From contig JAQGDQ010000191.1 in NCBI GenBank assembly GCA_030141605.1, positions 1-64,000 on the forward strand: a DNA stretch of 64,000 bases. The letters are read 5' to 3'. This DNA comes from Tubiluchus corallicola (Eukaryota; Priapulida; Priapulimorpha; Priapulimorphida; Tubiluchidae). Position numbers and translations under genes: made by a program. Under the pieces are notes generated by a model. That model did not search any database, had not been told where the DNA came from, and saw only the letters and a program-made list of their open reading frames with translations. Below, one piece after another: positions 1 through 64,000 of this stretch; the stretch's first letter is position 1; every line of letters begins with the position of its first letter.

Positions 1-515
1 TATCTTAATATATAAGATTCGAGGCTACAGCCCGGACGAGGGCACCATTTGCGGCGATCTATATATCAAACGAAAGGTCTCGATCTAGTGTCGTGCCATT
101 GATGGTTTATTTTTCGAATGGGGCCCACCGGGAGGAACGAGGGGGAGGCGAAAAACCTCCAAAAATGGCCATTTTTCGGCCGTTTTTTGCAAAAGTTATA
201 CGGCTGAGATCTGAAGAACGGGAACGGGCCATAGGTGGCGCTGGCTATGGATAGATAGCCCGTTCAGCGGTGGGTGTAGTAGGCATATTTAGAATTCCCG
301 AGAGGGCCACGGCGTCCCGTAACGGGCGTTTTCCCGGACCCAACTCGCGACTTTTTCGAAATTTTAACCAAACAGCATGCGGGAAAAACGTTCTAGCATC
401 GCCTGGTGGGACTCTCGGAAGGAGATATAGAGTTCTTTAGAAAGAGGAAGAATGGGGCTACACGATGATGTGGGCTAGATTTTAGCACGTCTACCGAGAA
501 AAGTTAAATATCTGC
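1..515 (+). mobile_element. Helitron-like non-autonomous repeat, copy A (truncated 3')
   Basis: The motif ATAAGATTCGAGGCTACAG and the following ~480 bases recur at 7320 onward with small differences. The match decays after about position 510, so this copy lacks the 3' part seen in copies B and C. The Helitron assignment comes from the ends of copies B and C. There is no coding capacity. Its left edge coincides with the window edge, so the true start may lie just outside. Confidence 0.55.
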
Positions 516-646
516 GATTAGTCGAAATTATCAATTAAATCCGACAGTGACACATGTAGCAGCATAAAGAATGGTGCAATACCCAAAGCGCATTAGTTGT
601 GAATCAAATTCTGTATTTTGTGTACTTCCATTTTTTTAAATAAGTA

Positions 647-1030
647 CAGTCATACCTCCGTTGTCGAACGTCTCCGTACTCGACCAACCGCCAAACACGT
701 GATGAGCGCATGTGCTCTGCAAGAGTCATGTACAACATTTGAATTGCCTAACATCGCAAAGTGCTTTTCATGCAGGAACAATCATGTTTTTCTTTCACTG
801 TAATTCTATTATGTTTTTCTTATCAATTATATCATGTATCTACTGTTTGAATAAACATTTTTGCATTATTATATTTTGTTTTAGTAATACTTTACAGTTC
901 ATTTGGTGCTTGAGAATGGATTATTTGCTTTTACATTATTTCTTATGAGAATAAATGATTCGGTTCTCAACGAAATGGATTGCAAACACTTTTTAGGAAC
1001 GAATTATGGTTGAAAACAGAGGTTTGACTG
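647..1030. mobile_element. Tigger/pogo-like MITE with TA target duplication
   Basis: The left end reads CAGTCATACCTCCGTTGTCG after TA (645-646). The right end, reversed, reads CAGTCAAACCTCTGTTTTC, followed by TA (1031-1032). The ~17-25 bp imperfect terminal inverted repeats and TA duplication are those of a Tc1/mariner-superfamily (Tigger-type) element. The 384-bp interior has only short fortuitous reading frames and no transposase. It sits immediately beyond the 3' end of the zinc-finger array. Confidence 0.7.
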
Positions 1031-1071
1031 TAGAAGAAAAAACGAGTTACTATTAGTTTTGTATTATTACT

Positions 1072-1519
1072 TTATTATTAGTTATTATTACTTTGCCAAG
1101 AAAATGATTTGTCACACAGGTCACATTTGTATGGTTTCATTCCAGTTTATTATGCTGTGGCACCTGTAACATGTTGACTCACATGTTGTAATGTTTATGT
1201 TGACACATTTCTCGGTTTGAGTGTTCATGTGCTTGAGAAGATTACCTCGCTGAGAAAATGATTTGTCACATTAGTCACATTTGTGAGGCTTCATTCCAGT
1301 ATGTGCGTTCATGTGACTGAGAAGATGACCTCGCTGAGAAAATGATTTGTCACAGTCACATTTGTGGGGTTTCATTCCACTATGTGTGTTCATGTGACTG
1401 AGAAGGTGACCTCGCTGAGAAAATGATTTGTCACATTAGTCACATTTGCGAGGTTTCATTCCACTATGTGTGTTCATGTGCCTGAGAAGACTACCTCGCT
1501 GAGAAAATGATTTGTCACA
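1072..1519 (-). pseudogene. Decayed 3' tail of the C2H2 zinc-finger array
   Basis: The 84-bp finger unit continues in register below the stop of the open array, with about five more units. Three of them (near 1267, 1431 and 1515) carry the same change that turns the Leu codon of C-D-L-C into TAA. One unit (near 1352) has lost three bases, so the first Cys pair becomes C-D-C and could not bind zinc normally. The last unit, near 1130-1072, is more diverged and ends in frame as KSFSWQSNNN then stop, which looks like the ancestral C-terminus. These units are therefore untranslated unless stops are read through. Confidence 0.7.
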
Positions 1520-2625
1520 TTAGTCACATTTGCGAGGTTTCATTCCACTATGTGTGTTCATGTGCCTGAGAAGACTACCTCGCTGAGAAAATGATTTGTC
1601 ACATAAGTCACATTTGTGGGGTTTCATTTCAGAGTGAGTGTTCAAGTGACTGAGAAGATTACCTTGCTGAGAAAATGATTTGTCACATAAGTCACATTTG
1701 TGAGGCTTCATTCCAATGTGTGTGTTCATGTGCCTGAGAAGACTACATCGCAGAGAAAATGATTTGTTACATAAGTCACATTTGTGGGGCTTCATTCCAG
1801 TGTGAGTGTTCATGTGCATGACAAGACTACCTCGCTGAGAAAATGATTTCTCACATAAGTCACATTTGTGGGATTTCATTCCAGTATGAGTGTTCATGTG
1901 CATGAGAAGACTACCTTGCTGAGAAAATGATTTGTCACACAAGTCACATTTGTGAGGTTTCATTCCAGTATGAATGTTCATGTGACTGAGAAGATGACCT
2001 CGCTGAAAAAATGATTTGTCACATAAGTCACATTTGTGGGGTTTCATTCCAGTATGTGCGTTCATGTGCCTGAGAAGATGACCTCGCTGAGAAAATGATT
2101 TGTCACATAAATCACATTTGTGGGGTTTCATTCCTGTGTGAGTGTTCATGTGCCTGAAAAGATTACCTCGCTCAGAAAATGATTTGTCACATAAGTCACA
2201 TTTGTGGGGTTTCATTCCAGTGTGAGTGTTCATGTGCTTGAGAAGATTACCTCGCTCAGAAAATGACCTGTCACACGAGTCACATTTGTGAGGTTTCATT
2301 CGAGTATGAATGTTCATGTGCTTCAGAAGATTACCTCGCTCAGAAAATGATTTGCCACATAAGTCACATTTGTGGGGTTTCATTCCAGTATGAGTGTTCA
2401 TGTGCGTGAGAAGATAATCACGGCGAGAAAATGATTTGCCACACAAGTCACATTTGTGAGGTTTCATTCCAGTATGAGTGTTCATGTGACTGAGAAGATT
2501 ACCTCGCCGAGAAAATGATTTGTCACATAAGTTACATTTGAGGGGTTTCATTGCAGTATGAGTGTTCATGTGACTGAGAAGATGACCTCGCACAGAAAAT
2601 GATTTGTCACATAAGGAGGAGACAC
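1520..2625 (-). CDS. C2H2 zinc-finger array protein, 3' coding exon (12 complete fingers)
   Basis: This is a long minus-strand exon made of near-identical 28-residue units of the form C-x2-C-x12-H-x3-H. The linker is unusual: T-G-M-K-P-H-K, where the animal consensus is TGEKP-type. There are twelve complete fingers, a partial first finger (RGHLLSHMNTH) and a final half finger cut by TAA after M-K-P-R-K-C-D. Helix positions -1/3/6 vary between units (for example Q-H-R, E-N-K, R-N-S, Q-S-M), as expected for diversifying DNA-binding arrays. No ATG precedes the array in this exon. Reading upstream in frame leads to TTTTTGATACAG at 2640-2626, a good 3' splice site, so the 5' coding exon lies at higher coordinates and was not identified. 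The family role is sequence-specific nuclear DNA binding; no KRAB or BTB domain is visible. The truncation within a finger suggests a recent nonsense event, and the gene may be functional or a young pseudogene. Confidence 0.75.
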
Positions 2626-2924
2626 CTGTATCAAAAAGAAAGGAAAACTAAAATTTACAGTTAAAAATGCAATATCCTTATTGAATATCATTATTAAGAC
2701 TATGTAACAGGTTTACGATTTAAGAACACCATCTAGAAACATTAGTTTATTGACACAAAAGCAATTTGCGATTACAAATATCTACGTATAGAATCTACAA
2801 TTCTACATTTTTGAATGTTAGTAAGTAAAAACAGAGCAAATAGCTAAGAAATAATTTCATTTTCTGACCATTTTTGCTCATTTACCTTTCCTTATTTCTT
2901 CCTATTTTTGTACTGCTTGTACAA
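2626..2924. other. Probable intron sequence, no gene seen
   Basis: AT-rich sequence upstream (minus sense) of the zinc-finger exon. It contains the splice acceptor at 2626-2640 but no recognisable upstream exon. Confidence 0.4.
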
Positions 2925-3600
2925 AGTCATGTGCTTACAATAATGCAAGTGTGGCAATTGTCCCTCTGCCTCCCTCACCCCCTGTTACACAAACTCGGTG
3001 TGCTTACAATAATGCAAGGGTGGCAATTGTCCCTCTGCCTCCCTCACCCCCTGTTATACAAAGTCGGTGTGCTTACAATAATGCAAGGGTGGCAATTGTC
3101 CCTCTGCCTCCCTCACCCCCTGTTATACAAACTCGGTGTGCTTACAATAATGCAAGGGTAGCAATTGTCCCTCTGCCTCCCCACCTCCTGTTACACAAAG
3201 TCGGTGTGCTTACAATAATGCAAGGGTGGCAATTGTCCCTCAGCATCCCCCACCCCCTGTTATACAAAGTCGGTGTGCTTACAATAATGCAAGGGTAGCA
3301 ATTGTCCCTCTGCATCACCACTGTTACACAAAGTCGGTGTGCTTACAATAATGCAAGGGTGGCAATTGTCCCTCTGCCTCCCCTCCTCCTGTTACACAAA
3401 CTCGGTGTGCTTACAATAATGCAAGGGTGGCAAATGTCCCTCTGCCTCCCCCACCCCCTGTTATACAAAGTCGGTGTGCTTACAATAATGCAAGGGTGGC
3501 AATTGTCCCTCTGCCTCCCTCACCCCCTGTTACACAAACTCGGTGTGCTTACAATAATGCAAGGGTGGCAATTGTCCCTCTGCCTCTCCCACCCCATTAT
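2925..3600. repeat. Minisatellite, ~66-70 bp unit, about 10 copies
   Basis: The phrase GTGCTTACAATAATGCAAGG recurs near 2931, 2998, 3068, 3137, 3203, 3272, 3337, 3404, 3474 and 3544. Each copy is followed by a C-rich stretch (TGTCCCTCTGCCTCCCTCAC). Because the period is often 69 bp, it opens long artificial reading frames in the plus strand, which are not treated as genes. Confidence 0.9.
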
Positions 3601-3616
3601 CAATTTAACATATTGT

Positions 3617-4010
3617 CAGGGCATATTCACCAATAGGCTTACTAAGCTATAGCCTAGGGCACCAAAGTTTCAGGGCATCACTTTTAGAAAAAATTCTTAT
3701 TCTCCTCGGAAAATGTGTATACTTTCATATTCATGTAAAGGGCATATTTCATAACACACCACAGTTACTGAGCGCAGATTTTATATAAGTGCCACATAAC
3801 GAACAAGTGCAACGTATTACACAACAAGCAGTTGCGCAATATGCTTCAATATAAGTAGCAATAGTACGAAATAAAAGAATAAAAAAGAATAGTAATAACA
3901 AGCGCTATGCAAATACATGTAACTAATAATGATCTCGTAGAAACTAGCTTAATAGTGTTTCTAACACACCACAAGTAATTGTTTAATATGCTCAATACAT
4001 AAACATAAAT
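3617..4010 (+). repeat. hAT-end-like interspersed repeat, copy 1
   Basis: Starts CAGGGCATATTCACCAATAG and includes GGAAAATGTGTATACTTTC and GTGCCACATAACGAACA. The same blocks occur at 15131-15450 and, inverted, at 29212-29535. The CAGGGGCATATTAAC start of the arm copies resembles hAT termini, but no matching opposite end was found, so these look like end fragments. Confidence 0.6.
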
Positions 4011-4732
4011 TCAAGTTTTCAAATACAGTTTTCAATATACAACATCTATGTTATATTTACTCAGCATTACGCTTAGCTGTTTGAAAGACTTAAAGGACAA
4101 TAAAAGGGGCACCTGAAGTAGATTTCAGAAAAAATGCCTTGAAAAATTATATTACTTTACGGGCACGTTTATGCACATCGTGTTTGTGTTGAATGCAATT
4201 TTCGTTTGTTTGCATTTCAAATCTCCCGCAATACTGTTCCGACGACGCCATTACATGATGTCACTACACCACGTAAATCAGGGGAAGAAAAGGCAATGTT
4301 AAATTATGACCCAAAAAACTTTCCGTGCAAATCTATATTACTTAGCATTACTGGTGTAAAGACTTATGTAACTAAAATAATAATTTAAAATGTTTGTGCC
4401 AATTGGTAAATGTCGCTGACTCACTCTCCAGGGTGCACCACTCACTGACCAAAAACGTATTTTTAATCTTATTGACAAGATACAGTAATTTAAAATTTTA
4501 CTTAGTTAGCAACGTTTATGCCACCAATGCTCTGATTATTTTTTCAAACTTAATTTAATGTTATTAAAACTTTTTCCACAAGACCTACCATTAAAATGGC
4601 TGCGTCTAACGGTCATCGCGGGAGTTTAAATTTACACGTTTTATACAGCGTTACTGCCGATGCAAGCCATGCATATAAAAAGGTACTATGTAAGTGGTAG
4701 AAAATTTCGAGACAAATTTTTTAAGCTTTATG
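4011..4732. other. No gene; contains a diverged copy of the 138-bp repeat
   Basis: AT-rich and without credible coding sequence. At about 4385-4475 the order TTTAAAATG..GCCAA.TGGTAAA..CCAAAAACG.ATTTTTAATCT matches the repeat units at 4733 and 5377, giving a third, older copy. Confidence 0.45.
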
Positions 4733-4870
4733 TAAGTGGAGGGTTTTCTTGTGCTTTAAGTAACTGGGAAAGAAAATTCCTAATAATTTAAAATGTTGGA
4801 GCCAACTGGTAAAACAGCAGTGCACATAGATTCACCAAAAAACATATTTTTAATCTCACTGTACACGCCT
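4733..4870 (+). repeat. 138-bp direct repeat flanking a MITE, left copy
   Basis: Starts near GTGGAGGGTTTTCTTGTG and runs through GGAGCCAACTGGTAAAACAG to ATTTTTAATCTCACTG. The same sequence with a few changes follows the MITE at 5377. A duplication this long is not a transposon target-site duplication, so it is more likely a tandem pair into which the MITE inserted near the junction. Confidence 0.7.
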
Positions 4871-4879
4871 ACTGTACAC

Positions 4880-5378
4880 AGGGATGAAAATGACAAATTG
4901 CAAAAAACTCTGAAACAGGCCGGGGGTTTGCAGTCTACCCCATGGAGGTTCAAGGGGAGCTAGCAACAAATAGCAATTTTGTGACCATAAAGAACCTCTA
5001 AGTGGACTTAAAATATCAATTACCTTGTTTCATGCATAATTTAAAATACCCAACTATCAAGGATACATGATGGCTAATTGTCTCAAAAACGCCTAAGTAC
5101 TGGCCGCTCCTATGCAAAAGTATATAAAAACTGTCTGCAATTGACTCAAATAACTCCGCACAATTGATTCTATATTTTTATACATAGAGATATACACGTG
5201 GTTACACTGATGTACGTGACGTAAACAAAGTGACGGCCTGCCAACTAGCGGTCGGCTTGTGAAATAATGTACTGGGTCCATAAAAATTTGTCAACGAATT
5301 TACAAGATTTATAAAAATGACACTACTGGTCTTCCAAAAACTCGGAATTCTGAGTATCCGCGGAAAATTCTCATCACT
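4880..5378. mobile_element. AGGGATGAGA-ended MITE, copy 1 (499 bp)
   Basis: Starts AGGGATGAAAATGACAAA and ends CGCGGAAAATTCTCATCACT, giving short terminal inverted repeats of AGGGATGAGA type. It is homologous along its length to 16516-17034 and, inverted, 27703-28221. It carries landmark phrases ACTCTGAAACAGGCCGGGG and CACTACTGGTCTTCCAAAA. No coding capacity. It is about 20 bp shorter than the arm copies and more diverged. Confidence 0.75.
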
Positions 5379-5514
5379 GAGTGGAGGGTTTTCTTGTGTT
5401 TTAAGTAACTGGAACAGAAAATTCCTAATAATTTAAAATATTGGAGCCAACTGGTAAAACAGCAGTAAACAAACATTCACCAGAAAACACATTTTTAATT
5501 TCACTAACAGATTT
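5377..5514 (+). repeat. 138-bp direct repeat flanking a MITE, right copy
   Basis: Matches 4733-4870 in order and spacing: GTGGAGGGTTTTCTTGTG, then TTGGAGCCAACTGGTAAAAC, then CACATTTTTAATTTCACT. Confidence 0.7.
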
Positions 5515-5634
5515 ACAGCCTTTCACTAAGTGTGCCATTTTTTTATTTTGCCACCTTTACCTACTTTTCCATTTGGGCCACAAAGAAAAGATAAAGACAA
5601 GGTCCTGTGTTGGGTGGCTGGTTGTCCTGCGTTA

Positions 5635-5700
5635 GGCAGCCGAGTGGTTTAGATATCGGACTGCAAGCACGCAGTCTTGAGTTCGATACTAGCGCCTGCC
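5635..5700 (+). repeat. tRNA-like sequence (SINE head or tRNA pseudogene)
   Basis: A 66-bp segment begins GGCAG and ends CTGCC, which can pair as an acceptor stem. It has a box-A-like CGAGTGGTTTAGATATCGG and a box-B-like GAGTTCGATACT. The anticodon arm is irregular: GACTGC and GCAGTC pair around a six-base loop, so a functional tRNA is unlikely. Some SINE heads look like this. It differs from the SINE at 14303. Confidence 0.5.
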
Positions 5701-6477
5701 AGGGCCAACGGAATATACCCTGCATGTTATTTGTTATACGTGTGTTGTAAATGTAAGTTACGAAATTTACGTGTGCTAATGTTGTCTGTTAAATTTTGTC
5801 TTTGTCACTGAAAATACATGTTTGAAAATCGGCCCCACTAATATAATAAACTTAACATTTTTGAAATCCAACTTTTCAAATTTTTGCTTTTAAAACTCCA
5901 TACTATTGTTGCAACCCCTCCCCCTCGCAAATTACAGCTCCTAGACCATCACCGGGACGCCAACTTACGTTACTTGAAGCATTCAAAGAGTTTCCACTTC
6001 TGTTATTAGTAGTCGGTTTCCGTGCTGACACTTCTGTGACCAGTTTAGTACTTTAATTAAACAACAGTACCACCACTTACTAGCCAAGTTCTCAAAAAAG
6101 TGAAACGCGGCCAAAAAGAAAAGGCTCCTAGTGCTAATCAGTCTACTAGAACTGAATCACTTTCTGCTTCTAGACGCAGCCATGATCGCGGAAAGAACCG
6201 CTACTTGAGACGCACCAATCAATTCCGTTCAGTTCACTTTATTTCACCATCAAATGTTTTCGATGTAAACTAGATACATTTTAGCAAATACAATAATAAT
6301 TATTATACAAAAAATTAAATATGGCAGACTAAATAAGATGTTCCAATAGCAAATAATACACAGGTGCAGCTACTACTGCACTGAGATACAAAAGCCGATA
6401 TCAACATAGAAATAAGAGACACAAAATTTGATTGACAGATATATTAAAAACCCTGTGGCAGAGGACTTACGTATTAT
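5701..6477. other. No gene recognised
   Basis: AT-rich except for the coding-like stretch at 6061-6273. Nothing else structured is visible. Confidence 0.4.
6061..6273 (+). other. Short coding-like open frame, no start codon
   Basis: Seventy codons lie between TAA (6058-6060) and TAG (6271-6273), read from 6061. The product is basic and Ser/Arg-rich, with phrases such as KKVKRGQKEK and SASRRSHDRGKNRY. Codon composition is richer in GC than the surroundings. There is no ATG and no clear splice acceptor. It could be an exon relic or chance; no family is recognised. Confidence 0.2.
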
Positions 6478-7291
6478 TATCTAGAAAGAGGAAGAACAGG
6501 GCTACACGAAGATGTGGGCTATATGTTAGGATAGGTCCACCAAGAAGATTGACGATGAGTTAATTACATGTTCTATTTTCAGCAATTTTCGCTTAGAAAA
6601 CTGCTGACGCAAAGCCATTGTTGTGATGTCATCCATTGTACTTTGTCTATAACCTTATAGCAGGGGTGTGCAAATTACCTGACTAGCACGACCACATTAA
6701 ACTTTCCCGCAATTCCTGTGGGCCACGAGCAGTTTAATCAAGGAGCCAAGTACAGTAGGACCTAATAACGATTTTTTTGCATCCGACCTGCGTACATCAT
6801 TACTACTACACTCAAGAAACTATTTTAGAGGTTATTAAAATTTATATTACAAACCATATATTTCTACTTTGAGGACAGATAGTGGTAATTTCATTACAAT
6901 GCATATTAGTAATGTGTATCACGCAGTCTGTGTAGTACAGTGACATTAATGTACAACCGTCTTGTAAGGGTTAATGGCATCCGACTTAGTAGAAAAAACT
7001 AACCGCACTATCTTTTGGATCGTGGCACGGACTTCAGCTGGATACAGTCAATTAATCGCTCAGGCCGCACTTTCATTAGGTTGACAAATCTCTTCGCCGG
7101 CCGCACAAATTCTCTTGGCGGGCCACAAGTGGCCCACGGGCCGCAATTTGCACACCCCTGCCTTATAGCTTTAATTCAGCAAAAAGCTGCTGCTGGCTTT
7201 GCGTGATAAAAACGAGGACTAGATAGTATGTTCTCATGGTATTGATTATACGTGTGTTTATACGCAAAATTTTTTGTGGGGCTTTTGCTAG
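6478..7291 (+). mobile_element. Helitron-like repeat, copy B (5' truncated, interrupted)
   Basis: Its 3' half matches copy C: AGAGGAAGAACAGGGCTACA, then TGTTCTATTTTCAGCAATTT, then AGCTGCTGCTGGCTTTG. It ends GGGGCTTTTGCTAG at 7291, directly followed by TCTATATATTA, where copy C starts. Helitrons characteristically begin TC and end CTRR (here CTAG) and have no terminal inverted repeats. A hAT MITE splits this copy at 6661-7160. No Rep/helicase coding sequence is present. Confidence 0.5.
6661..7160. mobile_element. hAT MITE (500 bp) with perfect 8-bp target duplication
   Basis: The left terminus is CAGGGGTGTGCAAATTACC. The right terminus, reversed, is CAGGGGTGTGCAAATTGCGG, so the inverted repeat is 16 bp and perfect. 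It is flanked on both sides by CCTTATAG (6653-6660 and 7161-7168). This is the diagnostic hAT signature. Copy C of the host repeat supplies the empty-site comparison (TATAACTTTAATTCAG near 7907). It has no transposase, so it is non-autonomous. The interior is GC-richer near the right end. Confidence 0.92.
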
Positions 7292-8037
7292 TCTATATAT
7301 TAATTCTCTTGGTATGTTATATATATATAAGATTCGAGGCTACAGCTTCGACGACGGCACCATTTGCGGCGATCTATACATCAAATGAAAGGCCTCGATC
7401 TAGTGTCATGCCATTGGAGGTTTATTTTTCGAATCGGGCCCACCGGGACGAACGGGGGGTGAGAAACCTCCATTTCTCGGCCGTTTTTTGCAAAAGTTAT
7501 ATACCTGAGATCTGAAGAACGGGAATGGGCCACAGGAGGTGCTGGCTATGGATAGATAGCCCTTTCAGTGATGGGTGTCATAAACATATTTAGAATTCGC
7601 GAGAGGGCCACGACGTCCCGTAACGGGCATTTTCCCTGACCCAACTCGCGAGTTTTTCGAAATTTTGGCCTAACAGCCTGCAGAAAAAACGTTCTAGCCG
7701 CGCCTGGTGGGACTCTCGGAAGGAGATATATAGCTCTTCAGAAAGAAAGAGAACAGGGCTACATGATGATGTGAGCTGTATTTTCAGACACGTACAGCAA
7801 GAGGAGTATCGACGAGTTAATTAGATGTTCTATTTTCGGCAATTTTCACTTAGAAAACTGCTGATGCAAAGCCATTGTTCTGACGTCATCCATTATACTC
7901 TGCATATAACTTTAATTCAGTAAAAGCTGCTGCTGGCTTTGTGTTAGGTAAGTAAACGAACACTAGGTAGGATGTTCGCGTATTTTTGATTATACGTGTA
8001 AATTTATACACTAAATTTTTTGCGGGGCCTTTGCTAG
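7292..8037 (+). mobile_element. Helitron-like repeat, copy C (apparently full length, 746 bp)
   Basis: Starts TCTATATATTAATTCTCTTG, includes ATAAGATTCGAGGCTACAGC (7327) and ends GGGGCCTTTGCTAG (8037). It lies head to tail with copy B with no intervening base. The tandem order and the TC...CTAG ends suggest a rolling-circle element. The assignment is an inference, since no helicase gene is present. Confidence 0.5.
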
Positions 8038-8332
8038 TCTATATTATTATAGTCTGCATTTGGAACTTTGAGCTGATAAGCTTACTGATATTTACTGATA
8101 CCAAGAGGTTTACATTAGGTATAGGTAGCTAAATGCTTCATAAATAACTTGAACTTTATCCGTTGAAACTGATGTGTGCGTATATTGTGTGCACAAGATA
8201 TTTCATATGTTATATAAATCCCAGGATTAAACAGTGACTCATAGTCAGATGTGTCCCTTTATGCAATATTGGTAGAAAAAGTGATGCATGTTGAAAGGTG
8301 ATAGAAGTTGCTGTCTGTGTTGAAAATTTAAT

Positions 8333-8740
8333 AATGACAGCACATTTTGTTGCGTGTTATTATAGTCTAAGGCGTAAAATGATAGCACATTTTGTAACAT
8401 GTTATTACAGCTCTAAGGCGTAAAATGACAGCGCATTTTGTAGTGTGTTATTATAGCTGTAAGGCGTAAAATGACAGCGCATTTTGTAGTGTGTTATTAT
8501 AGCTGTAAGGCATAAAATGACAGCGCATTTTGTAGTGTGTTATTATAGCTGTAAGGCATAAAATTATAGCACATTTGTAGTGTGTTATTACAGCTCTAAG
8601 GCCTAAAATGACAGCGCATTTTGTAGTGTGTTATTATAGCTGCAAGGCATAAAATTATAGCACATTTTGTAGTGTGTTATTATAGCTGTAAGGTGTAAAA
8701 CGGGAGCCCATTTGTAGTGTGTTATTGCAGCTCTAAGGGT
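8333..8740. repeat. Minisatellite, ~45-bp unit, about 9 copies
   Basis: The unit is built on GACAGCGCATTTTGTAGTGTG, then TTATTATAGCTGTAAGGC, then GTAAAAT, repeated with single-base variation. The reading frame 8603-8863 on the minus strand is a product of the periodicity. Confidence 0.9.
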
Positions 8741-9411
8741 TTTGTGAAGTGCCTGTACTGATTTACTGTGTCTGTAAAATTGCTGTTCTAGTTCCCCCTT
8801 TTCAGAATAAAAAACAAAAATAGAAAACCCCCGATTGCCTTTTTGGGAAGGAAAGTCTTTCATCGTTAATTTTTTTATTTACCATGACCTGATAATTATT
8901 TTTCATTTTTAGGTACAAATTTCTATTACGTACATCCAGATTGAAGCGGAAAAAGCTGACAAATTTCCTTTGGTTTAAGTCACTGGAACATGTCGTACAA
9001 ACTGGGTGGTAGTCGTAAAGGTTTCCGCCACTGTTTTGGCGGTAGTTGATAAAAGTGTTTTTCGGAATATTTTATTTTATCGGATAGTGTTTAAATAAAG
9101 TTTAAAACATTACTTTAATTGTACTAGCTTTCTAGTTAATACAATAACATTATAATTACAGTGACATCCAGTGACAAAAATGGTACAGTTCAGAGTAACA
9201 TTTTTACACATACTTAGTAAAATAGACAAAGATACGACAGGACTTAAGGAAGGAATTAGAAGAGGAAAGAAAAAATGAGAAGAGCAGAAGGGAACAGAGG
9301 TGTTTTCAGTATAATTAGCCAATCTTTATAGGGGCTAACAAGTAAATATAGGGCGGAAAAATTTCCGTTACTTCATAACTGTGTTTTCTCTCCTGGTAAA
9401 CAGGTGTAGAT
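8741..9411 (+). other. 5' flank / probable 5' UTR intron of the ankyrin-cGLR gene
   Basis: No coding region. TTTTCTCTCCTGGTAAACAG at 9384-9403 is a credible 3' splice site 12 bases before the start codon, so the gene may have an upstream non-coding exon. An out-of-frame ATG at 9412 opens a 16-codon overlapping upstream ORF ending at 9462, which could dampen initiation at 9416. Confidence 0.45.
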
Positions 9412-9415
9412 ATGA

Positions 9416-12319
9416 ATGAGCAATCAACTAAAAATGGACAGAGAGGACAGCGAAGCAGATGACAGTGACACAGAAGATGAATTCAATGAAAAGAAAGAGC
9501 AAGGATGGACTGCACTTCACGAATCTGTTTATGAGAACGACGTTAGCGCAGTGCGCCATCTACTGGCAGAAGGACATTCTGTTGGAGGACAATCTGGCAT
9601 TCTGTCAAAGCGAACACCTCTCATGATAGCATCAGCCAAGGGGTATATGAGTATAGTGCAGTTGTTATTGGAGCATGAAAATAAACTTTCAAGTTGTGAA
9701 GAGAGACAAATAAACTGCAAGGATTATGATGGACGAACACCCTTACACCATGCAGCACAGCACGACTGTGCAATTGCAGTATTTTTATTAAACCATGGAG
9801 CACCGCTAGATGTTAAAGATAATTATGGTTATTCGCCCCTTCATCTTGCGGTTGAAAGTGGACACGTCGACATTGTTCACTTGTTACTAAATCGTGGAGC
9901 TCAAGTTGACTGCGCAAACAACGAAGGCGAAACACCTCTACACACGGCTGCTGAAGAAGGGCACGTTGACGTAGTCGAGATGCTACTGAAACACGGTGCG
10001 GCAGCTGACAGACGAACAAAACGGCAAGGATTCACACCGCTTCATAAAGCAGCTGGCAAAGGATATGATAAAATAGTCGAGATACTACTGGACAGTGGAA
10101 TACAAATTGACTGTGCAGATGATGGTGGAAATACTCCTCTCCATGATGCAGCTGATTTTCAACACGCTGATATAGTCAAGATGTTACTAGATCGTGGAGC
10201 ACAAATAAATGTTAGAAATACCGGTGGAAGTACCGCGTTACACCGGGCAGCAATAATGAACAGCCGTTGCGATATTGTCAAGTTGTTATTAGACCGGAGC
10301 AGTGGAGCTTTAGTTGAATGCCGTGACGACGACGGCAACACGGCTTTGCATCGTACAGCAACTTACAGTCTTTGTCCTGACATAGCAAAGGTGCTATTAG
10401 ATTTTAAAGCAACAATTGGATGCAGAAACAAAGACGGAGAGACGCCTTTACATTTAGCGTGTGCGTACGATCGCACAGAGCTGATCAGGTTTCTTGTGGA
10501 TGCTGGAGCTGATGTAGATGCCATCAATGATAAAGGTCAAATGCCTCTTCATCTTGCAGTTAGTTATTCTCGTTCACTCGACATTATTAAACTTCTGTTG
10601 AGCAAAACGAAAACTATAAACCAGACTGATGATTGTGGTATGACACCTTTGCACTACATTTACAATCGACCTACAGTTATTTTAAACATTGATGTGGTAA
10701 GGGATTTCATTCGTCTTGGAGCCAACACAGACATAGTCAGTAATGATGGTCAGACCATTAAAGACCAGCTAGTCGAACGTGGAAATTTTGGCAAAGACAA
10801 TAACAAAGTCGTCCGGCGAGTTATAGGTCAGCTTTATCAACATCAGTATTTTAAAACCTGCAAAACATTCTCAGTAGCGTCAGCTGATCAAGATGCGTTC
10901 AAATTTGACTGCATTAATTCACTCCTCGGCGGCAGAGATAATCATATAACCAACCTGCTGCTTGTTGGTAACTTAGTAGAACCGGAAGAGTGTGATAAAA
11001 TTAAAAACTCTGTTGATTCACTGATAAGGAATGTTTGCAGTAGGATCAAAGGGTTAGAACCAGAGCTTGAAGGTGAAGCTATGTTGATTGGAAGCAGCTC
11101 ATGTGGGATAAAGTGCTGGTTACCGGACGAATTCGATTACTTCTTTGTGTTAACAACATTGAGTGAAAAAGTTACAATTGAAGCAAACAAGGACGGATAT
11201 GCGAAAGTAAGAGTGAACGATGATTTGTGCAAAAGTATGAAAAACTATGTTAGCGACGGATATCTTCAAATCCAAATAAAAGATATGTTTGCTGACGTGC
11301 TCTGCAGAGCCATGTCTGAAGCTTACCAGTCGACAATCAATCAAAGATCTCAATCTGACACATCGCTTTCAGACTTTGAACTTTTCCCAGTGCAGGATTC
11401 CATAATAGAGTGGAACAAGGTTTGCACCACATTCAACGTAATTGTTCAAGGCTCCTTCTACAAACAGCTGAAAATATCTGTCGATGTCTCGCCAGCTTTA
11501 AGGGTATCTGGTGGACCGCCAGGAGCAATATTGTCACGTCTTTCTCAAATATCGAATTTGGAATATCATGTAGTGCCAAAACCGGCGGAAGACGCTAGCA
11601 TTCAAAAACTTTCAGAGGAGTGGACGACAACTTCGACGATAAGCACCAGTTCTCCTGAAAGCAAAGTCATTCAACTGACTTCCCAGCGTAGCAAAGACGT
11701 AATGATAATACTGAAAACTTTGATGAAAGAGTACGTGTACAACGTCAAGTTGCCAAAAGCCGTTGCCAACTCGTGGATGGAAGAGCAAAAGAAGCAGCTG
11801 GAGGAGAAGAAAGATCGAGAGTCGGAATCGGGAATAGATATGCCCTATAAGTTGTTTTTAATGGCGAAACGTTACCCAGGCGATATGATAGACTCCTATA
11901 CCATAAAGACGGCATTCCTTCAAGAACTCTGGAGAAGCGGTGAGCCAAAGGACGAAGCAGAAATTGAAGAAAGAGTGCAGAGCATACTAGGGTACATCTC
12001 GTCATGCTGCAGGAATCGTTACATGCCTCATTACTTACTTAATGATTTTAACATATTAGAAAGCTTGAATGATAAATTAATCCAAAGTCAACCGCTGCCA
12101 TTCCTCATGGAAAAATGTGCGGCTGCTATTAAGCAGCATATAACCACTGATGGAGTGCCTACACACAAGTGCTTGATGAGCATAGATGCAGACGATGTGT
12201 ACGCAAACATGGAGCTAGCCCGACGCGAGCGAGACATATTTTATTGGAGTGAAACAATTGCTAACAAAAAAATATGGCAGGAGCTAGAGAAAGGTTGGCA
12301 AGAAGAGTTCAGTGAGTGA
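9416..12319 (+). CDS. Ankyrin-repeat / Mab-21 (cGAS-like receptor) nucleotidyltransferase, 967 aa
   Basis: A single uninterrupted coding exon. Residues 1-30 are acidic. Twelve ankyrin repeats follow at about 32-437 (TPLHxAA...IVxLLL pattern, for example TPLHLACA at 343 and TPLHDAAD at 240). A linker leads to a Mab-21/cGAS-type nucleotidyltransferase domain at about 470-910. G559-S560 and E572-F573-D574 form the GS...[D/E]h[D/E] active-site motif with the same 13-residue G-to-E spacing as animal cGAS. D690 in LKISVDVSPAL is the third acidic residue. YHVVPKPAED (717-726) and SYTIKTAFLQELW (827-839) are typical of the family's C-terminal lobe. The Cys/His zinc thumb of vertebrate cGAS is not seen. 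Known cGLRs make cyclic or linear nucleotide second messengers after nucleic-acid sensing in the cytosol. Catalytic activity here is inferred from conserved residues only. The start is M1 because TGA immediately precedes it in frame; M7 is an alternative. Confidence 0.9.
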   Translation: MSNQLKMDREDSEADDSDTEDEFNEKKEQGWTALHESVYENDVSAVRHLLAEGHSVGGQSGILSKRTPLMIASAKGYMSIVQLLLEHENKLSSCEERQINCKDYDGRTPLHHAAQHDCAIAVFLLNHGAPLDVKDNYGYSPLHLAVESGHVDIVHLLLNRGAQVDCANNEGETPLHTAAEEGHVDVVEMLLKHGAAADRRTKRQGFTPLHKAAGKGYDKIVEILLDSGIQIDCADDGGNTPLHDAADFQHADIVKMLLDRGAQINVRNTGGSTALHRAAIMNSRCDIVKLLLDRSSGALVECRDDDGNTALHRTATYSLCPDIAKVLLDFKATIGCRNKDGETPLHLACAYDRTELIRFLVDAGADVDAINDKGQMPLHLAVSYSRSLDIIKLLLSKTKTINQTDDCGMTPLHYIYNRPTVILNIDVVRDFIRLGANTDIVSNDGQTIKDQLVERGNFGKDNNKVVRRVIGQLYQHQYFKTCKTFSVASADQDAFKFDCINSLLGGRDNHITNLLLVGNLVEPEECDKIKNSVDSLIRNVCSRIKGLEPELEGEAMLIGSSSCGIKCWLPDEFDYFFVLTTLSEKVTIEANKDGYAKVRVNDDLCKSMKNYVSDGYLQIQIKDMFADVLCRAMSEAYQSTINQRSQSDTSLSDFELFPVQDSIIEWNKVCTTFNVIVQGSFYKQLKISVDVSPALRVSGGPPGAILSRLSQISNLEYHVVPKPAEDASIQKLSEEWTTTSTISTSSPESKVIQLTSQRSKDVMIILKTLMKEYVYNVKLPKAVANSWMEEQKKQLEEKKDRESESGIDMPYKLFLMAKRYPGDMIDSYTIKTAFLQELWRSGEPKDEAEIEERVQSILGYISSCCRNRYMPHYLLNDFNILESLNDKLIQSQPLPFLMEKCAAAIKQHITTDGVPTHKCLMSIDADDVYANMELARRERDIFYWSETIANKKIWQELEKGWQEEFSE

Positions 12320-12369
12320 TCTAACAGTTGCAGGTCAAAGACTTTAATTGATATTGCTGCAATTTGACA

Positions 12370-12474
12370 GAACTGCAAATACAAATATATCAGAGCTTGT
12401 ATTACTCTTTGACTCAATTTACAAACTCGCTGAAGTTGCTAATGAAGCTGATTTCTTACAAGGATGTCGCCAGG
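12370..12474 (+). other. Possible orphan exon ending at a consensus donor
   Basis: After TTTGACAG (acceptor-like, to 12369) there is an open frame reading ...LVLLFDSIYKLAEVANEADF.. and ending CGCCAG directly before GTAAGAC. It is protein-like and helical. However, the GTAAG donor is created by the end of the inverted-repeat element that starts at 12475-12477, so the exon may instead be a gene fragment cut by that insertion. It could be a 3' exon of the ankyrin-cGLR gene in an alternative transcript, or unrelated. Confidence 0.25.
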
Positions 12475-14170
12475 TAAGACACTCTATTAATGCCTCCTTG
12501 AGTCTATTGAAAACCAGAGATTTATTTTGATGAGAGGTGCTCAACAACTCTGGAGAAGTCGTGAGAGTCATAGGAGATTCATATAGAGTCATACTATGAG
12601 AGTCATGATTTTGGCATTAATAGCTGTGAAGTGGTTACAAAGAGTCAGTTGTCCCAAAACATGCATATATCAAATAAATGCAGTATGACTGAATCTTAGA
12701 AACTAAATGGCAAGAGAGTCCACAGACACTATTACAGTTTTCCCTTTCAAGGAAGTAGTGTGATCAGTTGCGGCTCATAGCTAAAATTACCGAGGGTGCT
12801 GCTTCACACAGACACTATTACAGTTTTCCCTTTCAAGGAAGTAGTGTGATCAGTTGCGGCTCATAGCTGAAATTACCGAGGGTGCTGCTTCACACAGACA
12901 CTATTATAGTTCTCTCTTTCAAGGAAGTAGTGCGATCAGTTTCGGCTCATAGCTAAAATTACTGAGGGTGCTGCTTCACACAGACACTATTATAGTTCTC
13001 TCTTTCAAGGAAGTAGGGCGATCAGTGGCGCCTCATAGCTAAAATTACCGAAGGTGCTGCTTCACACAGACACTATTATAGTTCTCTCTTTCAAGGAAGT
13101 AGTGCGATCAGTTTCGGCTCATAGCTAAAATTACTGAGGGTGCTGCTTCACACAGACACTATTATAGTTCTCTCTTTCAAGGAAGTAGTGCGATCAGTTT
13201 CGGCTCATAGCTAAAATTACTGAGGGTGCTGCTTCACACAGACACTATTATAGTTTTCTCTTTCAAGGAAGTAGTGTGATCAGTGGCGCCTCGTAGCTAA
13301 AATTACCGGGGGTGCTGCTTCAGAAATTTTTTAGCCAAAGTTGTTTAATACTGTGTAAAACGAAACAAACATATCAAATTTTAATGTTGCAATTGTAATT
13401 TTAAACAAACCAATATGTGAAAGTATATACGTAAACTTGATAAAATCCTAATCACAAAAAAGTATTTTTTCCACACTAATAGCCTAAATTGTTGCAGTTC
13501 AATCTTGATCCATTCACAGTAAGCACGTGACAACTGACAACAAACTGTGTGAGCGAGAGTACTTTTTCTACCTGGGATCAGACATGTGCGCATGACCGCA
13601 AACGCACAACTGTTACAGCCAAACACCTCGTTGCTGGAGCGCAATGTGCTGAGCTATGAAGCAAACACCACTGCCCTCACATGCTCTGGTTTTGTACAGG
13701 TATAAGGAAAGAACTAAAGAAAAGACTCGTTATAGTTGTGAATATTATCAATAATACTGAGTGAAAATATGCAAAGACACTGGTAAAGACATTGATCACA
13801 CTTGTTGCTTTAGAATAAGTTGCAGTGTAACATAAAACTTTGTTACGTCAATACAAATAATAATTCCTCTCTATAAACACATACGTTTATAAGTGCAAAT
13901 GCACTGCAAATGTAATATTCTCTGTGGACTCTCTTACCATTTAGTATCTAAGATTCATTCATACTGCATTTATTTGATGTATAGATTTTTTGGGACAACT
14001 GACTCTTTGTAACCACTTCAGCTATTAATGCCAAAATCATGACTCTCATAGTACGACTCTATATGAGTCTCATATGACTTTCATGACTTCTCTAGAGTTG
14101 TTGAGCACCTCTCAGCAAAATAAATCTCTGCTTTTCGATAGACTCAAGGAGGCAGTGATAGAGTGTCTTA
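12475..14170. mobile_element. Element with ~250-bp terminal inverted repeats
   Basis: 12475-12725 and 13925-14170 are inverted copies of each other. The left starts TAAGACACTCTATTAATGCC and the right ends GGCAGTGATAGAGTGTCTTA. Shared inner phrases include GAGGTGCTCAACAACTCT and GGCATTAATAGCTGTGAAG. TA at each end could be a target duplication, as in Tc1/mariner relatives. The interior holds an 86-bp minisatellite and a unit that is amplified in the right palindrome arm. No transposase is present. The right palindrome arm has only one end of this element (from about 31256). Confidence 0.7.
12720..13320. repeat. Minisatellite, ~86-bp unit, 7 copies
   Basis: CACAGACACTATTA followed by CTTTCAAGGAAGTAGTG, GGCTCATAGCTAAAATTAC and GAGGGTGCTGCTTC recurs seven times. 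The corresponding place in the right arm (32390-32487) has just over one unit. Confidence 0.92.
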
Positions 14171-14302
14171 TAGACAGGTTTGTTGAAACTTAGTAGTCAT
14201 TCAACTAGTGCAATATCATTGGATCGCTGTTCTATAAGCTTTCGAACTATTTGTTTGGCACTATGATGATACAGCTTGCTCTGTATTGCTCTAAAATTAA
14301 GT

Positions 14303-14582
14303 TTGACCAGACGGTTTAGTCTAGTGGTAACGCGTCCACTTTCCGTCTGGGAGGTTGTGAGTTTGAACCAGCGGCCGGGTCATACCAAAGACTTTAAAAA
14401 TGGTACCCGCTGTTGCCCTGCCCGACGCGTAGTATTTAGGGTAAAAGTGGGGTAATAATAGTCTCTGTTGTGTAGTTGTAGGTTGTTATTTACAGTCGGC
14501 GATAATAGCTCTTTGAGCTAATGTTAATTGTTGACCCAAAAGCCGACTTTAAATAAAGATTATCATTATTATTATTAATAAG
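14303..14582 (+). mobile_element. tRNA-derived SINE (left arm)
   Basis: The head (about 14303-14382) has a box A, TTTAGTCTAGTGGTAACGCG, and a box B, GAGTTTGAACCAGC, with GACC/GGGTC able to pair as the acceptor. A ~150-bp body follows (GTAAAAGTGGGGTAATAATA, GTTGACCCAAAAGCCGAC) and a tail AAATAAAGATTATCATTATT. TAAGTT flanks it on both sides, a possible short target duplication. An inverted copy is at 30847-31126. Confidence 0.8.
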
Positions 14583-15008
14583 TTATATTTATTAATTACG
14601 TTGTTAAGATGAATACTCGGTAACTCATAGCTGTACGTTGTAATCATAGCACTTTTGAGAATTAATAAGTTATTTTTATTAATTATGTTGTTAAGATGAA
14701 TACTCGGTAACTCATGGCTGTATGTTGTAATCATAGCACTTTTGAGAATTAATAAGTTATTTTTATTAATTATGTTGTTAAGATGAATACTCGGTAACTC
14801 ATGGCTGTACGTTGTAATCATAGCACTTTTGAGAATTAATAAGTTATTTTTATTAATTATGTTGTTAAGATGAATACTCGGTAACTCATGGCTGTATGTT
14901 GTAATCATAGCACTTTTGAGAATTAATAAGTTATTTTTATTAATTATGTTGTTAAGATGAATACTCGGTAACTCATGGCTGTATGTTGTAATCATAGCAC
15001 TTTTGAGA
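14583..15008. repeat. 87-bp minisatellite, 5 copies (left arm)
   Basis: The period is exactly 87 bp: TAATCATAGCACTTTTGAGA recurs at 14641, 14728, 14815 and so on. Because 87 is a multiple of three, a repetitive open frame runs through on the minus strand. The right arm has about 14 copies of the same unit. Confidence 0.95.
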
Positions 15009-15130
15009 ATTTAAATTATTTACATAATAAGAAACTTGTGTTAAATGATTTTATTGAAATGTGACATTGAGTGAAGCCTTGTAACAGTAAAGAAACTTCA
15101 CAGTTTCACAAATGTTTTAGATGTCGCTAT

Positions 15131-15450
15131 CAGGGGCATATTAACTAATAGACTAACTAGAGTCTAGACTATAGCCTAGGCCCCCAAAGTTTGAGAATTA
15201 GAAATTTTTTTATTCTGCTCGGAAAATGTGTATACTTTCATTTTCATATTCATGTGAAGGGTGCATTTTATAACACACCATAGGCAGTTACTGAGGCCTG
15301 CTCCTATATAAGTGCCACATAACGAACAGGTGCAAGGCATTATACGACTAGCATGCACTATGCAAATACATGTAATTGATAATGACCAGGTTAATAGTGT
15401 TTCTAATACACCACAAGTAATTATTTAATGCACTCATTACATAAATAACA
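15131..15450 (+). repeat. hAT-end-like interspersed repeat, copy 2 (left arm)
   Basis: Starts CAGGGGCATATTAACTAATA and matches 3617-4010 and, inverted, 29212-29535. Confidence 0.65.
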
Positions 15451-15900
15451 CAATAGAGATATGCGGGACAGAACTATTGACCAAAGGCATTATAAAGTCT
15501 TGATATGTCCCTGGTCACAGAATTGCAAATGTTGTTCTCTTCTCTACATGGGATGTTGTTACATTTGAAATGAAATTTGATAACAGATCATAAATTCATA
15601 ATAGCAACATAATGTGGCCATTTAAAAACATAGCCGAGAGGATTGTGCTACTCTCAAATACTGCGCTACAGAGCACATCAATATTTCTGATCAACAAACC
15701 AATTACAATGTCCAAACCATCTGATCCTCCAATGACCATTCGCCTTACACAGCAACATTGGAGTAATCATTATTTCTATGTAGTAATCATTATTTCTATG
15801 GAGTAATCATTATTTCTATGTAGTAATCATTATTTCTATGGAGTAATCATTATTTCTATGTAGTAGTCATTATTTCATTGTTGCTACTCATTGGCTATAT
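15451..15900 (+). repeat. Unique sequence with a 20-bp tandem repeat
   Basis: GTAATCATTATTTCTATGGA/TA is repeated about five times at 15768-15875. The right-arm counterpart (28850-28900) has only about two units. No gene is seen; the reading frame at 15612 has no support. Confidence 0.7.
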
Positions 15901-16512
15901 GTGTGCTTGACAAACCAAAACTGTCCATAAGTGGGCATAGTTAAAACAATGTTATGATGTTTCAAAGTACAATGCACCAAAAAGTTGGTCAAATGTCACC
16001 TTTTTCTCTTTTATAAAAACAAATGCTAAATATATTGGACTTTTACAATCTAGCATGAAATTATCAAGAAAATGTTCAAAAAACACTAAAAATCCAATTT
16101 TATAACTCCTTACTCAGTTTTCTGGCTAGAAACTAGTGCTGCAATTGTAAAAAACTTGTTTTTTTAAACTCCGCTAGAAGCTCATGGAAGCAGTCATTTT
16201 ATTTCGGGTTTTTAGTGTTGACAAACCCAGATCTTTGCCAGGAACAGCCATCTACTGGATATAACATTATTTAAATGTGTTCTTGCAAAGTCCGTAACAA
16301 CCAACATTCGTGCGGTTGCTAACTGTTTTATAGAAACACGACAAAAAACAATGGCTGACTTTAACAGCGATTTTCTCAAGATTATGTTTTTCTGTGCGCA
16401 GCCTGCACCTCAACTTCAATGTGGATTACCTCAGCTTAGAAATAAAATACGGCGATGACTTTGGTATCAAAATGATTGCCGACTTATGGACAATTTTGCT
16501 ATGAAGCACACA
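15901..16512 (+). mobile_element. E1 MITE-like element, outer copy, left arm
   Basis: Ends GTGTGCTTGACAAACCAAAA followed by CTGTCCATAAGTGGGCA, and reversed GTGTGCTTCATAGCAAAA followed by TTGTCCATAAGTCGGCA: ~35-bp imperfect terminal inverted repeats. Internal landmarks include ACTAGTGCTGCAATTGT and TCTACTGGATATAACATT. It is homologous, in opposite orientation, to 19201-19868, so the two copies bracket the zinc-finger gene. Confidence 0.7.
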
Positions 16513-16515
16513 TTT

Positions 16516-17034
16516 AGGGATGAGAATGACAAACTGCAAGAAACTCTGAAACAGGCCGGGGTTTTTGGGGCCACCTAGGCCCCATTGGGGTTGAGGGGCA
16601 AAGTCCCCTTGGAGCCAGCAACAAATTGCAATTTTGTGACCATAGAGAGCCTGTAAGTGGACTTAAAATATCAATTACCTTGTTTCATGCATAATATAAA
16701 ATACCCAACTATCAAGGATACGTGATACCTAATTGTCTCAAAAACGCCTAAGTACTGGCCGCTCCTATGCAAAAGTTTATAAAAACTGTCTGCAATTGAC
16801 TCAAATAACTCCACACAATTGATTCTATATTTTTATACATAGAGATCTACACGTGGTTACACTGATGTACATGATGTAAACAAAATGAAGGCCTGCCATC
16901 TAGCGGTCAGCTTGTGAAATAATGTACTGGGTCCGTAAAAATTTTCTCAACGAATTTACGCGATTTACAAAAATGGCACTACTGGTCTTCCAAAAACTCG
17001 GAACTCCGCGTATCCGCGGAAAACTCTCATCCCT
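16516..17034 (+). mobile_element. AGGGATGAGA-ended MITE, left arm (519 bp)
   Basis: Starts AGGGATGAGAATGACAAACT and ends GGAAAACTCTCATCCCT, with a 10-bp terminal inverted repeat. It has the same length as its mirror at 27703-28221, so it predates the arm duplication. The flanks are T-rich (TTT/TTG) and the target duplication cannot be fixed. Confidence 0.85.
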
Positions 17035-17244
17035 TTGTAAACAACAAAACAAATTACAATGTCAAAAACATCTGATCCATTCATCTTACTAAGCAACAAT
17101 GGAGTAGTCATTATTTCTATGTTACTACTCAATGGCTAGATGCTAATACTATGAAATAATAATAACCAGTGCTCCAAAAAAGCACCTGTTAAATGTGCTT
17201 GATAAAATCTCATCTTGAATCACTAGGCTGTGAATTTATACTTG
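17035..17244 (-). other. 3' flank of the left zinc-finger gene
   Basis: Downstream, in the gene's sense, of the stop codon. It matches the right arm except at ~17155, where the right arm carries the 26996-27560 insertion. Confidence 0.5.
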
Positions 17245-19035
17245 TTAAGTATTTCTTGAGTGTTTTAACCTATGTTTCCTTAGGTAGCTTTGCCTAGCGA
17301 AATTAGCTCCACATAGACTGCATAAGTATGGCTTGATTCCAGTGTGAACCGTGATGTGTTCCTTTAAGTACCGTAGCTCGCTGAAGGCAACACCGCAATG
17401 CTGACACGAATGAGGTCGAGGCTGCCCCGTATGTTTCAATCTATGGCTCTTCAACGATGAAAGATTAGAGAACGAAGCTTCACACTGCGAACAAGAATAA
17501 GGTTTTTCTCCTGTGTGAGTCATTAAATGCCTTTTCAGTAGGTACGATCGAGTAAAACTTGCCCCGCACCACGCACACGTGTGCGGTCTCTCCCCGGTAT
17601 GACCCCTCAGATGTTGTTTTAAGCTACCGGGTTCGGTAAACGAAGCGTCGCACAGGTGACAGCCGTGCGGTCTTCCACCTTGGTGCCTCTTCAAGTGCCG
17701 CTGTAGTGTTCCTGACTGGGAAAAAGCTTTGCCACATAGCTCACATTTGTAAGGTTTTTCACCGCTGTGAGTCAACAGATGGCGCGTCAGCAAGCACTGC
17801 TGTCCAAAAGCCGCTCCGCAAAAATTGCAAAGATGAGGTTTGTCGCCCGAATGCGACAGCTGGTGTCGATTTAAGTTACCCGCACAGCTAAAAGTTGCAG
17901 CGCAGTGGGTGCAGATGTAAGGCTTCTGTTTTGAATGCGTTTCTATGTGCATTTTCAAGCTGCTCATATAATAACATGCATAGCCACACTGATCGCACTT
18001 GTAAAGCTTTTCAGTCTTGTGATTCATCAAATGTCTGCTTAAATTTCTGGAATTTTTGAAAGCGAGTTTGCAGTAGTCACACTTAAATGGCAGTGGTGCA
18101 GGGTGGACATTAGGTTTGGCACCATTTTTGTCCAGTGAAGACTCGCATTGACCACTGGCTTGACAGTTTTTGATTTTGCTAACATGAGAAGTAAGATGTT
18201 TGTTGTAATGACCCAACCTGGCAAACGAGGCAGTACACTGTGAACACTGAAAAGGTTTTTCATTCGAATGTTTAAGCAAATGCTGCTTCAAATGACTTGG
18301 CCATACGAATGCGGCGTCGCACTGAGTACATTTGTGAGGCTTTGTTCCAGAGTGTTCCATCAAATGCTTCTTCAAATAACTGCTGCTGGAAAAAGTGCCG
18401 CCGCACTTAACGCACGTGAATGGTTTCACGCCGGTATGTGTGAACAGATGGCGTTTCAAGTGACTCGGACTAGTAAAGGCACCTTCACAATGCTGACATT
18501 TATATGGCCGTCCCTGACTCGCAGATTTGATTAATGGCGTATCTCCTGCAGAGCTCAGAGATGCTTCACTTACTACAATGTGCTCTGAAGAATCGCGGCT
18601 GTTGTCACATTGTTCAACAGTGTCATTGTTTTTCACACATTGTTTAACAGTGTCATTGTTTTCCACAGAATAACAACCTACATTTGATTGGGAGTTAGTA
18701 ACATTTAAATCAAGCCTAGCACTTGCACTATTGGCAGCATCAGCAACTGTCGATTTTCTATTAATAAAGTTACCAAAACAAGACCCGTTTTTGGAATTGC
18801 CGTTTGCATCAGCACCATCTTTCGCTTCTGATTCAACTTTTACGACAACTGCATCTACATCAGTCTGAGCGACAATTTCGCTGGATGAACGAGGAAGTCT
18901 TTGTAGACCTTGTTCTTCTGACGTATCTGCTGGTTTCAGTATTTTAATGTCGTACATTTCGCTCCCGTGATGGGATGCTTCAACCGGCAAAGAAGGCGGC
19001 TCTGATTTTACTAATGGACTCTCATCTTCATCCAT
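17245..19035 (-). CDS. 14-finger C2H2 zinc-finger protein, left-arm copy, 596 aa
   Basis: Starts MDEDESPLVKSEPP. ATG follows a probable 5' UTR acceptor (CTTGCTTTGCAG, about 28 bases upstream). Residues 1-170 are acidic and low in structure, with two consensus SUMO motifs (V9-K10-S-E and V65-K66-V-E) and a repeated VKNNDTVKQC-type segment (two units). Fourteen C2H2 fingers follow, four then ten, separated by a ~30-residue linker (SKIKNCQASGQCESS...). Linkers are mostly TGEKP/SGEKP type, the DNA-binding consensus. It is inferred to be a nuclear transcription regulator; SUMO sites often go with repression in this class. No KRAB, SCAN or BTB is seen. It ends SRNT because one base makes TAA where the mirror copy reads TTA and continues three residues. 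It is divergently oriented from its twin across a ~6-kb gap. Confidence 0.9.
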   Translation of the reverse strand: MDEDESPLVKSEPPSLPVEASHHGSEMYDIKILKPADTSEEQGLQRLPRSSSEIVAQTDVDAVVVKVESEAKDGADANGNSKNGSCFGNFINRKSTVADAANSASARLDLNVTNSQSNVGCYSVENNDTVKQCVKNNDTVEQCDNSRDSSEHIVVSEASLSSAGDTPLIKSASQGRPYKCQHCEGAFTSPSHLKRHLFTHTGVKPFTCVKCGGTFSSSSYLKKHLMEHSGTKPHKCTQCDAAFVWPSHLKQHLLKHSNEKPFQCSQCTASFARLGHYNKHLTSHVSKIKNCQASGQCESSLDKNGAKPNVHPAPLPFKCDYCKLAFKNSRNLSRHLMNHKTEKLYKCDQCGYACYYMSSLKMHIETHSKQKPYICTHCAATFSCAGNLNRHQLSHSGDKPHLCNFCGAAFGQQCLLTRHLLTHSGEKPYKCELCGKAFSQSGTLQRHLKRHQGGRPHGCHLCDASFTEPGSLKQHLRGHTGERPHTCAWCGASFTRSYLLKRHLMTHTGEKPYSCSQCEASFSNLSSLKSHRLKHTGQPRPHSCQHCGVAFSELRYLKEHITVHTGIKPYLCSLCGANFARQSYLRKHRLKHSRNT

Positions 19036-19200
19036 CCTAGAATGTATTGAAAACTCTGCAAAGCAAGAAATGTAGTTAACTACTTTAATTTAACTGGATG
19101 TCAGACACTGTAATTACCTGTTGCATTAAATTGTCAAAACAATTTAAAACAATGTTCACACTGGTGTCATTTGCTGATAATTAAATGTCAAATTAAAACA

Positions 19201-19868
19201 GCAAAATCGTCCATAAGTAGGCAGTTAAGCTTTTTATTATTCAAATATCCCGAATTTCCATTTCCTGGGGATCATTTTAATACCAAGCTCATTACTCTAT
19301 GTTATTTCTAAGCTGAGATAATCTACGTTGAAATTAAGGTGCAGGCTGTGCAGTGAAAAACTTAATGTTTAGAAAATTACCTTTATAGTTAGCCATTGTT
19401 TTCTGTCGCGTTTCTACAAAAACTTAGCAACCGTACAACTGTTGGTTGCCAAGGACTTTGAAAGAACGCGTTGAAGTCTGTTTAAATCCAGCAGATGGCT
19501 CTTCCAGACAAAGATCTGGGCTTGGCACCAGAAAAAACCCAAAGCAAAACGAACTACAAAAGCAAAATGACTGCTTCCAGGAGCTATTATCGGAGTGTGA
19601 ATATACAATTTTTCACAATTGCAGCACTAGTTTCTAGCCAGAAAAGTGGGTAGGGGGTTAAAAAATTAGATTTCTAGTATTTTTTAAACATTTTTTTTTG
19701 ATAATTTCATGCTAGAATATAAAAGCCCAATATATTTAGCATTTGGTTTTATAAAAAACAAAAAATTAACATTTGACCAAATTCTTTGTGCATTCTAGTT
19801 TGAAGCATCATAACATAGTTTTAACTATGCCGACTTATGGACGGTTTTGGTTTGCAAGCAACACAAAT
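19201..19868 (-). mobile_element. E1 MITE-like element, inner copy, left arm
   Basis: Begins GCAAAATCGTCCATAAGTAG and ends CCGACTTATGGACGGTTTTGG. Inverted relative to the outer copy at 15901. Contains TTTCATGCTAGAATATAAAAG and AGCAGATGGCTCTTCCAG as shared blocks. A 63-codon frame without ATG lies inside and is identical in the mirror arm; it is not considered a gene. Confidence 0.7.
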
Positions 19869-22091
19869 AAGCTTCTACAACTTAAAATCTTACTCTTATT
19901 ATGTATATTCATTTTATAACATATTGGCTGGGTTATAATTATCATTGTTTTGCTTTTTGTCTATCGTTTTGTTATATATATATAAATATATATAAATATA
20001 TTTAACTGCATTTTCACCACACGGTTATTTAAGATTATATAGAGAAATTTTTAACTAATGATCAGCCAGATTTAAACAGATCAATTTGCTCAGTAAAACA
20101 GTAATAACATAATTTATTCTCAGTTCTAGTCGTGAGTTAAATATTGCTTATATATATAGTGTCATCCCAGTATCGCTTTTATCTACTGAAGGATAGCTCT
20201 ATTGGTTGACCAATATTGTCTTTCACCAACCTATTTTGCAGTAAATAATAAAGAAATACGCTTATTTGTTTTATTTATATCATGAACGTGAAAATAAATT
20301 CACGTTTGAATTTAACTGAATTGAAATTGCAGCAAGTAACAGAAAGTTCGTCAAATATATTCTCTACAACATAGAATTGTTCTAATACAAAAATTCACAC
20401 GAACACATAACTTCCCTCGTACAGGTGCTAGCAGAAGTCATCTTGAACAATATCAAATCTGTATTATTGTAGACATTCAGTGTTCTCTTAAATATCAAAG
20501 TCCCAACATCTGGACTTTTATTCCCCAAGAAATTAAAAACAAATTAACTTATTAACATATCAATAACTCTTCGTAGATCTGTGATATGCTAAAAGTAGAG
20601 TAATTTTTGCTAAACTAACCGTAATTCGTAACTACTATTTTCCTTACTTCCACTGTACTTGAGGTAACTCTATTATTTCCAGCGGGTTTTTCTATTAAGT
20701 GTAAATTAAATTCACTAATAACGTCAACTTATGCTATTTAAGTTGATATTGCATTTAGTTTTTTTAAATACTAGGTAAAAGAAAATTAGCAATGCACAAT
20801 TCACACTGAATCCGGTTATTACAAGGCTTTAATTAATAAAATATTAATAAGATTATTTCTGTCGTACTGCACAAATCCTATGCATTATAGCTCAAATGTA
20901 TGTTACGAAGGCAAGGTACTCCTTATGTATAATTTATATTTATTATTTTTGTAATCGCTAATGCTCAATTTTTTGCTCATCCTAAAGAATTTCAAGATAC
21001 ATTTGCTTTCAACTTTTTCTTTCGTGACTCAACAAACATGTTTACCCACTTTTGCTAGCTACAAGCGAAAAAATTATTTTTTCTTTCTATAGTTCTAAGT
21101 CCTAACCATAATAATAATTTTGGATACATAAAATAATCAAAGTTTAACGTGATACATATTTTAAAGATTGAACAGAAACTAACACCTTTGTGTTATAAAT
21201 TAATCGACAATTGTCTTAAATGCAATCTGATAATTCTTAACTACTTGGTACTTGCCATTAATTACATACATATCTAATAATTCTGAGAGGGTGGCTGACC
21301 TCGATAACTTATAGTTCCTTCACCACTAATCAGTAATCACTTTTCTCATTGTCATATTGTCGTATGTTGTACAGAATTATAGATCACTTAGTTATGTATT
21401 TTGCTATTGTAAAAAAATGGTGATAAACTAGTAAACTTACTTACTTATATTCCTTTGTGTCTCAATGCTGTTATTACAATCAATTATTTTCGCCCTGACT
21501 GCTTTTATTGATGGTAATTTATATAGCATTGTTGTCAGTTATTTTAATTTTGGATAAGTATTTTAGAGTTAAAATATTTGGTTGTGCGCCTATAGCTGTG
21601 TCCCTTTTTGGAAAAACCAAGGCTACTAAAACGTAATATCTTTGTCGTGCAGAAATAACGTGAAAAGAGAAAAGTTTTTGGGTGCCACTGTTTCTTGAAA
21701 GTATCCCCATATTGCAAGACGCTGTACCAATTTTCACTAAGTTGATTTAGATTTTTCTAGATTTTACTTTCTTTTTCTCTCTTTTGAGTAATACGGTTCG
21801 GTATATATAACTGAATGTAGAATTCACGTACAGTTGAACATAACAGGCTTAATTTTTGTAAGAAGACCGAAAAGATTTGTGAAAGCGTTGTTGCAAATTT
21901 ACTTAAAAAGATATAATAATTATTTACTTAACTAATGTTCTCGTAAGCTGTGTTTGGACTGGAGTGAGAGAAAAACACGAGTTACTATCGATAAAAATTT
22001 TACCGTACTTTTTCTGATAGTAGCTGTGAGATCATTTACCGTTTACTGTGAATGCTCTCAGCACTTTTTATGGAGAACTCGCAGCAGTTCC

Positions 22092-22814
22092 GGCGCTATT
22101 ACACTTTCGCACCGCCTAGCTTTTTATAGGTTATTACTCGTTTTTAGGCTCGTAAGTCATCATTCTATTATTCTTACGTCATCAGTGAATGTTTCCGCTA
22201 ATCTAATTGTAATTTAATCTTATTTAGGCATAATTACGCTGTATTCACAGTTCGACACAGTATCGCCATCTTGTTTGTGTGTGTGGTCACGTGACGAATT
22301 TCGTACTAGTTTATGCATTATCAGGGCCTAGCTTAAAAGGCACGTGACACACTTTCATCTTCACCGCATTTACGAAATAAAGAAAAAACCTTTACTTTTT
22401 TATAACCTAATAGTGATAATACTACAGTAATAAATAAAATTAATGATAAATAACTGTAGTGGTCTAAAATAATTTCCCGCGATACGATACAAACTCCCGT
22501 AGCTGCAACCCTAATAATCATAAATTATGCGAAAAAACTAAAAATACAGGTTAAGGCCCACTACGTCACTGCGCGAGAGCGATTGCGCAGCAGTGATGTA
22601 AACACGGTTATTCACGTGCAGCTTTTAATGGCGGCAGTAGGTAAGTAATGCATGATTTTAATCTGATTTTAATCTGTACTTATAAAGCGTACGCAGCAAT
22701 AATATTATGGGAATATGGTGTATATTACGCCTGTTGGTCTGCTTTCTGGCCTGTAGGCGTGAAAACAACCAATAGGCCAGGAAAAGCTAGACGGTGCGAA
22801 AGTGTAATAGCGCC
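22092..22814. mobile_element. Non-autonomous DNA element with 33-bp TIRs and 8-bp TSD
   Basis: The left end is GGCGCTATTACACTTTCGCA followed by CCGCCTAGCTTTT. The right end reversed is the same except for one base (CCGT). Both sides are flanked by GCAGTTCC (22084-22091 and 22815-22822). An 8-bp duplication fits hAT or P-type elements, but the terminal bases are not the usual hAT CAGGG, so the superfamily is open. It has no transposase. The interior is GC-richer around 22555-22640. Confidence 0.85.
22555..22641 (+). promoter_or_regulatory. Promoter/first-exon-like patch inside the DNA element
   Basis: A GC-richer patch (GCGCGAGAGCGATTGCGCAG, then TTCACGTGCAGC) leads to ATGGCGGCAGTAG followed by GTAAGTAA, which reads as a minimal first coding exon (MAAV) with a perfect splice donor at 22641. 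GTCACGTGAC (near 22288) is a symmetrical E-box-type site. There is no downstream exon to support it. Confidence 0.2.
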
Positions 22815-23194
22815 GCAGTTCCTTATTTCTGTAGAGACAAACAGCTGTCAAAATTCGAGATGCAAAATCTTTCACAAGGTTTGCTTGCAGTTACTGTTGG
22901 TTAATACTCAGCAGTTTTTCGGCAAGAAAACTCTAGTCAGAATACGCCATAAACTTTTTCTTGTCCAGGCCAACAATAAAAATACCTTTTCTGTTTTTCT
23001 ATTTTTTATCGCACACCCAGCTGGGAATTTTATAAGTTCGTATAAGTGATTCATATATGACTTATTTGACACTGTCATATAAAAGCATATTTATTTCTTT
23101 AATTACAATGTAAAACCCAATAATTATTATAACATGGTTCTTTAGGGGATGCAAGACTCGGCCATGTTTTACCATGGCTAACTTTCGGCTGGGG

Positions 23195-23290
23195 TTGCCA
23201 TCCGTAAGTTGGCAATTAAGCATTTCTAGTTATTCACATATCCCGAATCTTCATTTCATGAGGATCATTTTGATACCAAACTCATTGGCT
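23195..23290 (-). repeat. E1 relic in the spacer
   Basis: ATCCGTAAGTTGGCAATTAA, then CACATATCCCGAATCTTCAT, then GGATCATTTTGATACCAA matches the 19201 end of E1 with many changes, so it is an older fragment. Confidence 0.55.
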
Positions 23291-24261
23291 TTTAACACAT
23301 TTGTGTGATTACACAAAGAATTCACAATTATTATTAAACAAAACAAACTTGTGAATTAAATAATTTTCTGGCGAATTTCGAATGTGTGCATTGCTGTAAA
23401 CATCGCCATGTTTCGCATCTTTGGCACGAATGAGCAAGAACTGCGTATGAGATACTAAAAGCGTTTTTGGCTACTAATGTTTGTTTAGCAATCTCTAATG
23501 ACCTCTTGACTGTACTCGTAACATCATTCGTCTTGTTCAACAAAAAAATGGCAGTTCTTCAAACTTAATATCTCTAATAATAATATAATTTCCACAAATA
23601 TAATTTACTTGTCTGTTAGTTAAAACTCTTAAAGTGAAAGAAATATATGACATGTATTGTCTTCATTTCATGTATCAGTATCATAATTGACTACTTCCAC
23701 CAGCTTTTCAGTCATACTTTAGTCCAGTTTCAAATCAACATGATCATTACACAAGATATTCAGTCGAAAGCTATGTACTCCCTCTTCCAAAAACAAATAT
23801 AACGAAACAGTCATCAAAATACAATGCTATTAAAATATGGTCATCAATTCCGCGTTAAATGAAAACTCTTAATCTTTATCAATTTAAAAAAGCATCAAAG
23901 AATTACCTACTGCAATGGTATAATTAACTCACAATTTTACTCATCCTGATCTTAAGTTACTAACAAAACTTATTTTGTTCTAATGTACGTTATAACTGAT
24001 GAAAATGTAATGTTAATTGTCAATTGTTTCACTTATCTGGAAGAGGACTCGAAATCTCAAGGCTCCTTCCTCCTCCTCACAGTAACTCGCATAGTTTATT
24101 TACGTTTTTTTCAATGTAATATCAACTTGTATGTATGTTTGAGTTGCTGTGGAATAAATTCATAATTCAAAAATAATTCAATAATCAAGTGATACAAAAT
24201 CAAAGGAAACAAGTTTTAGAGTAAGTTTATAATAAAATAAAATGATTTTAAGTTGTAGAAG

Positions 24262-24925
24262 CTTATATGTGTGCTTGCAAACCAAAACCGTCCATAAGTC
24301 GGCATAGTTAAAACTATGTTATGATGCTTCAAACTAGAATGCACAAAGAATTTGGTCAAATGTTAATTTTTTGTTTTTTATAAAACCAAATGCTAAATAT
24401 ATTGGGCTTTTATATTCTAGCATGAAATTATCAAAAAAAATGTTTAAAAAATACTAGAAATCTAATTTTTTAACCCCCTACCCACTTTTCTGGCTAGAAA
24501 CTAGTGCTGCAATTGTGAAAAATTGTATATTCACACTCCGATAATAGCTCCTGGAAGCAGTCATTTTGCTTTTGTAGTTCGTTTTGCTTTGGGTTTTTTC
24601 TGGTGCCAAGCCCAGATCTTTGTCTGGAAGAGCCATCTGCTGGATTTAAACAGACTTCAACGCGTTCTTTCAAAGTCCTTGGCAACCAACATTTGTACGG
24701 TTGCTAAGTTTTTGTAGAAACGCGACAGAAAACAATGGCTAACTATAACAGCGATTTTCTAAACATTAAGTTTTTCACTGCACAGCCTGCACCTTAATTT
24801 CAACGTAGATTATCTCAGCTTAGAAATAACATAGAGTAATGAGCTTGGTATTAAAATGATCCCCAGGAAATGGAAATTCGGGATATTTGAATAATAAAAA
24901 GCTTAACTGCCTACTTATGGACGAT
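24262..24925 (+). mobile_element. E1 MITE-like element, inner copy, right arm
   Basis: Mirror of 19201-19868, with only scattered single-base differences visible. Confidence 0.7.
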
Positions 24926-25095
24926 TTTGCTGTTTTAATTTGACATTTAATTATCAGCAAATGACACCAGTGTGAACATTGTTTTAAATTGTTTTGACAA
25001 TTTAATGCAACAGGTAATTACAGTGTCTGACATCCAGTTAAATTAAAGTAGTTAACTACATTTCTTGCTTTGCAGAGTTTTCAATACATTCTAGG

Positions 25096-26925
25096 ATGGA
25101 TGAAGATGAGAGTCCATTAGTAAAATCAGAGCCGCCTTCTTTGCCGGTTGAAGCATCCCATCACGGGAGCGAAACGTACGACATTAAAATACTGAAACCA
25201 GCAGATTCGTCAGAAGAACAAGGTCTACAAAGACTTCCTCGTTCATCCAGTGAAATTGTCTCTCAGACTGATGTAGATGCAGTTGTCGTAAAAGTTGAAT
25301 CAGAAGCGAAAGATGGTGCTGATGCAAACGGCAATTCCAAAAACGGGTCTTGTTTTGGTAACTTTATTAATAGAAAATCGACAGTTGCTGATGCTGCCAA
25401 TAGTGCAAGTTCTAGGCTTGATTTAAATGTTACTAACTCCCAATCAAATGTAGGTTGTTATTCTGTGGAAAACAATGACACTGTTAAACAATGTGTGAAA
25501 AACAATGACACTGTTAAACAATGTGTGAAAAACAATGACACTGTTGAACAATGTGACAACAGCCGCGATTCTTCAGACCATGTTGTAGTAAGTGAAGCAT
25601 CTCTGAGCTCTGCAGGAGATACGCCATTAATCAAATCTGCGAGTCAGGGACGGCCATATAAATGTCAGCATTGTGAAGGTGCCTTTACTAGTCCGAGTCA
25701 CTTGAAACGCCATCTGTTCACACATACCGGCGTGAAACCATTCACGTGCGTTAAGTGCGGCGGCACTTTTTCCAGCAGCAGTTATTTGAAGAAGCATTTG
25801 ATGGAACACTCTGGAACAAAGCCTCACAAATGTACTCAGTGCGACGCCGCATTCGTATGGCCAAGTCATTTGAAGCAGCATTTGCTTAAACATTCGAATG
25901 AAAAACCTTTTCAGTGTTCACAGTGTACGGCCTCTTTTGCCAGGTTGGGTCATTACAACAAACATCTTACCTCTCATGTTAGCAAAATCAAAAACTGTCA
26001 AGCCAGTGGTCAATGCGAGTCTACACTGGACAAAAATGGTGCCGAACCTAATGTCCACCCTGCACCACTGCCATTTAAGTGTGACTACTGCAAACTCGCT
26101 TTCAAAAATTCCAGAAATTTAAGCAGACATTTGATGAATCATAAGACTGAAAAGCTTTACAAGTGTGATCAGTGTGGCTATGCATGCTATTATATGAGCA
26201 GCTTGAAAATGCACATAGAAACGCATTCAAAACAGAAGCCTTACATCTGCACCCACTGCGCTGCAACTTTTAGCTGTGCGGGTAACTTAAATCGACACCA
26301 GTTGTCGCATTCGGGCGACAAACCTCATCTTTGCAATTTTTGCGGAGCGGCTTTTGGACAGCAGTGCTTGCTGACGCGCCATCTGTTGACTCACAGCGGT
26401 GAAAAACCTTACAAATGTGAGCTATGTGGCAAAGCTTTTTCCCAGTCAGGAACACTACAGCGGCACTTGAAGAGGCACCAAGGTGGAAGACCGCACGGCT
26501 GTCACCTGTGCGACGCTTCGTTTACGGAACCCGGTAGCTTAAAACAACATCTGAGGGGTCACACCGGGGAGAGACCGCACACGTGTGCATGGTGCGGGGC
26601 AAGTTTTACTCGATCGTACCTACTGAAAAGGCATTTAATGACTCACACGGGAGAAAAACCTTATTCTTGTTCGCAGTGTGAAGCTTCGTTCTCTAATCTT
26701 TCATCGTTGAAGAGCCATAGATTGAAACATACGGGGCACCCTCGGCCTCATTCGTGTCAACATTGCGGTGCTGCCTTCAGCGAGCTACGATACTTAAAGG
26801 AACACATCACGGTTCACACTGGAATCAAGCCATACTTATGCAGTCTATGTGGAGCTAATTTTGCTAGGCAAAGCTACTTAAGGAAACATAGGTTAAAACA
26901 CTCAAGAAATACTTTACAAGTATAA
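25096..26925 (+). CDS. 14-finger C2H2 zinc-finger protein, right-arm copy, 609 aa
   Basis: Same organisation as the left-arm gene: acidic N-terminus with SUMO motifs at K10 and K66, then four plus ten C2H2 fingers (first C-Q-H-C near residue 185, last C-S-L-C near 580). It differs by one extra ten-residue VKNNDTVKQC unit, a three-residue C-terminal extension (LQV) and about ten substitutions (for example M/T27, E/D and I/V before the fingers, and V/A in finger 13). None of these falls at the predicted helix -1, 2, 3 or 6 contact positions, so both proteins should bind the same DNA. The start is the ATG after TTCTAGG, with a probable 5' UTR intron acceptor TTGCTTTGCAG just upstream. Both copies look intact and under constraint, or too young to have decayed. 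Confidence 0.92.
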   Translation: MDEDESPLVKSEPPSLPVEASHHGSETYDIKILKPADSSEEQGLQRLPRSSSEIVSQTDVDAVVVKVESEAKDGADANGNSKNGSCFGNFINRKSTVADAANSASSRLDLNVTNSQSNVGCYSVENNDTVKQCVKNNDTVKQCVKNNDTVEQCDNSRDSSDHVVVSEASLSSAGDTPLIKSASQGRPYKCQHCEGAFTSPSHLKRHLFTHTGVKPFTCVKCGGTFSSSSYLKKHLMEHSGTKPHKCTQCDAAFVWPSHLKQHLLKHSNEKPFQCSQCTASFARLGHYNKHLTSHVSKIKNCQASGQCESTLDKNGAEPNVHPAPLPFKCDYCKLAFKNSRNLSRHLMNHKTEKLYKCDQCGYACYYMSSLKMHIETHSKQKPYICTHCAATFSCAGNLNRHQLSHSGDKPHLCNFCGAAFGQQCLLTRHLLTHSGEKPYKCELCGKAFSQSGTLQRHLKRHQGGRPHGCHLCDASFTEPGSLKQHLRGHTGERPHTCAWCGASFTRSYLLKRHLMTHTGEKPYSCSQCEASFSNLSSLKSHRLKHTGHPRPHSCQHCGAAFSELRYLKEHITVHTGIKPYLCSLCGANFARQSYLRKHRLKHSRNTLQV

Positions 26926-26995
26926 ATTCACAGCCTAGTGATTCAAAATGAGATTTTATCAAGCACATTTAACAGGTGCTTTCTTGGAGTACTAA

Positions 26996-27560
26996 GATAA
27001 GATAAGATAAGATAAGATAATATTTATTTTCATCGGTATGATATAAAACAGTACATATTTGTAAAACATGAGCTTAAAGCTCGTAAACCGATATCAAACA
27101 TAATGTATATGAGCGATAACATACATGGTAATAATATGTACTTCTTAAAATCTTTTGGATGTCACCAGAGGTATTGGTGCTAGAAAAATTTATAACTACA
27201 TGAAGACAGTAAAAATTTTAGGCAGTAACATTTTCAGAAATTTACACAAAAAGCTATGTAGGTCAATAAAAAATTTTCCAGCCAACATATTCAGCATTTA
27301 ATTACGACTTGACAAAATTGGGAAGTTCGCTGAATTTACAAATGGCACATTTACATGATACACCAGTCCATGAGTTAATTAGACGTTTAAATTCCCCAAG
27401 ATTTTCAGCCATTCGGAGACAGTTTGGTAATTCATTCCACAATGTGGCTCCATAATAGGAGAAACTTTTCTTGTCATTGTAACACCATCATATGTAGGGT
27501 GTTCTGCAATGTTCATTTTTCTGAGGAAGTAGCAAGAAACAAGTTTATTAAAAATAAAAA
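26996..27560 (-). mobile_element. 3' end of a non-LTR retrotransposon, right arm only
   Basis: On the minus strand the sequence ends in ATTATC followed by repeated TTATC (plus strand AAGAT repeats at 26996-27020), a microsatellite-type LINE tail. Upstream, near 27475-27330, it encodes SFSYYGATLWNELPNCLR and a Cys-containing end (SCKCAICKFS), the kind of C-terminus seen after reverse transcriptase in CR1/L2-like LINEs. The left arm has the uninterrupted sequence here (mirror of ~17155), so this inserted after the palindrome formed or was lost from the left. ACT repeats at the edges hint at a short target duplication. Confidence 0.75.
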
Positions 27561-27702
27561 CTGGTTCTTATTTGACAGTATTAGCATCTAGCCAATGAGT
27601 AGTAACATAGAAATAATGATTACTCCATTGTTGCTTAGTAAGATGAATGCTCATTGGTGGATCAGATGTTTTTGACATCGTAATTTGTTTTGTTGTTTAC
27701 AA

Positions 27703-28221
27703 AGGGATGAGAATTTTTCGCGGATACGTGGAATTCCGAGTTTTTGGAAGACCAGTAGTGCCATTTTTGTAAATCGCGTAAATTCATTGAGAAAATTTTT
27801 ACGGACCCAGTACATTATTTCACTAGCTGACCGCTAGATGGCAGGCCGTCACTTTGTTTACATCACGTACATCGGTGTAGCCAAGTGTATATCTCTATGA
27901 ATAAAAATATAGAATCAATTGTGCAGAGTTATTTGAGTCAATTGCAGACAGTTTTTATATACTTTTGCATATGAGCGGCCAGTACTTAGGTGTTTTTGAA
28001 ACAATTAGGTATCATATATCCTTGATAGTTGGGTATTTTAAATTTTGCATGAAACAAGGTAATTGATATTTTAAGTCCACTTAGAGGTTCTCTATGGTAA
28101 CAAAATTGCAAGTTGTTGCTGGCTCCAAGGGGGATTTGCCCCTCAACCCCAATGGGGGCCTAGGTGGCCCAAAATCCCCGGCCTGTTTCAGAGTTTCTTG
28201 CAGTTTGTCATTCTCATCCCT
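27703..28221 (-). mobile_element. AGGGATGAGA-ended MITE, right arm (519 bp)
   Basis: Mirror of 16516-17034 with identical length. Starts AGGGATGAGAATTTTTCGCG and ends AGTTTGTCATTCTCATCCCT. Confidence 0.85.
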
Positions 28222-28223
28222 AA

Positions 28224-28838
28224 ATGTGTGCTTCATAGCAAAATTGTCCATAAGTCGGCAATCCTTTTTATACCAAAGTCATCGCCGTATTTTATTGCTA
28301 AGCTGAGATAATCCACATTGAAGTTGAGGTGCAGGTTGCACACAGAAAAACATAATCTTGAGAAAATCACTGTTAAAGTCAGCCACTGTTTTTGTCGTGT
28401 TTCTACAAAACACTTAACAACCGCACAAATGTTGGTTGCTATGGACTTTGCAAGAACACATTGGTGTTATGTTTAAATCCAGTAGATGGCTGTTCCTGGC
28501 AAAGATCTGGGTTTGTCAACACTAAAAACCCGAAATAAAATGACTGCTTCCATGAGCTTCTAGCGGAGTTGAAAAATTAAGTTTTTTACAATTGCAGCAC
28601 TAGTTTCTAACCAGAAAAATGGATACTCAGTTATAAAATTTGATTTCCCTATTTGTTGGACATTTTCTTGATAATTTGATGCTAGAATGTAAAAGTTCAA
28701 TATATTTAGCATTTGTTTTTATAAAAGACAAAAAGGTGACATTTGACCAACTTTTTGGTGCTTTCTACTTTGAAACATCATAACATTGTTTTAACTATGC
28801 CCACTTATGGACGGTTTTGGTTTTTCAAGCACACATAT
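28224..28838 (-). mobile_element. E1 MITE-like element, outer copy, right arm
   Basis: Mirror of 15901-16512, from AAATGTGTGCTTCATAGC to GGTTTTTCAAGCACACAT. Confidence 0.7.
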
Positions 28839-29211
28839 GTGCCAATGAGTAGCAACATAGAAATAATGATTACTACATAGAAATAATGACTACTCCAATG
28901 CTGCTGTGTAAGGTGAATGGTCATTGGTGGATCAGATGTTTTTGACATCATAATTTGTTTGCTGTTTAGAAATATTGATGTGCTCTGTAGTGCACTATTT
29001 GAGAGTAGCAACATCCTCTCAGCTATGTTTTTAAATGGCCACATTATGTTGCTATTATGAATTTATGATCTGTTATCAAATTTCATTTCAAATGTAACAA
29101 CATCCCATGTAGAGAAGAGAACGACATTTGCAATTCTTTGACCAGTGGCCAGGGTCATATCAAGACTTTACAATGCCTTTGGTTGATAGTTCTGTCGCAC
29201 CAATCTCTACT

Positions 29212-29535
29212 GTGTTATTTATGTATGTGCATTAAATAATTACTTGTGGTGTATTAGAAACACTATTAACCTGGTCATTATTAATTACATGTATTTGCAT
29301 AGTGCTTGCTAATTGTATAATACCTTGCACCTGTTCGTTATGTGGCACTTATATAGGAGCAGGCCTCAGTAACTGCCTATGGTGTGTTATAAAATGCATC
29401 CTTCACGTGAATATGAAAATGAAAGTATACACATTTTCCGAGCAGAATAAATTTTTTTTCTAAAATGTGACATTCTCAAACTTTGGGGGCCTAGGCTATA
29501 GTCTAGACTCTAGTTAGTCCATTAGTTAATATGCC
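29212..29535 (-). repeat. hAT-end-like interspersed repeat, copy 3 (right arm)
   Basis: Mirror of 15131-15450. Ends TTAGTTAATATGCCCCTGG. Confidence 0.65.
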
Positions 29536-29659
29536 CCTGGTAGCGACATCTAAAGAAAATTGTGAAGTTTCTTTACTGTTACAAGGCTTCACTCAATGTC
29601 ACATTTTAATAAAATCATTTAATACAAGTTTCTTATGTAAATAATTTTAATTCTCAAAA

Positions 29660-30847
29660 CTGCTATGATTACAACGTACAGCCATGAGTTACCGAGTATT
29701 CATCTTAACAACATAATTAATAAACATAACTTATTAATTCTCAAAAGTGCTATGATTACAACATACAGCCATGAGTTACCGAGTATTCATCTTAACATAA
29801 TTAATAAAAACAACTTATTAGTTCTCAAAAGTGGTATGATTACAACGTACAGCCATGAGTTACCGAGTATTCATCTTAACATAATTAATAAATATAACTT
29901 ATTAATTCTCAAAAGTGTTATGATTACAACGTACAGCCATGAGTTACCGAGTATTCATCTTAACAACATAATTAATAAACATAACTTATTAATTCTCAAA
30001 AGTGCCATGATTACAACGTACAGGCATGAGTTACCGAGTATTCATCTTAACAACATAATTAATAAACATAACTTATTAATTCTCAAAAGTGCTATGATTA
30101 CAACGTACAGCCATGAGTGACCGAGTATTCACCTTAACAACATAATTAATAAACATAACTTATTAATTCTCAAAAGTGCTATGATTACAACGTACAGCCA
30201 TGAGTTACCGAGTATTCACCTTAACAACATAATTAATAAACATAACTTATTAATTCTCAAAAGTGCTATGATTACAACGTACAGCCATGAGTTACCGAGT
30301 ATTCATCTTAACAACATAATTAACAAACATAACTTATTAATTCTCAAAAGTGCTATGATTACAACGTACAGCCATGAGTTACCGAGTATTCACCTTAACA
30401 ACATAATTAATAAACATAACTTATTAATTCTCAAAAGTGCTATGATTACAACGTACAGCCATGAGTTACCGAGTATTCACCTTAACAACATAATTAATAA
30501 ACATAACTTATTAATTCTCAAAAGTGCTATGATTACAATGTACAGCCATGAGTTACCGAGCATTCATCTTAACAACATGATAAAAACAACTTATTAGTTC
30601 TCAAAAGTGGTATGATTACAACGTACAGCCATGAGTTACCGAGTATTCATCTTAACATAATTAATAAATGTAACTTATTAATTCTCAAAAGTGTTATGAT
30701 TACAACGTACAGTCATACCGAGTATACATCTTAACAACATAATTAATAAACATAACTTATTAATTCTCGAAAGTGCTATGACTACAACGTACAGCCATGA
30801 GTTACCGAGTATTCATCTTAACAACACAATTAATAAACATAACTTAA
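29660..30847. repeat. 87-bp minisatellite, about 14 copies (right arm)
   Basis: AGTGCTATGATTACAACGTA followed by CAGCCATGAGTTACCGAG recurs about every 87 bp, with occasional shorter units lacking AAC. It is an expansion of the five-unit left-arm array. Long plus-strand frames through it are periodic artefacts. Confidence 0.95.
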
Positions 30848-31126
30848 TAATAATAATAATGATAATAATCTTTATTTAAAGTCGGCTTTTGGGTCAACAA
30901 TTAACATTAGCTCAAAGAGCTATTATCGCCGACTGTAAATAACAACCTACAACTACATAACAGAGACTATTATTACCCCACTTTTACCCTAAATACCACG
31001 CGTCAGGCAGGGCAACAGCAGGTACCATTTTTAAAGTCTTCGGTATGACCCGACCGCTGGTTCAAACTCACGACCTCCCAGACCGAAAGCAGACGCATTA
31101 CCACTAGACTAAACCGTCTGGTCAAA
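30847..31126 (-). mobile_element. tRNA-derived SINE (right arm)
   Basis: Inverse of 14303-14582, from the TAATAATAATGATAATAATC tail to the box A complement TTACCACTAGACTAAACC. One box A base change (GCATTA for GCGTTA) is visible. Confidence 0.8.
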
Positions 31127-31499
31127 CTTAATTTTAGAGCAATACAGAGCAAGCTGTATCATCATAGTGCCAAACAAATAGTTCGAAAGCTTATAGAACA
31201 GCGATCCAATGATATTGCACTAGCTGAATGCTACTAAGTTTCAACAAACCTGTCTATAAGACACTCTATCAATGCCTCCTTGAGTCTATTGAAATGCTGA
31301 GAGGTGCTCAACAACTCTAGAGAAGTCATGAGAGTCATATGAGACTCATATAGAGTCATACTATGAGAGTCATGATTTTGGCATTAATAGCTGTGAAGTG
31401 GTTACAAAGAGTCAGTTGTCCCAAAAATGCACATATCAAATAAATGCAGTATGACTGAATCTTAGATACTAGATGGTAAGAGAGTCCACAGACACTATT

Positions 31500-31925
31500 A
31501 CATTTGCAGTGCATTTGTACTTATAAACATATGTGTGTATAGAGAGGAATTATTATTTGTATTGACGTAACAAAGTTTTATGTTACACTGCAACTTATAA
31601 GCAGTAACACATTTGCAGTGCATTTGTACTTATAAACATATGTGTGTATAGAGAGGAATTATTATTTGTATTGACGTAACAAAGTTTTATGTTACACTGC
31701 AACTTATAAGCAGTAACACATTTGCAGTGCATTTGCACTTATAAACGTATGTGTGTTTAGGGAGGAATTATTATTTGTATTGACGTAACAAAGTTTTATG
31801 TTACACTGCAACTTATAAGCAGTAACACATTTGCAGTGCATTTGCACTTATAAACGTATGTGTGTTTAGGGAGGAATTATTATTTGTATTGACGTAACAA
31901 AGTTTTATGTTACACTGCAAGTTAT
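31500..31925. repeat. ~110-bp minisatellite, 4 copies (right arm)
   Basis: ACATTTGCAGTGCATTTG, then TATAGAGAGGAATTATTATT, then TTACACTGCAACTTATAAGC repeats four times. The left arm has a single unit (13800-13920). Confidence 0.93.
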
Positions 31926-32605
31926 TCTAAAGCAACAAGTGTGATCAATGTCTTTACATATTTTCACTCAGTATTATTGACTATAACGAGTCTTTTCTGT
32001 AGTTCTTTCCTTCTGTCTGTACGAAACCAGAGCATGTGAGGGTAGTACTGTTTGCTTCACAGCCCAGCACAGTACGCTCCAGCAACGTAGTGTTTGTGTG
32101 TTGTCTAAGCCCAGGTAGAAAAAGTACTGTCGCTCACACAGTTTGTTGTCAGTTGCCACGTGCTTACTGTCAATGGATCAAGATTGAACTGCAACAATTT
32201 AGGCTATTAGTGTGCAAAAAATGCTGTTTTGTTTATGATTTTATCAAGTTACGTATATACTTTCATATACACTTACGTATATTGGTTTGTTTAAAATTAC
32301 AATTGCAGCATTAAAATTTGATATGTTCGTTTCGTTTTACACAGCATTAAAACAACTTTGGCTAAAAAATTTCTGAAGCAGCACCCCCGGTAATTTTAGC
32401 TATGAGGCGCCACTGATCACACTACTTCCTTGAAAGAGAAAACTGTAATAGTGTCTGTGTGAAGCAGCATCCTCTGTAGTTTTAGCTATATATATATATT
32501 GGTAGGCCGTCGTCAAACGACGGATCCGGCCCCACAGACAGACACAAAATACAGAGAGATATTACAGTAGGAAATAAAATAAGTGAGTCATGAAAGTCCG
32601 TCGAG

Positions 32606-35600
32606 TCACTGCACATTATTCTTACGCCGACGCCTCTTTTTTTTGAGATCTTCTATTCGTAGATGCTCAAAGTTGATCACTGCTCTCTTGCAGAGCGCTC
32701 TCCACTGAGTTCTGTCACTCGCCAGGGTCTCGAAGTTTTCTGGTTGGATGTTGCATTGATTCAGGGTATCCTTCAGCTGGTCTTTGTAACGCTTAAAGGG
32801 CCTACCGACCCTCCTTGCCCCTACTGCCAACTCACCAAACAGGAGAGTCCGAGGAATACGGTCCTCACCCATCCGGGACACATGACCAGACCAGCGGAGC
32901 CGTGCCGCAAATATGTGGGATTCAATGCCCCAGGCATTACAGCGACCCAAGACTTCAGTGTTAGGCACTCTGTCCTGCCAGCGAATGCCAGCTATCCGAC
33001 GTAAACAGCGCATATGGAAACTGTCAAGCTTCTTGACCTGTTTGCGGTACAGTGTCCAGGTTTCGCAGTTGTAAAGTAGCACCGGTAGAATGGCTGCCTT
33101 GTAAACTGCCATCTTCGTTGCTAGGCGGACATCCCGGGTATTCCACAGTCTTCCTGACAGGCCCCCGAAGGTTGCTGCAGCCTTGCCAATTCTGGTGGTT
33201 ATATCACAATCACTAGAGCAATCATTTGTCACTGTGCCTCCCAGGTAACTGAACCGATCCACGACCTTTAGAGTTTCATCTCCGATCGTTATAGCAGGTG
33301 CTGTAGGAGTTGTACCAGGTCTAGGCTGCACTAAAACTTCTGTCTTCTTCACAGACACAGTCAGACCGAAACGGGTGGCTGATAAAGCGAAGTTGTCCAT
33401 CAAAAATTGTGCATCCTCCATGGAATGACTGGCAAGTGCACAGTCATCAGCATACAGCAGTTCTCTTATCAAGGTGTAACACACCATCGTTCGCGCCTTG
33501 AAGCGGCGCAGGTTGAATACGCCGCCATCGTAACGAAACCTGACCTCGACACCCCGATAGCACTCGTTGTAGGCATCGCGTATTACTGCAGCAATGACTA
33601 TTCCAAAAAGCAGTGGGGCTAGTACACATCCCTGCTTAACACCGTTGTTGACTGCAAACGGAGAGGATTCCTGGTGCCCATCCACAATACGAGCCTGCAT
33701 GCCATCATGAAAAGAGCGTATTATGTTGACAATTTTTGAGGGACATCCTGTCCGACACAGAAGTCTCCAAAGTCCCTCCCTGCTGACTGAATCAAACGCT
33801 TTTGTTAAATCCACGAATATCAAGTAGAGGTCCCGATGTTGCTCCCTACACTTTTCTTGCAACTGCCGCACAGCGAAGATCATGTCAACAGTACCACGGT
33901 TTGCCCTGTATCCACACTGGCTTTCTGGGTGGAATTGCTCAGCGAGAGAACTAATGCGCCGTATAATTACTTGAGCCAGAATCTTTCCAGCAATACTCAA
34001 CAGCGATATTCCCCTGTGGTTGTTGCAATCTGCGCGATCGCCTTTCCGCTTGTATAGATGGATGATCGTAGCATCTTTGAAGTCCTGCGGCACAGTCTCA
34101 GCCTCCCAAATGGTATTGAAAAGCTTGAAAAGCCTTTCCACAAGAAGCGGACCACCATACTTGAAGATTTCAGGGCTAATGCCATCTGCACCAGGGGCTT
34201 TTCCACATTTCATAGCCTTGATCGCAGCTTTCACCTCTTCCAACTGAATCGGCACAGCCAGTTCCTCCATTGTTGGTTGTTGCGGCACGTTAATGATGAC
34301 ATCATTGTCGATGATAGAAGGATGTTTCCAAATCTGCTCGAAATGTTCAGCCCATCTCTGGACAATAGCAGTTGGTTCCGTGAAAAGCGTGTTACCATCT
34401 GTTGACAAAACAGCCATGGATCCATTGAAACTAGGACCATGTGCAGTCTTCAGCTCTTGATAGAAGGCACGAGTATCATGCCGGTCGGCAGCATCCTGAA
34501 GTCTTATGGCTCGATCGACCCACCAAGCATCTTTCATTTTTCTAATCCTCGCCTGTGCAACAGACCTCGCTTGATGGTAGCTGTCTTTCTTTGCTTGGCA
34601 ATTTTTATCATTCACCCAGTCCAGATGTTTCTCGTGCAGATTGGATAGTATGCCATGAATCTCCTGATCGTTGTGGTCAAACCAGTCGTTTTTGTCCCTA
34701 CGACGTTTCCCAAGTGCTGCTGCAGCACTTTCATATGTAGTGGTTTTCAAAAGTTCCCACTCTTCCTCTACATTGCCTGCTATGGTGTCCAGCATCTCAC
34801 TCTGTGCTTGGAATTGCGTGTATATCTTCTGCTCCAACAACATACGATGTGCGGGCAGCTTCAGCTTCGATAAGTCAAGTCGTGGTGCTCTTGCAGACTT
34901 TGCGCGAACCTTTGGGGGAACTTGTAGGGCTGTCTTCACCTTGACCAGCCGGTGGTCAGACCAGGCAGTGGTGCAACGAACCGCTCTAGTGAGGTGCACA
35001 TCACGTCGGTCCCTCTGCCGCACAATCACATAGTCCAAAACATGCCAATGTTTTGATCTGGCATGCATCCAGGTTGTTTTGAAGGCATCCTTCTGCTGAA
35101 ACAATGTGTTTGTGATCACAAGCCTGTGGGCAGCACAGAGACTCAGGAGCAATGTGCCATTCGAATTTTCAGCGCCGATGCCATGATGGCCAATCACATT
35201 CTCCCAGGCAGCAGAGTTTCGTCCTACGCGTGCGTTAAAGTCCCCCAGAAGAAGGATCTTGTCACCTGAGGGGATGGTTGTGATGGTCCTGGACAGCAGA
35301 TCATAGAATTCCTCTTTAGCCACATCCGGGTAAGACATCGTCGGGGCATATACACTGAGTAACGTTGCAAAATGACCATTTGAGAGCCGGACTCGCATTG
35401 TCATAAGCCTTTCAGTGATACCTTTTGGAAGACTGACCAGGTGTTGCATAAGCTTTGTTCGCACAGCAAAGCCGACTCCTGCTTGACGTGGTTGCTCCTG
35501 TGGCCTTCCAATCCAAAAGAAGGTGTAACCTGCCCCATCTTCTGACAGTTGGGACTCTTCCTCAAGACGCGTTTCACTGAGCGCTGCAAAGTCCACACCT

Positions 35601-35720
35601 TGTTCATTGAGAACCCTAGCCACGATTGCCGTTCTTCTCTCAATAGACTGTTCACTATCGATCAGTGTACGGACATTCCATGCTCCAAAAGTGTAACAGT
35701 ATTTTCGTGTTTTTCGACCG
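32606..35720 (-). CDS. LINE endonuclease-reverse transcriptase ORF
   Basis: No stop for more than 1000 codons. Counting from the GTG at 35623: SETRL (16-20), LGDFNARVG (126-134) and SDHR (222-225) mark an AP-endonuclease-like domain. FVDLTKAFD (603-611), GVKQGCVLAPLLF (661-673) and LLYADDCALASH (722-733) mark reverse transcriptase with the YADD active site. The C-terminus has RLRWSGHVSRM and GARRVGRP, common in LINEs often mislabelled as craniofacial development protein 2. The frame stays open upstream to at least 35720 and includes the endonuclease start YTFGAWNVRTL, but no in-frame ATG is seen, so the true N-terminus is unresolved. The product would nick DNA and copy its own RNA in the nucleus. 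The intact frame suggests recent activity. Clade (RTE-like or other) is not assigned. Confidence 0.88.
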
Positions 35721-36216
35721 CAAGATTTGAGTAACCAGCTGACAGCGGCTTGCCAGCAGGTTGAAGAGGGACAAGCTTCTTTAGGTCACCTTTTCCAGAC
35801 CCTTCCCCGAATTGGGGGGAGCTGGCTCTCCGTGAAAACGGCAGCTCCGACGCTCCAGCAGGACCGAACACTGCAGTTGTCCCGGGTCTACAGTGAACGA
35901 CCATCACACTGGTGCCGCCTACGTGTAAGTTTGCTGCTAAGGGCTCCCAGCAATACTCTTTGCCTGCCCCCACCGCCGCACACTCATCGCCGCAGGACTG
36001 GAAGTTTTTGATTGGTTGACTGTGGGACAACCTGCACAGATATGAGAAAGGTGGGTTTGTGCAGCGCCCACCCCACTCTCTCCTTCCGGCACGACATAAT
36101 AGGCAGGTCCCAAATTGAGCACATGTCCATCACGAACCGGAGCGCAGCTGGCCAGCCTGAGGAACTCGATGAAAGTGAGAACCAGCCTGGATTGCCGGTT
36201 GCCAGCAGTGGCCGGG

Positions 36217-36420
36217 GATTTGGAATCAGAGTTACCTTCTCTTAGGTGGGCTTGTCTAAAGAGACTAAGCGGGCTCCACCTACCCCGGTTTGAAATCAGA
36301 GTCGCCTTCTCCTAGCCTTTGTCTGAGGAGACTTACCCTGCAAGGCAGCAGGGGGATTTGAAATCAGAGTTGCCTTCTCCTAGCCTTTGTCTAAAGAGAC
36401 TTCACCCACAAGGCAGTGGG
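36217..36420 (-). repeat. Tandem repeat in the LINE 5' region, ~3 units
   Basis: GATTTGAAATCAGAGTTGCC, then TTCTCCTAGCCTTTGTCT, then AAAGAGACTT recurs three times with variation. Repeated 5' UTR modules are common in LINE promoters. Confidence 0.7.
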
Positions 36421-36676
36421 GCACCCAGATATACCACCGAGCATTTGGTCCCAGAGCCTACATTAGTGATACTAAGCCCCCTTGCCACGACAAGGCTGCA
36501 GGTTGGGTTTCACCATCATGGGGCAGCAGGACCTTATTGGCATTTCCTGATACCCTCACGGATAACTGGTAAACCTTCCCAAATGTCTATAGAATGCTGG
36601 ATAGGTAGAATTATTGTGGTTGCTCTTTTTAATGCAGAATATCATTTACATTGTATTTTCATCTTTTTCTTCGTAG

Positions 36677-36863
36677 AAGTACCTTCCAACACATTGTAGT
36701 ACATCGAGACGAGGAACAGGAGATTTACTTTTCTCCCAAGTTGGACCATGCGACATTGTCATCTGCACCCATTGCTTCCGATCCAATCCTAAATGCAGAA
36801 CTTCAGTCGCTGACAATCCTCAAAGAGGAGCATAATTTATTTCATAGTCACCTGGATCAATAA
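36677..36863 (+). other. Candidate terminal coding exon
   Basis: ATTTTCATCTTTTTCTTCGTAG (to 36676) is a strong 3' splice site. The following frame reads STFQHIVVHRDEEQEIYFSP, continues for 60 residues (..LNAELQSLTILKEEHNLF..) and stops with TAA at 36861-36863. Codon usage looks coding. It requires an upstream exon ending in phase 2; none was found, and the LINE and palindrome occupy the space before it. A second frame is also open for most of the length. No family recognised. Confidence 0.35.
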
Positions 36864-38940
36864 TTATAAGTTGTGTTTTGGTAGAGTTGCGTGTGAGAGA
36901 GCTTGAAGTGGTATTCCATATGTAAACTATCATCACCAAGTCCTCGCCTCACTTATCAGGCAGTAAGCAAAGTGTGATGTTAAGTCAAATATTGTAACTT
37001 AAGTGAAGTGGTGATTTCAAGCGGTAACAAAACAGAGCTCATTCTTCTTAAAATAAAATGTCGCTAAACAGGGTGTCATTAGCTGAAGACTTACTGCACA
37101 TACCTTCTCTATGTACGTTGCACATTTAAAGATTCACCACTTTAGCGTTCATCTTCTCTATTTACGTTTTGCACCTTACGGAAATGAAATTGGTCTTTTT
37201 AGATAATTCTGTAACTAAAAGTTTCTTTAAAGGTTTAATTTGCTTTTGAAATATACTAATATTTTTTGTGTTTTATGCAAAAAAGCAAAAAGCATAAATT
37301 CGTTTAAAACATTTTTGGAATAAAATCATGTTTCAAATAACTGTGCTTTCTAGATTTACTGTTGTGTGTGCGTGTTACATACACTACTTGCACATCCTGT
37401 ACTTGCCAGACAAACCCAAAAAAAGATATTTGGTGGTTGATTTTGCCACTGGCATACATTTTGGTTTGAGGTTGAAAAAATCAAAGCATAGATGATAACG
37501 GTACTAGATTGTGAATCTTTATGATTATGATTAAGATGACTAAGACTGACTCTTCATGAATTCTTATGAATTCTGAAATTTTGACCACACATTTTTATTT
37601 TTTTGAAATCTAGGCTTTATTTGCCAATGATTTATTTTAACAAAATTGTGCTTAATATTTTTGCAAAAGCTACATATTTCACAGTTTCTGTCTGGAGTCA
37701 TAATGTATTGATTATAAAATAATAATAATTATGAGAGCTTTGATAAAACACTTAAGTGGCTTTTTAATACAACATGTTGGAATCTCTGTTTGTGCAAGGT
37801 AAATGAGTTAAGAATCCAACAAAAACTGCTTTTAGTTATGCTTGATAAGCTTTTTTTCGTGGAGATTTCCCACCAAACATCAGGTTATTGCTGTTATACA
37901 CTGCCAGTAAACATATTATTTACCATTATAGTTAATCAATGCATGCCACTATTTGTGCTTTTAGGCCACTTAGTGACGTTTTTACGCCACAAAATTCAGA
38001 ATTTCGTTTTGACCAAACTGAATATCAAAAGTGGTGAGAAATTCATTTCCAAATCAAACCTTGTGCAACTGTAATCTTTGGGGTCGTTCTATGCTGTTCT
38101 TACTAATGCAACAATAACACAGATGACATGCTTCCATTCCAAGTTATCTGCTACGTTATCTACAGCATATATGTCTGGAATTGTAAATCAAAATGTAGTG
38201 TATTTTCTATAGTTAATCGTCTGTACAACTGCAAACTTAACTTTGTTTAATTTTAGCTAACTATGAAAGTTGCTAATGCATTGTTAAACTAAATCACATA
38301 TCATATTTTGATATCACGAATCATTTTTAAAAAGAAAGCACATTGTACATGTGGCTTTGTGAACATTAGTTAGTTAAAAGATATGTTGTTGGACTGTTTT
38401 GTTAATAATTTATTTATTTTGTTATCACATGCACATTATTTATGCAAAATAACATGTGTAATGTGAACAACTATTGCAGGCTAAACTACATCAAGCTAAA
38501 ATTGTGTAAAATCTGATGTTATTAAAAAGATATGCGAGTTTCAGTTAGAATGATGTGGATTATTAAAGCAACTGTAAATAAAAGATCGGTGTTGTGAAGC
38601 TTTCTTAAAACCAAACAGGGTTTCAATCAGGGTGAGTCATCGGCCCCCTGGAAAGTACACTAGATTTTGGCATTAATGCTAATTTTGGTAGATGATGAAA
38701 CTAGTATAATTAGGCAATGGGCAGTGGACAGTTGGGTAGTGAACACTTCAGCAGTAGGACATTTGGGCACTAACACTTGGGTCAGTTGTGTGATTATTAT
38801 TTTATAGCAGTAGAAGTGCTACAGAACGTTTTTGCAGTTACACTACCAACCTTCTTATCCAACTAACTTCTACCTACCTACATTCTTTGTATCTAAAGAG
38901 ATAGAGACATGCTCACACGTGTTCACAGTGACACATCTCT
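36864..38940. other. No gene recognised
   Basis: AT-rich, with scattered AATAAA-like motifs. The 94-codon frame at 37790 is AT-driven and has no domain. Confidence 0.5.
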
Positions 38941-38944
38941 TCCT

Positions 38945-39066
38945 TAAGAAAACAAAAAAGAGAGGAGAAGGAAAGTCAAAGGAGAGAAGTAAAAAGAGGA
39001 GAAAGAAAAGAAGGAATAAAAAAGAGTAAAGAGAAAACGGAGGGGAGTGGGTTGAGATGGGATGGG
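38945..39066 (+). repeat. Polypurine tract
   Basis: About 120 bases almost entirely A and G (AAAAAAGAGAGGAGAAGGAA and similar), which could form triplex DNA. Not coding despite an open Lys/Arg/Glu frame. Confidence 0.85.
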
Positions 39067-39737
39067 TGTGTTCTACAGTTGTCTGTATTGTGAAAATGTG
39101 CTATGATGCACTGATTTTTCTGTTTTTTTTGCAAAAGTCACTTTAAAGAAATAAGAATGCAATACACTGCTTGTATAATTAAATATTTAAGATACATGTA
39201 TTTAAAATACGTCGAATAAAATTTTAAATAAATTGTTTAATGAAATGTCCGGGTATAGAAAGCCCGATACATATGTCAAACATTAACTGCATTTACTTGA
39301 AAACAAATTATTATACTGGGTATTCGTGCAGGATGCTAAATATCGATCTTTCAAAATAAACTTTATTTAGCAGCAATTTACGCGAGAATAATTCACTTAT
39401 TTTATGTCGAAGGTCGCGTGTAACGTAATCAGTACCACGAAGCGCGATAATTCAGATTTATCTTGGACTGGTGACACTATTACAGCGAAAAAGTGAGGGG
39501 TTACTAAAATATTGAAATTCATATTTACACTGTGTTGACTGTCATGTGTGCTATGTGAGGATCCAGAAAAGTTTTAGTATGGTTGCATACCCCGGCTAAT
39601 AACCAATCCATATTATATATTCGCTCACTATGCATAGTTATTCTAGCTGATACGCTAAATCTCGTTGAATCCAGATGTGATGGGACTGACTTTTGTCAAT
39701 TTGTGTTTTCTTGGATAGAATCATAATCAGTGCGCGG

Positions 39738-39777
39738 CTGTGTGTGTGTGCGTGTGCGCGTGCGTGCGTGCGTGCGC
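39738..39777. repeat. Alternating purine-pyrimidine (GT/GC) tract
   Basis: TGTGTGTGTGCGTGTGCGCG followed by TGCGTGCGTGCGTGCGC; a classic Z-DNA-prone simple repeat. Confidence 0.9.
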
Positions 39778-42559
39778 TTTAAGTCCCAAAATCCCAAGTG
39801 TAGATGATATTTGAACATGTGACACGTTGACACCCACATTCAGAACTTATTTGCATGTTGTCAGCGAGTTGGACGAAGGCAGCTACACTGAAATACGTCT
39901 GGCTGGGAAATTTTTGTTAATTGAATGGCCGCACTGTGTAGAAACATCATTGCATATCTGTCTATATTTTTTCATGACAGTGATATTTTTAGAGCAGCAG
40001 TTATGAACCATCTTATTCAAGGTTTCTCTGATCGAGAGATTCTATATAATTAGACGATTTACTACAAAAATAAAGGCAAAGTAAGATGTATAACGCGGGC
40101 CCTTTGCTTTACTTTAAAGTTTATCTCAAAACGCTGAATGCGGGGAAAGAAAAGACACGATAATAAACACCCGGTGTTATGTTTGAAAAGAAGGTCAGAA
40201 ACAAGACGATTGACATTATAAAATTGTTTAACTTTAAACGAGAACGTTTCGCAAAACTATCTGCTTCATTAGATTTAAAAGAATTTTAAAATAATAAGTA
40301 AGTATTGTTCGTTTCAGTTCGTTTCACTGCTGAGACACCGGGAAATTTCTAGCTGAACCCAAAGCGGTTATTTATCGCTTGGAATTAAAGGAAAATGAAA
40401 GGTTAAGAAGTAATGCTTGTTTTACGACGGAACAATTTGACCTGGCACGTGGTAACCCTACTAAAGTTGTTGTTATTAGAAAAATACGTCAAATACTGCC
40501 AAAAGGTTGATAAAACCTTTTTAATTTGCATCAAAGCCGTCCCATACTATGCTGAATTTGCTGCAGGTCTTTCTCTCTGTATAATCTAGGAGACGTCTAA
40601 AAAATATCAGTTTAATGTAAGTATAGAAGTAAAACATTTTGTGTGTCATTGTAAATAATGTAAATAACAAGAAAATAAACTGCGAATGGCGTTGTTCGAT
40701 CTACACATCATGAGAAATTAAGCCAAGGCTAAGGCACCAGTAGAAAAATTACTGAAAAAATGTAAGTTATTTGCTTCCCAGACTTTGGAGTCCCCCTTTG
40801 GAACCAAATGAGTGAACATTTTTCTACAAGCTTTCACACTGAAATTTCAGACCCAGTTCGCCAAAGGGCAGCAGGTGCGTGCTAGATCTTAATCCGTTTT
40901 GGGCTTTTAATGACTTTACACCATTGCATTCCCGTTTACACTGCATGTAGTTATGTGGACCTCGTGTCATTAAAAACACTCTGTCAGAGCTCCTGCATGC
41001 AATAAAAAGTGCTTGGTCATTGGTCAAAGCTGTGCTATAGACGCTAAGAATAGCAAAAGCATGGCAAAAAGATTTGGGATGGGTAATGTTCTGTTTGGAT
41101 AAATAAATAAGTGTCCTGGTTGTGTCCACTGTTAGGAGGTAGTCGCAGAAAGTCCAATAACCATAGTGGTCTTTCTGGCTGTATGGCTGTTTGGATATAA
41201 CATGTTAGTAAAATGGGCTAAGCCATACTTTGGAAAATCGTAGCGAAAGTAGCTGAACTCTGATAATTCTCCACAATATGTTCCATAATGGTTTTGGAGC
41301 ATACAAATATTTAAGGTTACTGGATAGTGTATAGAGTCTTCGGATGGATTTGACTGTCATTTGTCTGCCGGACTACCGGTTAAAGATAACTTTGCAAACG
41401 TAATTTTTTGCTACGCAGTTTTATGTCATTCAGATGAAGGCACGTAAAATTTACGGTACGGAGTTGCATGGTAGTCTCTTTAGTAACCGTTTGTTATTTG
41501 TCACAATTTCTAGGCATTTGGATGCACACAATTTTTATGAAACTTGTCCTTTATGAAAAGCCAGGCCCATTCTTTATTTAGGCAACTTTAATAGTAAACT
41601 TGGTAACGTCATCGTGGTTTTTTTTGGATCCGAGAATTAATTTGCTTCCATTGTCACTTCTCTTTTGTGGGGGACATTATCTCTTCTCTTTTGTGGCGAT
41701 AATGGTGACCCTGGAGACCAGTTTCTGGATGAAACACGTGGAAACTGGAGACACAGATGGCATTTGAGAGTTGTTGGGGGTACAGGTAAGCTTGTCGAAT
41801 ACCGCTTTCATTATTTTTTCTTTTTTCCGTTTCGAAATGCTAGGTTCTACTGTTGATGGTCCAGTGCCAGTTCATACAGTTATCGGGTTTCATAGGTTGT
41901 GGTAATAACTTCAAATTTGACTCATTCACTCTTTGTTGATAAGGTTTATCACTGTCATGGCGTATGAGCGGAGCTTTTGTCGTACTTTGTTTCACACGTA
42001 AAAAGTAAATTCTCCAACTGCGCGAATTAGCGTTAAGTTTCTTACTGGATTTCATTATTTTGCAGTCTGGTGAGGTAGATTGATCTACAAAATAGTGCTG
42101 CTGGGATTAAGTTTTGAAAGTTTTGACTTTGATCGACGTGAATTTCAACTGATCTTTGTAATGGCAAAGAGGGCATCCTCATGGTCGTTTGGAGGTTGTG
42201 AATTCGTAGAAGTGAATGTATCGAGGAAGCCTGTATTCTGATAACATGACCAACGTTATTGTAACAATTGCAAACGTTTCAAGAGGGGCAGACGCGTTTC
42301 CTCGAAGAGTTTTTTCCTAGAAAAGTTTTTTGCCAGAAAAAAGAATTCACAAATTCGCAGAAAACACTTTTACCTGAAAGCCTACTTCCCAGAAAAGATT
42401 TTCCAAAAGGTGCCATTTTCTAGCTGCATAAAATGTAAAATGCTCTGATAATTAAATGCTTTGTTACGTCATTTTGTGGTGAATAAATTTATAAATCGAT
42501 GATTTCGATGATTTGGCATTAAATCTCATGCCTCCCTGATTTTATAAAATAAACTTACT
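39778..42559. other. No gene recognised; one weak exon candidate
   Basis: The only coding-like stretch is at about 41690-41785. It is open in frame (..DETRGNWRHRWHLRVVGGTG) and ends TACAG before GTAAGC, a good donor, but there is no convincing acceptor, start or partner exon. Confidence 0.3.
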
Positions 42560-44480
42560 AATTGATCTAAGAACTCACTCAGCTGGCACGCCCGCATTTA
42601 ATGAGCTGTGAAAGCGTAGATAGATCCGTGAGAGAAATGTAAGATTTATCGTTTGCTTTAAGGCCACTAGGATGCTAGGAGCAATTAGGTTAACAAAAGG
42701 GATGGGCACCTCAAGTGTTAGCCTAGAACAGGAGGCAGTGGGTCCGCAAGGATCCGGGGCAGTTTTTTCAATTTTTCCTGCTAACGAAGGGCGAATTAAC
42801 GTCCTACTGTGGTACCTTCTAGTCGGCGTGTGTGTCGTACTATTCTCAACTGCAGCAGGCCAAAGCCGCTGGGTCATAAATCCCTACAGTGCACAGCCTG
42901 GTTTGCCTTTTAGCTGGTAGCTCAGGCAGCCAAAGTTCTGGTACTGCCACAGAGACAGTTATTATAAGCCTGCAGTTGTGAAGTAAGTGGTACATACGTG
43001 GTACGAGGACGACAGTCCTCACCTAGCTAGGTGAAGTGTGAATTCTACGCTTCTTATAGCACTTCTCTAGTGAACAGGCTAGGCTGGTGAAAACGGTCAA
43101 AGTTCATAGAGGGATAGCAAAGTTTCCTATGGATCAGACCGTCGGTTGCCTCTGGGCGTGAGCCCTTTGGTACCTATAAGGGATGGGGATGATTTGCTAT
43201 GCTAGTAAACCTGCAAGCAGGTCATCTTCGTGATCGCTATCGACTGGGTCACCGGCCGGTAGTCTCACTGATTGGTGGTAAGGTGAGATTGCTCAATGTA
43301 CAGTCAGGCCTTAGCAAGCCGAATTGTAACCAGGCGAGCTGAGTCTCTGTGATCGACTGAAGCTGAAAAGGTTAGGTCGGGAAGCAGAGAACACAGTAGC
43401 ACGTAGAGATGCACTGTGTGGAAAGGGGTCCAGCCCAGGGTGCGTCCCATACAGGGGAGCCCAAAGGACCCAAAGCGAATATTAGGTGTAGACAGAGATG
43501 TCATTTGTTATAGCTATATGCACAAGTTACTCGTAATTAACAGAAACTCTGCAAAGTAACTGTTTTCGATGAAAAGAGGATTAATAGTCTTTACGGGTTT
43601 TGGCGACATCAAGGATGGGAAGTTCTGAAGAAACTTACCGACATAAAGAAATTCGATGTCCACCTTGCTGACCATAAATCTAGCGATTGCGTGCGACGCA
43701 GAAATTACACAAGGTTAGCACTTCGAGATATAAGCTCTGAGTTTTAGTAACCCAGCGCTCTTTCAATCGGACCACTCAGTGGAAGAGACACGCTAAGTGT
43801 GCGACACGAGTCACACACAGGGGAGAATCTGACAAGGAGATTGGGACAGCATCGTTCGATTCCAGCGTGGACATATCTGCGTTCCTAGCGATAGACTGGG
43901 CACTGGACAACGAGAGTCTCATATCAACTATTGGAGTTGACCAAGTGTACGGGGTACATTGTGGTCAATCCGCAGAGTTAAGTAATCTTAACGCATTTGT
44001 AACTGAGAGTAACTGTGCATAACTGTAGTTCACATAAGTTCACATTGTATCATATGATAAATGTAAAGAACACCTTAGGTGATATAGTTGAGGAATTGTC
44101 AAGTGAGATACTTTTGGGAGCTATACATTAATTGTACGCGTCAAAAGCGCATAAGGACAAATCTTGTAAGCTATCTAGAAGAAGTAACTTTTGTAAAACC
44201 AATAAAGTTAATTCGCTTTGACATTTAACGATTGAGTTAATGTATGATATAAGTGTGTTCAGAGTTAAGCAACACTATTTCCGTGATACGAATCTGACAG
44301 GTTCGCTTTAATTAACTAACGCTCGATTGCGGGAGCGGTGCTCGAAAGCTTGAGGGAAGTAGACCTTCACTCACAACGCAAAGGTCAAGGTGAAGTCTTG
44401 AGAGTTAAGATCATTGCTCGATAGACTAATAGCTAAAGCCCTCGGAGCCAGGTGAAGAAATCGCCTTGCAGCAAATAGAT
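42560..44480. other. GC-richer block without a recognised gene
   Basis: Base composition rises clearly against the AT-rich neighbours, and simple AT tracts are absent. Both strands have ~85-100-codon frames around 42575-42920 with no domain. The texture resembles a transposon 5' region or LTR, but no termini, target duplications or retroviral motifs were found. Confidence 0.3.
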
Positions 44481-45670
44481 AATAAAGCGAACTGATTAAA
44501 TTAAAATACAATCTATATAATATATAGATATACATCACTTTGCACTATATGATCGAGATAAACGGAAAACGATAAGTACTAAAAAGGGAAAGTGATAATT
44601 TCAAGAAATGGGGGATACTTGCAGGTAATGTGGAACAGTTGGCAGGGTAACATCGGACGTAATTAACAACTTTGTGGAAATGGCATATAAATTCTCTTAA
44701 GTGGTTTGTAATGTCGAGATTGGTCAGTGACGACATGAAAGAAATGTTGCAGAATAGAATAAGAATAGGTAAACGTCAATGTCCTCACAAACATTTTCTC
44801 CGTGTTGTTTATTTGTGAATAATATGCATTGATGGCAGATTGCGTTTAATCACAGCTCCGCTGCTGAAGTTTTTCTCTCATATTCTGTAAGTTTTTTATT
44901 TTGTAACATTTTTATGAGCTGTTCCGATAACGGTTATCTCCAAAAGTTTCTAAAATTATTTAAACCATATAAATTTTACATTGTGGGCTCAAATGACCAA
45001 AAAGTCAATGTTTTTTATCTACACAAACTACTAATTCCGGCGAAAAGTCAGACACAAAAATTCATTTGTCCGGTATTAGCATAGGCCTTCGGGTAAAGTC
45101 GGACACTATGAGTTGTATAATAAATAATAATAATAACTACGATGCTTTATAAAGTATGGCATGAACTAGTTAAGAAGTAACTTACAAAGTAAACCATTTC
45201 TGAAGAAGCTGCTATAAATAATTAATGCTTTAGGTCTGCTAATCAGCAAATTAAAAGTTAATACAATTAAGGATAAACGTGCCCACTGAGCGAGTTTGTA
45301 TGTTCATGACTATACGACTGCTAGAAGACAAAGTGCTAGGCAATGGTGAAAATGCCTGTCTAAAGATGTGATGTGGCGCTATTAACAATGAAAGGGAAAA
45401 ACAACTTGCAGGTAATTTAATGGGTTTTAGGAAAACGTAAGCTCATCCGACATTAGGCTATGTCCAGTGTTAGTCCATTTTACCCTGTGTACACCAATAT
45501 CGAGTACTTGGCTTCAGTGTAAATTAGCCATTAATAACAGTAGAATTAACTAGTTTGTTACTGCTGGGGTGACCGACTAAAGTTGCAATAATTTTTGTAC
45601 AGTTGGTTTAATCTGTTTGAAACTTGTATGTGCTACTGAAGAAAGAAATAGTACCTGAGTGGTCACGGAT
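44481..45670. other. No gene recognised
   Basis: AT-rich, nothing structured apart from a short AATAAT tract near 45120. Confidence 0.4.
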
Positions 45671-45674
45671 TATG

Positions 45675-45745
45675 CTTGGCAACCGAAGTTAAGCAATGTC
45701 TGACCTGGCAAATGATGTTAACGGATAACCGTTTAGGAATCACTC
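45675..45745 (+). repeat. 5S rRNA-like relic
   Basis: CCGAAGTTAAGCAATGTCTG, then ACCTGGCAAATGATGTTAAC, then GGATAACCGTTTAGGAAT follows the order of the 5S internal promoter half (GAAG.TAAGCA..GTC..GCCTGG...GGATG..GACCGCCTGGGAAT). The 5' half of 5S is not recognisable. It may be a 5S pseudogene or 5S-derived SINE head. Confidence 0.35.
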
Positions 45746-47450
45746 TTGGGCAGTTTCTTCCGAATTCTGTCGAATTATTCCGTACGTATCTCGATGTTTA
45801 GGGTGGATGCATCCGAATATCAGTCTGTGACTGCGACATCTCTGCCAATTTGGCGTTTCATCTCAGAGGATTATATTGATAATGAACTAAGATCTGCTGC
45901 CATGAAGTAGGGCTAGTAGGCCCCTTAGTAAACTTGCTCAAACCAGATATTACTAGAGCCGTGGTTTCATTCTGTTCACGGTTGTGAGCTCTCGACGTAA
46001 AGGTTAAACATTCATCTAGAATGAAAGAGATGGTAGAGAGATTTCTCATGAAGCCTTTAGCTGCTGCTAAATCTCTTTTCAAAGGTGTATTAAAGTGCCT
46101 TTTTACAGATGTCGAGATTCGAGATGCTTTGTTGACTAAATTGAATTGTTGTGTTATTTGCAACTAGAAAATATAATTTGCTTGCTGAGCCAAATAAATC
46201 TCTGGGGTCACGGGCGTATGCAAAATTCCTGATGATGTTTGTCTCTGTTGCCACACCCTGTTTTGCATAGCTGTGTTTGACATTATTGTTTGAATTTTTA
46301 GTCTTGAAATGGGCTCCCTTGTCTTGTTCATGTGTCAGACGAACCTGTAATTTTGTTCAATGAGCTGACTGAATGATATGCAGAGAGTCATCAGGTATTC
46401 ATTGATGACTGCATGGATGTGTGTATCAACCAATGGTCAAAAGCGGTGCTGTGTTTCCTCAAGTTTTTTTTGTCTTGAGGGACGGATGTCACACAGGGTA
46501 GAGGTGTTGATCTTGAATCAAGCTCTATGGACGAAATTGCTGTTGTTTAAGAATGTTGTTTAGGTCGAGAAATATTCTCGCATTCCATAATCTGAAGATC
46601 AGTTTTAAAGTTTGCAATTTCTTGGAGGTTTGACCGCATAAAAGGATGACCCAGGGTTGCGGTTAGTCAGCCAGGCTGTAAGTTGTCACTTTTGATGTCT
46701 TAAGCTATCTTCATTCGAGATGGCAGTAGTATTCCTAAATAGGGCTGCCTAATGCCCTGCCACATGTTAGGGATTCATAAGTAGTCACCTGTGTGTATTG
46801 GGAAAGTGACTGCAGGACACCTGCCACCAACATGCAGGTCGGGACTAAGAGCTTCTGTCATTCTTAACCCTTTGCTGTGGGACTTTGTCAAACTTGCTTG
46901 ATTTAGAGGAGGCGTTAGCAGGAAGTAATACAGGTGTGTTGGATTTGTTTAGAGGTGGATCTTAGCTTTTCAAGAAGTGCACTATGATTTAAACTAAGAC
47001 ACATGTGGAATGAGACATTCTGGATTGAGTGGTGAAAACAAAATCATCAGGAGTCAAACGGCCGATTTATTATGTTGATTGTTGTGTCGCATGAACAGTT
47101 TCAGGTGATTTCCTAAGATGACTCTTGAAGGCGAGACGCTCGGCTCAACCGGCAGAGGTGCTTTAGATATGTAAGAAGGAAAGTTGTTCGCATAGTGAGA
47201 GAAAGAGTAGGCACTATGGCAGATGAAATTGCTTAGAAGCATCTCTCTTCTGCCAATGGCAGTCACTCATTCATTTAGTAAAAATGCGCAGTATTGCTTA
47301 ACTCTGGTTGCTAGGCACATATCATGATTCCTTAGCTACATCATTCGCCAAAAATACTACATTAGGCACTTTTCAATAATTTCTTTCCAAATTATTCAAA
47401 ATGTTGTGTCAGATACAACTGTATAAATAAGTTGTGGTAAAACTTGTGCT
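45746..47450. other. No gene recognised
   Basis: Mixed composition; short frames only. An inverted ~25-base similarity to the 5S-like relic lies at 47288-47312 (CAGTATTGCTTAACTCTGGT). Confidence 0.35.
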
Positions 47451-47740
47451 GTACTCCTAGACCATGAAAACGTGGGTGGCCGTTACAATTCATTATGACG
47501 CGTTTCATTGGGTGATTGGTATCACAAATCTATTCACTTATGCCAAAACCTATGTAACAAAACGTATGTGCTGTAGTCCAAAACCATGAAAACGTGAATT
47601 TGGTAATCAATTTCAGCGCACTTCGGTTCTTGACTCCAGAGTTGTTGGGAAAAAACATTTTTCTGTAATTGAGAACCGTTACAGTTCATTATGACCTGTT
47701 TCATTGGTTGGTTGATATTACAAATTTGTTCACTCTATAT
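47451..47740 (+). repeat. Two-copy direct repeat, second copy interrupted
   Basis: GTGCTGTACTCCTAGACCAT followed by GAAAACGTG at 47451 recurs at 47569, and CGTTACAATTCATTATGAC...TTTCATTGG at 47483 recurs at 47676. About 80 bases separate the two blocks in the second copy. Confidence 0.75.
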
Positions 47741-49383
47741 ACTGAACTTGAAAATATAAATTCGGCCATCAATTTTTGCATATGCATTCGTATGGTGGTT
47801 TTTGTATTTCTTTTGCATAATTGTCATGCGTAAAATTCTTTTATTGACAGCATTCATTAGCTATTATGTGCTAATCATTATTTTAGTACGTGTACTCGGC
47901 TGTAATAATCTTATCTTGTGTTGTGTGTTGCTTGAATACATGATATATAATGCTGAAACAAATAAATTTATTATTGTTACTACGCGTATTATATTATTAT
48001 TCAGCCTTAACTGGATAATGATATAAACATTGGTTTTCTTGCAATTTATCCCCGGTGAAGCCTAAAAGTCCCAGTACTACGAAATTTTTCCTGGTTTATA
48101 TCTTGACGGCTGACAGCTTAATTAGTTTAAATTGCGTAAAGTTGCTTAAGAAGAACTACAAATGTAAGATAATACTTATAAAGTTGCAAATGAATAGGCC
48201 TAATTTTCAGTGTACCAATTTACAATAGGATTTCTCTCTTTAGGGCATGCGCACAAACTACAGTGCTACATATGGCTGCAGTATGGTGTATGAAAGTGTG
48301 TTTACGACTATCTATTCAGTATATATGCAAGTATTCGATACTTGTCTAATTAATAACAAGTAGCCAGTAATAGCCGTTCAAGCGGTTCACGCTTACAAAC
48401 GAGAAAGAGTTGTGAACGTTTGTGATCGGTGCCTCCTTGCGATCGTAGCCTGATGGCTTCACTATTGCTTGCGCTATTACGGAAGCTTGGCTTGTAACTA
48501 AAGTTCTAAGGCTATAATTGTGTTTAAGATAAAACAGCTACCGGTGCTCTTAGTGTTATTCAAAGTGTCGCTTTTGTCATTATGCATTTGAGTTGACAAT
48601 CATTGTTTTAAGTTGTTTATAGTGCAAGAATTAATTAACGTAAGACACTTTGTAGAGGACGCCATTTTTACTCGTTTACGAGGGGTAAGAATTAACAGTT
48701 CGTATTTGTTTTTCTAATGTAAGCAACTGTCTATGAAAAAAGTATCAATACCTCAAGGTTTTTTCGGAACATTTGATTTCTACTACGACAATTAAATATA
48801 CGACGCGCCATTTTTAAATTGCATACCCGCCAGTGGAGTTTGTGTTGGTAATAAAACTATAACAAAGGAGTATGATGTTTTATTTTCACTGCATTCTACG
48901 CTGATTCTTGCATGGAATTCCTCTATTCGGCTTCTGTGTCACGTTTCACGCCGATATAATAATAATTGTTAAGATCAATTTCACACTTTAGCGCCGTCTG
49001 AACTACAGCACGCTGGGGCTTTCATCTAACTTGTCACATTTGCTAAAACCATGAAAGCATTTTTGTCCGACGTACAGCCTGCAACGATGACGAGTTAATA
49101 ATGACTAACCTTTCAATGAATTAGTAATTATCTGGGAACGGCTGGATATTTAGGCATGGAGCGTTGGAAGATAAGTGCATGTGTCAAAATTGCAACGAGA
49201 ATCACTTGTGATTAACGAGGGGAACTGACACTCGACCCAGAAGCACGACAGAGTGTTCTAATTACAGACCGACACAATAATTAAGTTGCACAGACTCACT
49301 TTTGGTATAGACTCCTGCTGGAACAATACAAGACTATTTTTGCTTTCCTTACATAGTCTTGGGGTAATTTATCAGTCGCCATC
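47741..49383. other. Upstream region of the K2P channel exon
   Basis: AT-rich. A probable 5' UTR precedes the ATG at 49384 (context GCCATCATGG, a good Kozak site). No upstream exon or core promoter can be fixed. Confidence 0.4.
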
Positions 49384-49876
49384 ATGGATAAGATGCAATT
49401 TAATTTCAAGAAGGTGGGTACAGGTAAAAAGTATTGGTGTGGTCGCGAATGTGGATGCACATGTACCTACGTTCGTGGTTGCTACAGGTGTGAGGTAGAC
49501 AAAGAAAAATGCAAGAGCTACATGATTCGATTCATAGCGGCCTTATTTAGCCAAGTCGGCCTTTGTGGGACGGTGGTCGGTTACACCATTGCTGGAGCTC
49601 TCATTTTCGAAGCCATTGAAGGACCCTTTGAGATCCAACAGAAACGGGAAGTGCAAGAGGCCCGTGAACAGTTGGTGCAGGATCTCTGGGGAGTCACTTT
49701 GGACTTGAACATTTTCTACCCTGCGAACTGGAGCAGTTCTGTAGAGGAGAACCTTATTGCCTTTGAACAGACGGTGCTGATTGCCATGAGAGAGGGATAC
49801 GATGGAAAAGACGAGGATTACCAATGGAGTTTTTCTGGTGCTCTGCTTTTTGCCATAACTGTTATAACAACCATAG
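49384..49876 (+). CDS. Two-pore-domain (K2P/TWK) potassium channel, first coding exon
   Basis: 164 complete codons plus one base. The cytosolic N-terminus (1-55) is Cys-rich, with seven cysteines between residues 19 and 43 (C-G-R-E-C-G-C-T-C...). TM1 is about 56-79 (VVGYTIAGALIFEAIEGP). The long extracellular cap is about 80-146, with an N-glycosylation site at N115-W-S. The first pore helix runs QWSFSGALLFAITVITTI, and the exon ends at ACC ATA G before GTAAGT, splitting the selectivity-filter Gly codon (T-I-G-Y-G expected). An intron at this Gly is a known K2P gene feature. The rest (pore 1 end, TM2-TM4, pore 2) is not in the window as far as can be seen. The product would be half of a dimeric background potassium channel in the plasma membrane. 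The precise subfamily is not assigned. Confidence 0.88.
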
Positions 49877-52800
49877 GTAAGTATTCGTTTCAGAGAAAAT
49901 TGATAATGTCATAAGAGATGATGTTATTTATAACATATGTCGTTTTTTGTAATGGTATAATTAAAAATCGATATGTTCTAAATATCCAGTTTTAAATGTG
50001 TTCAGGTTTTTCTGTTAAAATGCTATATTTAATACATAACCTATTCCAGTGCGCCCAAGTTACCTACATGATAAAATTGCTTCAGCATCCAAAAGAGACT
50101 GTGCCAAGTGTGCGTGAAATAAACTGCAACAAGTTTTTTGGTTGTTCCCATAACGCTCTAACAGTATACCTTCTAAAAGAATATTTTCGTTTAGAAAAGT
50201 TTTTTTAAGTATCATGCGAGGTATATATAGAAAGAAACAATTGTTGTTGTAAGTGCTTGTAAAACTTTATGGAGCAATTTGTAAAAAAAATAAGACGTAA
50301 CAGTTTAGTCAACGTTATACTACAATATGGTTTCGTGTGGCTGTGAGAGCAATTAGTTTAGGTTTTGCTCAATTTGATAACGTTTGCATGAAACCTATCT
50401 AACATTGATAGATTACAGTCTGTGCTGACGACGGTTTTCATAAATTTACTTAAGGCAAGCTGAACAACAAAATTAACATTTTTGACTTCAGGAGTTGTCA
50501 GAAATAGTTTTCTGACGAACACAATAGTAACCCTGATGTACCCTGACCCAAGGACCCTGATGTATTTCAGATCTTTCTTGAAACAGCGTGACGCTTTGCA
50601 GATCACCTAGGGCTAGGAAAGCTAATAAAATTTTGCTGAACAAATTTATTTCTCACATAAAATAGATTTAGAACTTGTACAAATCACTCACGCTCTCACA
50701 ACCGTAAACCATCAAGCAGATGATTACGGAAAAAACGGATTAAAACCTCGAACAAACTGCAAAATGGTGTCTTAACACAATATGTATCTATAGATGACAC
50801 TGAAGAGTTTTCAGGTTCACAGCGTGCGCTGTTAACAACCCTTTCTTGAATCAGTGCAGTAACTTGCAAAGATCGTCCCTGCTGCGTGCCTTCTGATCGT
50901 ATTAAGTTGCTTAATATTAATCTGACAAATAACCTGGCAAACAAGATAATTGTTATTTATGGGAATTCTCATATCTTAATTCCTTTAATATATGATTTTC
51001 GGGGCTAGGGCTTTAACGACTTCAACATTCTGGACAATTCATGCACCGTGCTAGCGTTTCTATCTGATGTCTTATTACAAAGGGTTTAACTGAGCCGAGT
51101 CTCGTATAGGAATATAATACTATTATGGAACACTATTATAAATAAAACATTCAAATACAGAGTGTATTAGAAGTCGCTATACACTTCAGATTTTCTATAA
51201 ACAAAGCAAAATATTTGAAAATAAATACAAGTGAACAAAAATCTTTGGCAATTTCTTTGGTCATATTAGGCAAAAACTTGAAGAAAATTACTTTAGTGGG
51301 CTTCGCTATTTTCACTACATTTTTAAAGCAGTTCTGTTAATAATGATTATCACATGTATTTCCAACGCCATCTCAAGTTAAATGTTTGCTCAGCAATCTC
51401 TAATTGTTATTTCGAGTTCATGAAGATGTCTTGGTCTTTTTGCATAAATTTTTGCCTGATATAATCTTGCAAGAATTGTAACATGTCAAGTCTGCCCAAG
51501 GTGCAGTCGAAGGAGCCTTAGGAGCCAATCTAATGGAAGTCAGGTATTTTGCATTGAGAAAGTCTCTCATAGTTCACGAAAAGTGAGGAAGGCTTCACCT
51601 TATTCAAAAACTACATTGTCGATAGAAAGAAAATAGTGTTGTTCTTATGGAGCTCTGAATTTCTGCTAACTTCACATGGTGATCAGATGGTCTCTTGTCA
51701 GGCAGAGATTTTGCACCTCATTTCCAGCGTACTGTCGCCCCCTTAGCAATGAGTTCCAGGCAAAATATAAATAAAAATAGTTGCCCCTGTTTGATTCCTG
51801 CTTGCCGAGGTTGGAGAAAAATTTTAAAAGAAAATTAGAGAGAGAGAGGTAATAGAGATTTTTGCGACATCAAATGCTTTGTGTTGCTGATAACAGGTTG
51901 CCAAACTTCAAGCATAAAAAAGTACTCTGAGACTCAAAAGTTTTACCGAGTGCAGCTAAGAATGGGTTAACACATACGTACAAATAATTGTTTAAAGACC
52001 TTTAAAAACTTAAAAGACGAATTAGGTAATTTATATCAGGTCGACAACTTTGTGCGTGCATTGTATGAAATTCAAAAGAAAGACATAATTATAAAAAACG
52101 AAAAGTGAAAAACGACGTCAGTGAGTCTGGACTTTAACAAAAAACCTTTCGGAGGGCAGCGATATTCCGGTCATAATCTGCTTAGCTGCTCTTGTATCCT
52201 AAAGGTCCCTAGTATGACGGACATTATGCTCAGTCTGCACTCATTTGTAATCATGGGCATTAAAATTACATGAAATTATGGTGAAGCCATGACCGAATTC
52301 ATCCTCTTGCATTCCAGGGATTCCAAAATTTGCGCTCATGGATGACAAAAAATTGCAATCACTCACTGTTCGATTTCATTTTGTTCCAATGTTAGAGATT
52401 CGATAAGTCCCAGTCTTGCTCAGACAGAAAAAAAGTTCCCGTAAAAGAATGCGCGTACACGTTACAACTGTTCTGCTTTTGCGAGTGGTGTTACTGATGG
52501 GAAGGAAACCCAGGATGTGACGTGGAAATTTAATTAAAATTGATCAGACTAAGGAAATTTTAGTCAGTAAACATCGCAGGCTTTATTGGCCGTTAAATCA
52601 ACTTCCATTAAAAGTCTGGCTGAGCCTCCATTGGAGATCAGTGACTTCATTTTACGCATGAATGCATGATAATGATTTTTGTCTGTTCATTTGCTTTGTA
52701 CTAATAATTATTTCAAAAAAAGGTCGATATTATACTAACAATGCTGAATAATTAAAGGTCTGATTCACTATCTCCACAGGGTAAACATACGGAACTCGCT

Positions 52801-55319
52801 TGGTAGACACCTGGGGTAGGAGAATTGGAAGTGGCGTGGAGAACAGTGACCTTTTCAAAGGATAAGGACACTGGACATCAGGTCAAAACCCGGTCGCGGC
52901 GTTACGCTCGCAGATCTGGATCTGAATTTATTCAGTCTTGTTCTTATACGAAAGCCCGGTAAAAACGCAAAAAGTTCACTTTTTTACGAAAAATACCTCC
53001 TCGTCGAGTTGAACGAAAAGTAATTTAATCCCAGTTCCTCTTGGCAAAATATGCAAAACTGTAAAACAATTTTTTTGACCATAGAGCTAATTTCAAATAT
53101 CTCGTTCCACATATCAAAGAACATTTCCTCAGTGTGTATTACATTGACATTATTTCCAACACGAAACATGAAAAAAAGTTTAATTTTGTATACACATGAC
53201 AAGGTTGCATTGCCATGCATTGTCTAGGTGCTGAAGGGCACACCACTACACAGTAACAATTTCTAGCCTCACTGAAGCCTCAGAAAGAATTTTACGTGTT
53301 AACCTATTACTTTCAAATAATTTCCAAAAGACTTATTTTTCTACCTGTAAATGTATTAATCACGTCTTTTGTATTTTCCTTTTACACTTGTACCCTCGTT
53401 AGATTACTAGAGTTGCCATTAGCTGTTTCAAACGCTTGATGAAGCCAGTCTCTCAGGTGTCAGTCTTCACGCAAGAGTCATGTTGTCTCAAATAAAGTGC
53501 CTTAATGAGGATTTGCCTTAACCGAATGCAGGATAAATGTTGCTTTTGCTAGTTTAGGATCTAGACTAGAGTAAAATAACCTTTAGATTTTCTGGACACA
53601 ATGCTTGAACTTTGTATAATTGTTGAATGACTTTGGGAGCAGACAAAATCCAGTGTCCCCGCGGCTCTTGAGTGCTTTAAAAGCAAGACCTTTAGAAACG
53701 AAACTGTCACTTGATGTACTTTCGTTAATCATAGCCTTGCTTTTAACTGCTTTGGTAGTGAGCGCATTTTTACGATTGTAAAGCACTTCGAGAGTTTTAA
53801 AAGCAGTTTGACTCTGACATTTTGTGAGTTAAATGTTGGTTGGGCTGATTGTCTATGGCAAGCACTGTTTTGTGAGTAGTAAGTTGTTCGTTTTTTAAGA
53901 TCATGTGCCAAAAAGATTTGTGCTGCCAGAACGACTTCCCCTTATTTGCCTCTCTGAATCTTGTGATGAAGGCTTTTTAATGCGTGTGACAATAACATCT
54001 TAATTCGCATTTACAGGCTAACACACAGGAGTAAAGGCTAACACACGCACACGGCGGCATAACGGAAAAATCAGATAATGTAATGAAACGGACTTTAATA
54101 TTTAACTCCGCGCCAAGCCGCAGTCCAGCGCTCAGTGGCAAGTCTTACTTAATGTAGTTCATAGTGGCAGTACTGGAATCAGTCTATCAAGGGTACGATG
54201 AGGCGTGAAACAGATAGAGATGTCATAGGATAACGAATGGCATATACTTTACATCCTCTCATAACGAGATAATAACCACTGGCACTACTAGAATGAAACT
54301 GCTAAGCATTGTAGTGAAACGTTGAAACCAATAGCAGGGAAAGGTCAGATAGCAGATGACAGAGTGATGATGCCGGTGGGTGTTTTGAGCTGGTTCAATT
54401 TCATTTTTCGTTTTACATGAAACAATTATTAGACGTCCGATCTCGATTGAATGTCAAATATGTACAACCTTGCTGTAATCAGTAGAATTGAATAGGATAA
54501 TTCTATGCTATTATTAATATTGAAAATCGTTACAAATCAAAAAATTTTGCCAAACTGTGGACTTTTCTCATTTTGTAAAAAGTTAAAAATTGAAACTAAA
54601 TTAAAAATTGAAGAGTCGAAATAGCATTTTCATGTTTATTAGCAACGTCAACCATAACGTTAGTACCCACGATTTCACGATCTGTACTTTTTTGTGCATG
54701 CAATAAGAAGTGTCAAAGTTATGCGTTTGTCCACGTAGTATTTTAACGGTACTCAATCAACCACCTTTGGACTATACAGAACAAAATTCGAAATACGCTA
54801 TATAAAATTATCAAATGCTTATTGAGCCAAAGTGCATGACGAACATAACTGAGTAAAATTCACTCAAAAACAACAAAGAGAGACATAAAAGTACATGGGC
54901 ACAAACGGGACCAACTAATTAGTGCACACTCCGTAAATTATGGTAGCGTAATGGCTCAAACGTAGAGGTCTTAGATTTACATTTATATCACAGTAAAGCT
55001 ACAAAAAAGCAACACACAACAGCGTATAAAGCCACATTATTCCTAGATCATACCATATATTAATGATACCGCATGACCTTAGTTTTACGTTATTAATGAA
55101 TCGCGTGTATCTCTAATCATAAATGTGCCATATATGAACTTAGTTACTACGGCAATTATTTCTGTATCATCTATGGCTTGTGCTATTTATAAAAATAAAC
55201 TGATCCGCTTGGTAAATGTCGGAAAGTGAAGATTACAAGTCAGAAATCTCAAAAAATAACTGTTATTAACGCAGTTTATATGCAGTTCATCTTACACTAA
55301 AGTAAAATTCATCCTCTAG

Positions 55320-55450
55320 GCCTCCCTCGATTATATTATTGCATATTATTATGTTATATTATATAATATAACCTACATTATTGTTTTAGGTTATATTTTA
55401 TTAATATACGTGTAATATAAGAATATACTGTATTACAATTTGTAACCTAA
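55320..55450. repeat. AT-rich quasi-palindromic tract
   Basis: TATGTTATATTATATAATATAACC and similar stretches can fold back on themselves; possible nucleosome-poor or fragile site. Confidence 0.5.
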
Positions 55451-58400
55451 ATTATTGCAGTGTATGGTTATTGACACTAGGGGTCTACGTATACATAGTT
55501 TAGAAACTTGTATTTTGGTTCTGTGTCTTTTCTGTTAGCGGCAATGTTTTTACTGAAGACTTATAAACCTCGAAAATGTTTGAGTCCCACGAACATAAAT
55601 ATTGTCTCCAATGTAATAAGTGCTATAAAGGGGGCAGACACTATTCCCCGTTGGATCATAATCAGACAAGTAAGATGGCGTGTAATATTTTGTACATCTG
55701 CTTACAGCTGCCAAGACATTAAGCTTGATTAATATAGCCATTAAATCACCAAGAAGATTTCCTTGGAGGTTACACGTACACGAGAAAGGTGTTCTGAAAA
55801 AGAGAAAGAAGAAAATTGCAGAGACAATTCTTTCAAACATCTGAAGAAAAAAATACTGACGTTTCTGTCTGCTGCAGCAGCGTTGGATATGTATAAAGAA
55901 AAATGCACTATGTCTACATAAGTTTTTTAAATAGCTTTTGGAAAAACTGGAGTAAAATAAGTATTAGCGGTGCCAGTCAGCTAATTAACTAATTAATTAA
56001 CTGAGGCTAGAAAACTATTAACAATTTGCCATTTTTCTTCCTGTTCCTAAGGTTTATAATAACTACTCTACTCTATTCGTCGTTATATACAAAATTATGT
56101 AGCCACAGCAAATGGCATTTTAATACTTTAATTGTAACCTGCTCAGATTTTAGTTTGTCTTTTCTCAGTAACATCATTGCATCTTATACAGCTCCATGAT
56201 ACACTTAAATCAATCTTTCCATTCATGGTAATTATACTTTAATTGGGTCATCTTAATTACTAATGATTGTGGTTAAACTATCCTGATTTCATTTGCTACA
56301 CACGCGACTTGAAACATAGGCCGAAAACTGTTCCTATACGTCTGACGTATGTCTGAAATCGATCAGTTCGTGAAGCAAGTAAACAATATTCTCTTTAATA
56401 TGCGCGCTATTGTGTGCCTTAAACCACTTCGTGGATTGACTTCAGTGTCCATTATTATTTGCACATCACTTCAAAATGCGCCAGTAAGATTTTTATATTT
56501 TGGTCACGGATTCATGAAAATAAACGAATCTATCAATACAACAGGGATACTTTTCGGTTTTCTGATTTTTATGTATTGATAATCTACTTGTGTAAATTGC
56601 ACTTTAAAAATCCGCACGTCTTAACTCTTTTTAGGAGTCAAAACTGAAGCCATTAACATGTATAATTGTGATATAAGAAGAGCGAAATTGCTCGTTTCAC
56701 CCTGCTCGGCCATCTTTGCAAAAGTATCAAAATGCAAAAGTTCTCCCTAACATAAACTAAGGGCCTGTTGGGATCCTACTAGAGTGTAACAACGCACGAC
56801 CCTACATTTGCGCCCCATTGCGGGCCAGCGTTCTTCCTGTGTAACCTATTACAGGTTTTAACTCATAGTAATGGTTTTAACTCAATTTGAGTTTATAAAC
56901 TCAGACATCTTTTTGCTGGTAATCACTGCTTCAGCTTGAAGTGAATTGCTTAGTATTCTGCAAGAAATACGAGTTCTTTTTAGATCCTTTTGTATTGTGC
57001 TGTGCGAAGCGTGAAGCCAACCAACCTTCCTTTGACCTTGTACGCTTGGTGATTATGTCATGTTTTGATGGTAATGAAATTCGCATTTATTTTCCTATAG
57101 CATTACACCGACAAGGCTTATTACATTCATCAATAGTTAATATCATTGCATATGAAGCAATTATTATAAATTAATGTCCATATTGCGTGGCGGAAAAAGG
57201 CGATCTGTATAGTGATTTGATTTGGTTTTGGTGGCAAGACTGGTAAAAGGGAGGGGAGCTTACACACTGCACAGGTATACTTAATGGAGAATTTTTTAGG
57301 CGAGTTATAGTTTAGACTACTGAAAATTGAAAGTTGCATTAGTTTGGCTGATACATTTGTGCTTTTAAAAGTGTCAGTACCCTATTGTTGACAAATATGT
57401 AACAAACTAGTTTTTTTATCCTTTTCAGCGCCATCCACAGAAACGTTTTTAGTGATTTTTCTCAATGACAGTCGTATAACATCAGAATTGTAAATTGGGT
57501 AAACGTATCAGACCATAGCAATATGTTATTATCTTCGGCTATGTTGGTTGATTCTGTGAAGTTTTGATTTCTGCAAGCTGTATTTTTTATAACTGCGAAT
57601 TCTCCAAATGCATTGCACAGAAACATTCTACTGATTTCCCGATACAATAAACTCAAAGGCATCCGCAAGGTTATCAATTGTTAACTAAGCCTGGCCTCTT
57701 AAGTTAATTACCTAGCGCTGCTGACTTGGGAGAACTTATATATTTAATTGAGTTTGCTGATGTGTAATAGCAACGATTGAATAAAGGGTTGGCCACAATA
57801 AACTAACTGAGTTAGCACAACAATAAATAATTTTAAATCAGCGTTGATATTGATTTTTTGCTAATTATTGGATTTCTCTGTAATCGCAGCCTAGAAGAAT
57901 TCCGGTCATCATAATGTCAAAGATAAATTTAAACTTTGTCCTGGGAGTTGAACTCAAGACCTTTCTTTACTTCAATCAAACGTACTAAGCAGTTTCTTGC
58001 CAACTTACGCGCATAAGCTGCACTAGTTTGATCATCATTCAGAAATTTGACAGCATCGCATTTTTCAGTATGATGAATTAGGTGATTATAATTCTTCTAC
58101 TTCAACGACGTTTTGTTAGGCTTTTTAGCGATGTACTGGTTTGAGGTTTTGGTAGTTTGAGAGCCCTACTTAATTCTACACAACAGGGAGCTTCGTCTGA
58201 TAAACTTATTACATGACCAATTTATATATAGTAGTGGTATTGTTTACCCGAGACTTTTGCATCATATCCTAGGTTATTCGGTCAGACTGAAAATTTTTTC
58301 AGGGTATTTGATACACATATTTTCCGGTTAAGTGTTTGATAAGCTGTACTGTTCATCTTTATTCTTATTTTTTTGCACGAGCGTTGCTTGTGTTTTAACA

Positions 58401-58588
58401 AATAATGATGAATTAAAAAATTTAAAATAAGAAAAGCCTGGGATTTTTTTACTCCATGGTCACTATTCTTGTCTTTATGTATTAATACATGTATGTGTCA
58501 TTTAGGAAGTGATCGCTTGTTAAATGTTTGTATTTGCCGGTATCTTATTTTAAAAACCAAGTTATGCATTGGAATAAGAGAATTACAA

Positions 58589-58662
58589 CGACGATGATGA
58601 CTGTGGTGATGGAGATGGTGGTGACGATTGTGATCATGATGATACTGATGATAGTATTAAAA
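58589..58662 (+). repeat. Degenerate GAT/GGT trinucleotide microsatellite
   Basis: ACGACGATGATGACTGTGGT followed by further GATGGTGGT-type units. Confidence 0.75.
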
Positions 58663-59145
58663 GCTAGGTCGTACATTCTTAGAGCTAAAGTATTTAGAGA
58701 CTTGAGTTACTGTAGGCGTCAAGTATATTTTTTGATAGTGATACTGATTTAAAGAGAGATTGTTATAGGTGAAAATGGATGCGATTATTATAAAAGCTTG
58801 TTTGTGCTGCTACAATTACGCTTACTCAAGCAAAAAAACCTTGAAAAATATACATAGATCATATGTATAAAGCATAAACGTATAAGACATAACCCAGAGC
58901 TTTAGATTTTGCTTACAGAAACTTTCTTCGGTGTTTTGCTAACGCTGCTTTGTATATGTAAACTGGATACCAGTTTACTAAGTTTGCTACCATCTTATCA
59001 TCAAAAAACGTTTTTTATAAACAAAATTATAGCTTCAGTGACTAAAAATGAGCAAGGTATTTATTTCAGAACATTAATATGACCATGTCCATGAAGTGCC
59101 TATAAAAAGCAGAAAAAAAGCAAGTTCGTTTGTTACACGTGCGTG

Positions 59146-59287
59146 TGCCCCTGCTGCTCCTCTCATCACCGCTTTCTATTTTTTCGAGTGGCTCTTTTGT
59201 TTTTGTCTTAACCTCTCTTCTCTTCTCTAACTCCTTCCTTTGTTTTTCTCTCACACTTTTTTCTCTCCTCTTTTCTTTCTGATGTAG
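59146..59287 (+). repeat. Long polypyrimidine tract ending in TAG
   Basis: About 130 bases rich in C and T (CCTCTCTTCTCTTCTCTAAC, then TTTTTTCTCTCCTCTTTTC) run into CTGATGTAG, like an exaggerated 3' splice site. It mirrors the polypurine tract at 38945 in type, not in sequence. Confidence 0.55.
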
Positions 59288-60889
59288 AGAACGGTTATGG
59301 CTCAGCTGCAATCCCCAAGCACAAGGTAAATAATAATAACCGATGTAAATAATATATTATATGCTGCTCTGTGTTGTACTCTAATGCTCAAATGTCTTTT
59401 CACAATAATCCCTAGTAGACCTGTCCTTATTTTAGAGTATATTTGTAGAATAGCGTATTTATACACGCGAACATTTTAGCATTGCCGACGGAACGATACT
59501 GAAAAGTCTGATAAAAAGTACTAAAATACCAAAATAGCAGCATTTTTAACAATGTTTGCATCGTGTTTCGCCCTCTATAGATCTTCTTCATGTAGGGACT
59601 ACATTACAACCAAAACATGACTAGTTCACTGTTAAAAATGCATTAATGATCAACAAGAAATCTTTTAAAGACTTACAAATTGCAGAACATTTTAACAGTG
59701 AAGAAATGAATGAGTGCAATGAATATTAATAAATTTTGATGCTGTGAAAATAAGCCATCAACGGGCCAACGTCCATAGCTTCAAAACTCAGAGTCCTGTA
59801 AGCAGGACCTGAGGTAGGCTAATTGATAATTAGAACAATTTTCTTTTTGATCTTTTTTAGTGAATAATGTCTTGTTTTGTCTGCATTGCATAATCAACGT
59901 CTTTGTCGCAATTGTTTTTACCTGATTAAAGTACTTTACCTGATGAAATTACGTATTTGCCATAATTATGATGACAATTCTGTGAGGTAATGTTTAATTC
60001 TTGAACATTTTCTAGATTGTTAGAATTGACACAAAAACTCTCGAGATGCTGCTCTTAAGAACACAAAGAAACACGAAGCGCGAAAAAGATGTTTCCATCT
60101 GCTGTGTTTGCTGTATGATTGTCAGGGACTCAGGGCGCTGACTATAATTGACGCTGCTGTCACTGCTGCTGTGAAACAGTTGAAGCTGATTGATGAACAG
60201 CAGCAACTAAAATGTGTTGTTGTTGATGGATTTTCATCAGGCGCATCTGGTCTAATCAGGTCAAGTTTTATACTTTCTGAGATTCGTGGTGATTGCCTGG
60301 GGCTTTGATGGAAGAAGAATTGATTGCGGCACGCATTACCACGAGCGCACGCGGGGATTCGATAAATTTAGAAGAATTAAATAACGTTTTTCGCAACTTG
60401 CACTGATTTGCGAAATGACAACAAGTATGTAAAGAGTTAGGGAAGCTATTATAACACGTGAGACTCACGTACCCCGTGATTTAACAGAGTAATAGTTCAT
60501 GAAAAAGAAATAAATAGAAAGCTAAAAACGGCTTTCCTTCTGTTTTTAACATAGGTCCTGTTTATGCCGGCATCTTATAGTAATTTTGCCTCTTAAGAAA
60601 ACTTCTGTCACTCATAGATAACTATCGCCATTACGTCGCGACCTATGCGAAGCATATGAGGAAGGTGGAATCGCAGCTGCTAGTTGAAGGCGATCTTGCA
60701 GCTCAAGAAGTATGGACGTGTAACATGAGCTTACGCGCGCCTAACATTCAGATATTTACTAAAACAAACTAACCAAACATTATGGCTAGTTATCTGAGTG
60801 TATTTTTGACCACGCATGCCAGTACACCGGTTTAGTTTTCCGCTGTTTTTTATTATAGGTCTAGCTGAAGCGGCTTTGTCTGTGCGTAT

Positions 60890-61183
60890 ATGTGTAAGCA
60901 CCTTAGGATAGGCTGCACCCTAGGACCCCTCAAGCTTGGGGTCCCATACTTTGCATTGCTGAATAATTCACACAATTTAAAGTAAAATCGCGAGACATTT
61001 CAGATAAGAGCCATGTATTTGAAGCCATTTATTTGAAATATGGGGCCCTCAGCTATGCAAATGTTGCTGAAATATATCACATGTAAAAACATTCGAAACG
61101 AGTGCGAGCAGACTAGAGGGTGGCTCCGTCTGATTCCATTATTTCATTAACTTAGGGGCCCCAAAAAGTCGTAATACGGCCCT
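60890..61183. repeat. Degenerate hAT-like terminal repeat
   Basis: The right end, reversed, reads CAGGGCCGTATTACGAC...GGGGCCCCTAAG, typical of invertebrate hAT MITE ends. The left part has CACCCTAGGACCCC and GGGGTCCC, but no matching CAGGG terminus or target duplication was found. Confidence 0.35.
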
Positions 61184-64000
61184 GTTTATAATGCAGAATT
61201 ATGGACCTCGTTAGCATGTTTTTATGTAATATAGTGAACTGTATTTCAGTAGTGTTGTTACACGACTTATACTCTTTCACCCAAGCCATAAATTTTTCGT
61301 AAGAATTTCGGTTTTAATAGTGTCATCCAGATTGCCATTGCTTACGTCGATAAACAACATTCTCCGTTAGAAAAATATTGTCACACAATTCTCCATGTAC
61401 ATTTTGTTCTAGACTTGGTGCTTTACGTAAACAACTAAGATAGCTAACGAGAAAGAAGTATCATCTGTTGGTTCCAAATCCGATATTTCTACTTGTATGA
61501 TGGCATTTCATCTTATCAATCATAAAAACTCCATCTTGCTACCTTGTGAAAAACTTTTTTAATGTCCTTTTGCCCATTACAGTGATAAATGCCTATTATA
61601 AAAAACTCGTTTCTGTTTATTAAAACATTACAATTTACAAATTTCGCGGGTGTGCTATGGGAAGTGAGGATATGACGCCACTTTTCACCTCTTGAGGAAA
61701 CCGTTTGAGAGTTTCACAGCGACTCTCACATTGAAGCCAGGTCTTGGCAGATTGGGAGCCCGCATACGTCGAGATAGGTGCAAAGCCTAATTACTTAATT
61801 ACTACTGAACTAGGTATATGTACTACAGTTCAAGGATTTACTGAAAATGTTCTAATTCTGAGAAGGACTTGCGGTTGCGTGTAACTAAATTTATTCTTAG
61901 TTTTATTTTGTTTCTTTATTTCAGGTTTTCTCGTATAGAACATAAGAATGTCATCCTAGTTTAGGTTATAAGAAAGAATGTTATAAGGGCTGGTACGAGG
62001 TGCAGCTGATCTTGTTGCGAGAGAACAGTTTTAGTTCCAACTGTGCAAGAAAGAACTGTAACTATACGGTTTATAACAAAGAATTATCATTTATGAAGAA
62101 AATCGAAGTATTTTTTCCTTGCCTGTTTTTGGAAATCAGGATACTGTAATGATTTGCCGGTTAGGGGCTTTAAAACCCTTGGAGAAGTGGGTAACGGATA
62201 AGCTAGAGTTGAGTACAGTTAGACCATGATCGACAATGGATTGACTATTGATCATACCGCTCACCTAACAATGAAGTTCTTTTATTTACAGTAATTGGTT
62301 GCTGAAAAACGGGAGTGCAGTAAAAATCCTTGTAAGATATGGATGTATTTTTAGTGGAGGAGAAACATTTGCATGTTAAGCGTCTGGCAATCTGCATTAT
62401 TACTTTCTGATACAGATTTAGCACAGATGTTTCTGAAATGGTCCAAATCCGCGATAATCCCAGGACCTAGGCAGACATAAGAAAAGAAGACCCGAATCGA
62501 ACGCCTGAACTATTAAATGCATTTGACCTCGTTTTATACAGCAATCTTAAAACTAGCGTTTGATTCGTAGATTAGATTTTGCTTAAGATGTATATTCCTG
62601 TTCATTGATATGCAAGATCATCGTAGAAATTAAGTAACCAAAATCTAGTGGCTTCTTGACTCGCCCTTAATCTGTATAGAGCTTCACTTGGCTTTCCAGG
62701 TTATCAGTTCAATTGTCACGGTCTGAGTGTTAAAATCTCCGATCCTCTTACAAGCTTAAGCCCTCTTTTGCTAAAGTCCATGGTAAATAAGAGTTGGTAC
62801 AGCTGGCGTGAGGAGAATCATGACAAGATAGATGATAGAATCACATGTTAAATATGCAAACGAAACCTTATGGCTGAAAAAAATGCACAAGAAACCATTT
62901 AATAATAGGCGAAAACTTACCTGCCTTAATAGTTTTGCAGTTTTTCGTTGAAAACTATATAGCAATTCTTATTGGATGTAAAGGAAATCTTTAGTTTTAT
63001 TACCACTCTGAAACTCCAACATGTTGTTGTTTAACTATGATATTCAGACCTAAAACGCTTTTTTTAAATCTCGTGTAGATTATAAATGGGTTATCGAATT
63101 TGAATGTACTGAATGTAATTTACAGCGCACATATGTTTAGTCAAGTTATTCGTTAACGTTACGTAATTATTAATAGCCCCATAGTGAATTATTATAATCA
63201 TGTCAGGAACTTTTCTTTTTTTAAACTCCTGTGTATTTTCATCAGGGACAATGAGACACGCGAAGTAAAATGATACGTAATTAGTAGAGAGATTAAACTG
63301 GTTGCACCCGGTAATGTTTATTTTTATTTGTGAGCCTAAAAGATAAAATCTGTTACTGCGCAGAGGAACGTCTGTTACTGCGTCAACACATAGGACATCA
63401 AATTTCGAAAATTCTTCAGAATGATTTAATAGTACTCGTGATACAAATGCCGTTACATTTCAAATAATGACAATTATTGCTAATAACTTAGCAGTTAAGT
63501 TAATTTTCAAAATGTTTAGAAGATTTTGTAGGGAAGTAACCAAGCTGCAAATTCTGTGTTAAGTGTATTAATGTGTTAAATTTCGCATGAATTTGGTTTA
63601 AAATGGTTTGCTTCTGTTGCTGCCATGATTTGCCTTGGCCTGTTTTAACAAGTGCATGACTTTTAATATAGCTAATACACCACTTTCACTCTACCTGCAC
63701 TTTCTTGTAAAGATTATATCTATTTGCTTGCATATATTAAGTAGCTCTGGTAATTACTTGTGTATTTATCATTTTTGCATTATTTGCTACGTATTTGCCA
63801 ATAAAGATTAGTAAAAAGAGTTTTTATGCATTTTTATGAATTTGATTATTAAAATACATAATTACAAGTACACGATGTTTCTGATTCTCATTTCACGTCA
63901 TTGTTCGTATAATGTGTACAAAATATTAAATTTGTTTGTCATTAGGGTTAGAATAAGTGTTAGTAATTGGGTAATCATTATAGACATCATTGCTCAAGCT

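Follow-up and report, generated by a model that had tools for sequence, protein, structure and literature searches.

The ankyrin-Mab-21 gene and its surroundings

The window, i.e. the whole stretch of 64,000 nucleotides that was analysed (Tubiluchus corallicola, assembly GCA_030141605.1, contig JAQGDQ010000191.1, positions 1 to 64,000 of the forward strand), carries a gene for a protein in which ankyrin repeats precede a Mab-21/cGAS-like enzyme part (Table 1). The frame of 967 codons is intact and open over its whole length. Since it is directly preceded by in-frame stop codons (TAG at 9407-9409 and TGA at 9413-9415), it is 5'-complete and cannot start before 9416. Just 5' of it, a run of pyrimidines that ends in AG suggests an intron in the 5'-UTR.

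Table 1. Features of the window. Positions are those of the 64,000-nucleotide stretch, residues those of the 967-residue protein.
Feature	Position	Strand	Basis
Possible 3' splice acceptor with pyrimidine-rich tract (intron in the 5'-UTR)	about 9380..9403	+	by eye
Coding frame, ankyrin-Mab-21 protein, single exon, complete, 967 aa and stop	9416..12319	+	sequence
Ankyrin array, 12 repeats, approximately residues 30-445 (ends by eye)	9503..10750	+	Pfam, repeat list
G559-S560, nucleotidyltransferase GS motif	11090..11095	+	sequence, paralogues, PDB profile
Mab-21 nucleotidyltransferase domain, residues 565-735	11108..11620	+	Pfam
E572-F-D574, putative metal-binding acids 1 and 2	11129..11137	+	sequence, paralogues, PDB profile
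D690, putative metal-binding acid 3, in ISVDVSPAL	11483..11485	+	sequence, paralogues, PDB profile
Mab-21_C helical domain, residues 824-889, with conserved Y828 and K831	11885..12082	+	Pfam, alignment
Tandem direct repeats, period 86 bases	12721-13322		
Short frame, weak glycogen synthase match	14549-15010	-	Pfam
C2H2 zinc-finger frame	17245-19089	-	
C2H2 zinc-finger frame	25042-26925	+	
Short frame, weak glycogen synthase match	29641-30120	+	Pfam
Short frame, weak glycogen synthase match	30121-30597	+	Pfam
Copies similar to the 86-base repeats	near 32102-32489		
Long frame with endonuclease and reverse-transcriptase domains	32606-35785	-	

The 86-base repeats lie just 3' of the gene. The two C2H2 zinc-finger frames are nearly identical by eye, inverted and about 6 kb apart, and the long frame is apparently a non-LTR retrotransposon. 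The three short frames match the same part of Pfam glycogen synthase, two of them below the cut-off and the third just above it (27.1 vs. 27).

The assembly around the window (343.5 Mb, 2,344 contigs) contains three identical copies of the gene, on contigs C27, C1935 and C2101, and in-frame stops are found in some relatives, e.g. on C1720, C2251 and C2284. Both observations could be taken as signs of a decaying gene or an assembly artefact. This explanation is very improbable, because the frame in the window is intact over all 967 codons and no difference among the three copies occurs over 4,404 bases including the flanks, which fits one redundantly assembled locus. Base 1 of the window corresponds to the last base of C27. 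Probes along C27 show identity at three places up to about position 20,600 of the window, similarity near 30,000 and no match farther on. For C2101, three probed places match the window, the matches reaching close to the end of that contig. Hence, the identical copies on C27 and C2101 look like assembly redundancy, and we preferred redundant contigs over a recent amplification of the gene as the explanation of the three identical copies. The sequences with in-frame stops on C2251, C1720 and C2284 are relatives of the recent branch described below and are probably decaying copies.

Domain structure and fold family

The original prediction, made from the sequence, had described twelve ankyrin repeats joined to a Mab-21/cGAS fold, and had proposed a search with the corresponding profiles. 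All of these profiles match the window protein: Ank_2 (4.9e-91) and Ank (1.5e-82) for the repeats, Mab-21_C (1.1e-7, 32.3 bits) and Mab-21 (PF03281; 1.4e-5, 25.7 bits) for the enzyme part, the latter two with a cut-off of 24.1 bits each. A motif scan ([TSM]-[APV]-L-[HM]) likewise yields twelve repeats, starting at residues 32 to 410. The catalytic letters G559-S560, E572, D574 and D690 were found in place.

A profile of 27 family members was compared with the PDB and matched 42 distinct sequences at E values up to 0.1. The best matches are cGAS (7.5e-15) and cGLR1 (1.9e-14), followed at weaker values by Mab-21-like 1 (3.3e-9) and a Mab-21 domain-containing protein (5.7e-6). Both halves of the enzyme part, the nucleotidyltransferase core and the C-terminal helix bundle, match cGAS and cGLR1. 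The family stretches LVGSS..K..lPDEfD, isvD and SY.iKtA align on LVGSFYEKVKISAPNEFD, ISVD and SYHVKTA of a cGAS chain (7lz3), and cGLR1 aligns likewise with these three stretches; Y828 and K831 of the window protein fall on SYHVKTA. Judged by these PDB-profile alignments, E572, D574 and D690 would converge in space as in an active site. The AlphaFold model of the enzyme domain, computed from one sequence, has a mean pLDDT of 34.

With cGAS the window protein shares the SY..KT stretch and the spacing of 13 residues from the motif Gly to Glu, which is equal in the aligned cGAS chain, as had been predicted; the best-matching cGAS chain also has V before GS. In contrast to cGAS, it carries twelve N-terminal ankyrin repeats and no zinc-thumb pattern, and the identity is low.

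cGAS-like receptors (cGLRs) were defined by Li et al. (2023, PMC9980059), who report 3,020 enzymes from 583 species, with over 200 in some bivalves. According to this source, cGLRs include fusions to ankyrin or TPR repeats, the ankyrin ones among others in the coral Stylophora pistillata, and large radiations within single genomes occur together with several STING genes. The Tubiluchus proteins resemble these cGLRs in GS, E-x-D and the third D, in the ankyrin fusion and in the radiation accompanied by STING genes, and the residues used there as catalytic criteria (GS, [DE]x[DE] and a third [DE]) are all found in the window protein. The published motif, h[QT]GS[X8-20][DE]h[DE]h[X50-90]h[DE]h, calls for Q or T ahead of GS and for a spacing of 50-90 residues up to the third acid, whereas V or I replaces Q/T in 42 of 42 family members. 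The window protein has I558 at this place and a spacing of 113 residues to the third Asp, compared with the published 50-90. Consequently, none of the 42 paralogues matches the exact motif; with a free choice of residue before GS and with X extended to 50-130, the number of matches rises to 39. Culbertson and Levin (2023, PMC10732462) delimit the cGLR superfamily by a clade together with Pfam PF03281, and the PF03281 part of this definition applies to the window protein. Altogether, it is a known architecture, an ankyrin-cGLR, with a variant motif.

The ankyrin-cGLR family of Tubiluchus corallicola

A search of the genome with the enzyme part of the window protein gave 72 matches, some of which are fragments or pieces of one gene. 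We fetched 47 reading frames, corresponding to 42 non-redundant ones at 95% in the enzyme domain, the window's included. This set leaves out fragments on C1307, C1480, C2025, C1235, C579, C676, C2272, C547 and C1996 as well as one on C2100; the match on C2284 was fetched (L059) and lies outside the family counts. Identity to the window protein is 25-42% in the 27-member alignment.

The catalytic letters are nearly invariant among the 42 non-redundant frames: S560, D574 and D690 are present in all 42, G559 in 41, and E572 in 41 with one Asp. Conservation of this extent argues against their occurrence by chance. Further conserved residues are Y828, K760 and K767 (41 each) and E748 (40).

In a Pfam scan of 10 full-length paralogues, ankyrins were found in all 10, Mab-21_C in seven and Mab-21 in four; L030, L032 and L049 have no hit to either Mab-21 model at 1e-3, though their letters align with the family. 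PF03281 matches 20 of 27 family enzyme domains at E values up to 0.01. By a plain count of motifs, ankyrins are missing from four of the 47 frames (L024, L032, L036 and L037). L032 nevertheless has ankyrins by Pfam, and next to L036 and L037 there are ankyrin matches whose frames are different or interrupted. The N-terminal position of the ankyrins had been called unusual. This part of the original prediction does not hold, since the ankyrins precede the enzyme in all 10 paralogues scanned and ankyrin-cGLRs have been published (PMC9980059). In contrast, the assignment to the Mab-21/cGAS family by profile, the conserved catalytic residues and the lack of a zinc-thumb pattern are supported, and STING-domain matches occur in the same genome.

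For the zinc thumb, we took H-x4..7-CC-x4..8-C as the pattern, and none of the 47 frames, among them that of the window gene, contains it. A tree of 40 of the 42 non-redundant frames (without L049 and L050) and a Mab21L-like protein, comprising sequences of this genome only, places the window gene with L004 and L007 (support 95/88) on long branches. Pattern searches with the family alignment gave 156 pattern stretches on viral contigs and 95 on genome contigs, and none of them was confirmed as a relative.

Other Mab-21 genes and STING in the same genome

The highest-scoring Mab-21 match in this assembly (L053, 163.4 bits), which we regard as Mab21L-like, served as a comparison. Like the Mab21L1/2-like proteins and the Mab21 proteins of shrimp, it has the Mab-21 Pfam domains in common with the window protein. 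At the GS/E-x-D place it reads NRYDGLEVLSPTEFEV and at the third-Asp place YVVQITPAF, so that by eye GS and the third acid are missing and acids remain at the E-x-D place. Unlike the window protein, it has no ankyrins in its frame of 375 codons (by eye).

These differences bear on the possibility that the window protein is a non-catalytic adaptor which binds a kinase or another partner and keeps its catalytic residues for nucleotide binding or for structure. There is a precedent in shrimp, where LvMab21-1/2/3, Mab21 proteins with a relationship to cGAS, are reported to bind IKKepsilon and to make no cGAMP on nucleic acid (PMC12928593). For the Tubiluchus family we consider an adaptor role improbable, because the three acids are almost invariant (41-42 of 42 paralogues) and it is the Mab21L-like gene of the same genome that lacks GS and the third Asp.

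A conventional multi-exon cGLR is present on C134 (L060 and L052, C134:53500-63200). It reads GSYFQNLKVEKADEFD and VSVDF, and its catalytic residues are complete. Similar exons lie on C865 (L051), and no ankyrins occur in the exons seen; L051, with stops written as X, had no match in the PDB.

The original prediction had proposed a search for STING and for ankyrin-Mab-21 paralogues in the same genome, and both were found. STING ligand-domain matches number 22 on 10 contigs; these may include several pieces of a single gene, or matches on redundant contigs. The matches in L013 keep a RNYGRNSVY and an EFSTPL stretch, which we take to resemble the cyclic-dinucleotide contacts of human STING. On five contigs, C235 (L058), C414, C2160, C1844 and C2192 (L015), the matches are closely paired on one strand, which suggests genes with two tandem STING ligand domains.

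Selection on the ankyrin binding positions

A recent branch of the family, sister to the line of the window gene, comprises 14 genes on 14 contigs. Pairwise medians were obtained from 81 of 91 pairs with more than 100 codons aligned in both halves, and the median dN/dS was taken over pairs with dS of 0.02-1.5 only. It is 1.47 for the N-terminal/ankyrin half and 0.80 for the enzyme half; the median dS is 0.09 in either half. For further counts, L034, which is more diverged, and L037, in which a stop cuts the N-terminal part, were omitted, leaving 12 genes; L050, with a stop in the enzyme part, is in neither set. Parsimony counts on a FastTree tree of the 12 genes yield a dN/dS of 2.00 (1.43-2.94) for repeats R2-R7 and of 0.87 (0.66-1.16) for the enzyme part.

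Within the repeats, nonsynonymous changes peak at positions 13, 5, 3, 10 and 14. Positions 2, 3, 5, 13, 14 and 33 are those randomised in engineered ankyrin binders, and we used them as the set of binding positions. In the tree counts these six positions show 175 nonsynonymous and 8 synonymous changes (dN/dS 5.09, 2.55-26.7), compared with a dN/dS of 1.04 (0.66-1.74) for the other ankyrin positions counted without position 10. They hold 175 of 322 nonsynonymous changes over 28 counted positions, to which positions 2 and 33 contribute merely 13 and 7; position 10, with 32 nonsynonymous changes, is outside the set. A sum of 175 is attained by 96 of the 376,740 six-position sets. A Fisher test of 175:8 against 115:38 gives 4.4e-8 if the changes are treated as independent. 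Tree-free counts over all 66 pairs result in a dN/dS of 4.22 for the binding positions, 1.28 for the others (including position 10) and 0.86 for the enzyme, and six disjoint pairs in 4.41, 1.16 (again including position 10) and 0.80, respectively. Since tree-free and disjoint-pair counts agree, the excess at the binding positions is independent of the tree.

The closest partner of a gene varies repeat by repeat, and L035 and L040 are identical at the codon level over one repeat. Hence, repeat shuffling is likely. The catalytic blocks of the same 12 genes show 22 nonsynonymous vs. 121 synonymous differences for GS..EFD and 0 vs. 22 for the third Asp, both summed over pairs. The ankyrin arm may be a variable sensor and the enzyme a constant output.

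The signal is clear in one of five groups of close paralogues. None comparable was detected in the four other groups, in a test that counted position 10 among the binding positions. L047/L048/L025 have a dN/dS of 1.08 at the binding positions and of 0.81 elsewhere in the ankyrins, but here the level of synonymous change is high as well (pS 0.236); L020/L027 show the reverse direction (0.48 vs. 1.30); L008/L009 have no change in 7 binding codons; and the values of L016/L022 (1.48 vs. 0.33) derive from merely 7 binding codons. The strong signal therefore depends on the 12-gene branch and is shown for this sister branch, not for that of the window gene, whose paralogues are all too distant for such a test (synonymous sites saturated).

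A similar pattern was described for fungal NLRs by Dyrka et al. (2014, PMC4986451), namely shuffled ankyrin repeats whose concave face and hairpin are under positive selection. The NACHT-ankyrin NLRs of Podospora thus share with the Tubiluchus branch the fast change of the ankyrin binding face and, probably, the shuffling of repeats, whereas the remainder of the protein is an NLR rather than a cGAS-like enzyme, and the proteins are fungal, not animal. A description of ankyrin-face diversification in cGLRs was not found in the open literature, a weak negative as most subscription papers were outside the scope. In the accessible portion of Culbertson and Levin (PMC10732462) the word ankyrin is absent, and in PMC13319465 cGLR and ankyrin occur in the reference list alone.

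Proposed function

We favour the explanation that the window protein is an ankyrin-armed cGAS-like receptor, a working nucleotidyltransferase that feeds STING and uses its ankyrin arm as a binding module, and consider it rather likely to be correct. E572, D574 and D690 would hold two metal ions, by which NTPs would be joined into a dinucleotide, probably a cyclic one. This product would be read by the STING proteins of the same animal. The N-terminal ankyrin solenoid may be a module for a partner or ligand, most likely a protein, and binding of the ligand would release or assemble the enzyme. The ankyrins of the window protein would then have the same role as those presumed for the sister branch. 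Several observations count against this explanation: none of the 42 paralogues fits the published cGLR motif exactly, the shrimp Mab21 proteins are reported to act without cGAMP, three of 10 full-length relatives lack a Pfam match to Mab-21 or Mab-21_C at 1e-3, the binding-position signal is clear in one of five groups, the enzyme part of the 12-gene branch is weakly constrained (dN/dS 0.87), and the stretch before R2, poorly aligned and outside the counted positions, also has a high dN/dS (2.07, 1.36-3.34).

Alternatively, the back face of the nucleotidyltransferase could sense nucleic acid as in cGAS and Drosophila cGLR1, with the ankyrins merely localising or oligomerising the enzyme via a host partner. 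Ankyrins commonly bind host partners, which counts for this alternative. Net charge, a crude measure, does not favour a nucleic-acid ligand: it is -18 for the enzyme part of the window protein and has a median of -9 in the 42 family members. Furthermore, the fastest-changing ankyrin positions of the 12-gene branch are the binding positions, for which a fixed host partner is a poor explanation. We therefore regard sensing of nucleic acid by the back face as unlikely, though somewhat less so than the adaptor role.

A wider interpretation can tentatively be considered. The ankyrin-cGLRs, a large family with receptor-like diversification of the ankyrin face in one branch, might constitute a diversifying repertoire of immune receptors, in which a variable and recombining concave face would be directed at pathogen proteins and a constant enzyme would convert recognition into a cyclic-nucleotide signal for STING. 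We rate such a repertoire as possible but not probable. The variable ankyrin face would then be comparable to the repeats of fungal and plant NLRs and to engineered ankyrin binders.

According to Li et al. (2023, PMC9980059), the known ligands that activate cGLRs are nucleic acids, and for some active cGLRs the ligands are unknown. The combination of fixed catalytic residues with a diversifying binding solenoid, seen in one branch, points to protein sensing by cGAS-type enzymes, and a binding face and paralogues with which this can be tested are now named. If the repertoire interpretation is true, cGAS-type enzymes would sense proteins via a hypervariable arm, and not nucleic acids only.
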